A DNA stretch of 38,970 nt from Pseudomonadota bacterium (lineage in GTDB: Bacteria; Desulfobacterota; Binatia; Binatales; Binataceae). The stretch is from positions 1 through 38,970 of the forward strand of contig JAJPIF010000010.1 in NCBI GenBank assembly GCA_021324885.1. The letters run 5' to 3'. Below, piece after piece: positions 1 through 38,970 of the stretch. Below the pieces are notes generated by a model. That model was not told the origin of the DNA. It did no database searches and saw only the letters and a program-made list of their open reading frames with translations. The translations under genes were made by a program, and so were the position numbers. The first letter of the stretch is position 1. The number at the start of each line of letters is the position of its first letter.

Positions 1-23
1 CAGGTTCAGCGTGGCGTCCGTTG

Positions 24-58
24 ACGCGCTTCGCGCGTTTCAGGCTGTGACACGTCAC
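24..58. promoter_or_regulatory. Inverted repeats upstream of mobilization genes (operator or oriT candidate)
   Basis: Two small dyads lie in the leader of the mobilization operon. ACGCGC/GCGCGT (24-29 and 33-38) is a perfect 6-bp hairpin with a TTC loop. GTGAC/GTCAC (47-51 and 54-58) is a 5-bp dyad with a 2-base centre. A ribbon-helix-helix protein starts about 90 bases downstream, and such proteins bind short dyads at their own promoter or at oriT. The assignment is inferred from position only; no nic motif could be recognised. Confidence 0.35.
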
Positions 59-146
59 TCATCCCCCGATGAAGGAGTTTTTGCGGAAAAGGTAGGGAAA
101 CACAACGATTTCAGCGAAATCGGCAGAGCGGCAGGAGGAGAGGAAA

Positions 147-587
147 ATGGCTGAAAACAGTGCGAAATCACATGATTTCATGCGCGGCGCCGAAGCGCCC
201 CGCCCGATCACCGTGCGCTTCGCGCCGGAAATCGCCGCGCGGCTGGAAGCGGAGGCGCGCGAACGCGACGCCAGTCCGACCGAAATCGTGCGCGCGATCG
301 TCCGCGAGCACTACAGCGGACAGGCAAGGCAGACGGAATTAATCGGCGAGCTGCGCGAGCTGATCGAGGATCGCTTCCGCCACATCGTCTATGAAATCTC
401 GCGCACGCGCGCGTCGCTCTACCGGATCGCCGAGGAGAGTCCCGGCATCGAGCTCAGCGCCGAGACCCTGCGCGGGATTTTCGAGATCACGCGCGACGAC
501 GCGCGCATCTACATCGACACGCTCGACGCCGAAATCTGCCGCCGGCTCAGCGCGCTGCCGGCGCGCGGCGAGGAGCGCGAGGAGTAG
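147..587 (+). CDS. Ribbon-helix-helix relaxosome accessory protein (TrwA/MobC-like)
   Basis: This 146-residue protein has an N-terminal ribbon-helix-helix fold at about residues 20-56: a beta strand (PITVRFAPEIA) followed by two helices with the typical AREREASPTEIVR-like pattern. The rest is charged and helical, probably an oligomerisation or coupling region. It is followed after 7 bases by the coupling protein and then the relaxase, the same order as trwA-trwB-trwC of plasmid R388, so it likely binds oriT and represses its own promoter. The start ATG has a strong AGGAGGAG ribosome site. The family role is known for TrwA; function here is inferred from fold and context. Confidence 0.75.
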   Translation: MAENSAKSHDFMRGAEAPRPITVRFAPEIAARLEAEARERDASPTEIVRAIVREHYSGQARQTELIGELRELIEDRFRHIVYEISRTRASLYRIAEESPGIELSAETLRGIFEITRDDARIYIDTLDAEICRRLSALPARGEEREE

Positions 588-594
588 CAACGCC

Positions 595-2484
595 ATGTGG
601 TCGGGCGGACGGCAGGCGGCGAGCTGGCAGGCCTACGCGACCGGGGCGCGGATGAACGCGCGCTTCGTGCTGCTGTGGCTCAAACTCTCCATCTTCTCGT
701 GGTTGGTCACCACGTTCGGGCTGGTCTGGTACTGGACCGGTCGCTACTTCCCGGACTTCGGCCACCAGCTTTTTATCCCATGGTTCGCGGCCTGGGCGCT
801 GACCAAACTCAACCTGCCGCTGGTTCGTCCGACCCTGCCGTATTACGGCAAGCGCTATCCCTACCAGGTCGTCTATGAATTCCTGAACGGAAAGCATTTC
901 TACCAGCACTCGTTCGGCGAATGGGTCATCCATTACTCCCGTTGTGGCCTCGCCGGGCCGGCGCTGGCGACGCTGGCGGCGATCCTGCTGCTGCGGCGCA
1001 AAGGTTCAGACGCCCGTCATATCCGCGGCCTTCAGTTGATCGAGAGCCGGGAGCTGGCGGGAGCGATCGAAAGCGCGGGCGCCCACGGACTCTCGCGCGT
1101 TCCGGTCGTGCGCGCACTTGTAAAGCGCAATCGCGACGCCATCCGGATCGCAGACGTGGCGATCCCGCCGGAGCTGGAGCCGCAGCACTTCCTGGTCACC
1201 GGCAAGACCGGCTCGGGCAAGTCCAACTTCATCCGCCAGCTGCTGCGCCAGATCGAGGCGCGCGACGGCGTCGCCGTCGTGCTCGATCCCGACGCCGAGT
1301 ACGTCTCGGAGTTCTACCGGCCCGCGCGCGGCGACGTGATTCTGAATCCGCTGGATGAGCGCTGTCCCGCGTGGTCGCCGTGGGCGGAACTCAGACCTGA
1401 AAGTTGCCGCATGGACGCCGAGGCGCTGGCGCAGTCGCTGATTCCCGACACCCCCAACAGCTTCGCCCAGAGCGGCGCTGACAGGTTCTTTCGGCGTTCG
1501 GGCCGCACCACGCTGGTCAGCATCTTCGAGACCGCGAAGCCGCAGAGCGCCGAGACCATCGCCGAGCTGCTGACGCTGCCGCGCGACCGTTTGAAGCAGG
1601 CGCTGGCGGGCACAGCGGCCGAGCCGCTGATCGATCCGGGGGCGCACGACCAAGGCGCAGGGATCGTCGCGATGGTCACCAACGCCACCAACCCGTTGCG
1701 CTATCTGCCGCCCGAGGACGGAGGCCGTCCGGCTTGGAGCGCGGTTGAGTGGGCCAGACACCGGCGCGGCTGGCTCTTCCTGACCTCGACCGAGGACTCG
1801 CGCGCGGCGGCGCTGCCGCTGCAGAACGTCTGGCTCGACTGTCTCGTTCGCCAGTTGCTGACGAGCGAATTAGGCGGAACCAACGAACAGGTCTGGATCG
1901 TGATCGACGAACTCGGCGCGCTCGACTATCAGGGCCAGCTCGAAAACCTGGTCGTGCGCGGGCGCAAGCGCGGGCTTTGCGTCGCGCTCGGCTTTCAGGC
2001 GGTCTCGCAGCTGCACTCGATCTACGGGCGCGACCGCACGGTGACCCTGCTCTCGGCGCCGGCGACCAAACTGATCCTGCGTTCGGACGAGGCCGAGACC
2101 GCCGAGTGGGCGAGCCGCACGCTCGGGCAGCGTGAGGTGGTGCGGCTGCAGATGACCACGCTGACCGGGCCATCGCTCTATCGCGACGGCTTCAACCTGC
2201 AGCCGCATCAAACATTGGAGCGGGTGGTGCTGCCGTCGGAGATCCAGAAGCTGCCGCCGCTGGAGGGTTATCTCTGCATCGCCGGCTACGACCGGGCGCG
2301 CGTCAAGCTGCAGTGGGCCGAGCCCCGGCGCAACGCGCCGGCGTTCATCCTGCGGCGGGCGAGCGGCGCTGACGGCGGTCCATCAACCGCGCAAGCGCGG
2401 ACGCCAAGAAAAGCGCTCGCTGCTTCGCCGGCGACGAATCATCAGTGCAATGGCCGAGCGCGAAGCTCCGGAGCGTGGGGGTAA
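595..2484 (+). CDS. VirD4/TrwB/TraD-type conjugative coupling ATPase
   Basis: The 629-residue protein is an inner-membrane ATPase that would link the relaxosome to a type IV secretion channel and pump DNA. Two membrane segments are visible at about residues 24-47 and 117-135. A Walker A motif GKTGSGKS follows at 203-210, and a Walker B strand VWIVIDE ends at D438-E439. A downstream IRGRKRGLC-like segment fits the TraD/TrwB NTPase fold. The open frame extends upstream to 391, but that part overlaps the preceding gene in another frame and reads as arginine/serine-rich shadow; the ATG at 595 fits gene spacing and topology. The stop is only 6 bases before the relaxase start. Confidence 0.9.
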   Translation: MWSGGRQAASWQAYATGARMNARFVLLWLKLSIFSWLVTTFGLVWYWTGRYFPDFGHQLFIPWFAAWALTKLNLPLVRPTLPYYGKRYPYQVVYEFLNGKHFYQHSFGEWVIHYSRCGLAGPALATLAAILLLRRKGSDARHIRGLQLIESRELAGAIESAGAHGLSRVPVVRALVKRNRDAIRIADVAIPPELEPQHFLVTGKTGSGKSNFIRQLLRQIEARDGVAVVLDPDAEYVSEFYRPARGDVILNPLDERCPAWSPWAELRPESCRMDAEALAQSLIPDTPNSFAQSGADRFFRRSGRTTLVSIFETAKPQSAETIAELLTLPRDRLKQALAGTAAEPLIDPGAHDQGAGIVAMVTNATNPLRYLPPEDGGRPAWSAVEWARHRRGWLFLTSTEDSRAAALPLQNVWLDCLVRQLLTSELGGTNEQVWIVIDELGALDYQGQLENLVVRGRKRGLCVALGFQAVSQLHSIYGRDRTVTLLSAPATKLILRSDEAETAEWASRTLGQREVVRLQMTTLTGPSLYRDGFNLQPHQTLERVVLPSEIQKLPPLEGYLCIAGYDRARVKLQWAEPRRNAPAFILRRASGADGGPSTAQARTPRKALAASPATNHQCNGRARSSGAWG

Positions 2485-2490
2485 GCGGCG

Positions 2491-5274
2491 ATGCTGGTGA
2501 TGTCGAAAGGGGCGCTCACGGCCGACCAGGCGGAAACGTACTACGAAGAGAAGTACAGCCGCGACGACTACTACACCGAAAAACAGCGCGTGGTCGGCCG
2601 CTGGTTCGGCAAGGGCGCGGCGGAGCTGGGGCTCGTAGGGGAAGTCGACACCAGCGACTTCCGCGCCGTGCTGGGCGGCCTCGATCCAGGGAGCGGCGAG
2701 GTTCTGGTTCATGCTGTGCAGCGCGAGGGTGAACCAAAGCGCGCCGGCTGGGACGCCACCTTCAACGCCCCCAAGTCGGTCAGCGTGCAGGCGCTGGTGG
2801 GCGACGATACCAGGCTTATCGCCGCGCATCGGCGCGCCGTCGAACGGGCGCTGGCGGAGCTGGAGCGCTTCGCGCAGGCGCGCATCCGGCGCGGCCAGGA
2901 ATGGGTCACCACCGCCAACATCGTCGCCGCCCGCTTCGACCACATCGCCGCGCGGCCGACCGACGCCGCCGCCAACGACGGCTACGGTCCCGACCCGCAC
3001 CTCCATACCCACGTGGTCGTGATGAACATGACGCGCCGTCCCGACGGCAAGTGGCGGGGCCTCGATCCGGTCGAGATCTACCGGTCTCAGGCTTTTGCTA
3101 CCGCGGTCTATCGCGCCGAGCTGGCGCGCGAGGTCCAGCGGCTCGGCTACGCGATCGCTATCACCGGCAGCGACGGTCGCTGGGAGCTGGAGGGCTACGG
3201 GCGCGAACAGGTGCTGGCCTTCTCGCTGCGCCGGCAGGAGATCGGGCGCGAACTTGAAAAGCTCGGCGTCAGCGGCGCGGGCGCCGCGCAGATCGCGGCC
3301 CATCGCTCGCGGCTCGCCAAAGACCATCGCGGCGAGCAGGCGCTCAAGGCGGAATGGCGCGAGCGCGCCGCGGCCTACGGAATCCCGGTTCAAGAGATCG
3401 GACGGTTGGCGCTGAATCGCGCCGCGATCCCGCCGGAAATCGGCGACGACAAATTGCGCGAGGCGGTGCGCCACGCCGCGGCGCACGCGACCGAGCGCAA
3501 CGCCGCGCCCGACCGGCGCGAGCTCGAGACGTTCGCGCTTCAACATGCGATGGGCAGGAGCGTGCTGGATCGCGTCCGCGGCGCGATCGACGCTTACCGA
3601 GCCGAAGGCGAATTGCTCGATCTGGCGCAGAACCATCGCCATCCGCTCGGCGCCTTCACCACGCCCGAGATGGCGGCGCTGGAGCGCGACAACCTCGCGC
3701 TGATGCGCCAGGGCCGCGGCAAAGCCGAACCGATTGCGCCCGCCGACGCGGTGAAGCGTTGGGCGGCGATACGTGGCCTTGCCGCCGATCAGTCGCTCGC
3801 CGCCGAAACCACGCTCGCGACGCGCGACTGGCTGAGCGCCATCGAGGGGCGCGCCGGCGCCGCCAAGACCACCACCGTCGGCGCGATCCGCGGGCTGGCC
3901 CAGGAACGGGGCTGGTTCGTGCACGGCTTCGGACCCACCAGCGGCAGCGTCAAGGCGCTCGCCGAGGCGGGCGTGATGGCGCGCACCGTGGCGAGCCTGC
4001 TCGAAAATCCGCCCGTCGAAAAACAGGGCCGCGAACTCTGGATCGTCGATGAGTCGAGCCTGCTCGCAACCCGCCAAGTCAACCGCCTGCTCCATCTCGC
4101 GAAACAGACCGGCGTCGAGCGAATCGTGTTCGTCGGCGACGAGCGGCAGCATCACGCCATCGAGGCGGGACGCCCGCTCTATCAGATGCGGCAGGCCAGC
4201 ATGACCACCGCGTCGCTGACCGTAATTCGCCGCCAACGCGACCCCGAGCTCAGACAGGCGGTCGAATTCGCAGGCGCCGGCAAGCTGGCCGAAACCATCG
4301 CGGCGCTCTCCGCGCAGCGGCGCATCGCCGAGGTCGCCGCGCCCGCCGAGCGCTATCGCGCGATCGCCGAGGACTATCTGCGCTCGCATCAGGCCGGCCA
4401 GACGACGCTGGTTGTGAGTCCCGCGATCGAGGAGCGCGCCGAGCTCAACCGGGTCATCCGCGAGCTGCTAATCGAGCACGGCCAGGTCGCGCGCGAAGGC
4501 GTTGAACTGCCGACGCTGACCAACCTCGATCTGACCCGCGCGCAGCGCGCGCACGCGCGCCATTACGCGATCGGCGACGTGATTCGCTTCCGGCGCGCCA
4601 GCGCGAAGCTCGGCGTCGCCGCGGGCGGCTACGCCACTGTCGAGGCGTCGGATGCGCGGCGCAACCTGCTCCGCATCAGAACCGAAAGCGGGGCAGTCGC
4701 TGAGTACCAGCCCGGACGGTTGCGCGGCGTCGAGGTCTTCCGCGTCGAGTGGCGTACGTTGGCTGCGGGCGACCGCATCCAGTTCCGCGCCCCCGACCGA
4801 TTACTGGGCGTCGCCAACGGCGAGTTCGCCACGGTCGTCGCGATTGACGGAAGCCAGACCCGGCTGCGCACGGACAAGGGCCGAGAAATCGCAGTCTCGA
4901 ACGCGCGGCTCCGCCAAATCGACTACGGCTACGCCTCGACCTCCCACGCGAGCCAGGGCGCGACCGTCGATCGGGTTATCGTCAATGTTGACACCGAGCG
5001 CAGCGCGCGGCTGGTAAACCGCCGCCAGTTTTACGTCTCGCTCAGCCGCGCGCGCCACGACGCGCGCATCTATGCCGACAACGCCGAGGCGCTGGCGCGC
5101 GCCGTCGCCCGCGAGCAGCTCAAGCCGACCGCGCTCGAAAATCTCTCGCCCGCTCAGCGGCACGCGCTGCCGAAGTTCAGGCCGATCGAGATCGACGAGC
5201 CGTTCGCCAGGCGCGTCAGGCAGGGCATCGGTCGGGAGCAGAAGCTGCGGCGAAGCCAGGGAATCAGATGGTGA
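2491..5274 (+). CDS. MOBF (TrwC/TraI family) conjugative relaxase-helicase
   Basis: This 927-residue bifunctional protein would nick oriT, stay covalently bound to the DNA and unwind it. The TrwC relaxase domain occupies about residues 1-300, with paired tyrosines Y17-Y18 and Y27-Y28 as in TrwC and the metal-binding three-histidine motif at H170, H172 and H174. A RecD-like helicase domain follows, with Walker A at 453-460 (GRAGAAKT, Ala in place of the last Gly before Lys) and Walker B ending D520-E521. A C-terminal SHASQGATVD region and LSRAR motif match helicase motifs V/VI. ATG at 2491 is preferred; ATG at 2500 is possible. It forms an operon with the two preceding genes. Confidence 0.93.
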   Translation: MLVMSKGALTADQAETYYEEKYSRDDYYTEKQRVVGRWFGKGAAELGLVGEVDTSDFRAVLGGLDPGSGEVLVHAVQREGEPKRAGWDATFNAPKSVSVQALVGDDTRLIAAHRRAVERALAELERFAQARIRRGQEWVTTANIVAARFDHIAARPTDAAANDGYGPDPHLHTHVVVMNMTRRPDGKWRGLDPVEIYRSQAFATAVYRAELAREVQRLGYAIAITGSDGRWELEGYGREQVLAFSLRRQEIGRELEKLGVSGAGAAQIAAHRSRLAKDHRGEQALKAEWRERAAAYGIPVQEIGRLALNRAAIPPEIGDDKLREAVRHAAAHATERNAAPDRRELETFALQHAMGRSVLDRVRGAIDAYRAEGELLDLAQNHRHPLGAFTTPEMAALERDNLALMRQGRGKAEPIAPADAVKRWAAIRGLAADQSLAAETTLATRDWLSAIEGRAGAAKTTTVGAIRGLAQERGWFVHGFGPTSGSVKALAEAGVMARTVASLLENPPVEKQGRELWIVDESSLLATRQVNRLLHLAKQTGVERIVFVGDERQHHAIEAGRPLYQMRQASMTTASLTVIRRQRDPELRQAVEFAGAGKLAETIAALSAQRRIAEVAAPAERYRAIAEDYLRSHQAGQTTLVVSPAIEERAELNRVIRELLIEHGQVAREGVELPTLTNLDLTRAQRAHARHYAIGDVIRFRRASAKLGVAAGGYATVEASDARRNLLRIRTESGAVAEYQPGRLRGVEVFRVEWRTLAAGDRIQFRAPDRLLGVANGEFATVVAIDGSQTRLRTDKGREIAVSNARLRQIDYGYASTSHASQGATVDRVIVNVDTERSARLVNRRQFYVSLSRARHDARIYADNAEALARAVAREQLKPTALENLSPAQRHALPKFRPIEIDEPFARRVRQGIGREQKLRRSQGIRW

Positions 5275-5292
5275 CAGTAAGGAGGGGCCGCC

Positions 5293-6018
5293 ATGAAGTT
5301 TTGCACGCGTTGCGGTTCGAGAATAGTCGATCAAGGAATCTGCGGCGTCTGCGGAAGGCCCCCATACAGAGCCTGGCGTCAGGCGCCCACTGCGGAGTAC
5401 GCACCCGCCGGCAATCTGCCGCCGTTTAACTACATCTACAGCGTTCCGCTCCTTGGCCTGCTCGAACGCGAGCGACGCGTTGTCGTTCCTTTCAGCTACA
5501 TCAACGGAATCCTGCTGGAGGTCCGCAGCTACGAAGACGCGGCGCATCCGATCCATTTCAAGTTGTGGTCGCAGCGCGACGATCCCTGTTCCGGTCCGCG
5601 CGGCCCCATCGTCGGCGCGGAATCGCAGCCCTACCTCAGAACGATTGTACGGCTCCGGCTGGCGGACGGCGCCAAGCGCTCATTCGTTCTTAGCCAGGCG
5701 AAACTGCGGAGCAGGCCGGGAAGCCAGATCACGCTGATCTTTCCGGCGCCAATCGAGCGCGCCGCCCATCCGCTCTACGACTACGCCGCCATCGCGGCCG
5801 TCGATTATGCGACACACGACTTTGCCTGGAGCACCGCGCATCCGGAGATTGATGCGCTCCGCTCGCGGCTACCCGAAGATCAGATCGAGCCGTTCGGCAA
5901 TTCGCTGGCCAACCACCTCAACGGACTCTGCCGGCGTTGCCTGCGGCAGTTCGCTCAATATCGCAGACCGGAGCGGCGATACCGTCTCGCCGCCGCGAAC
6001 CAGGAGGCGAGCCGATGA
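5293..6018 (+). CDS. Unknown protein with N-terminal zinc ribbon
   Basis: I do not recognise this 241-residue protein beyond its metal-binding ends. It opens with a zinc-ribbon pattern, C4-x2-C7 and C17-x2-C20, and has a further CxxC (CRRC) near residue 216. The middle part is a mixed beta-rich domain without transmembrane segments. A good AAGGAGGGG site lies before ATG 5293, and it follows the relaxase by 18 bases, so it is probably in the same operon. It is the first of three cysteine-rich proteins in the cargo between relaxase and SSB, which hints at a nucleic-acid-related role; that is inference. Confidence 0.75.
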   Translation: MKFCTRCGSRIVDQGICGVCGRPPYRAWRQAPTAEYAPAGNLPPFNYIYSVPLLGLLERERRVVVPFSYINGILLEVRSYEDAAHPIHFKLWSQRDDPCSGPRGPIVGAESQPYLRTIVRLRLADGAKRSFVLSQAKLRSRPGSQITLIFPAPIERAAHPLYDYAAIAAVDYATHDFAWSTAHPEIDALRSRLPEDQIEPFGNSLANHLNGLCRRCLRQFAQYRRPERRYRLAAANQEASR

Positions 6019-6077
6019 ATCCCTCCCAACTCCGCCTTGCGCCGGCTGCGCGCAATGCCGTCGCGCCCGTCTCAGGG

Positions 6078-6208
6078 GAGCGCTGCGCTCGGTCACGCCG
6101 GCCTTGCACTGCTTCGCCGCCGCTCGTGGGTGGCGGCGCAGCGCGCCGCATCGAGTCCCTTTCCGCCGCCGCCCTTCCAGAGATTTGCGAGAAGGGCGGC
6201 GGGGAAAG
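6078..6208. repeat. Cluster of three hairpins in non-coding segment of the element
   Basis: The 264-base gap between the zinc-ribbon gene and the next small gene holds three successive inverted repeats: GAGCG/CGCTC (6078-6082, 6086-6090), GCGGCGC/GCGCCGC (6133-6139, 6143-6149) and a long one pairing 6159-6177 with 6191-6208 (18 bp with one bulged G, 13-base loop). Open frames across it are arginine-rich and have no credible start, so I treat it as non-coding. It could be an origin (oriT or replication), a structured RNA or a terminator; there is no U-tract. Confidence 0.55.
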
Positions 6209-6282
6209 ATGGCGCTGGGTTTACAAGCCCAAGCCATATGAGCCCTGGCCGATGGCAAGCGGGCGCGGAAGGAGAGATGCCA

Positions 6283-6492
6283 ATGCGTCGTTACAAATGC
6301 GATCCGCGCTGGATCAACGTCAGGTTCAAGGGCGAATGCATTCGTTGCAAGCGGCTGATTCGTCCGGGCGAGCGCGCTTTCTACTATCCCGAGGATCGTT
6401 CGCTCTATTGCGCGGGCGAAGGGTGCGGCAAGGCGGCGAGCCGGGAGTTCTCGGCGCAGGTGTTCGACGAAGACAACAACACTTCGATGTAG
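6283..6492 (+). CDS. Small cysteine-rich (zinc-finger-like) protein
   Basis: This 69-residue protein has the pattern CIRCKRLI (CxxC) followed about 20 residues later by a second cysteine pair (YCAGEGC), consistent with one treble-clef or ribbon zinc site. An AAGGAG site 8 bases before ATG 6283 decides the start; the in-frame ATG at 6277 is too close to it, and the longer frame back to 6037 crosses the hairpin-rich non-coding segment. The product has no membrane segment. Its function is unknown; clustering with two other cysteine-rich genes and an SSB suggests a DNA- or RNA-binding cargo protein of the element. Confidence 0.7.
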   Translation: MRRYKCDPRWINVRFKGECIRCKRLIRPGERAFYYPEDRSLYCAGEGCGKAASREFSAQVFDEDNNTSM

Positions 6493-6505
6493 GGAGTCAA
6501 GGACG

Positions 6506-6697
6506 ATGCTGTATCAGGGCTACTGCGCCCGCTGCGGGCGCAGGGTGAGAACCGAAGAGAACTGGTTCAAAGGGAAAATCTGGGCTAGCACGGCGGTGTT
6601 TCATTGGGCCTGCCTGATCGCGCTGATGAAAGAGCACGGCGAGGCGGCGGCCGAGGACGCCGCCTGGAAGGCGAGCAGGGTTACGCGAGAACAGTAA
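6506..6697 (+). CDS. Small cysteine-containing protein
   Basis: The 63-residue product begins with a CARC pair (CxxC) and then has a single later HWAC cysteine/histidine pair, which together could make one zinc site (C-C-H-C). It starts 13 bases after the stop of the preceding small zinc protein, with GGGAG and AAGGA upstream, so the two are very likely cotranscribed. It resembles its neighbour in layout (an FKG segment near the finger) though not closely in sequence. I cannot name a family. Confidence 0.65.
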   Translation: MLYQGYCARCGRRVRTEENWFKGKIWASTAVFHWACLIALMKEHGEAAAEDAAWKASRVTREQ

Positions 6698-6756
6698 ACG
6701 AAAGCTCCGTGTCGGGGCCGCTACCCCCGGCACGGAGCGCAACAGGAGGTAAAGTC

Positions 6757-7152
6757 ATGTCGCTCAACAAGGTTATGCTGCTGGGAAATCTTGGACAAGA
6801 CCCGGAGATCCGCTACACGCCCGCCGGCATGCCGGTCGTCAACTTCTCGGTCGCGACCGACGAGGGCTACGTAGACAAGGATGGCAAGCGCCAGGAACGC
6901 ACCGAATGGCATAGGGTGGTCGTCGTCGGCAAACTCGCGCTGGTCTGCCACGAGTATCTGAAGCGCGGCCGGCAGGTGTTCGTCGAGGGGCGATTGCGGA
7001 CCCGCGAATGGGAGAGCAACGGAACCATCGCCCGGCGCACCGAGATCGTCGCCAGCCGCGTCCGGTTCCTCGGCGCCCCGCCCGCCGACGCCAAAACGGA
7101 CGAGGCTTCGGCGGATGCCGGCTCCGCGGCCGAAGCGGAGATCCCGTTCTGA
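6757..7152 (+). CDS. ssb: Single-stranded DNA-binding protein (element copy)
   Basis: The 131-residue protein is a bacterial SSB: an OB-fold from residue 1 to about 105 beginning MSLNKVMLLGNLGQDPEIRY, then a short linker and the acidic tip EIPF that recruits partner proteins. An AGGAGGT site 6 bases before ATG 6757 fixes the start; the longer open frame upstream overlaps the preceding gene. The window also has a chromosomal-style ssb at 15991-16416, so this is an extra, element-borne copy. Mobile elements often carry SSBs to protect the transferred single strand during establishment, which fits its place near the relaxase operon. Confidence 0.95.
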   Translation: MSLNKVMLLGNLGQDPEIRYTPAGMPVVNFSVATDEGYVDKDGKRQERTEWHRVVVVGKLALVCHEYLKRGRQVFVEGRLRTREWESNGTIARRTEIVASRVRFLGAPPADAKTDEASADAGSAAEAEIPF

Positions 7153-7224
7153 ATGCGAGCGTCGAGCGAGCACTTGCTCGCCCCCCCCGGCGATGAGGTG
7201 GCTCACTGAAGGGAGCAGTAAACA

Positions 7225-7548
7225 GTGGAACGCCCAAACGATGATCAAATAATGACGGGTACAAACGCGGATGACTCTGCGCCGATAGATGCGATAACGC
7301 CCACGCGTCCGAAGCCTTATCTCTCAATTCGCGAACTGGCGGCGCTGACGCCGTGGACGGAACAGGCAATCCGGACAATGATGGCGAAAGGGGTGCTCAA
7401 GGAGGGCGAGCATTTCTTTCACGTAGGTAGACGAACGGTCCTGAAGTGGGATGCTATCGTTGGCTTCATTGAGCGCCGCCAATGGGAGGAACCGTTGAGG
7501 ATACCGCTTAGGCGCGGAGGTTTTGTGGGTGGCCAGTCGAAGGCATAA
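7225..7548 (+). CDS. Excisionase-like HTH DNA-binding protein
   Basis: This 107-residue protein contains a winged-helix/excisionase-type domain at about residues 32-85: a conserved YLSIRELAALTPWTEQAIR helix-turn-helix, then KGVLKEGEHFF and a GRRTVLKWDAI wing and helix. It lies directly upstream of, and overlaps by 20 bases, the integrase gene, the normal place for a recombination directionality factor. It starts at GTG 7225 after GGGAG; ATG 7252 in the same frame is an alternative. It most likely bends att DNA to favour excision and may regulate int; this is inferred from fold and context. Confidence 0.75.
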   Translation: MERPNDDQIMTGTNADDSAPIDAITPTRPKPYLSIRELAALTPWTEQAIRTMMAKGVLKEGEHFFHVGRRTVLKWDAIVGFIERRQWEEPLRIPLRRGGFVGGQSKA

Positions 7549-8905
7549 AGCACCCAGGCAGGGCTGCTGGGTGGAGCCAACGCGAGGCGGGCTGCTTCGA
7601 TTCAGATTCCGATGGCGGCTCCCTGGGGAGTTGAATCCTCGGAAGTTCTCGGAAACCACCGAACTTCAAGACACGCCCGAAAATCGCTCCTTGCTTGGCA
7701 AGCAGGCGGCAATTATCGGTGCGGAAATCCGTGCCGGGACATTTGATTACCCTCGCTGGTTTCCGGGAAGCAAGGGAGTAGGGGCAACTGAATCCCGTGA
7801 ACTTCTGGCAGCAGAGAAGAAGGCTAAAAAAGTCACGATCGGCGAATATTACCGATCTTGGATCGAGCGAAAGGTTCCGCCAGTGGTGCGGCCTTCACGT
7901 GCACGGGATTATCGCAACCACTTCCGAACCTACATTCTTCCCTCGCTGGCCGATGTTGAACTAACGGCCTTCTCGCTCGAACATCTGGAAGACCTGCGAT
8001 TATCCCTTCAGACAAAACGAAGGCTCGGACTGAAAACCGTACGGAACGTCATCGACGGCTCGCTTCGCGCAATGTTTCGTGATGCACGAAAGGCTGGTAT
8101 CGAAGCGACGTTTCCGTTTGGGGACTTGGAGTGGCCGCGAAGGGTGGTACCCGGACCCGACCCATTCACTGAGGAGGAACGGGATCGTTTGCTTGAGTAT
8201 TTCTTTCATAAAGGCTGGCGAGTTGGTCGCCACCATGGCCGATATCAGACGAGGCCACACTTCCCGTACTACGCGTTTCTCTTCACTCTCTTTTACACGG
8301 GCATGCGGCCCTCAGAAGCGGTCGCGCTCAGGCTGAGAGCGCTGGACCTTGCGAACGGTACCCTCTTCGTCGAGCGCTCGCGGTCGCTCGGTGCAGAGGC
8401 GGCGCCGAAGACCGCCGCTGCAGCGCGAGTGGTCAGATTGACTCCGCGAAATGTCGAAGTGCTGCGTGCGCTGGTTGAGCTTCGGGCCGAGCCGAGGGAC
8501 TACGTGTTCAAAAACACGCTCGGCCAACCGATCGACCAGCGGAGTTTTTACAAACTCTTCTGCTCAGCCCAGAGGGCGCTGGGCATCCGTATGCGAGACC
8601 TCTACGCGACAAAGGACACGTACGTTTCAACGGCGCTCACGCGCGGCGTTAACCTCGCGTGGCTTTCCGAGCAGACCGGAGTGGCCGACGCCACTCTCCG
8701 GCGGCACTACGGGAGGTTCATTCACGCCGACGCGGCCGACGCCTTGGAGCTGTCGAAAATCGACTCGGACGGCTCCGAGTCGGTACAGTTTGCCCCTCCG
8801 TTGCCCCTTCGAGAGGCGGGCGGTCGAAAAAATCCTTTGATTTACAAGGGAATTTTGGTGGAGCAGAAGGGATTTGAACCCTCGACCCCTACGTTGCGAA
8901 CGTAG
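7529..8905 (+). CDS. int: Tyrosine-recombinase integrase overlapping its tRNA target
   Basis: The 458-residue integrase has an N-terminal arm-binding region, a SAM-like core-binding domain (about 95-190) and a catalytic domain (about 210-405). Visible catalytic residues are R260 in TGMRPSEA and the nucleophile Y394 in HYGRF. The HxxR box is replaced by YATK (359-362), so the second arginine is lysine. GGAGG lies 8 bases before GTG 7529, which I prefer over TTG 7523; the gene overlaps the excisionase gene. The last dozen codons and the stop (8903-8905) are supplied by the antisense strand of tRNA-Ala, so the C-terminus depends on the integrated state or on the shared att core. Confidence 0.9.
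   Translation: MASRRHKAPRQGCWVEPTRGGLLRFRFRWRLPGELNPRKFSETTELQDTPENRSLLGKQAAIIGAEIRAGTFDYPRWFPGSKGVGATESRELLAAEKKAKKVTIGEYYRSWIERKVPPVVRPSRARDYRNHFRTYILPSLADVELTAFSLEHLEDLRLSLQTKRRLGLKTVRNVIDGSLRAMFRDARKAGIEATFPFGDLEWPRRVVPGPDPFTEEERDRLLEYFFHKGWRVGRHHGRYQTRPHFPYYAFLFTLFYTGMRPSEAVALRLRALDLANGTLFVERSRSLGAEAAPKTAAAARVVRLTPRNVEVLRALVELRAEPRDYVFKNTLGQPIDQRSFYKLFCSAQRALGIRMRDLYATKDTYVSTALTRGVNLAWLSEQTGVADATLRRHYGRFIHADAADALELSKIDSDGSESVQFAPPLPLREAGGRKNPLIYKGILVEQKGFEPSTPTLRT
8827..8851 (-). terminator. Rho-independent terminator of tRNA-Ala, inside int
   Basis: On the minus strand, 5 bases past the tRNA CCA end, a stem of 7 positions (TCCCTTG pairing with CAAAGGA, one C-A mismatch) with a TAAAT loop is followed at once by six T residues (8827-8832 on plus as A). 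This is the classic intrinsic terminator layout and would end tRNA transcription. It lies within the 3' coding part of the integrase gene, that is, on the element side of the junction. Confidence 0.6.
8856..8905. other. Attachment site (att) in tRNA-Ala 3' half
   Basis: The integrase open frame runs without a break into the tRNA 3' end and stops at 8905, next to the anticodon loop. Tyrosine integrases of islands commonly recombine within the anticodon-to-CCA half of a tRNA, leaving an intact tRNA plus a direct repeat at the far end. The matching repeat would be left of position 1; I found no second copy within the window. Confidence 0.65.
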
Positions 8906-8931
8906 TGCTCTCCCAGCTGAGCTACTGCCCC
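8856..8931 (-). tRNA. tRNA-Ala (anticodon CGC)
   Basis: The minus strand gives a complete 76-nt cloverleaf: acceptor GGGGCAG/CTGCTCC (one G-U), D stem GCTC/GAGC, anticodon stem CTACG/CGTAG with loop TTCGCAA (anticodon CGC, reading GCG alanine codons), variable GGGTC, T stem GAGGG/CCCTT with loop TTCAAAT, discriminator A and an encoded CCA. It lies 15 bases after the galU stop in the same direction. Its 3' half is the integration site of the mobile element. Confidence 0.97.
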
Positions 8932-8946
8932 GACCGGTTGGATCAC

Positions 8947-9810
8947 TCAGGAAAGAATTGACGCCAGATAAGAGCGCAACTTATCAGCGGTTTGCGGATG
9001 GCGCAACCCATAGGCGATTTGCGCGGTCAGGAAGCCGAGCCGATCGCCCATGTCGTGGCGGGTGCCCTCAAACTGGTAGCCGTAGAGATGGCGACGGCGG
9101 CCCAATTCCAACAAAGCGTCGGTAAGCTGGAACTCGCCCGCATGCCCGGGCCGCGCGTCTGCGAGGATGTCGAAAATCTCCGGCGGCAGAAGATAGCGTC
9201 CGATGATCGCCATCCGGCTTGGGGACTTGTCGGGCGGCGGCTTCTCGACCATCCCGGTCAACCGGTAGAGCCTCCTGGCTATTTGCGTACCCGCCACGAT
9301 TCCGTACTTGGAGACCTCCGCGGCCGCCACTTCCATCAGTGCCACCACGGGACCGTCACGCTCCTCCGCCACGTCCATCAGCTGGCGCAGGCAGGGCCGC
9401 GCACAATCGCAGATATCGTCGGGCAGCAGGACAGCGAACGGCTCATCGCCGACGGCGTCCTTGGCCTGAAGCACAGCGTGACCGATTCCCAGAGGTCGGC
9501 TCTGCTCGACCGCTGAGATGCGCGCCATCGTGGAAGTCTTGCGTACGGTCTGGAGCAGATCGTGTTTGCCGCGCTCGGACAGAAACTGCTCCAGTTCATG
9601 ATGTGGCGCGAAATGGTCCAGCAAGGCGCCCTTGCCGGGGCTGGTCACGATTGTGATGTCGGTGATTCCGGAAGCGACCACCTCCTCGACCACGATCTGG
9701 ATCGCCGGAGTATCAAGCACCGGCAGCAGCTCCTTGGGTACCACCTTGGACGCAGGGAGCATCCGCGTACCGTAGCCCGCGGCAAGAATTACAGCTTTTT
9801 TTACTTTCAC
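8947..9810 (-). CDS. galU: UTP--glucose-1-phosphate uridylyltransferase
   Basis: This 287-residue cytosolic enzyme makes UDP-glucose from UTP and glucose-1-phosphate for envelope polysaccharide synthesis. The nucleotide-binding start AVILAAGYGTRMLPASK and PKELLPV, the LLPDDI metal segment and the VEKPPPDKSPS and GEFQLTDA motifs are all present. I use GTG at 9810, which gives the usual family length; the longer frame to 9960 overlaps dksA in another phase. No strong ribosome site is seen. It lies 47 bases after the dksA stop and just before the tRNA-Ala gene on the same strand, so the three may be cotranscribed. Confidence 0.93.
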   Translation of the reverse strand: MKVKKAVILAAGYGTRMLPASKVVPKELLPVLDTPAIQIVVEEVVASGITDITIVTSPGKGALLDHFAPHHELEQFLSERGKHDLLQTVRKTSTMARISAVEQSRPLGIGHAVLQAKDAVGDEPFAVLLPDDICDCARPCLRQLMDVAEERDGPVVALMEVAAAEVSKYGIVAGTQIARRLYRLTGMVEKPPPDKSPSRMAIIGRYLLPPEIFDILADARPGHAGEFQLTDALLELGRRRHLYGYQFEGTRHDMGDRLGFLTAQIAYGLRHPQTADKLRSYLASILS

Positions 9811-9857
9811 TTGACTATAGGAACCGCGATTATGGGAAGATGACGCAGCATGGCAGC

Positions 9858-10217
9858 CTAGCGGCCTTTTTCGCGCGCCTCCTGCGATTCTTTGCATTCG
9901 ATACACAAAGTGGTCACCGGACGGGCTTTGAGCCGCTCGCTTCCAATTTGACCGCCGCATTCCTCGCAGCGCCCGTAACTGCCGTCCTCGATGCGCGCCA
10001 GAGCTTCATCGATTTTGCCTAACAGCTTGCGGTCGCGATCGCGCAGACGCAACAAAAAGTTCCGATCGGACTCCAGGGCCGCCCGATCCGCGGGGTCCGC
10101 ATAGTTGATGCGCTCGTTGCCGTTCATCGTTCCAACCGCACGGTCTGTTTCGTCGAGAATTTCCTGCCTGCGCGCCTGTAGCAGGCTTCGAAAGAAATCG
10201 AGATCGCGCTGCTTCAT
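9858..10217 (-). CDS. dksA: RNA polymerase-binding regulator DksA
   Basis: The 119-residue protein binds the secondary channel of RNA polymerase and, with ppGpp, resets transcription in starvation. The coiled-coil tip carries the DxxDxA signature (D41, D44, A46) that separates true DksA from inactive relatives, and the zinc finger has all four cysteines C84, C87, C105 and C108. The start at 10217 is preferred because AGGAAAC lies just upstream; the open frame continues to ATG 10256 without a ribosome site. It is divergent from larC. Confidence 0.92.
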   Translation of the reverse strand: MKQRDLDFFRSLLQARRQEILDETDRAVGTMNGNERINYADPADRAALESDRNFLLRLRDRDRKLLGKIDEALARIEDGSYGRCEECGGQIGSERLKARPVTTLCIECKESQEAREKGR

Positions 10218-10230
10218 GTTTCCTGGCTGT

Positions 10231-10259
10231 TCGAGAGCGGATAATCTTTTGATCATAAT
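10231..10259 (+). promoter_or_regulatory. Possible sigma70-type promoter of larC
   Basis: TCGAGA (10231-10236) and CATAAT (10254-10259) are spaced 17 bases apart and match four and five of six consensus positions. They lie 25 bases before the larC start. The match is moderate and based on inspection only. Confidence 0.35.
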
Positions 10260-10283
10260 GAGGCTTTGCGGTTAAGTAAAGCT

Positions 10284-11456
10284 ATGCTTTGCGCTTACCT
10301 TGATGCTTTTTCCGGACTTAGCGGCGACATGCTGGTGGGCGCGCTGCTTGACCTCGGGTTGGACTTTGATGTCTTCAAATCAGCTATGACCTCGCTTGAT
10401 TTGCACGGATATGAACTGCGAATCACGCGGCGCGAGCTGTCGGGAATTTCAGCGGCCAAATTCGACGTTTTGGTCACCGATCCCCAACCCGAGCGCCATC
10501 TGAGCGAAATCCGCGATATCATCGAACGCGGCCGATTTGCCGACCGCGTAAAGACTAAAGCGCTGGGAATTTTCCGCGTGCTGGCGGAGGCCGAAGCGAA
10601 AATACATAACACCACTGCGCAAGAGGTTCATTTTCACGAGGTCGGCGCGGTTGATTCGATTATCGATATTGTCGGCGTGGCGTGGTGCCTGGACACGCTG
10701 GGAATCGGCGAACTGCTGGTCTCGCCGCTGCCGGCAGGCAATGGGTTCGCCAACACCCGCCATGGCCGGATTCCGATTCCGGCGCCGGCCACCGTCGAAT
10801 TGCTGCGGGATTTTACCGTGAAGCTGGGCGACGGCGAAGGCGAGATGGTCACCCCGACCGGCGCTGCCGTGCTGAAATCGCTGGCGACGCCCGCCTCGCT
10901 GCCGCTTCCCTTCGAGGTCCAGCGCGTCGGTTATGGCGCCGGCACGAAAACCTTCAGCGATCGGCCCAACGTGCTGCGGATTGTGTTGGGTCAAAGAGCC
11001 GCGGCGCCGGCTACAGACCAATTGCTCGAGATCCAGACCAACATAGATGATCTGAATCCGCAGATTTACGATCATCTGTGCCAGCGCCTGTTCGCCGCCG
11101 GCGCGCGCGACGTAACCCTTACGCCGGTTATAATGAAAAAGGGGCGCCCGGCGATCACCGTCTCCGTCCTGGCCGAGCCCGCCCTACGCGAAGCAATCGC
11201 GGGGGTCCTGTTCGAGGAGACCACCACGATCGGCCTGCGGTTCCATTCGGTGTCGCGGCTTAAGCTGGAGCGGGAGGTCAGGGAAGTCGGCACGCGATGG
11301 GGCACGATCCGGGTCAAGGTGTCGCGTCACGACGGCCGCGCGATTACCATTTCACCCGAGTACGACGACTGCCAGCGGGCCGCGCTCGAGCACAACGTTG
11401 CGCTGCGTGTCGTGATGCAGGAAGCGCAGGATGCCGCCCGGGCGCAGTTGCAATGA
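10284..11456 (+). CDS. larC: LarC-family nickel insertion protein (pyridinium-3,5-bisthiocarboxylate nickel chelatase)
   Basis: The 390-residue product matches the whole LarC/TIGR00299 family: the start LDAFSGLSGDM, the EVHFHEVGAVDSI segment with metal-binding histidines, and a C-terminal ferredoxin-like domain with TNIDDLNPQ. LarC uses CTP to insert nickel into the pincer cofactor of lactate racemase and related LarA enzymes. ATG 10284 is chosen because family proteins begin at this point; TTG 10266 is possible. No larA, larB or larE is nearby. The stop overlaps the queE start (ATGA), indicating translational coupling. Confidence 0.9.
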   Translation: MLCAYLDAFSGLSGDMLVGALLDLGLDFDVFKSAMTSLDLHGYELRITRRELSGISAAKFDVLVTDPQPERHLSEIRDIIERGRFADRVKTKALGIFRVLAEAEAKIHNTTAQEVHFHEVGAVDSIIDIVGVAWCLDTLGIGELLVSPLPAGNGFANTRHGRIPIPAPATVELLRDFTVKLGDGEGEMVTPTGAAVLKSLATPASLPLPFEVQRVGYGAGTKTFSDRPNVLRIVLGQRAAAPATDQLLEIQTNIDDLNPQIYDHLCQRLFAAGARDVTLTPVIMKKGRPAITVSVLAEPALREAIAGVLFEETTTIGLRFHSVSRLKLEREVREVGTRWGTIRVKVSRHDGRAITISPEYDDCQRAALEHNVALRVVMQEAQDAARAQLQ

Positions 11457-12115
11457 TGGATGAGCAGACCGACAGCCTGGTTGTCAACGAGATTTTCCAC
11501 AGCGTGCAGGGTGAATCGACGCATGCTGGGCGTCCCTGCGCGTTTGTGCGGCTGACCGCCTGCAATCTGCGCTGCAATTACTGCGATACCGAATATGCAT
11601 TCCATGAAGGACGCCGCATGACGGTGGCGCAGATTGTCGCGCAGGTCGAGGATTATGGTTGTCCGCTGGTCGAGATCACGGGCGGCGAACCGCTGCTGCA
11701 AGCGGGCGTTTATCCGTTGTGCGCAGCACTGCTCGAAGCGGGCAAGCAGGTGATGATCGAAACCTCCGGCGCAATCGATATAAGCCGCCTGGATCCGCGC
11801 GTAATCAAAATCATGGATCTCAAATGTCCGGGCAGCGGAGAGGCGCAGCGCAATCTATGGAGCAACCTGCGCCATCTGAGCGCGCACGACGAAGTGAAAT
11901 TCGTGATCAGCGATCGCGCGGATTACGAATGGACCCGCGCGGTAATCGCCGAGCATGCTCTGGAGCGGCGGGTCAACGCGGTGCTGCTCAGCCCCGCCTT
12001 CGGCAGAATCGACGCTGCCAGTTTGGCGTCATGGATGCTGGAGGACCGGCTCCCCGCCCGCCTCCAATTGCAAATCCACAAATACATCTGGTCACCCAGC
12101 GCCCGCGGCGTCTGA
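11453..12115 (+). CDS. queE: 7-carboxy-7-deazaguanine synthase QueE (radical SAM)
   Basis: The 220-residue enzyme converts 6-carboxytetrahydropterin to 7-carboxy-7-deazaguanine in the queuosine/7-deazapurine pathway. It begins with the substrate segment EIFHSVQGES and has the 4Fe-4S-binding CxxxCxxC at C37, C41 and C44, followed by the ITGGEPLLQ SAM-binding strand and the DLKCPGSGE segment. The start ATG overlaps the larC stop by four bases; the longer upstream frame is a shadow of larC. Other que genes are not in the window. Confidence 0.94.
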   Translation: MMDEQTDSLVVNEIFHSVQGESTHAGRPCAFVRLTACNLRCNYCDTEYAFHEGRRMTVAQIVAQVEDYGCPLVEITGGEPLLQAGVYPLCAALLEAGKQVMIETSGAIDISRLDPRVIKIMDLKCPGSGEAQRNLWSNLRHLSAHDEVKFVISDRADYEWTRAVIAEHALERRVNAVLLSPAFGRIDAASLASWMLEDRLPARLQLQIHKYIWSPSARGV

Positions 12116-12145
12116 GTCACCTGGGGAAGAAGTCGATGGATCGGG

Positions 12146-13060
12146 TCAGCGAAATGCCGGCAGGATTTCTTCGGCGATCAGTTTCAGGTTGCCGTCCAGA
12201 TCCTCGCGCGGGCAGGCGTTGGCTATCACCACCGTGCGGGCGCCGGCGGCGACGTACTCATTGAGCCGCTTGACGCAGTCTTCGGGCGTTCCGAACAGCA
12301 GGTAGCGTCCGGCTTTTTGCGAGAAGTCCTGCGCGTAATTGCGGCCCACCTGACGGGCCGCCACCTCGCGCGCCTTGTCGCGATCCTTGTACACCGACGT
12401 AAAAATAAACAGTCCGTGGCGAAACCCGCTGAGATCACGTCCGTTCTGCCGACCGAACTGGTTGATCTTTTCGATACTGGCCGCCAGTTGCTCGGGTGTG
12501 TACATGTACGGCAGCCATCCCTGCGCGTATTTCGCCGCCCGTTTCATCGCCGATTCCTGCCGTCCGGCCACCCAGATTGGCGGATGGGGCTTTTGCACCG
12601 GCGGCGGATCAATCGTCACCTCATTGAAGTTGTTGAATCTGCCGCTGAATGTGACCTTCTTTTCGGTCCACAGCCGCGTGATTACTTCGAGCGCCTCGTT
12701 GGTGCGCGGACCGCGTTCCTTGACCGGCACGCCGGCGGCCTCGAACTCGCGCGGAAACTCGCCGCCCACGCCGATTCCGAAATGGTAGCGGCCGCCCGAG
12801 ACCACATCGAGCACCGCCGTCATCTTGGCCAGCATCGCGGCGCCGTAAAGCGGCACCAGTACGATGGTGCTCATCAGTTTGATTTTCTGCGTGGCGGTGG
12901 CGGCAGCGGCCAGCGCGATCAGCGAGTTGCCGATGGGTCCGTGGAACATCAGATGCTCGCCGCAGGTCAGATACTCGAAACCTATCGCTTCGGCGTTGCG
13001 CGCAAAGGACGCGACCGTGGTCATCGCGCTGAGACTCAGGCCGAAATCAACGCGCGCCAT
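12146..13060 (-). CDS. LLM-class (F420-type) flavin oxidoreductase
   Basis: The 304-residue protein is a luciferase-like TIM-barrel oxidoreductase. It has the family segments VDFGLSLS, LSTIVLVPL-like, the nucleotide-contacting GGRYHFGIGVGG and PHPPIWVAGR. Family members use F420 or FMN to reduce or oxidise diverse small molecules; the substrate cannot be read from sequence. A GGAGGAGT site lies directly before ATG 13060. It is followed upstream (on minus) by a second LLM oxidoreductase and an acyl-CoA dehydrogenase, so the group probably acts on one acyl or xenobiotic-like substrate; that is inferred from context. Confidence 0.9.
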   Translation of the reverse strand: MARVDFGLSLSAMTTVASFARNAEAIGFEYLTCGEHLMFHGPIGNSLIALAAAATATQKIKLMSTIVLVPLYGAAMLAKMTAVLDVVSGGRYHFGIGVGGEFPREFEAAGVPVKERGPRTNEALEVITRLWTEKKVTFSGRFNNFNEVTIDPPPVQKPHPPIWVAGRQESAMKRAAKYAQGWLPYMYTPEQLAASIEKINQFGRQNGRDLSGFRHGLFIFTSVYKDRDKAREVAARQVGRNYAQDFSQKAGRYLLFGTPEDCVKRLNEYVAAGARTVVIANACPREDLDGNLKLIAEEILPAFR

Positions 13061-13098
13061 CTTTACTCCTCCCTCGATGCGAGTCGTTTACTGCCGCG

Positions 13099-14115
13099 TC
13101 AGCCGTTGAACTGTTGGATGATTTGCCGCCACCGATCGGCGTCTTCGGGGCGCGCCGGGATATAGAAAGCGAAGCGATCCAGCAAACCCTGGTAGCGTTC
13201 CTTGATGCGCGCGGCGATATTGTCGAACGTTCCGGTCACCGTGTACACGTCCATCATGTCTTCGGTGACCTCGCGCGCCATCTCGTCCCATTTCCCTTTG
13301 GCGGCTTTTTCGCCCAGGCGCGCGCACAGATCGCTCCATCCATGGGCGGCGAGCACCGGTTCATAGCTGCGGGTCGAGCCGTAAAACGCGATCTGATTGC
13401 GCAGCATCTCACGCGCCTTATGGATCTGCTCGTCGTTGCGGCCGACGGCGGCGAAGATCGAAGTGAAGATCGTGAAGTCGTCGCGCCGCCGCCCCGCTTT
13501 GTGCAATCCGGCCTCGATATTGGGCAGCACGCTTTCACGCAGGTACTTGGCGCTGTGAAACGGATGGGCATGAAAGCCGTTGCACAACTCCCCAGCCATC
13601 CGGCAGATTTGCCGGTTGACGCCCGCGACATAAATCGGGATGTCGGGCCATTGGTGAGGGGGCGGGGTGAAGAACGGCGTCATCAACGAAAAGTTATAGA
13701 ATTTGCCCTCAAAGTTCAGGCGTTTGCCGCCTTCCGACCAGCACTTGAAAATCGCGCGCAGCGCTTCGATATACTCGCGCAGACGCGGCACGGGCGCGTC
13801 CCATTTGACGCTGAAGCGCCGCTCGTTGTGGCCTTTGACCTGCGTGCCCAATCCGAGGACAAACCTGCCCTTCGACAACCCGGCCAAATCCCACGCGATG
13901 TAGGCCATGGTCATCGGACTGCGCGGGAAGGCTACGGCAATCGCGGTGCCGAGTTTCATTTTTTCCGAATGCTCAGCCGCGAGCACCAGCGGCAGCAAGC
14001 CGTCGTTACCGGTTTCCTGCGACCATAATCCCGCATATCCGGCGGATTCAGCGGACCGCGCGGCGGCGGGAACCTCGCGCAGAACCGGCGTATGCAGCAC
14101 CGTGTCGAGTTTCAT
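13099..14115 (-). CDS. LLM-class F420-dependent oxidoreductase, second subfamily
   Basis: This 338-residue luciferase-like protein has the barrel start LHTPVLREVPAAARSAE, the LGTAIAVAFPRSP strand, the GRFVLGLGTQVKGHNERR cofactor loop and PIYVAGVN. It belongs to a different LLM subfamily (TIGR03617-like, from memory) from its neighbour, with which it shares little beyond fold motifs. The gene follows the acyl-CoA dehydrogenase by 15 bases and precedes the other LLM gene by 38, so the three form a likely operon. Substrate unknown. Confidence 0.9.
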   Translation of the reverse strand: MKLDTVLHTPVLREVPAAARSAESAGYAGLWSQETGNDGLLPLVLAAEHSEKMKLGTAIAVAFPRSPMTMAYIAWDLAGLSKGRFVLGLGTQVKGHNERRFSVKWDAPVPRLREYIEALRAIFKCWSEGGKRLNFEGKFYNFSLMTPFFTPPPHQWPDIPIYVAGVNRQICRMAGELCNGFHAHPFHSAKYLRESVLPNIEAGLHKAGRRRDDFTIFTSIFAAVGRNDEQIHKAREMLRNQIAFYGSTRSYEPVLAAHGWSDLCARLGEKAAKGKWDEMAREVTEDMMDVYTVTGTFDNIAARIKERYQGLLDRFAFYIPARPEDADRWRQIIQQFNG

Positions 14116-14130
14116 CGTCGATTCCCTATT

Positions 14131-15318
14131 TCACCGGGGCAGACCGTAGATGCGCTCGGCGACCAGGTTGCGATGGATATCCTGGGTACCGCCGTAGATC
14201 GTGCAGGCGCGCGAGTAGAAGTAGTCGGCCGTCCAATGTCCACTGCAGATCGCGCGTGGCGCCCCGAGCATCGCCAGCGCCGACGGCCCCCCCAGCGCCA
14301 TCGCGAGATCGTACAAACCCTGGTCCGTCATCGCCCAATGCAGCTTCATCAACGAGGACTCCTCGCCGGGCGCGATACCGCGCAGGTAGCGGCTGATGTA
14401 GCGCAGGTTGGTAAGGCGCATCATCTGGATATTGGCGTAAGCCTGCGCCAGCCGCTCGCGGACTGTGGGATCGTCGATCAGCAGCCGGCCGTTGCGGCGC
14501 GCGCTTTTGCAGTAATCAACTTCCTGACGCCAGGCCTTCTCGAATCTCGGAATCTCGACCAGCGTGTAAAGGCCGCGCTCGTAGGTGAGCATCCGCATCG
14601 TCACATTCCAGCCGGTGCCAAGCTCGCCGATCAGAGAATCGCGCGGCACGCGGACGTTATCGAAGAAGATTTCGGCGAATTCCTCGCGCGTGTTGATCTG
14701 CTTAATCGGCCGCACCGTGATTCCCGGACTGCTCATCGGCACCGCCAGCATGCTCAGGCCTTTATGCTTCGGGGCCTCGGGATTGGTGCGCGCCAGCAGC
14801 GTGCACCAATCGGCCCACGGCGCGTCAGAACTCCAGATCTTCTGGCCATTGATCACCCATTCGTCGCCTTCGAGCACCGCCCTGGTCTGGACGCTGGCAA
14901 GGTCGGAGCCGGCGTTGGGCTCGGAAAATCCCTGGCACCACAGCATCTGGCCGCGCAGAATTTTGCCCAGGAATCTTTCCTTTTGCTGCGGGCTGCCGAT
15001 TTCGCACAGGGCGGGACCAACCAGGTTAAGGCCAATCTTGTCAGCCGGCATCGGCGCCCGCGCGGCGATCGCCTCCATGATGTAGATGGCCTGTTCCATC
15101 AGGGTGGCGCCGCGCCCGCCATATTCCCTGGGCCACGCCAACCCCAGCCATCCGGCCGCGCCGAGCCGCTCCTGCCATTTGCGGGAGCAGGCCACCGCTT
15201 GCCGCTGGGGCAATGCTTCGAGCCGATCGACTGTCCATTCGGGCGGTAGATTTTGCCCGATCCAGTTTCTCACCTCGTCGCGAAAAGCCTGCTCGCTGGG
15301 CGAAAGGTTCAGATCCAA
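14131..15318 (-). CDS. Acyl-CoA dehydrogenase
   Basis: The 395-residue flavoenzyme has the standard three-domain layout: an N-terminal helical domain, a beta domain with the flavin-binding CQGFSEPNAGSD and INGQKIWSS segments, and a C-terminal helical domain ending IYGGTQDIHRNLVAERI. It would oxidise an acyl-CoA to the enoyl-CoA. TTG 15318 is taken as the start because GGAGGA lies 8 bases upstream and the family begins DLNLSPSEQAFRDEV here; the frame continues to 15468 with non-family sequence. It heads the LLM-LLM operon, which suggests a combined route for a CoA-activated substrate. Confidence 0.92.
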   Translation of the reverse strand: MDLNLSPSEQAFRDEVRNWIGQNLPPEWTVDRLEALPQRQAVACSRKWQERLGAAGWLGLAWPREYGGRGATLMEQAIYIMEAIAARAPMPADKIGLNLVGPALCEIGSPQQKERFLGKILRGQMLWCQGFSEPNAGSDLASVQTRAVLEGDEWVINGQKIWSSDAPWADWCTLLARTNPEAPKHKGLSMLAVPMSSPGITVRPIKQINTREEFAEIFFDNVRVPRDSLIGELGTGWNVTMRMLTYERGLYTLVEIPRFEKAWRQEVDYCKSARRNGRLLIDDPTVRERLAQAYANIQMMRLTNLRYISRYLRGIAPGEESSLMKLHWAMTDQGLYDLAMALGGPSALAMLGAPRAICSGHWTADYFYSRACTIYGGTQDIHRNLVAERIYGLPR

Positions 15319-15566
15319 GGTCGAGTTCCTCCTGCGCGCGCAAAGGAGTGCCGCGACCAAGTTAGCCGCCGCAAAGGAGTTAAACAATCGTCTCGAAAGC
15401 TCAGCTTGCTTCGATCCTTTGGCATCCTTCCCTCGCCCTCGGCTATAAAAGTGCGCGCGTGGTTGCACCCCTTGTAATCACTCGTCCCAGTCTTCTCCAT
15501 TTGATCCGACGTTCGTTAAACCAGCCGGTCACGGCCTTAGCCGCTATATCCGAGCGCAGAAGAAGG

Positions 15567-15582
15567 CGGCCAAAAAAGGCCG
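15567..15582 (-). terminator. Small hairpin after lipoprotein gene
   Basis: CGGCC/GGCCG pair across a six-A loop (six T on the coding strand), 5 bases past the lipoprotein stop. There is no T-tail after the stem, so it is at best a weak terminator. Confidence 0.3.
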
Positions 15583-15587
15583 AGTGC

Positions 15588-15974
15588 TCATGGCTGTTCT
15601 GATTGCTGTTCGGATTGGGGTGCCGATTGCACTGGAGAGGTGGGTTGCGCGTTGATTATTTGCGGCAGCTCCTGCAGGCCGCCGCCTCCCACGTCGGGCG
15701 CCTTCACGGTGATTTGCTTGGGGATTTGGTCAGGAGGCATCTGGCTCAACATCCTGGCCACTTCTTTGGGTGGCACAGCGGGTTTGATGCCTTGGCCGAG
15801 ATTGAATTTCATGCGGTCCTTGGGGCTCATTTGCTGCCAGATGTTGACGGCCTCGGCGCCGTTGCCACGGTTAAGTGCGTCCATCATTTTTTGCTGAGGA
15901 GTCTCGCGATGAAACAGCGAACAGGCGCCTGCGCTGGCGGCAAGCAAAAGAATGAGCAGACCGCGCCTGAACAT
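15588..15974 (-). CDS. Small predicted lipoprotein, unknown function
   Basis: This 128-residue protein starts with a lipoprotein signal: RR, a hydrophobic stretch GLLILLLAASAGA, then C18 as the probable lipidated cysteine. The mature part has a short conserved-looking helical region (QQKMMDALNRGNGAEAVNIW) and a low-complexity tail rich in Q, S and P. The start at 15974 puts the signal at the N-terminus; the longer frame to 16058 overlaps ssb. It lies 16 bases after the ssb stop on the same strand, so the two may share a transcript. I do not recognise the family. Confidence 0.7.
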   Translation of the reverse strand: MFRRGLLILLLAASAGACSLFHRETPQQKMMDALNRGNGAEAVNIWQQMSPKDRMKFNLGQGIKPAVPPKEVARMLSQMPPDQIPKQITVKAPDVGGGGLQELPQIINAQPTSPVQSAPQSEQQSEQP

Positions 15975-15990
15975 CGATGTCGCTGTCGGC

Positions 15991-16416
15991 CTAAAAGGGA
16001 ATGTCCTCGTCTTCGGGCGGGGCAGGCATGTCGGGCATGGGCACCTCGCGCTGATCATCCATCATATCGATGCCGGCACCGCCGCGCGCCCCCAGAAATT
16101 GAATGCGTTGGGCCACGATTTCGGTGCGGTAGCGCTTGCCACTGCCATCTTTCGCCTCATATTGACGGTTGGAGATGCGCCCTTCGATATAAACCTGACG
16201 GCCCTTTTTGAGATACTGACCGCACAATTCCGCCAGCTTGCCCCAGGCTACGATGTTATGCCAATCGGTGCGTTCCTGGCGGGCGCCGTTGCGGTCGTTG
16301 AAAGTCTCGGTCGTCGCGATCGAGAAGCTGGCCACCGGCTGACCCGAAGGCAGGTAGCGGATCTCGGGATCCCTGCCGAGGTTGCCGATCAGAATCGCCT
16401 TATTGACTGAAGCCAT
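15991..16416 (-). CDS. ssb: Single-stranded DNA-binding protein (chromosomal copy)
   Basis: The 141-residue SSB has the OB-fold beginning ASVNKAILIGNLGRDPEIRY, with the ERTDWHNIVAWGKLAELC and KKGRQVYIEGRI strands, a glycine/proline linker and the acidic tip DEDIPF that binds replication and repair proteins. ATG 16416 is fixed by the conserved N-terminus; the open frame further upstream is non-family. It is divergent from the RNase J gene. Compared with the element SSB at 6757 it has the longer linker typical of housekeeping copies. Confidence 0.95.
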   Translation of the reverse strand: MASVNKAILIGNLGRDPEIRYLPSGQPVASFSIATTETFNDRNGARQERTDWHNIVAWGKLAELCGQYLKKGRQVYIEGRISNRQYEAKDGSGKRYRTEIVAQRIQFLGARGGAGIDMMDDQREVPMPDMPAPPEDEDIPF

Positions 16417-16597
16417 CTCCGGGCCGTCCTCTTGGGGCCAGTCAAAAACTAGCGTTTGCAGGCGGTACAGCGCAAGCGCCATGTCTTTGCGCTTCAACAG
16501 GCCCCGGACTGATTCGGTGTTTGTCGAGCGCCGCACAGGCATGGTATGCGGTGGCCGGGGTCGATATAGTGGATAAAAAGGGGCTGAGGTCAGGTTT

Positions 16598-18268
16598 ATG
16601 GAGTCGGCGGCGGGCCGCAATCGGGCGAGGGGCTCAGTAAAACTGGTGGCGCTGGGCGGGTTGGGCGAAATCGGTCTCAACCTGATGGTGCTGGAAGCGG
16701 GCGGCGAAGCTATCGTTATCGACGCCGGCGTGATGTTTCCCGAACAGCGCTCGCTCGGCGTTGACCTGCTCATCCCTGACATGACGTACCTGGACCGCCG
16801 GCCCATTGCCGGCGTCGTCCTCACCCACGCCCATGACGATCACATTGGCGCCCTGCCGTTTCTGCTCCAGCGTTATCCGGTCCCCGTCTACGGCACCGAA
16901 CTAACGCTGGCAATGGCGCGCCAGCGGCTGCTCGAGCGCGCCCCCGGGCGCGAATGGGAGTTGCGCACGATTCGCCCGCGCGAAGCTTTCGACCTCGGCC
17001 CGTTCCATATCGAACCGCTCCGCGTGACCCATTCCACACCCGACTCGCTGATGCTGGCGATCGACACTCCGGCGGGTCTGATCGTCCATACCGGTGACTT
17101 CAAGATCGATGATGCTCCGGTGGACGGCGAACGCTGCGATCTTGCCCGTCTGGGCGACCTGGCTGAGAACGGAGTCCGGCTGCTGCTTTCCGATTCCACC
17201 AATGTCGAGCGTGGCGGGCGGACGGAATCGGAAAGTTCGTTGAAACCGGTGTTGCGCGAACTGCTGCGCAAGACCAGCGGAAAGTTCCTGCTCTCCGGCT
17301 TTTCCTCGCATCTACATCGATTCCGCCAGTTCACCGAGGTCTGCCACGAGCAGGGTCGGCGCGTGGCAGTGCTGGGACGCCGTATCTCGGAGACGACCCG
17401 GCTGGGGATCGCCACCGGCCATCTGCAGTTTCCGGCTGGCACCTTTATCGACGACCGCGAGCTGGCCGATTATCCAGACCACCGCCTTGGACTTCTGACC
17501 GGGGGCAGCCAGGCCGAACCGCTGTCGGCGATGGTGCGGATTGCGGCCGGAGTGCATCCGCGCGTCCGCCTGGGGAAAGGCGACGTGGTCGTGCTTTCCT
17601 CCCGCTTCATTCCCGGCAACGAGCGCCTCATCCATAGGCTGATCAATAACCTCTACCGGCTGGGAGCCGAGGTTTATTACGAAGGCGTCGCGCCGGTGCA
17701 CGTTTCCGGACATGCCAGCCGCGAAGAACTGGCCGAAATGATTCGTATCGTGCGTCCGGAGTTCTTCGTGCCAATCCATGGCGAATACCGCCATCTGAAA
17801 CGTCACATCGACGTTGCCGTTGAGTGCGGCGTGCGGTCAAATAATTGCTTCCTGCTGCAAGACGGCGAGCCGCTGACGATCGACGGCAACGGCGCTTTTC
17901 GCGACGCCAGGGTGGAAAGCGGGCGAACGCTGTGGGACGGCCAGGCGCTGGAACCCGAAGAACTGCTGTACGAGCGTCAGGCTCTGGCGCGAAGCGGCGC
18001 GGTGGCGGTGATGCTGGTGGTCGACCATCGCAGCGGCGAAGTGCTGGCCGGACCGGATCTGATTTCGCGCGGCTTCGTGACTGGCGACGGATCATCCACT
18101 CATATGGTCCGGGCGCGCGATGAATTGCGCCGAAGCCTGGCGGGCGGACTCGCCTACCGGCGGCCGGAGCGGGAGTTGAAGGAGGAAGTCGTGCGCGCCC
18201 TGCGCGCCTACTTCGCCGAGGAAGTGGGGCGGACGCCGGTGATCCTACCGTGGGTGGCAGAGCTGTAG
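16598..18268 (+). CDS. rnj: Ribonuclease J
   Basis: The 556-residue enzyme is a metallo-beta-lactamase/beta-CASP exo- and endoribonuclease acting in RNA decay and maturation. The catalytic zinc motif HAHDDH is at residues 77-82 (H77, H79, D81, H82). The beta-CASP region follows with DSTNVE, GKFLLSGFSSHLHR, VLGRR and a C-terminal VSGHAS and PIHGEYRHL metal motif. The length equals typical RNase J. ATG 16598 follows a GAGG-rich leader. The stop overlaps the FtsK start by 19 bases, so translation may be coupled. Confidence 0.95.
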   Translation: MESAAGRNRARGSVKLVALGGLGEIGLNLMVLEAGGEAIVIDAGVMFPEQRSLGVDLLIPDMTYLDRRPIAGVVLTHAHDDHIGALPFLLQRYPVPVYGTELTLAMARQRLLERAPGREWELRTIRPREAFDLGPFHIEPLRVTHSTPDSLMLAIDTPAGLIVHTGDFKIDDAPVDGERCDLARLGDLAENGVRLLLSDSTNVERGGRTESESSLKPVLRELLRKTSGKFLLSGFSSHLHRFRQFTEVCHEQGRRVAVLGRRISETTRLGIATGHLQFPAGTFIDDRELADYPDHRLGLLTGGSQAEPLSAMVRIAAGVHPRVRLGKGDVVVLSSRFIPGNERLIHRLINNLYRLGAEVYYEGVAPVHVSGHASREELAEMIRIVRPEFFVPIHGEYRHLKRHIDVAVECGVRSNNCFLLQDGEPLTIDGNGAFRDARVESGRTLWDGQALEPEELLYERQALARSGAVAVMLVVDHRSGEVLAGPDLISRGFVTGDGSSTHMVRARDELRRSLAGGLAYRRPERELKEEVVRALRAYFAEEVGRTPVILPWVAEL

Positions 18269-20505
18269 GCGGCAACTCGCGCAAAGCTGCTTCCAACGCC
18301 GAGCGCAAAGACGAAGTCGTGCTGCTGACCGCGCCCGTTGCGGGCCAGCGGCTGGGACGGGAACTCTTCGCGCTCGCCATCCTGGCGGTCACGGCGTTCG
18401 CGGTCCTCAGTCTGACTTTTGCCCTGCTGCCGTTTCCCTCGAACCCGTGCGGACCTTTAGGACGCATTCTGTCGGAAAATCTCGAAGGTTATTTCGGATA
18501 CGGTGCGTTCCTGGCGCTCACGCTGTTGGCCGCAGCCGCCTCCGCGGTCTGGTTGGAGGCGGGATGGCACGCGCTCTTGCGACTGGGTGCCGGTGGCGCC
18601 CTTCTGTTGGTCAGCGCCTGCCTGCTGGCGGCGATGTTTGGCGGAGCTCAGGCCGGCGGAAATTTCGGCCTCGCGATCGCCAACGCGGCGCAGCTTTGGA
18701 TCGGAACCGTCGGTGCTTATCTCGCCGTCGCCATGGGACTGATCTGCGCAATCGCGCTGCTGGCCCATCGCGCGCCGACCGAATTGGCAAAAGGTTTGAT
18801 CGATTCAGCGAGACGGCCAAGCGGCACAAGCCAAAGCACCCCCGAACCTGCAAAGGACGCAGGCGCTTTCGAACTGGGCCCGCACGCGTCGATCGATCCA
18901 GAGGAACCCGGGCGGGTCGTTCAGGGCAATGGCGGTCGCGGCCTTTCGTTTTCAATCCTCGCCCGGCCCAAGCCCGAGCGCGCGTCCGTTCCGATCGTGC
19001 GCGAAAGGGGCGACTATCAACTGCCGTCGCTCACCTTGCTGGATACGCCGCCGGTCGAACATGCCAAAGTCGACGAAGCCGAGGTCAAACGCAGCGCCAG
19101 TCTGCTGGAACAGAAACTTGCCGACTTCGGCGTCCAGGGCAAAGTCGTCGAAGTGCAGCCGGGCCCGGTCGTAACGATGTACAAGTTCGAGCCCGCCTCC
19201 GGCGTCAAGGTTAGCCAGATCGTTAATCTGGCTGACGATCTTTCGATGGCGCTGAAGGCGTTGGCGATTCGCATCCAGGCGCCCGTGCCGGGCGAGGCGG
19301 TGGTAGGGATCGAAGTACCCAACCGGCGTCGCGAGAAGGTCTATCTGCGCGAAATCCTGGAATCGGAGCAGTTTGCTGCCGCGCAAAGCCATCTGACAAT
19401 TGCCCTGGGCAAGGACATCAGCGGCCAGCCGGTGGTCGCCGACCTGGCGCGGATGCCGCACCTGCTCATCGCAGGCGCCACCGGCAGCGGCAAATCGGTT
19501 TCGATTCACACAATGATCGCGTCGATCCTGTTCAATGCAACCGCTGACGACGTGCGCTTCATCCTGATCGACCCCAAGATGCTGGAGCTTTCGGTTTACG
19601 ACAATATTCCGCATCTGCTGGTCCCGGTCGTGGTCGAACCCGACAAGGCCGCCGCCGCGCTGTTGTGGGCCACGCAGGAGATGGAGAATCGCTATCGCAT
19701 GATGCGCGACATGGGAGTGCGCAACATCGACGGCTACAACCGCGCGATCGAGGCCGGCCGCCGCCCGCCAATCGTCACTGGGGCTGCTTCGAAGGACGAG
19801 GGCGATGAGAATGCGGCCGAGGAATCAGACCGCCGTAAGCCGCACAAGCTGCATAAGATGGTGATCGTGATCGATGAACTGGCGGACCTGCTGCTCAGCG
19901 AAGGCAAAGCCGTCGAGCGCGATATCACGCGGATTGCGCAAAAGGCGCGGGCGGCGGGGATCCATTTGATTCTGGCGACACAGCGCCCCTCGGTTGATGT
20001 TATCACCGGCCTGATCAAAGCCAACCTGCCGGCGCGTATTTCCTTGCAGGTTACGTCGCGCGTCGATTCGCGCACGATCCTGGATTCGATCGGCGCAGAG
20101 CGGCTGTTGGGCGAAGGCGATATGTTGTTCATGCCGCCGGGGACGGCCAAGCTGCGGCGCCTTCACGGCCCCTTCGTTTCCGAAGATGAAATCCGCAAGG
20201 TGACGGATTTTCTGCGCAGCCAGGGTGCGCCCGATTACCGGATGGAGATTCTCGAAACCACGCGCGGCGAGCCCGGCGAAGGCGGTGAAAGTTTCGAGCG
20301 CGACGAGATGTACGACGAGGCGGTGCGAATCGTACTGGAGACCAATCAGGCGTCGATTTCGATGCTGCAACGCCGACTTAGGGTCGGCTATAATCGCGCC
20401 GCGCGGATGGTGGAACAGATGGAACGCGAAGGACTGGTCGCGCCTGCCGACGGCGCCCGTCCCCGCGAAGTCCGCGCCAGCGCCTTCGGCAAGTCCGAAT
20501 CGTAG
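18250..20505 (+). CDS. ftsK: DNA translocase FtsK/SpoIIIE
   Basis: The 751-residue septal motor clears chromosome ends at division. It has four membrane segments (about 38-62, 81-103, 111-131, 149-172), a short linker, the alpha/beta motor with Walker A GATGSGKS (409-416), the DPKMLELSVYD and VIDELADL Walker B segments, ATQRPS, and a C-terminal winged-helix gamma domain (about 680-745, AASISMLQRRLRVGYNRAAR-like) for recognising polar DNA sequences. The linker is short, as in SpoIIIE. The GTG start at 18250 lies inside the RNase J gene. Confidence 0.95.
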   Translation: MGGRAVGGNSRKAASNAERKDEVVLLTAPVAGQRLGRELFALAILAVTAFAVLSLTFALLPFPSNPCGPLGRILSENLEGYFGYGAFLALTLLAAAASAVWLEAGWHALLRLGAGGALLLVSACLLAAMFGGAQAGGNFGLAIANAAQLWIGTVGAYLAVAMGLICAIALLAHRAPTELAKGLIDSARRPSGTSQSTPEPAKDAGAFELGPHASIDPEEPGRVVQGNGGRGLSFSILARPKPERASVPIVRERGDYQLPSLTLLDTPPVEHAKVDEAEVKRSASLLEQKLADFGVQGKVVEVQPGPVVTMYKFEPASGVKVSQIVNLADDLSMALKALAIRIQAPVPGEAVVGIEVPNRRREKVYLREILESEQFAAAQSHLTIALGKDISGQPVVADLARMPHLLIAGATGSGKSVSIHTMIASILFNATADDVRFILIDPKMLELSVYDNIPHLLVPVVVEPDKAAAALLWATQEMENRYRMMRDMGVRNIDGYNRAIEAGRRPPIVTGAASKDEGDENAAEESDRRKPHKLHKMVIVIDELADLLLSEGKAVERDITRIAQKARAAGIHLILATQRPSVDVITGLIKANLPARISLQVTSRVDSRTILDSIGAERLLGEGDMLFMPPGTAKLRRLHGPFVSEDEIRKVTDFLRSQGAPDYRMEILETTRGEPGEGGESFERDEMYDEAVRIVLETNQASISMLQRRLRVGYNRAARMVEQMEREGLVAPADGARPREVRASAFGKSES

Positions 20506-20516
20506 CTGGTCGAAGC

Positions 20517-20532
20517 GCGGCTAAGCAGCCGC
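20517..20532. terminator. Hairpin between convergent ftsK and nucleotidyltransferase
   Basis: GCGGCT and AGCCGC pair perfectly across an AAGC loop, just past the ftsK stop and overlapping the stop of the convergent gene. No T-tract on either side, so it could act only as a weak bidirectional terminator. Confidence 0.3.
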
Positions 20533-21447
20533 CCATTGGGGACGCATTTGCAGCCGCGCCAGAGTGTCCATGACGCGGGCGGGCTCTCCCAGGTCGCTCC
20601 ATTCAACTCCGCGTACCGGCAGGACCGCGAGATTGACCGGCACCCGGGAGAGGATCTCGGAAGAAAAATCCACGGGAGCCAGCCGTGCGTACGTCGACTT
20701 TATTTTCGCCTCCTCCAGCGCCGTTCCCAGGTAAGCGCGGAGCGCGGCCAACGATGAATAAAGCCCGGGGCGCGCCATAATCACCAGACCCAGCAGAGTC
20801 GAGATGCGTCCCACCATGACAAAGCTGTTCCACAGGCATCCGCGCTGCAGCAGTTTCTCAGCAGTGGCCTGCGGCGGTTTTTCCCAGAAACGGCGGACCT
20901 CGAAAATCCGGGCGCGATCCAAAGCCAACGATTGGGCCGGCTCGATCCATCCGTAGCCCGGTTCGGCCCGCTCCGGCCTGATGCCCAACAGCACCGTGAT
21001 TTCCGGCCGCTGCTCGACCGCATCGAACGCGGTGTCGACGTGACGCATGAAGCTCGCGTCATTGTCGACGTAGTGGTCGGAAGGAAAGATCGCCACCGAC
21101 GCCGCCGGTGCAGTCCGCGCCGCACGCAGCAGCGCGTAAACGATCGCCGCCGCTGTACCCCGTGCCTCGGGTTGCACGATGATCTGCGTTTTATCCACCT
21201 GAGCCAGAGAAGCTCGATAGAAGGGCTCATGAGCGCGATTGACGACGGTGAAGGTATCTTGCTCCTCGATCGCAATCGCGACGCGACGCCGTGTTTGTTC
21301 CAGCAGCGAAGTATTGCCGATCACAGGACAGAACTGCTTGGGCATCGGCCGGCCAACAATTTTTGCCGTCAACTGCTGCAGCCTCGAACCTTCGCCGCCC
21401 GCCAAAATGATGGCGCAGCGCCTTGGTAGTTGTGTTTGACGGTTCAT
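20521..21447 (-). CDS. Mannose-1-phosphate guanylyltransferase-like nucleotidyltransferase
   Basis: This 308-residue sugar nucleotidyltransferase starts with the family signature AIILAGGEGSRLQQLT and PMPKQFCPV, and continues with the Q-P-E-A-R-G-T base-contact strand, FPSDHYV metal loop, GYGWIEP and FWEKP motifs. It matches the catalytic half of GDP-mannose pyrophosphorylases (ManC/RfbM) and would make GDP-mannose for surface polysaccharides. There is no C-terminal isomerase or beta-helix domain. Its ATG overlaps the stop of the small upstream gene by four bases. Substrate specificity (mannose or glucose phosphate) is inferred. Confidence 0.8.
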   Translation of the reverse strand: MNRQTQLPRRCAIILAGGEGSRLQQLTAKIVGRPMPKQFCPVIGNTSLLEQTRRRVAIAIEEQDTFTVVNRAHEPFYRASLAQVDKTQIIVQPEARGTAAAIVYALLRAARTAPAASVAIFPSDHYVDNDASFMRHVDTAFDAVEQRPEITVLLGIRPERAEPGYGWIEPAQSLALDRARIFEVRRFWEKPPQATAEKLLQRGCLWNSFVMVGRISTLLGLVIMARPGLYSSLAALRAYLGTALEEAKIKSTYARLAPVDFSSEILSRVPVNLAVLPVRGVEWSDLGEPARVMDTLARLQMRPQWAAA

Positions 21448-21824
21448 CGCGGCTCCTTTCCGCCAACTTCGGCGTTGGTCCTTTCGAAGGTGGAACGAGT
21501 CGATCGCGGTTTGATGCCCAGTCGTGCCCGCAGGCGGTCAGGTTGTATGCCCAACACCTCGCATAAGTTCTCGTAGGCAAAGATATCGCGTACCCCCTTG
21601 TGGGCCGGTTCCTCGAACCATCGCCGGGTTTCCTCGAATCGAATCCGGCGTTCCCTGGTGTTGGGCTTGCGGTCGGACAGATAAATGCGCACTGCATCCA
21701 TCAGCACCGCAAGCATGAGACTTTTTTCCGCCTCGGCGCCGTAACAGGCGCGCCTGGTTAATGCATTGTATTGGGCCGGCAGTACATAACCCTCAAAAGC
21801 TTCCTTATTATCCCCAGTGATCAT
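21444..21824 (-). CDS. Small conserved protein of unknown function
   Basis: The 126-residue soluble protein is mostly helical. It has an RRACYGAEAEKSLMLAVLMDA helix, an RFEETRRWFEEP segment and DIFAYENLCEVLGIQPDRLR, ending in a small HTH-like helix pair. From memory this resembles a short unnamed family in delta-type proteobacteria with the pattern EAEEW..FSFENVCEVLGIDP; the function is not known to me. The stop overlaps the start of the guanylyltransferase-like gene (ATGA), so the two are translationally coupled, perhaps linking it to polysaccharide control. Confidence 0.7.
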   Translation of the reverse strand: MITGDNKEAFEGYVLPAQYNALTRRACYGAEAEKSLMLAVLMDAVRIYLSDRKPNTRERRIRFEETRRWFEEPAHKGVRDIFAYENLCEVLGIQPDRLRARLGIKPRSTRSTFERTNAEVGGKEPR

Positions 21825-22075
21825 TAGCGTCTCTCGTCATCGAATCCCGCAGGCGCGGCGGGAGAGTTATGGAACGATGCTGTGTGAGCCAGGCATAAAC
21901 GTCGAGCCATATCGCAAAAGACGTGCCCGCGCAGAAACCCCGATTTCGTCGAAAAGCCTGTCCAATGTGTCCGAGCGAGCCATGGAGCAGCTTCCAAAAA
22001 GCTCGCTGACCTGTGTCACAAGGCGACAGCGCGAGAGCTGGTTACACACGCCACTTCTTCGCCCCGCCGGTTTTC

Positions 22076-23410
22076 TCATCCGGACTGAACACTCGCCGCT
22101 CGCCGGAAAAAAATGGGTTCGCCGATCGGCGGGGGCAGATTTTCAAGGCCGATTAACGCCGAATCGGTGAAAATACAGGCTTCCTCAACCGTTGCGGCAA
22201 GTTCGCGCTCGTTGCCCGGCCATGAGTATCGCATCATCGCACGGATCGCGTCGTGGCTGATGCCCACAACGGCCCGGTCGAATCTCCGGTTGAAAAAAGC
22301 GATGAAATGATCGACCAGCGAAGGGATGTCGTCGCTGCGATCGCGCAGCGGCGGTATCTCCAGGGTGGAAGCACTCAGGCACTCCAATAGCTTTGGATTG
22401 AGCCGATGCGAAATGACTGCCTGGACCGGGTCACGGCTGGTCGCAGCGATTATTCGCGCGTCCAGCGGATGCTCGCGCTGGGATCCCACCGGGCGCAGTG
22501 TTCCGCATCTGATCGCGCGCAGCAGCCGACTTTGCGTTTCCAGTCCGATTTCCGTGATCTCATTGAGAAAAACCGTGCCACCGTGCGCTGCCCGCAGAAT
22601 GCCGAGATACTCGCCGCCGCGATCGGGCCATCCGAACAGCTCCCCTTCGATTAAGTCCCGCGGCAACATACCGCAGTTAAGCAGGACAAAAGGCTCGCGC
22701 GCCCGCGCGCTGCATTGGTGGACCGCGCGCGCGATGATACTTTTGCGGGTTCCCGTTTCACCGCGGATCAGGACCGTACCGCGGCTCTGACCGACGACTT
22801 CGATGTTGCGGTAAAGCTCGCGCATCGACGGATTCGATCCGACCAGCCCATGGAAGCATCTACGCCCACTGGCCGGAAGACGCGATTGCACGCGATCCTC
22901 CGCCGCAAGCCGTTCGCCGGCAACCGCGGCGTGGGAGCTGAAATAAGCGGCCATTATCAACGACGCCAGCTCCAGATTGAGATGCTCCAAAGCGCCATGG
23001 ATGGCGTATAGGGGCGGATTGACCGGAAACACGAACCGGGCGCTTTCCTGAAATAAAGCCAGGCAGGCAAACGCTTCGGCTGACGGCATCCGCCTCTGTA
23101 TCAGCAGTTCCCCAAGCCTGATCGTCTGGTGGGCGAACTGTTCCCGGTTGCCTTCCATCAATGGATCCAGGATGCGGTAGAGGGCGGATACGAAAAGATC
23201 GACGAATTCCGAATTGGACAATGAGCGCGAGTCACCAAAATAGCGCGCATAGCGCTGATACCATTGAGAGACAACTTCCTGCCGCCGCCGCACCACGGCT
23301 TCCAGCACCGGCCGCAGTCGAGCGGCCTCGCCTTCGTCAAGCAGGTTCGGGTAAGCGGGTTGCTGTCTGCCCGCGGTAGCGTCGAGGTCTCTGGCGACTC
23401 TGGGCTCCAT
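22076..23410 (-). CDS. Degenerate sigma54-activator-like AAA+ protein
   Basis: The 444-residue protein has an N-terminal helical domain (about 25-165, RsbRD_N-like in look) and an NtrC-type AAA+ domain (about 188-425). The fold markers are clear: LVGSNPSMRELY, GETGTRKS (217-224), GELFG (256-260), GGTVFLNEI (277-285) and WPGNERELAATVEEA. Key residues are altered: the GAFTGA sigma54 loop is absent (WPDRGGEYLG instead), Walker A has Arg where Gly is expected, Walker B Asp is N283, and the arginine-finger stretch is changed (LLECL). There is no C-terminal Fis-type DNA-binding domain. It is unlikely to activate sigma54; a regulatory or scaffold role is inferred. Confidence 0.8.
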   Translation of the reverse strand: MEPRVARDLDATAGRQQPAYPNLLDEGEAARLRPVLEAVVRRRQEVVSQWYQRYARYFGDSRSLSNSEFVDLFVSALYRILDPLMEGNREQFAHQTIRLGELLIQRRMPSAEAFACLALFQESARFVFPVNPPLYAIHGALEHLNLELASLIMAAYFSSHAAVAGERLAAEDRVQSRLPASGRRCFHGLVGSNPSMRELYRNIEVVGQSRGTVLIRGETGTRKSIIARAVHQCSARAREPFVLLNCGMLPRDLIEGELFGWPDRGGEYLGILRAAHGGTVFLNEITEIGLETQSRLLRAIRCGTLRPVGSQREHPLDARIIAATSRDPVQAVISHRLNPKLLECLSASTLEIPPLRDRSDDIPSLVDHFIAFFNRRFDRAVVGISHDAIRAMMRYSWPGNERELAATVEEACIFTDSALIGLENLPPPIGEPIFFRRAASVQSG

Positions 23411-23768
23411 TGTGGACCTGCTCCCTCCCCTTGAAGCTAGTCCCGCGCAGGTTCAGCCAGCTACTAGGAAAATTACCAGTACCACAAAAAGTTGCGGCCG
23501 GCACCCGAAGCAACCGCAGCTTGCCATTCAGGTTGCAGCTGTCTGAATTATGTCGGCGGACCGACTTTGGCCGCCCTTTTTGTCGCAACCAGTTGCGCCT
23601 CCACGCACAGCGGCGTCAGCCGGCGCGGCTATGCAAAGAAAACGGCGATGCGATAGCGGGTGCGGTTTTCAAGGGAAAAGTTAGCGCGAAACTGAACTGG
23701 GTCGATTCAGGAACCGTGCAGGTTATGGGCTGGATTTACCCCGACAACGGTTCTTCCTTGTTTAAGCG
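23411..23768. other. Intergenic region, no gene seen
   Basis: This 358-base gap separates two minus-strand genes. A GAACCGT/ACGGTTC inverted repeat (23711-23717 and 23747-23753, extendable to 9 positions) lies just past the response-regulator stop. The promoter of the degenerate AAA+ gene must be here, but no convincing sigma70 or sigma54 elements could be placed. Open frames on plus are shadows. Confidence 0.5.
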
Positions 23769-24407
23769 CTATTCGACGATGCCGATTTTGACTGCGTAGC
23801 GGACGAGTTCAGCCATCGTACCGACCCCCAATGCTTCCATCAATCTGTACTTGTGAAACTCGACGGTCTTTGGCGAGAGCTTAAGCGTAGCGGCGATTTC
23901 CTTGGCCTGCTTTCCTTCGGCCAGCAAACGGAGGACTTCGCGCTGGCGGCGCGTCAGCCCGTCTACCGGGCTTGTGTCATTATGCCGGCCTTCGAGAGAG
24001 TCGTTCACGGCCCGGGCGATTGATTTGGTCACATAACCGCGGCCGCCAAGCGCCTCGTTTATTGCCGTGAGCAGTTCGTTGCCGGCCGAACTTTTCAACA
24101 CATATGCGCAAGCCCCGGCCCGTATAGCCTGCCGCGCATAAATCACCTCGGGATGCATGGTAAGGAAGATGATCCTGGTATCCGGGTTCTGTTCATGGAT
24201 CTGGCGGGCCGCTTCAATGCCGTTGAGCAGCGGCATCGCCACGTCGGTGATAACGATATCAGGTTTCAGTTCAGCGGCGCTCTGCACCAGCGCGCGGCCG
24301 TCGGCGACTACACCCACGATTTCGAACTTCCGCCGGTTCAGGATTCGCCGCAGTCCCTCGATCACCACGGCGTGATCGTCCGCCAGTAAAACCCTGGTGC
24401 GTTTCAT
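23769..24407 (-). CDS. NarL/FixJ-type response regulator
   Basis: The 212-residue regulator has a receiver domain (about 4-120) with the acidic pocket D10-D11, the phosphorylation site D55 in VITDVAMP, the T residue in FLTMH and lysine K104-like in YVLKSS. A LuxR-type HTH (about 148-205) follows, with LTRRQREVLRLLAEGKQAKE. Its ATG overlaps the stop of the kinase gene (ATGA), so kinase and regulator form one two-component unit, the kinase being of the matching HisKA_3 type. The target genes are not evident; the degenerate AAA+ gene lies downstream on the same strand. Confidence 0.93.
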   Translation of the reverse strand: MKRTRVLLADDHAVVIEGLRRILNRRKFEIVGVVADGRALVQSAAELKPDIVITDVAMPLLNGIEAARQIHEQNPDTRIIFLTMHPEVIYARQAIRAGACAYVLKSSAGNELLTAINEALGGRGYVTKSIARAVNDSLEGRHNDTSPVDGLTRRQREVLRLLAEGKQAKEIAATLKLSPKTVEFHKYRLMEALGVGTMAELVRYAVKIGIVE

Positions 24408-26320
24408 CGGTGTTTTGCCAGCGGTATGAATACTTCAACCACCGTACCGGTTCCGGGTTGGGAACGGATGGAGAATCGGCCGTTGACCAGACGGACCCGC
24501 TCCTCCATGCTGATCAAGCCCAACCCGCCGCGTTTGCGCGCCTGCTCCACGTCGAAACCGTCGCCGGAATCCATGACCTGAAGGAAAACACCATCGGGAC
24601 TGCCGGTAAGCTTTACCTCTACCTCTGTCGCGCCGCTGTGCTTGCGGATATTGTGAAGACTTTCCTGGCCGATCCGGTACAAACATAACGAGACTTCCTG
24701 CGGCAGCGCCGCCGGCATTTGCGTCGAGGTAAACTGCACGCGCATAGCGGAATACTGCGACAGTTTTTCGCATTCCTCACGCAATGCCGCCTCCAGTCCA
24801 AGCTCATCGAGGATCGAAGGATGGAGCTGGCGGGAGGTATGATGAATTTCTTCGGCGAGACGGCTAACCTTCCTGCCGAGTTCCGCCAGGCGCGGCGCCA
24901 GACGGCTGCGCGCCGGGACGGAATTCATTAGCGACGAAACCTCCATCCCCACAGCCGCCAGTTCCTGGCTGAAAACATCGTGTAGTTCGCGCGCCAGATC
25001 CCGGTTCTCGTTTTCCTGGTCCGAAATCAGGCTGGCCGCCAGCCGCTGCAGTTGTTTGTGGTAATTAAGGACTATCTCCTCATTTTTTTTGCGTTCGGTG
25101 ATGTCGGAAATGAAGGCGACACCGAGTGCTCCGTGGCGGCTGCTGTGCAGATAGCTCAAACTGACCTCGATTGGAAAATCGGTGCCATCGCGCCGCAGTC
25201 CCATCAGTTGCAGACCGGAGCCCATCGGGCGGCTGGCCGGATGTAAGAACCATCGGGCGCGATGGACCGCGTGAGCCTGGCGCAAGCGTTTTGGAATCAA
25301 CTCCTCGATTGATTGCCCGATCAGTTCCTGGCGATTGTAGCCAAACATCTTTTCCGTAGCCGCATTGGCGAGGACAATCCGGCCCTGCTCGGTTACCGCG
25401 ACTATTGCCTGTGCCGCGGTTTCAAGGAGCGCATGGATGGTCTGAGCGCTTTCCTGGGCGGTTGCTTGCGCTTGAGCACGCATCGTCTGATCAGTTCCGG
25501 TCCCGATTACGTATTCGATGCGCCCGTCAGCGCTCTTTACGATGCTGTTCTTCCAGCTAATCAGGCACCGGTCGCCCGTTTTGGTCAGCCAGTAGTTCTC
25601 GTGATTTGGCGGGCTTCCGGAAACCGCCTCTTTGAAAACCGCCTTGACCGATTCAACCTCTTCGGGAACCACCAGAAAGTCCCATACGCGCCGCCCCTTC
25701 ACCTCTTCCAGAGCATAGCCGGTGAGATTCTGGCAGGTGCGGTTGAACTGAATGATACGTCCTTCAGGATCGAGTACTACGACCAGCAAATCCTGGGCGG
25801 CATCGAGGATCGCGGAAAGGAGATTTCGCTCATCTTGCAGCGCGTGTTCCTTTTTCGTCAGCTCGTCGATATCGAACAGGGCGATCACCGCACCGTCAAC
25901 CTTATCGCCGGCGGTACGCAAAGGTTGCACGCGCAGCGAGTACCAATGACCCTTTCTTTGGATTTCGCGGCTGGTTTCACTCCCGGTTTCCATGACGGAT
26001 GAAACAATCCGCTCGAGGCCCGGAATATCGATTTCCAGCCGGAGATCGGCAAGCGGCTGGCCGACATCGACCGGAACCAAACCGAACAGAGTTTGCGCAG
26101 CGGATGTAAACTGGCGGATGGTGCCGCCAGGCTCCAGAATTATCATGGCAACGTTGACCGCGCTGAGGACGTTGGACAGCTCGCCGCACCGGCGGCTCAA
26201 ATCGCTATTGCGATTTGCCAATTCGCCGCTGAGGGAAATCAATTCCTCGTTGGCGGTGTGGCGTTGTTCCTCGTCTTCTTTCATCATCTGCCGTTGCGCC
26301 GATGATCTGAATTGCCCCAA
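24404..26320 (-). CDS. PAS-containing histidine kinase (HisKA_3, NarX/DegS-like)
   Basis: The 638-residue kinase has no clear membrane segment, so it is probably cytosolic. Three PAS domains lie at about 50-155, 165-280 and 293-412, then a HisKA_3 dimerisation region with the phosphorylated H447 in ARELHDVFSQE, and a HATPase domain (about 545-635) with GDGFD and GGLGLISMEERV. The first 160 residues resemble the coiled-coil-PAS part of CheB-CheR-PAS hybrid proteins (NEELISLSGEL, LDIP-like, WYSLRVQPLRT), as if cut from such a fusion. ATG 26320 is used; M12/M13 are alternatives. It partners the overlapping response regulator. Confidence 0.92.
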   Translation of the reverse strand: MGQFRSSAQRQMMKEDEEQRHTANEELISLSGELANRNSDLSRRCGELSNVLSAVNVAMIILEPGGTIRQFTSAAQTLFGLVPVDVGQPLADLRLEIDIPGLERIVSSVMETGSETSREIQRKGHWYSLRVQPLRTAGDKVDGAVIALFDIDELTKKEHALQDERNLLSAILDAAQDLLVVVLDPEGRIIQFNRTCQNLTGYALEEVKGRRVWDFLVVPEEVESVKAVFKEAVSGSPPNHENYWLTKTGDRCLISWKNSIVKSADGRIEYVIGTGTDQTMRAQAQATAQESAQTIHALLETAAQAIVAVTEQGRIVLANAATEKMFGYNRQELIGQSIEELIPKRLRQAHAVHRARWFLHPASRPMGSGLQLMGLRRDGTDFPIEVSLSYLHSSRHGALGVAFISDITERKKNEEIVLNYHKQLQRLAASLISDQENENRDLARELHDVFSQELAAVGMEVSSLMNSVPARSRLAPRLAELGRKVSRLAEEIHHTSRQLHPSILDELGLEAALREECEKLSQYSAMRVQFTSTQMPAALPQEVSLCLYRIGQESLHNIRKHSGATEVEVKLTGSPDGVFLQVMDSGDGFDVEQARKRGGLGLISMEERVRLVNGRFSIRSQPGTGTVVEVFIPLAKHR

Positions 26321-26417
26321 ATCAGCACAAGCTCAGGACGCAGTAAACAGTTTTCAACCAAGGAAATAACGCAGGCCGGCGACTCTCAACATGACCCCTG
26401 TTGGCTGGTTCCGGACT

Positions 26418-26437
26418 GTCCGTTGGATCCAGCGGAC
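26418..26437. promoter_or_regulatory. 20-bp near-perfect palindrome upstream of kinase gene
   Basis: GTCCGTTGGA followed at once by TCCAGCGGAC forms a 20-base palindrome with a single mismatched pair. It lies in the 149-base gap between the end of the outer-membrane-protein gene and the kinase start on the minus strand. A continuous palindrome with no loop and no T-tract looks more like a dimeric repressor or activator site than a terminator; the cognate protein is unknown. Confidence 0.45.
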
Positions 26438-26469
26438 CGACGCCCACTTTGACTTCTCACCGCCGGAGG

Positions 26470-27321
26470 TTAAAAGAACCAGCCGGATTCCGATGACGGT
26501 CCGAACAGCGCGCCGATAAAGCGCTCCAGCTCGATGTTGAATTTCATGATTACATGATCGGAGCCGCGCGTCAGCCCGAATCCCGGTCCGATGTTGTATT
26601 CGATGCCGTGGGGAAGCTGGCCCCAAATCACCGGGAATATGTAATGCTGCTGCGCGGAGAGCGGGTCGCTATCGTCAATCAAACCAGTGCCGCCGTAAAA
26701 TTCGATGCCAGGCGACAGGTAGCGATTCCAGCGATAATAGGCGCCGGCGGAATAGCCGAATTCGAATCCTTCATGTACGCCAACGCCTTTCAGTACTTTC
26801 TCAAAAATTGGATTGGCGATGAGGGAAAAGCGGCCGATATCCTTTTCGATTATCGGACGCAGCTCGAGTTCAAGGTCGGCATCGTCGAACTGCCGCGTGT
26901 GATGCCATTCGAGCTCGGCGTACCAACCCAAATCCAGTGGCAGCACGCCCGGGTCGAACAGCCGCCCCCGCAACCTGTATTCTGATCCAGCGTACCAGTA
27001 GCCGTGGCCGGCAGGTTGGGCCATCAGCAGATAAGCTCCGGCTTCGATGCGGTCGGTGAGCCCATAGGTGAGTTCATACTGATTGTACCACATCCCCTGG
27101 CTGCGAAACGTTCCCGCGGCCGTGCCTTCGCCGCCCTGGCTGTGCCCGTTGGCGATAACGGCATTATCCGTCTCCAACTCCATCGTGCCGCGGCTCTCGG
27201 TCGCATAGGGATACACCTCGAACTCCCAGGGATCGACCTGCGCAGCCGCATCGGTTGCGTACAGAAAGGGGATCCAGAGCAGCGCGCCCATCGTTATCAA
27301 TATCAATCGCGGACGTTTCAC
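26470..27321 (-). CDS. Outer-membrane beta-barrel protein, iron-operon third gene
   Basis: The 283-residue protein has a signal peptide (residues 1-27, KRPRLILITMGALLW, cleaved after TDAAA) and a body of alternating aromatic/polar strands such as WYNQYELTYGLTDRIEAGAYL, ending in an aromatic GWFF as barrel proteins do. I choose GTG 27321 because it puts the signal at the N-terminus and starts 10 bases after the upstream stop; the longer frame to 27393 overlaps the haem-binding gene. It is the last gene of a three-gene exported operon behind Fur-like boxes. The transported or bound substrate is unknown. Confidence 0.75.
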   Translation of the reverse strand: MKRPRLILITMGALLWIPFLYATDAAAQVDPWEFEVYPYATESRGTMELETDNAVIANGHSQGGEGTAAGTFRSQGMWYNQYELTYGLTDRIEAGAYLLMAQPAGHGYWYAGSEYRLRGRLFDPGVLPLDLGWYAELEWHHTRQFDDADLELELRPIIEKDIGRFSLIANPIFEKVLKGVGVHEGFEFGYSAGAYYRWNRYLSPGIEFYGGTGLIDDSDPLSAQQHYIFPVIWGQLPHGIEYNIGPGFGLTRGSDHVIMKFNIELERFIGALFGPSSESGWFF

Positions 27322-27331
27322 TTGTAACTGT

Positions 27332-27802
27332 TCACTTTCCGGATGGCTGATCGGAGGCCGTTGTGATCGGCGCCGAATCGATCCATTGCTCAAGCCTTGC
27401 TCGTTCGGCGTCGGTAAGCGTCGCGCCAGGATGGAGCACCCGGTAATACCACGGCGGCATGTTTTCGCGGCGCAGCACCCGCCCCATCCATTCGAGCTTC
27501 CGCTTGCGGGTGGCAGGGTAATAGCTGCCCCATTGCGAGAAGTTCAGCTCCTTGCGGCCGAGGTTGACATCGTGAACCATCAACCATGAAGCAGGGGCAA
27601 TGTGGCTGTACCAGGGCCATCGCGTCGCGTTGGAATGGCAATCGTAACAGGCGCGGCTGAGCGCGGCTTCGACCTCGGGCGGCGCCGCCAGAGCACCTTT
27701 AGTGGGAGGATTGGTGCGTCTGGCCGGCACCAACTGCGCGGCCACAACGACCACGAGAACAGGTATCATCGCCGCAATCGCGGCTGTTCGAGGGGCAGCC
27801 AC
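27332..27802 (-). CDS. Haem-binding domain protein (Haem_bd family)
   Basis: The 156-residue protein has an N-terminal hydrophobic anchor or signal (about 8-25) and the Haem_bd signature: CYDCH (C52, C55, H56), followed by SNATRWPWYSHIAPASW, LNFSQWGSY and an MPPWYY segment. The CxxCH motif binds c-type haem in the periplasm. It lies between a cupredoxin gene (31 bases upstream) and an outer-membrane protein gene, all on minus, so it probably takes part in a periplasmic redox or iron-handling step. The exact role is not established. Confidence 0.88.
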   Translation of the reverse strand: MAAPRTAAIAAMIPVLVVVVAAQLVPARRTNPPTKGALAAPPEVEAALSRACYDCHSNATRWPWYSHIAPASWLMVHDVNLGRKELNFSQWGSYYPATRKRKLEWMGRVLRRENMPPWYYRVLHPGATLTDAERARLEQWIDSAPITTASDQPSGK

Positions 27803-27833
27803 GAGTTACATCCACAGCAAAGAACTGCGCCCG

Positions 27834-28190
27834 CTATTTCGCGACAATCACGCCCTCAGGCACGTCCTGGTGGAAATCGTCGTAAAAGTCGTAGCTGCCG
27901 GGACTCAGCGCGGGCAGGCGAACCCTGATCGTTTCGCCCGGCGTCATCGCGACTTCGCGATTAAGCTTGAAGCTTTCGAACTCGATGGTTTCGTTGCTGG
28001 CGTTGACGACCTTAATCGCAAGCGGGCGGCCTGCGGGCACGGTCAAGGTTTGCGGCGTGAAGTGATGGCCGGAGAAGCGGATTGCCGCCACCTCGCCATC
28101 CTGCTGCGCGGTATATCCCGTGCCAAGCACGGATACGGTCGCAAGGAGCAGGGTCGCGGCAATTATGAACGGCGTCGAGATGCGAGACAT
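27834..28190 (-). CDS. Periplasmic cupredoxin-domain protein (EfeO-cupredoxin-like)
   Basis: The 118-residue product has a signal peptide (about 1-28) and one cupredoxin fold: FTPQTLTVPAGRP, FESFKLNREV, TPGETIRVRLPALSPGSYDF and a DFH motif at 105-107. From memory this resembles the stand-alone cupredoxins found beside FTR1/EfeU iron permeases and the N-terminal domain of EfeO. An AAGGA site precedes ATG 28190. Two Fur-like boxes and a promoter lie 15 to 70 bases upstream, supporting an iron-uptake role. No FTR1 permease is in the window. Confidence 0.85.
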   Translation of the reverse strand: MSRISTPFIIAATLLLATVSVLGTGYTAQQDGEVAAIRFSGHHFTPQTLTVPAGRPLAIKVVNASNETIEFESFKLNREVAMTPGETIRVRLPALSPGSYDFYDDFHQDVPEGVIVAK

Positions 28191-28204
28191 CAGTGTTCCT
28201 TTAT

Positions 28205-28241
28205 TGAGAATGATTCTCAGCTTCCGTGAGAATGAATATCA
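28205..28241 (-). promoter_or_regulatory. Tandem Fur-box-like operators
   Basis: TGAGAATGATTCTCA (28205-28219) is a 7-1-7 inverted repeat, perfect in both arms and close to the Fur consensus core. A second, imperfect copy TGAGAATGAATATCA follows at 28227-28241, 22 bases (two helix turns) on. They lie immediately upstream of the cupredoxin operon, with the second copy overlapping the -10 element. Confidence 0.75.
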
Positions 28242-28260
28242 ATTTCGAAAACCTTGTCAA
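28233..28260 (-). promoter_or_regulatory. Sigma70-type promoter of cupredoxin-haem-barrel operon
   Basis: On the minus strand a perfect -35 TTGACA (28260-28255) is followed 16 bases later by TATTCA (28238-28233). The Fur-like box covers the -10 region, the classic arrangement for iron repression. Confidence 0.6.
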
Positions 28261-28705
28261 GACCTTGCCGACCCGCGAATCCCGGCTCTTTGATGCCAAA
28301 GCCTTTATGGGTCAGGAGCTTGATAGGCGGCGCTTTCTCAATTCAAGGAGTGTCCTGATTCGGGAAGCATCCAAAGTGCGAATAGGCTGAAACGTCAATC
28401 GGTGCATTCTGATCGAGAGACGTTTTTTGTCGCTGAATCGATCCGCGACACTGGGTGGTTTTGATCGGCACGGTTGCTCCCAGTAAGCCCTTATCGGAAT
28501 TGAAGACAGGCTCGAAATAGATCAAGGTGTTCTGTGAGTTCCGCGGCGGCTTTCATTTCCAAAGCAGACCGACGAATCCCAGGCAGCGCACCTCAGTGGT
28601 ATGCCGCGAGGGGTTCGGTGTAGTCTGGCGGAGAGGATGTGAAGTCGGCGCCGCGGCGCGCTTTACCTTGAACCTCAGCCCGTTGACGCATCGCCGACGC
28701 ACGAT
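28261..28705. other. Intergenic region without a credible gene
   Basis: The 445 bases between the Fur promoter and the next plus-strand gene hold only short open frames (28343-28525 minus, 28527-28721 plus) that have no ribosome site or recognisable protein pattern. I see no tRNA, repeat or clear terminator. It may be a decayed gene, but I cannot identify one. Confidence 0.5.
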
Positions 28706-29806
28706 ATGTCGGGCTTTATAACCACCGCGAATGGGCGCGGCGTTTCAGGCGAATCCAACTCGCAACCGCGGCAGCCGGAAAAAAACAGCCCGGGACGACC
28801 TGACCGCAAAGCCAATGGCGGGCCGCACACCGGAAAGATCCTTCTTCAAGGTCTTTTGGTCTACGCGGTTGCGGCCGCCATCATCTGGTATGAGCTAAGA
28901 TGGGTCAATTTGAAACGCGTCTTGAAGACGCTCGATCACGCGCACCTGAAGCTGTTCGTTGCCACGACGCTGACTTCCTTCCTGGTCTGGTTTTTAGGCG
29001 AAAATCTGCTATTCGCGCGGTTGTTCTCCTGTTTCCATCAAAGAACCCGCTATCGCGAGGTCCTGCCTGCGACCGCGGTCTCTTATTTTCTCCAGGCCGT
29101 CAATATCCTGGTTTCCAGCGGCGCGCTGGTAGTGTTTCTTCACCGGCGCAAAGGAGCGGACTGGCTGGCTGCCGGGTTTACCATCACTTTCCTCGGCTTC
29201 ATCGACGGGATCATGTTCTCCGCGTCGATCTCGATGGCCGGGCTTTTTTTGCCGAACTCGCTCAGCGGCGAGTGCGCGCCGTACGCTGGCGCAGCCTTCG
29301 CCTGCTTTTCGATAATCGCGGCGTGGTGGATGTGGCGAACGCCGCGCTTTGGATTCGAGCGATGGCTTCGCGAGCGTCCTTCGCTGGTGTGCTTCCGCAA
29401 GGCGAATCCGGCCATCTATGGCGAGTTGCTGGCGATTCGGTTCGCAATACTGGCGCCGCAAGGGTTTTTGTTTTGGCTATGCATGCGCGCCTTCGAGATT
29501 AACGTGCCGCTGGTGGAGGTCCTGGCGCTTGCTCCGCTCATCTTCAGCGTCGCGGGTGTACCGATCACTCCGGTCGGGCTTGGCTCTCTACAGGCAGTCG
29601 CGATGATCGGTTTGGCGCCGTTCGCCGCCAGGTCGGCGGTGTTTGCCATGTCCTTCGCGTTCAGCGTCTTTCAGCTTCTCTATCGCATACCGCTCGGCCT
29701 GATTTCGGCGCAGATTTTCATCCGGATGGTGATAGGTTCAGAGGAAGAAGCGGACGCGCCGATCGCCGTATCCAGGGCGTCAGTTTCGGACGCGTCGCGG
29801 TTCTAG
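28706..29806 (+). CDS. UPF0104/lysylphosphatidylglycerol-synthase-like membrane protein
   Basis: This 366-residue inner-membrane protein has about eight hydrophobic segments after a 45-residue polar N-terminus, starting KILLQGLLVYAVAAAIIWYEL. Typical family spots are a VSYFLQAVNILVSSGALVV-like helix, a polar loop R-T-P-R-F-G and the C-terminal VPITPVGLGSLQAVA segment with conserved Pro-Gly. The family corresponds to the membrane half of MprF; stand-alone copies may flip or move lipids or glycolipids, but their function is mostly unproven. No ribosome site is seen before ATG 28706; a downstream GTG start near residue 13 is possible. Confidence 0.8.
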   Translation: MSGFITTANGRGVSGESNSQPRQPEKNSPGRPDRKANGGPHTGKILLQGLLVYAVAAAIIWYELRWVNLKRVLKTLDHAHLKLFVATTLTSFLVWFLGENLLFARLFSCFHQRTRYREVLPATAVSYFLQAVNILVSSGALVVFLHRRKGADWLAAGFTITFLGFIDGIMFSASISMAGLFLPNSLSGECAPYAGAAFACFSIIAAWWMWRTPRFGFERWLRERPSLVCFRKANPAIYGELLAIRFAILAPQGFLFWLCMRAFEINVPLVEVLALAPLIFSVAGVPITPVGLGSLQAVAMIGLAPFAARSAVFAMSFAFSVFQLLYRIPLGLISAQIFIRMVIGSEEEADAPIAVSRASVSDASRF

Positions 29807-29932
29807 GAATTCCGGCGTTTCCTGATTATTGCGGTGATTCTGCCGGGAATCGCCCTGTTCTTCCCGAACCGTTGTGATCCGCATGCGGCTATTGCATAGA
29901 TCGCGTAATGGTCAGCCGAGGAGGACAAGCCC

Positions 29933-30709
29933 ATGCCGATCGATTTCGAAAAACGTAGCGACGGAATCGCGATCATCACGATGAACCGTCCGGAAAAGCT
30001 CAACGCGCTCAATAAGGACGACCTCAAGCATCTGACCGAGGCCTTTTACGAATTGCGCACCGATCCGGCGATCCAAGTCGCAATCATCACCGGCGCGGGC
30101 AACCGTTCCTTTACCACCGGGATGGACCTGTCGTTGGTGGGCGAACTCGACCCCGACTACTACAAGGATGTGCCCCAGGGACTGCTCCTGAACATGGTGC
30201 CTTACATGAAGGGGATCGAGATCTGGAAGCCGATCATCGCGGCCGTCAACGGCCATGCGATCGCGCTGGGCGCCTGCATGCTGCTCGGCACGGATATCCG
30301 GATCGCGACGCCTAACGCCACTTACGCCCTGAACGAAGTGCTGTTTGCGGATCTCGCCGACGGCGGCGCGCTGCCCCGCCTGCCGCGACAGATTCCCTAC
30401 GTCCACGCGATGAAGATCCTGCTCACCGGCGAAACCATCAAGGCCGACGAGATGCTCCGCATCGGGCTCATCAACGAGATCGTGCCGCACGAAAAGCTGA
30501 TGCCGCGGGCGCTGGAGATTGCCGAACACCTGGTGACCAAATGCGATCGGTACTCGGTTCAAATTACCAAACAGGCCGTGCTGCGCGGGCTGGATGTGGG
30601 TCTCAGCCAGGCTTTGCTGGAGGAAGCGCTGTTCAAGGAGATGCTGGAAAACCGCCACGGGCTGAAGAATCCCATGATGGCGAAATACGCCGACAAGTTC
30701 AGAAGATGA
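29933..30709 (+). CDS. Enoyl-CoA hydratase/isomerase family protein
   Basis: The 258-residue crotonase-fold protein has the family N-terminus IAIITMNRPEKLNALN, the first oxyanion loop RSFTTGMDL and the second one in NGHAIALGACMLLGTDIRIA. A glutamate stands in the first catalytic Glu position (YALNEV); the usual second Glu region reads DLADGGALPRL. It hydrates or isomerises enoyl-CoA esters in acyl degradation; the substrate is unknown. A GAGGAGGA site precedes the ATG. The stop is at 30707-30709, followed by a pseudogene on the other strand. Confidence 0.9.
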   Translation: MPIDFEKRSDGIAIITMNRPEKLNALNKDDLKHLTEAFYELRTDPAIQVAIITGAGNRSFTTGMDLSLVGELDPDYYKDVPQGLLLNMVPYMKGIEIWKPIIAAVNGHAIALGACMLLGTDIRIATPNATYALNEVLFADLADGGALPRLPRQIPYVHAMKILLTGETIKADEMLRIGLINEIVPHEKLMPRALEIAEHLVTKCDRYSVQITKQAVLRGLDVGLSQALLEEALFKEMLENRHGLKNPMMAKYADKFRR

Positions 30710-30749
30710 GGAAGTGCTGGTAAAGTCCGTGCAGACCGAAGCTGCGCGG

Positions 30750-31175
30750 CTATCCGGCACCGGGGGCGGTCGGAGCGTCCGTTAGAGCCTCAATTGCGTC
30801 GGGGCGGGCACACATCTGCCAGAGCTTGGCCAGCCGGGGAAGGTGCAACTCCTGGTACTTAAGCCCAGGCACAAAGAACAAGTGTGGGCTTGCCATCGAG
30901 TGCATCAAAGTCCAACACCCTCGCGCGAAGGATTAACGTGGGTGGGTTGAAAGCAAGTGGCTAAGTCCAGCATTCGCGCCGCGGCGCGGGGCGGTTCCCA
31001 AACATCAAAATAGTCCGGTCCGACACCGAGCATCTGGTCATCCGACCAGGTGTCCAACATCGGCTTGCGGAACCGCCATTGATTCCCAATCTTCACGGCG
31101 GCAAGGACACCATTGGACACCAGTTAAGAACCGTTCGTTGACATTGAGATAGGCAGCAACTTGTTTGACCGTCAT
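30750..31175 (-). pseudogene. Broken HTH-PTS IIA (EIIA-Ntr-like) protein gene
   Basis: Reading minus from ATG 31175 gives MTVKQVAAYLNVNER, the start of an excisionase-type HTH, then a frameshift. Frame 31120-30905 continues the same protein (GVLAAVKIGNQWRFRKPMLD, then a DYFDVWEPPRAAARMLD segment). It then jumps over most of the IIA core: DFDALDGKPT appears at about 30890, and a second shift leads to LFFVPGLKYQELHLPRLAKL, ending at the stop near 30750. Intact homologues join an HTH to a PtsN-like PTS IIA domain with a FDALDG motif (from memory). At least two frameshifts and an internal deletion make it non-functional. Confidence 0.75.
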
Positions 31176-31210
31176 TAGCCGGTCCGCATCTCAGGGTTGG
31201 CTTACATTAT

Positions 31211-31319
31211 TTTCCGTAAAACGTTTGACATGGGGCTTCCTTTACGTCAATTTCCTTAAAAGGGTAACGAATTACTTTGTTTGATGTGAGATTCTATCCG
31301 TTTCCATAATCGTTTCCAT
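31211..31319. repeat. AT-rich region with phased direct repeats before pentapeptide gene
   Basis: TTTCCGTAAA (31211) recurs as TTTCCTTAAA exactly 40 bases on (31251), and CGTTTCCAT occurs twice 12 bases apart (31299-31307 and 31311-31319), the second copy containing the start codon of the pentapeptide gene. The stretch is clearly richer in A and T than its surroundings. It probably holds the promoter and operators of the next gene or the remains of the pseudogene promoter. Confidence 0.5.
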
Positions 31320-31722
31320 GGCAGAAGATAAAGATGGTGAAAGTCCTCAAGATGGACAGGGCGCCTGTAAGTCAGCTTCCACAGGTTGCCGGCCCAGGCT
31401 GCTGTCGATCTTCACGACGAGCGAAAAGCAGCGTCTCATCGGCCAGTCGTTTTGCGACTGGGAGTTGGAGTGCGTGGACTTTTCCGGCTCAGATCTTCGT
31501 GGCAGCAGGTTCATAAACATGTCCCTGCAAGGGTGTGATTTTTCGAAAGCCGATCTTCGCGGCGCAAACTTCATCGGATGCGACCTGCGGCGGGCTAATT
31601 TTGCCCATGCCATCTTCGGCTACAATCGCTTTGAGAAGAGCTCCTTAATCGGCGCAACCGGAATACCGATGCGCTTGCGCGCTTACATCGCGGCCAGAGG
31701 CGGCGTTTTTTGGTACTGCTGA
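31318..31722 (+). CDS. Pentapeptide-repeat protein
   Basis: The 134-residue protein has a polar N-terminus and then about twelve tandem pentapeptide repeats of the A(D/N)LxX type between residues 50 and 115, for example DFSGSDLRGSRF, CDFSKADLRGANF and CDLRRANFAHAIF, ending in a short tail RLRAYIAARGGVFWYC. Such repeats fold into a right-handed square beta-helix, sometimes a DNA mimic (Qnr, McbG). Which function applies here cannot be told. It starts within a direct repeat, lacks a clear ribosome site, and is followed closely by the GIY-YIG-like gene. Base composition is lower in GC than the flanks. Confidence 0.8.
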   Translation: MAEDKDGESPQDGQGACKSASTGCRPRLLSIFTTSEKQRLIGQSFCDWELECVDFSGSDLRGSRFINMSLQGCDFSKADLRGANFIGCDLRRANFAHAIFGYNRFEKSSLIGATGIPMRLRAYIAARGGVFWYC

Positions 31723-31754
31723 CGCGATCGGCCAGCCGAGGTTGGGAGCGCTCT

Positions 31755-32306
31755 ATGCGTTCTCACAGACACAGACACACGATGAAGAGAACAGACGGAC
31801 TACACGGCCGCAGCACAGCTTGGGCGGGTCCTTATCAGATCGGCAGCTATCTCGAGAACGCGGTGCGATTTGCGCACTTGCGACCCCCCGAAGCGCCTGG
31901 GGTCTACGTTATCTCAGAGCGGGGGTGGGGCGACTTGCCCGACAGGTCTTGCGGCTTGCTGTACGTCTCCCGCGCGGCATATGTTCGCCTGCGTATCGGC
32001 CAACTGCTGTGCGACATGTGCGGCTTCACCAGCGATGGTCCAAAGGATGAGGCTTATCAGCACCGCGGCGGCCACCAGTTGTGGCATTCCTATTGTACGG
32101 CGCGTCAGGTAGAGCCGCTGAGCCTGTATATTGGCTGGTCTTGTGGTTGCGCCTGCCTTGATTGCGCAGAGCTAAAACTCGCTGAGATGCTGACGATACG
32201 TTTGAACGTGTTGACGGTACGAAGTTGCGCCAGCCACCGACCGCCTCTGGATTTGGCTGAGAACTGCCAAAATAAGACGGGGACGTTCTTTCTCCGCCGG
32301 CAATAG
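31755..32306 (+). CDS. GIY-YIG-like protein with degenerate catalytic motif
   Basis: The 183-residue protein matches the layout of a small family with a GIY-YIG nuclease-like fold: PGVYVISERGWGD, then LLYVS in place of YIG, followed by the arginine segment YVRLRIGQLL and a C-terminal ELKLAEML carrying the candidate Glu. The usual glycine after YI/YV is serine, so activity is doubtful. The segment GGHQLWHSYC and four extra cysteines (CGCACLDC) hint at a metal site. ATG 31755 follows GGGAG with good spacing; ATG 31782 and 31710 are alternatives. It overlaps or closely follows the pentapeptide gene, so both probably form a unit. Confidence 0.6.
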   Translation: MRSHRHRHTMKRTDGLHGRSTAWAGPYQIGSYLENAVRFAHLRPPEAPGVYVISERGWGDLPDRSCGLLYVSRAAYVRLRIGQLLCDMCGFTSDGPKDEAYQHRGGHQLWHSYCTARQVEPLSLYIGWSCGCACLDCAELKLAEMLTIRLNVLTVRSCASHRPPLDLAENCQNKTGTFFLRRQ

Positions 32307-32586
32307 AATCTGAAACACAATGACGCAAAAGCTTTAAAAACCATTCTCCAAACGACGACTCCGAAAGCGCCGCGCGCTGCGCAAACAATCTTAAGAAGCC
32401 GACAGTCCGGCCGGATTGGCGGACCGGCCCCTCATCGATCATAACCCCGGTGGATTTCCCATCTGAACTGCGCGGACGTTCCCGCGGGACCGTGCCGGTT
32501 AGCGCACGGCGTGTTATGATGCGGCTTGTGACTATGCCGCGCCTGTCCGCGGACTTACATGATCGGTGCCAGCAGGAGGAATCGAG

Positions 32587-34008
32587 ATGGCCGTCAAAAC
32601 CAGCACCAAATCAGCCGCGATTCACGACCGCCTGAGCCATCCGGTGATCGACTCGGACGGCCATTGGATCGAGTACGAGCCGGCGGTGATGGAATATATC
32701 CGCGGCGTGGTCGGTCGGGAGTCAGCGGGGCGCTACGAGCGCATCACTCGCGTCCGTCTGGGAGCGATGAATACCACGCTGGCGCAGCGCCAGGCGGCCA
32801 AGCTGCCGCAACCGGCATGGTGGCCGTTCCCGACCAAGAATACTCTCGATCGAGCCACCGCGATGCTGCCCAGGTTGCTCTATGAACGCCTGCCGGACAT
32901 GGGGATGGATTTCTGCGTGCTGTTTCCGACCTCGGTGATGACGATGGTGCCGTTCATGCGCGACGAGGAGCTGCGCCGGGGCGGCACGCGCGCGCTCAAC
33001 GCGTATGCCGCCGACCTGTTCCGCGACTACGCGGACCGCATGACTCCGGTCGCGGGCGTGCCGATCCATACACCGCAGGAAGCGATCGAGGAGCTGGAGC
33101 ACATCAAATCGCTGGGATTGAAAGTCGTGATGCTGGCGGGGCTGGTGAACCGTCACGTCCCGGGCGAAGACGGACGCTCGCGGATCTGGCGCGACCCGCT
33201 GGGCCTTGACAGCGACTATGACTACGATCCGGTATGGGCCAAGTGCCTGGAGTTGAAGCTGATCCCAACCTTTCACAATTCCACCCAGGGGCTGGGGTTT
33301 CGCGTTTCCACTTCCAATTGGGTTTACAATCACATCGGCCATTTCGCGACCGCCGGCGACACGCTGTGCAAGGCGCTGTTTCTCGGGGGCGTGACGCGGC
33401 GCTTCCCGCGGCTGAAATTCGCGTTTCTGGAGGGCGGCGCGGGATGGGCCTGCAGCCTGTATAGCGACCTTATCCGCCATTGGAACACCCGCAATCTCGC
33501 GGCGCTGGAATGGGTCCATCCGGACAACTTGGATGAGAAGCTGTTTCGGGATTTGGCCGAACGCTACGGCGACCCGCTGATGAGGCAAACGGTCAAGGGC
33601 AATCCGATTATCAGGAAAGATATTGAATCTCCGCCGCCGCAGCTCGACGATTTCTGGCGCTGCGAGATCAAGCGCGCCGAGGATATCCGCGATCTGTTCG
33701 TGCCCAATTTCTATTTCGGCTGCGAGGCCGAGGATCCGATGAATGCCGCCGCCTTCAACCGCCGAGTCAATCCGTTCGGCGTCCGCCTCAACGCGATTCT
33801 CGGGTCGGACATCGGCCACTTCGACGTCAAGGACATGACCCAGGTGCTGGAAGAATGCTGGGAACTGGTCGAGCATGGCGTGCTGAGCGAGGAGGAGCTG
33901 CGCGACTTGACCTTCACCAATCCGGTCAACCTGTTTGCCGGAATGAATCCGGACTTTTTCAAGGGCACGGTGGTGGAAAAGCAGGTCGCGGAATTCATGG
34001 CATCATAA
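32587..34008 (+). CDS. Amidohydrolase_2-family metal-dependent hydrolase
   Basis: The 473-residue protein is a TIM-barrel hydrolase of the ACMSD/amidohydrolase_2 type: SHPVIDSDGHWIEYEPAV at the N-terminus (metal-binding D-x-H), a LPPVAGVPIHTPQEAIEELE-like strand-helix, H-N-S-T region with the metal His, FAFLEGGAGWACS and ILGSDIGHFDV carrying the metal Asp, and a C-terminal TFTNPVNLFAGMNPDFF. Such enzymes hydrolyse or decarboxylate cyclic or amide substrates. AGGAGGA lies 6 bases before ATG 32587. It is first of three amidohydrolase genes in a row, with a thiolase beyond, so a degradation cluster is likely. Confidence 0.88.
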   Translation: MAVKTSTKSAAIHDRLSHPVIDSDGHWIEYEPAVMEYIRGVVGRESAGRYERITRVRLGAMNTTLAQRQAAKLPQPAWWPFPTKNTLDRATAMLPRLLYERLPDMGMDFCVLFPTSVMTMVPFMRDEELRRGGTRALNAYAADLFRDYADRMTPVAGVPIHTPQEAIEELEHIKSLGLKVVMLAGLVNRHVPGEDGRSRIWRDPLGLDSDYDYDPVWAKCLELKLIPTFHNSTQGLGFRVSTSNWVYNHIGHFATAGDTLCKALFLGGVTRRFPRLKFAFLEGGAGWACSLYSDLIRHWNTRNLAALEWVHPDNLDEKLFRDLAERYGDPLMRQTVKGNPIIRKDIESPPPQLDDFWRCEIKRAEDIRDLFVPNFYFGCEAEDPMNAAAFNRRVNPFGVRLNAILGSDIGHFDVKDMTQVLEECWELVEHGVLSEEELRDLTFTNPVNLFAGMNPDFFKGTVVEKQVAEFMAS

Positions 34009-34132
34009 TGTAAACCGGGGCGCGCGGAGCCGGGGCCTTTCACCACTATTGCAGGCACCGCGGGGCCAGCGAACTTCCAACTTGACTGGCCGTTCAGTTC
34101 GGCAGTAAACACGCTAACAGGAGGAACCCGGC

Positions 34133-35815
34133 ATGGCTTATGATCTACTGGTCCGTAATGGTACCGTGGTCGACGGTACCGGAGCGCCCCGTTTTGAGGC
34201 CGATATCGCAATCAGCAACGGACGGATTGCTGAGATCGGCAAAATCAGGGACGGCGCGCGCAAGGTGATCGATGCCGCTGATTTGATCGTGGCGCCCGGC
34301 TTCGTCGATCCGCATACCCATTACGACGCCCAGATCTGCTGGGATCCCCAAATCAGTTGCTCGTCGTGGCACGGTGTTACCAGCGTCGTGATGGGAAATT
34401 GCGGCGTCGGGATTGCGCCGTGCAAGCCACAAGCGCGAGAAATCGCCGCGTGGGATTTGGTCAACGTCGAATCGATCCCCTTCGAGGTCCTTTCGCGGGG
34501 CGTGACATGGGACTGGGAGAGCTTTCCCAGTTACCTCGACGCTGCGCAAAAGCGCGGCAGCGCGATCAACCTTGGCTTTATCGCGCCGTTGACCCCGTTT
34601 CGCCACAGCGTCATGGGTGAGGAATCGATGGAACGGGCGGCGACGGCTGAAGAAACCGCGCGCATCGCCTCGTTGCTGCGCGAGGCGGTCGCCGCCGGAG
34701 CTTTGGGATTTTCGACCACGATTGGCAAGCAACATATCGGGTTTCGCGGGCGTCCGCTGGCCTGCCGGCTGGCCAGCCGCGACGAACTCAAGGCGTATTG
34801 CAACGTGCTGCGGGATTTGGGCAAAGGCGCAATCGAAATTTCGCTGACCCAGAATCCGCCGTTCATGTCCGAAAGCGAATACGAACTGCTTGACTTCCTG
34901 CTGACCGAAAGCCAGCGCAAAGTGACCTGGCTGGCGCTGTTCAACAGCGAAACCCACCCGGATGCCAGCGTCGAGACGCTCAACCGGGTCGAGCCGCTGA
35001 TCAGGCGCGGCGGTATTCCGCAGGTCACCTGCCGTCCACTGATCTTCCAGCTCAACATGCGCAATCCGTTCCTGTTCGCCGCGATGTCGTGCTGGAACCG
35101 GGTGTTCAACCAGCCGTCCGAAACGCAGAAGCAAATCTACCGCGACCCTGAGTTCCGCAGGGCTTTCCGCGCGACCCTAGCCAAGGCGGGCGGTTCCGTC
35201 AACATCATGGCCAAGAGTCACATGATCGAGGTGCAGGAAGTCGGCAACCCTGCGCTTAAGCATTTCGAAGGCAAGACCCTCGCCGACGTGGCGCAGGCCC
35301 GCGGCACCGACGCCGTGGATGCCCTGCTCGATCTCGCGATCGAGGACGACCTGCAGGTCAACTACGTGCTGCCGCTGCTCAATGCCGACGAGTCCAGGAT
35401 TCCACAGTTGATTTGCGATCCGCGCACGATGATTGGCCTGTCCGACGGCGGTGCGCATGTCGATATGCTGTGCGATGCCGGTTATTGCACCTACCTGATC
35501 GGCACCTGGTCGCGCGACAAGGGCGCGCTTACGCTGGAGCAGGCGGTCAAACGGCTGACCTCGGAACCGGCCGACTTCTTCAATCTGGGCGGGCGCGGCA
35601 GAATTGCGGAAGGCAATCCAGCCGATCTGGCGATCTTCGACTACAGCACAATCGGTTCACCCAAACGCGCCGAGATCCGCAACGACCTGCCCGGCGGCGG
35701 ACGGCGCCTGGTGATGCCGGCCAAAGGCGTCCAGCACACAGTAGTCAACGGCACCATCGTGTACGAGGACGGCAAATACACCGGCGCCACCCCCGGCACC
35801 GTGCTGAGATCCTGA
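34133..35815 (+). CDS. D-aminoacylase/amidohydrolase_3-type enzyme, copy 1
   Basis: The 560-residue enzyme has the urease-like amidohydrolase layout: an N-terminal small beta domain (LVRNGTVVDGTGAP), metal ligands H61 and H63 in HTHYDAQ, a cysteine C90 in GNCGVG equivalent to the metal-bridging Cys of N-acyl-D-amino-acid deacylases, and a late catalytic Asp in LSDGGAH. The C-terminus returns to the beta domain (VVNGTIVYEDGKYTGATPG). It would hydrolyse an amide-type bond; the substrate is unknown. AGGAGG precedes ATG 34133. A paralogue follows at 35925 with near-identical N-terminus. Confidence 0.9.
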   Translation: MAYDLLVRNGTVVDGTGAPRFEADIAISNGRIAEIGKIRDGARKVIDAADLIVAPGFVDPHTHYDAQICWDPQISCSSWHGVTSVVMGNCGVGIAPCKPQAREIAAWDLVNVESIPFEVLSRGVTWDWESFPSYLDAAQKRGSAINLGFIAPLTPFRHSVMGEESMERAATAEETARIASLLREAVAAGALGFSTTIGKQHIGFRGRPLACRLASRDELKAYCNVLRDLGKGAIEISLTQNPPFMSESEYELLDFLLTESQRKVTWLALFNSETHPDASVETLNRVEPLIRRGGIPQVTCRPLIFQLNMRNPFLFAAMSCWNRVFNQPSETQKQIYRDPEFRRAFRATLAKAGGSVNIMAKSHMIEVQEVGNPALKHFEGKTLADVAQARGTDAVDALLDLAIEDDLQVNYVLPLLNADESRIPQLICDPRTMIGLSDGGAHVDMLCDAGYCTYLIGTWSRDKGALTLEQAVKRLTSEPADFFNLGGRGRIAEGNPADLAIFDYSTIGSPKRAEIRNDLPGGGRRLVMPAKGVQHTVVNGTIVYEDGKYTGATPGTVLRS

Positions 35816-35825
35816 GCTGCAATTT

Positions 35826-35865
35826 CCCATTGCTCTCCCACAATCGGTCGTGGGGGTGCAATGGG
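35826..35865 (+). terminator. Strong 16-bp hairpin between amidohydrolase paralogues
   Basis: Bases 35826-35841 pair with 35850-35865 around an 8-base loop; 16 positions pair except one T-T and one wobble. It lies 11 bases past the stop of copy 1 and 59 bases before copy 2. No T-tract follows, so it may act as a stabilising 3' structure, an attenuator or a protein site between the paralogues. Confidence 0.55.
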
Positions 35866-35924
35866 CGAGGGCGCCCGATACGCCTCGCGCACCAAAGCCA
35901 GGGCGCAGGCGCGGAGATAGTCCA

Positions 35925-37595
35925 ATGTCATACGAGCTGCTAATCAAAAACGGCACGGTGGTGGATGGCACCGGCGCTCCCCGCCGACTCGCCGACGTCG
36001 CGGTAGCCGACGGCCGCATCGCCGAAATCGGCAGAATCAATGAAGGCGCTGACAAAGTGATCGACGCTTCGGATCTGATCGTGGCGCCCGGCTTCGTCGA
36101 TCCGCATACCCATTACGACGCGCAAATCTGCTGGGATCCGCAGGTCACCTGCTCGTCGTGGCACGGGGTTACCAGCGTGGTGATGGGCAACTGCGGCGTG
36201 GGGCTGGCCCCGTGCAAACCCGAGGTTCACGAAATCGCCACTCTGGACCTGGTCAATGTTGAAGGGATTCCGGCCCGCGTGCTGAAGTCCGGGATCACCT
36301 GGGATTGGGAAAGTTTCCCCAGCTACATGGACGCGGCTGCCCGCCGCGGCTGCTCGCTCAATCTCGCCTTCCTCGCGCCGCTCACCCCGTTTCGCCATTA
36401 CGTGATGGGCGAAGAGTCGATGGAGCGGGCGGCGACCGAGCGGGAAACCAAGGAGATTGCCGCTCTGCTAGCCGAGGCGATCGAGGCCGGCGCGCGCGGA
36501 TTTTCCACCACCACCGGCCGCCAGCATGTCGGCTACAAGGGTCGGCCGCTGGCCTGCCGCTTGTCCAGCCGCGAGGAGTTGGCCAGCTACGCGCGCGTCC
36601 TCAAGCAACTGGGCAAGGGGGTGATCGAAATCACGCTGACGCAGGATTTCGGCAATATCGCCGATCACGAATACGAACTGCTCGACTTTCTGCTTACGCA
36701 AAGCGGCCGTCCGGTCACGTGGCTGGCGGTGTTTGACCGCGACGATCAGCCCGAGGCCAGCCAGCGCACACTGGCGCGCGCCGATCCTCTGATAAAGCGC
36801 GGCGGTATTCCGCAGGTGGCCTGCCGCCCGTTCGTTTCCGAGTTCAGCATGCGCCGCGCGATCGCGTTCGTGACTTTCCCGTCATGGAAGCGCGCCTACA
36901 ACCAGCCGGCCGAGGAGTTGCGCCGGCTCTTTGCTGAACCCGAATTCCGCGCCGCGCTGGCCTCCGATATCCAGCGCGCGGGATGGGATTGGGAAAAGGT
37001 CACGGTCACCGAAGTCGCCAACCCGGAGCTGAAAGCCTGCGAGAATCGCAGCATCGGACAACTGGCCCGCGAGCGCGGCAAGGCCGGCCACGAATTGGAG
37101 GCGATGATCGAGCTGGCGCTGGAAGACAATCTGGAGATGTGGTTCTCGCGCCCCGCCTTCAATATCAATCCCGAGCGCGTGGGCAAGCTGATCAATGATC
37201 CGCGCACGCTCATCGGCCTTTCCGATGGCGGCGCCCACGTCAACATGCTGTGCGACGCGGGCTACTGCACCTTTCTGCTCGGAACCTGGGTGCGGGAGCG
37301 GGAAGCGATCACGCTGGAATATGCGATCAAGCGAATCACGTCGGAACCGGCGGACTTTTTCGGCCTCAAGAATCGCGGACGGCTGATTGTTGGCGCCGCC
37401 GCCGATATCACGATTTTCGACTACAGCACCGTCGGTTCGCCGCAGCGCGGCGAGATGCGCGCCGACCTGCCCGGCGGTGGCAAGCGGTTGGTCGTGCCCG
37501 CCCACGGCGTAATCCATACGATCGTCAACGGCACGCCGATTTACGAGGATTCCAAATACACCGGCGCAACGCCCGGCCAGGTGATTCGGTGGTAA
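35925..37595 (+). CDS. D-aminoacylase/amidohydrolase_3-type enzyme, copy 2
   Basis: This 556-residue enzyme is a close paralogue of the preceding one, with the same landmark residues at the same numbers (H61, H63, C90) and the same LSDGGAH and GATPG ends. The 46-base stretch 36076-36121 is identical to 34284-34329 in copy 1. GCGGAG lies 8 bases before ATG 35925; the longer frame to 35850 crosses the intergenic hairpin and is rejected. The middle segments differ enough that the two may have split substrates. It is convergent with the thiolase gene. Confidence 0.9.
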   Translation: MSYELLIKNGTVVDGTGAPRRLADVAVADGRIAEIGRINEGADKVIDASDLIVAPGFVDPHTHYDAQICWDPQVTCSSWHGVTSVVMGNCGVGLAPCKPEVHEIATLDLVNVEGIPARVLKSGITWDWESFPSYMDAAARRGCSLNLAFLAPLTPFRHYVMGEESMERAATERETKEIAALLAEAIEAGARGFSTTTGRQHVGYKGRPLACRLSSREELASYARVLKQLGKGVIEITLTQDFGNIADHEYELLDFLLTQSGRPVTWLAVFDRDDQPEASQRTLARADPLIKRGGIPQVACRPFVSEFSMRRAIAFVTFPSWKRAYNQPAEELRRLFAEPEFRAALASDIQRAGWDWEKVTVTEVANPELKACENRSIGQLARERGKAGHELEAMIELALEDNLEMWFSRPAFNINPERVGKLINDPRTLIGLSDGGAHVNMLCDAGYCTFLLGTWVREREAITLEYAIKRITSEPADFFGLKNRGRLIVGAAADITIFDYSTVGSPQRGEMRADLPGGGKRLVVPAHGVIHTIVNGTPIYEDSKYTGATPGQVIRW

Positions 37596-37710
37596 TCAAG
37601 TTCGTGCTCGGCACGCCACCTCGGATTCCGGGGTAAATCACGCACCGACACTGCGGAGCGCAACCGGCACCTGACCGAACTTCAGCCGATGACCGAAGTC
37701 GGCCGAGAAT

Positions 37711-38892
37711 TTATCCCAACGAGCGGCCGACCACCGACACGAAACTGACGCAGCGGCCAGGAGCCCCGCCGAGATTGTGGGTCATCCCCAGTTTCGGATT
37801 GTCGATCTGGCGCGGACCGGCTTCGCCGCGCAGTTGCAGCCACATCTCGTACATCATGCGCAGGCCCGAGGCGCCAATCGGATGGCCAAAGGATTTCAGG
37901 CCGCCGTCGGGATTGACCGGCAGCTTGCCTTCCAGATCGAAGAACCCGTCCATCACGTCGCGCCATGCCGTGCCGCGCGGGCTGAATCCCATGTCCTCGT
38001 ACAGCACCAGCTCGGTCGGGGTGAAGCAGTCATGCACCTCCGCCATGCTGATCTCCTGGCGCGGGTTCTTGATTCCGGCCTGCGCGTAGGCGTCTTTGGC
38101 CGAAGCAACCACTTCGGGAAAGGTCGTGAAATCGTACTCGGGCGACATCGGACCTTCGCCGGGGCCGGCAATAAACGACAGCGCCTTGATATAGATCGGG
38201 TCCTTGCGATACTTGAGCGCGTCTTCGGCGCGGACCACGATTGCCGCCGCCGAACCGTCGGACACTCCCGAGCAGTCCATGATGCCGAGGGGATCGGCGA
38301 CCTTGGGCGAGTTTTTGATCGATTCGAGCGGCACTTCCTTCTGAAACTGCGCCTTGGGATTGCGCGCGCCGTTGCGATGGTTCTTCCAGGCGATGCGCGA
38401 GATGACGTCCTTGCCCTTTTCCGGATCAAGCCCGTACTTCTTGAAGTAGGCCGGCGCCAGCAATGAGAACGACGCCGGCGGCGTGATGTTGCCCAGCGTG
38501 CCGTCATTGGGCGCCTGCCCGACGACCAATCCTGAATACCCCGAGTCCTTCAACTTCTCCACCCCGATCGCCATCGCCACGTCGTAGGCTCCGGAAGCGA
38601 CCGCATAGCAGGCCTGGCGCAGCGATTCCGATCCGGTGGCGCAGAAATTCTCGACGCGCGTGACCGGGCGATAAGGGATCTTGAGCGGAGTGGAAAGTGT
38701 AAGCCCGGAGAAAGATCCCATCGTGCCCAGCCAGTAAGCGTCGACATCTTCGGGAGCGATTCCGGCCGATTCGTAAGCCTCGTAGGCGGCGTCAATCAGG
38801 AGATCGTCAACGCTCTTGTCCCAGTGCTCGCCGAACCGGGTGCATCCCATCCCGATAATCGCCACGCGATCCTTGATACCGTTGCTCGCCAT
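37711..38892 (-). CDS. Thiolase-family protein (SCP-x/acetyl-CoA acetyltransferase-like)
   Basis: The 393-residue protein is a thiolase of the SCP-x-like group: the nucleophile C84 in ENFCATGSES, the EVHDCF histidine loop, GGLKSFGHPIGASG with the second active His and the late cysteine in GGAPGRCVSFV. It would cleave or form a carbon-carbon bond on an acyl-CoA. These proteins usually work with a small OB-fold/DUF35 partner encoded next to them, and the tail of such a gene overlaps its start by one base (TAATG). GGAGAG precedes the ATG. Confidence 0.92.
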   Translation of the reverse strand: MASNGIKDRVAIIGMGCTRFGEHWDKSVDDLLIDAAYEAYESAGIAPEDVDAYWLGTMGSFSGLTLSTPLKIPYRPVTRVENFCATGSESLRQACYAVASGAYDVAMAIGVEKLKDSGYSGLVVGQAPNDGTLGNITPPASFSLLAPAYFKKYGLDPEKGKDVISRIAWKNHRNGARNPKAQFQKEVPLESIKNSPKVADPLGIMDCSGVSDGSAAAIVVRAEDALKYRKDPIYIKALSFIAGPGEGPMSPEYDFTTFPEVVASAKDAYAQAGIKNPRQEISMAEVHDCFTPTELVLYEDMGFSPRGTAWRDVMDGFFDLEGKLPVNPDGGLKSFGHPIGASGLRMMYEMWLQLRGEAGPRQIDNPKLGMTHNLGGAPGRCVSFVSVVGRSLG

Positions 38893-38970
38893 TATGGTCT
38901 CTCCTGGCGCCGGGGGCGCGCTTTCCAGAAATAGTTGTGGACGCCGTCGGCGGTAAAGAGCCGGCGGAAG
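38892..38970 (-). CDS. C-terminal end of probable OB-fold/DUF35 acyl-CoA-binding partner (partial)
   Basis: The minus strand entering from the right edge has an open frame ending at TAA (38894-38892) whose last residues read LFTADGVHNYFWKARPRR. A tail of the shape GxxxYFWKxRP is, from memory, common at the end of Zn-ribbon/OB-fold proteins that pair with SCP-x-like thiolases. The stop shares a base with the thiolase ATG. Only about 25 codons are visible, so the name rests mainly on context. Confidence 0.5.
   Translation of the reverse strand, partial: FRRLFTADGVHNYFWKARPRRQERP

Follow-up and report, generated by a model that had tools for sequence, protein, structure and literature searches.

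Organisation of the locus

The window, by which we mean the whole stretch of 38,970 nucleotides that was analysed, carries three consecutive genes for a cupredoxin (cup), a haem-binding protein (hbd) and a predicted outer-membrane barrel (bar), placed behind a promoter with two Fur-like boxes. The locus raises the question of what this trio does, since an earlier note on this DNA had read it as an envelope route for iron or copper-redox uptake that lacked a permease. We propose that the trio probably supplies the outer-membrane and periplasmic components of an FTR1-type importer of ferrous iron that is repressed by Fur; its inner-membrane component, FTR1, is encoded separately behind a similar box.

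The window is a complete contig (C26); the genome to which it belongs measures 4.53 Mb, is 96% complete and comes from the family Binataceae, class Binatia. The trio runs on the minus strand from position 28260 downward, in the order TTGACA, two Fur-like boxes, cup, hbd and bar; 31 bp separate cup from hbd, and 10 bp separate hbd from bar. The features are as follows.

28255-28260, minus strand: TTGACA, a perfect -35-like hexamer, from the sequence
28227-28241, unstranded: box 2, the upstream Fur-like box TGAGAATGAATATCA, 11 of 12 fixed positions, overlapping the presumed -10 region
28205-28219, unstranded: box 1, Fur-like box TGAGAATGATTCTCA (TGAGAATCATTCTCA on the minus strand), 12 of 12 fixed positions, 14 bp upstream of the cup ATG
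27834-28190, minus strand: cup, FtrB-type (Cup-II) cupredoxin of 118 aa, likely exported (Cupredoxin_1, PF13473, 83.8 bits; FtrB 8VUK, E=1.9e-21)
27332-27802, minus strand: hbd, Haem_bd protein of 156 aa with a single CxxCH (PF14376, 134.5 bits)
26470-27321, minus strand: bar, predicted 12-strand outer-membrane beta-barrel of 283 aa with a likely signal peptide (AlphaFold2 model and fold neighbours)

Gene calls across the loci were crude, being longest open frames; for bar a GTG start was preferred, the TTG at 27393 marking merely the longest frame. Export signals were apparent by eye at the N-termini of the trio. Together with the Haem_bd match and the 12-strand model, this inspection upheld the earlier description of three exported proteins that include a CxxCH haem-binding protein and an outer-membrane barrel. 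A Pfam scan of five neighbours found no iron genes: a PAS histidine kinase, a response regulator, a sigma-54 activator and a nucleotidyl transferase lie downstream, and an LPG_synthase_TM protein is encoded upstream on the opposite strand. The kinase forms a pair with the response regulator, which is of the LuxR type, directly downstream of bar on the same strand (23769-26320).

Fur-like boxes at the trio promoter

The Fur consensus is a 7-1-7 palindrome, and the trio box fits such a palindrome over the promoter and is conserved among relatives. Boxes 1 and 2 start 22 bp apart. Allowing at most one mismatch, TGANAATNATTNTCA was matched twice in the window against 0.03 matches expected, a count reached by none of 100 shuffles, and it occurred at 12 sites in the genome compared to one for the reversed pattern. 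The strict form TGAGAATNATTCTCA, again with at most one mismatch, had the trio promoter as its sole occurrence in the 4.53 Mb.

To compare relatives, boxes were scored at 12 fixed positions in the DNA ahead of cup; where a locus had no cup, the region ahead of bar was used. Scores were obtained for 29 of 30 trio loci, 28 from Binataceae and one (L031) from outside the family; L035, where the contig ends inside the gene, was omitted. Sixteen loci scored 12, ten scored 11 and three scored 8 or lower, so that at least 11 positions were kept in 26/29. The low-scoring loci were L031 (G132, another family) and two without cup at the locus, L019 and L027; for L019 the score reflects a misplaced start estimate, and a box scoring 11 stands directly before the barrel match on the same contig (L048). 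TTGAC was found 16-41 bp ahead of the box in all 26 boxed loci.

These results, with the sequence itself and the window and genome counts, confirmed the earlier claim of two Fur-like boxes 22 bases apart with a TTGACA. The further claim that this promoter is strong held in part. The hexamer is conserved in relatives, but a generic sigma-70 scan, which listed three other promoter-like sites against 1.2 expected, omitted the TTGACA at 28255-28260 from its output; the word strong thus rests on the conservation.

A permease gene behind the same promoter design

The genome of the window contained a single FTR1 match (62.4 bits), a protein of 297 aa with two REGxE motifs (REGTE and REGGE). The gene lies on a different contig from the trio and has the same TTGACA-plus-box promoter design:

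G000:C13, L084 7287-8180, minus strand: FTR1 (PF03239); box with TTGACA, 14 bp before the ATG

The lack of a permease is consequently not a property of the organism, as the earlier note might suggest. FTR1 was present in 39/41 Binataceae genomes; G006 (53% complete) and G012 (94% complete) had the barrel without it. Because two genomes (G016 and G027) have two copies each, 41 FTR1 loci were available, taken with about 2.5 kb on either side where the contig allowed. Of these, 26 scored 12, ten scored 11, three scored 10 and two scored 7 (at least 11 in 36/41; at least 10 in 39/41), and TTGAC stood 33-38 bp ahead of the box in 33/39 boxed loci. The two loci scoring 7, which have no box, are L153 (G016:C25) and L138 (G027:C46), each holding the second FTR1 copy of its genome.

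Among background tiles, none of 844 scored 11 or more and one scored 10; none of the 244 tiles from trio loci exceeded 9, and the 600 from FTR1 loci included the one at 10 and none higher. This control simply tiles the loci themselves, most of it being coding DNA rather than matched promoters, and the genomes are related; for both reasons the comparison is given without a p-value. A chance origin of the boxes was ruled out by the shuffles, the expectation for the window and the background tiles. None of the 41 Binataceae FTR1 stretches contained cup, hbd or bar, so in this family the partnership between FTR1 and the trio rests on their shared promoters.

A third boxed unit, again with TTGACA ahead of the box, encodes a BFD-like ferredoxin and, after it, a ferritin-like protein (41.8 and 130.4 bits, respectively). 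Of the 12 box-like genomic sites, four serve the trio, FTR1 and this bfd-ferritin pair, one precedes another Fur-family gene, and the remaining seven lie inside frames or near genes without an assignment. The assigned regulon thus comprises iron uptake and storage. The site ahead of the other Fur-family gene, TGATAATTACTATCA, lies just before it at L077 (G000:C5:270689) and perhaps reflects autoregulation of that gene.

Four Fur-family proteins are encoded in the genome, which leaves some room for a Zur-, PerR- or Mur-type regulator to read the boxes. We consider this quite improbable. One of the four, on C30, shares 53-64% identity with the Fur proteins linked to these operons in relatives, compared to 29-35% for the other three, and a similar box stands at the bfd-ferritin pair; the C30 protein is, by its sequence, the presumptive Fur that acts on the boxes. 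In several Binataceae (L057, L058, L060 and L062) a Fur orthologue was seen near the trio, 4.4-5.5 kb after the barrel gene.

The genome had no match to P19/FtrA (PF10634), to the Peptidase_M75 domain of EfeO (PF09375) or to FeoB_C, at 96% completeness, and its TonB plug proteins numbered just two. With these alternatives unmatched and so few TonB plug proteins, the FTR1/trio system could be a main iron route of the organism.

The cupredoxin has the metal-site residues of FtrB

When a profile of 23 cup proteins was compared with the sequences of solved structures, Brucella FtrB (8VUK) ranked first (E=1.9e-21), and EfeO (7wgu) gave a weak match (E=0.0064). The residues E70, E72, E79, D104, D105 and H107 of cup align with E84, E86, E93, D118, D119 and H121 of FtrB, so that all six are kept. 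These results agree with the earlier view that the cupredoxin is of the kind that partners FTR1. E70, E72 and E79 were invariant in the 23 sequences. H107 was kept in 20/23 and replaced in L057, L061 and L161, a variation that counts against the importer reading.

In FtrB, residues E84, E86, E93 and D119 hold Mn2+ as a mimic of Fe2+, and D118 and H121 form a predicted Cu2+ site, although no copper was seen in the crystal. Cu2+ binding was lost in the D118A protein, Cu-FtrB oxidised Fe2+ 3.5 times faster than autoxidation, and the related FtrB of R. gelatinosus did not bind Cu2+ (PMC11966278, excerpts, for all of these statements).

A system for copper acquisition or copper stress would account for the cupredoxin label and for the copper outer-membrane protein PcoB among the fold neighbours of the barrel, and it is the least probable of the readings considered here. 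Cup contains no Cys, and no Cys is conserved across the 23 aligned sequences; without this ligand the type-1 site is missing, and identity as a blue copper protein was excluded. The conserved FtrB iron ligands, the Fur-type box and the linkage to FTR1 likewise argue against a copper system. The copper-redox part of the earlier proposal was accordingly not sustained, since a blue-copper site is absent and conservation falls on the residues of the FtrB iron and copper sites, whereas an envelope function in iron uptake is likely, judging from the sequences.

The haem-binding protein

The CxxCH motif of hbd (C52, C55 and H56) was invariant in an alignment of 17 sequences, as was M115, which suggests a His/Met c-type haem protein with M115 as an axial ligand. 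Among sequences of solved structures, hbd best matched a probable cytochrome c peroxidase (9qdt, E=6.2e-9), over the N-terminal part of the latter, a match that implies no specific role. An own cytochrome c domain was present in three of six scanned FTR1 proteins, which suggests that the fused domain and hbd may share a role as electron sink. To our knowledge, the destination of the electron that FtrB takes from iron is unsettled. The haem protein is dispensable, as loci without it occur among relatives.

The predicted barrel and its cargo

For the bar product neither Pfam nor NCBIfam offered a family at E<=1, and searches by sequence against solved structures gave chance-level matches only (E>=0.56). 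An AlphaFold2 model built from 18 sequences has 12 strands (pLDDT 76.6, pTM 0.72); with the lowest of the five models at 38, confidence extends to the overall fold only. In Foldseek and VIA-align comparisons the nearest solved folds were those of FapF (5o65, 5o67 and 5o68; Z 18.0, 213 aligned residues, rmsd 3.6), followed by the COG4313 channel 4rl8 (Z 16.8, 220 aligned, rmsd 4.2). Identity to these neighbours was 9-11%. PcoB was also among the neighbours (Z 12.9). The model is that of a channel-like barrel; its fold neighbours FapF and the COG4313 channel give no hint of iron, and it is the genomic company alone that suggests a possible role in iron transport.

It could also be that the iron-uptake system stands but the barrel has a different cargo: a small chelate of iron, for instance, a chelate of copper to supply the cupredoxin, or a product on its way out of the cell. 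This seems to us unlikely, but it is the most serious of the competing explanations. The nearest folds belong to an amyloid exporter (FapF) and to the COG4313 channel, none being an iron channel, PcoB is among the neighbours, ligand residues could not be assigned in the barrel, and some genomes with FTR1 lack it. Set against these points, the recurring neighbours of the barrel gene are FTR1, the cupredoxin and Fur, and visual inspection of the genes called at the linked loci, a minority of which were searched against families, revealed no siderophore or copper genes. Iron is retained here as the proposed cargo.

Conservation and linkage in relatives

The set of three genes was sought in relatives, as the earlier note had advised, and it proved to be conserved. 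In the 29 relative trio loci, cup, hbd and bar occurred together in 21 (with hbd fragmented in L021) and cup with bar in four; cup was missing from the other four, one of which stops at a contig end and one of which holds an hbd fragment. The loss of hbd from 4/29 loci and of cup from four others counts against the importer reading.

A barrel match was present in 48/145 searched genomes, with the own genome and weaker paralogues counted, and a class-wide search found a match in 47/148 genomes, nearly all of the 148 belonging to the earlier set. Within Binataceae a close orthologue (at least 57% identity) was found in 33/41 genomes, in two pieces in G013. The other eight have FTR1 without a full barrel orthologue, which also counts against the importer reading and means that FTR1 can exist without the barrel: G016, G027 and G033 have a weak paralogue only, G020 a paralogue and a fragment, and G017, G024, G028 and G029 none. 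A distant barrel paralogue (32% identity) is also encoded in the genome of the window (G000:C13:209402-210094; L085 7355-8140) and in many Binataceae; no iron gene was recognised by eye beside it at L085.

Among 104 searched Binatia genomes from outside Binataceae, the barrel was matched in 11, FTR1 in 41 and both in nine (Fisher p=0.006, with species that are not independent). FTR1 without a barrel match was found in 32 genomes, and a barrel match without FTR1 in G049 and G084 (a partial barrel in the latter); like G006 and G012, these cases weigh against the importer reading. In eight of the nine genomes with both, the two genes share a contig and stand about 3 kb apart or closer, and the linked FTR1 that had been looked for was in this way found; in G132 they are on different contigs. 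The order is Fur, cup, FTR1, bar in G053, G060, G073 and G080; cup, FTR1, bar in G069; and FTR1/cytochrome, cup, bar in G112. In G066 (L159) the cluster is full: Fur comes first, then an FTR1 with a fused cytochrome c, then cup, hbd and bar, and a box lies in the interval that separates the Fur and FTR1 genes. G067 has a partial barrel, Fur and FTR1/cytochrome, and cup was not found there. A Fur gene adjoins FTR1 and the barrel in six loci (L157, L158, L159, L160, L162 and L163). Twelve non-Binataceae loci were fetched, eight linked and the others from G132, G049 and G084; strict boxes occurred in L159 and L161 only, so the box is mainly a feature of Binataceae. In L161 (G069:C56, 6267-7727, plus strand) most of FTR1 and the barrel, the latter with an apparent signal peptide of its own, share one open frame, with the FTR1 start in another frame; this is either a sequencing error or a real fusion.

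The trio might alternatively be an envelope unit for Fe2+ oxidation or electron transfer, serving detoxification or energy, that is controlled by Fur and does not feed FTR1. The pairing of a haem protein with a barrel is reminiscent of the porin-cytochrome conduits MtoAB and PioAB, and FTR1 is not adjacent to the trio in Binataceae. Such a unit is nonetheless improbable: hbd has a single CxxCH, FTR1 is clustered with these genes in other families and has the same promoter design as the trio, and the other assigned box sites in the genome belong to the iron permease and the bfd-ferritin pair. A link to FTR1 import remains the preferred reading of the trio.

Beyond Binatia, two barrel queries against 72,556 plasmid records found one organism only, Hydrogenophaga sp. 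PBL-H3 (two records). The relative on NZ_CP044976.1 is 26.6% identical to the barrel of the window (E=9e-6) and 25.8% identical to that of G060 (E=6e-13). On this conjugative plasmid (L200 4786-6465) FTR1 is followed directly by the barrel relative, which is interrupted by a stop, and then by TMEM165/GDT1 and DmeF genes. A cup-bar pair without hbd was also seen on three metagenome-assembled contigs titled Opitutaceae (L051, L052 and L069), with barrel identity of 61-69% and a box, 11/12, in L052 only; transfer between phyla and wrong titles are both possible explanations.

Proposed working of the system

In iron shortage Fur would leave the boxes, and the trio and FTR1 units would both be expressed. 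Iron would enter the periplasm through the barrel. Cup would bind Fe2+ at E70, E72, E79 and D105 and oxidise it with the help of copper at D104 and H107. The electron would pass to hbd and its c-type haem; in some relatives it would go instead to the cytochrome c domains that are fused to FTR1. The Fe3+ would then be handed to FTR1, with its two REGxE motifs, for import, and the Bfd and ferritin-like proteins, whose genes have a box of similar type, may serve in iron storage or release.

A stronger proposal, which we hold tentatively and as somewhat short of probable, is that of a complete trans-envelope FTR1 pathway, in which a dedicated, TonB-independent barrel would pass inorganic iron to an FtrB ferroxidase, and this enzyme, with a c-type haem and not oxygen as the direct acceptor of its electron, would feed FTR1. 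If this were true, the pathway would recur beyond Binatia, on the Hydrogenophaga plasmid and in the Opitutaceae-titled genomes. We know of no outer-membrane component previously assigned to FTR1, Ftr or Efe systems. No report of an outer-membrane barrel with FTR1 was found among the open-access papers and passages covered, a weak negative given that subscription papers were largely uncovered, and FTR1, cupredoxin, siderophore and Binataceae did not occur in the main text of a study of Binatota genomes (PMC8262859). A dedicated barrel is not obviously needed, since the passage of Fe2+ across the outer membrane has been attributed to porins (PMC5681537, in part). Because the barrel and haem protein are conserved alongside the cupredoxin, and in relatives alongside FTR1, both the crossing of the outer membrane and the fate of the FtrB electron can be addressed by experiment.

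Comparison with known systems

The closest likeness is to FtrABCD of Bordetella, Brucella and Burkholderia, which combines an FTR1 permease with the FtrB cupredoxin and its same six metal-site residues (PMC11966278, in part). The genome of the window differs in lacking a P19/FtrA match, in adding the barrel and haem protein, and in having FTR1 at a second locus. EfeUOB is alike in outline, with the same kinds of part: its permease EfeU is an FTR1 protein, the N-terminus of EfeO is a related cupredoxin (excerpts of PMC11966278) and EfeB is a haem protein (PMC3577903, in part). Here, in contrast, there was no Peptidase_M75/EfeO match, the haem protein belongs to the Haem_bd family and has a CxxCH motif, and a barrel is added. 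Membership of either system was rejected on the basis of zero matches to PF10634 and PF09375, P19 and EfeO-M75 both being missing. The system most likely works like FtrB-FTR1 import, yet it is neither FtrABCD nor EfeUOB as these are defined.

The yeast Fet3p-Ftr1p pair shares import by FTR1 coupled to a ferroxidase (PMC11966278, in part), but the present protein is a single-domain cupredoxin rather than a multicopper oxidase and sits in a Gram-negative envelope. In Francisella an outer-membrane protein for ferrous iron, FupA, is paired with an inner-membrane permease (PMC4905997 and PMC7432831, both in part); that permease is FeoB, whereas FeoB_C was unmatched here. Synechocystis takes up iron via porins and the cFTR1 permease in one organism, with no operon or common box reported in the excerpts of PMC11221513 that describe it. 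The COG4313 channel and FapF have a fold similar to that of the barrel, at 9-11% identity and with no Pfam match for the barrel. The earlier description of the route as undescribed holds in part: the core chemistry and the permease are of the known FTR1/FtrB type, and the additions, for which no report appeared among the papers covered, are a barrel, a haem protein and the placement of the genes at two loci behind one type of box.
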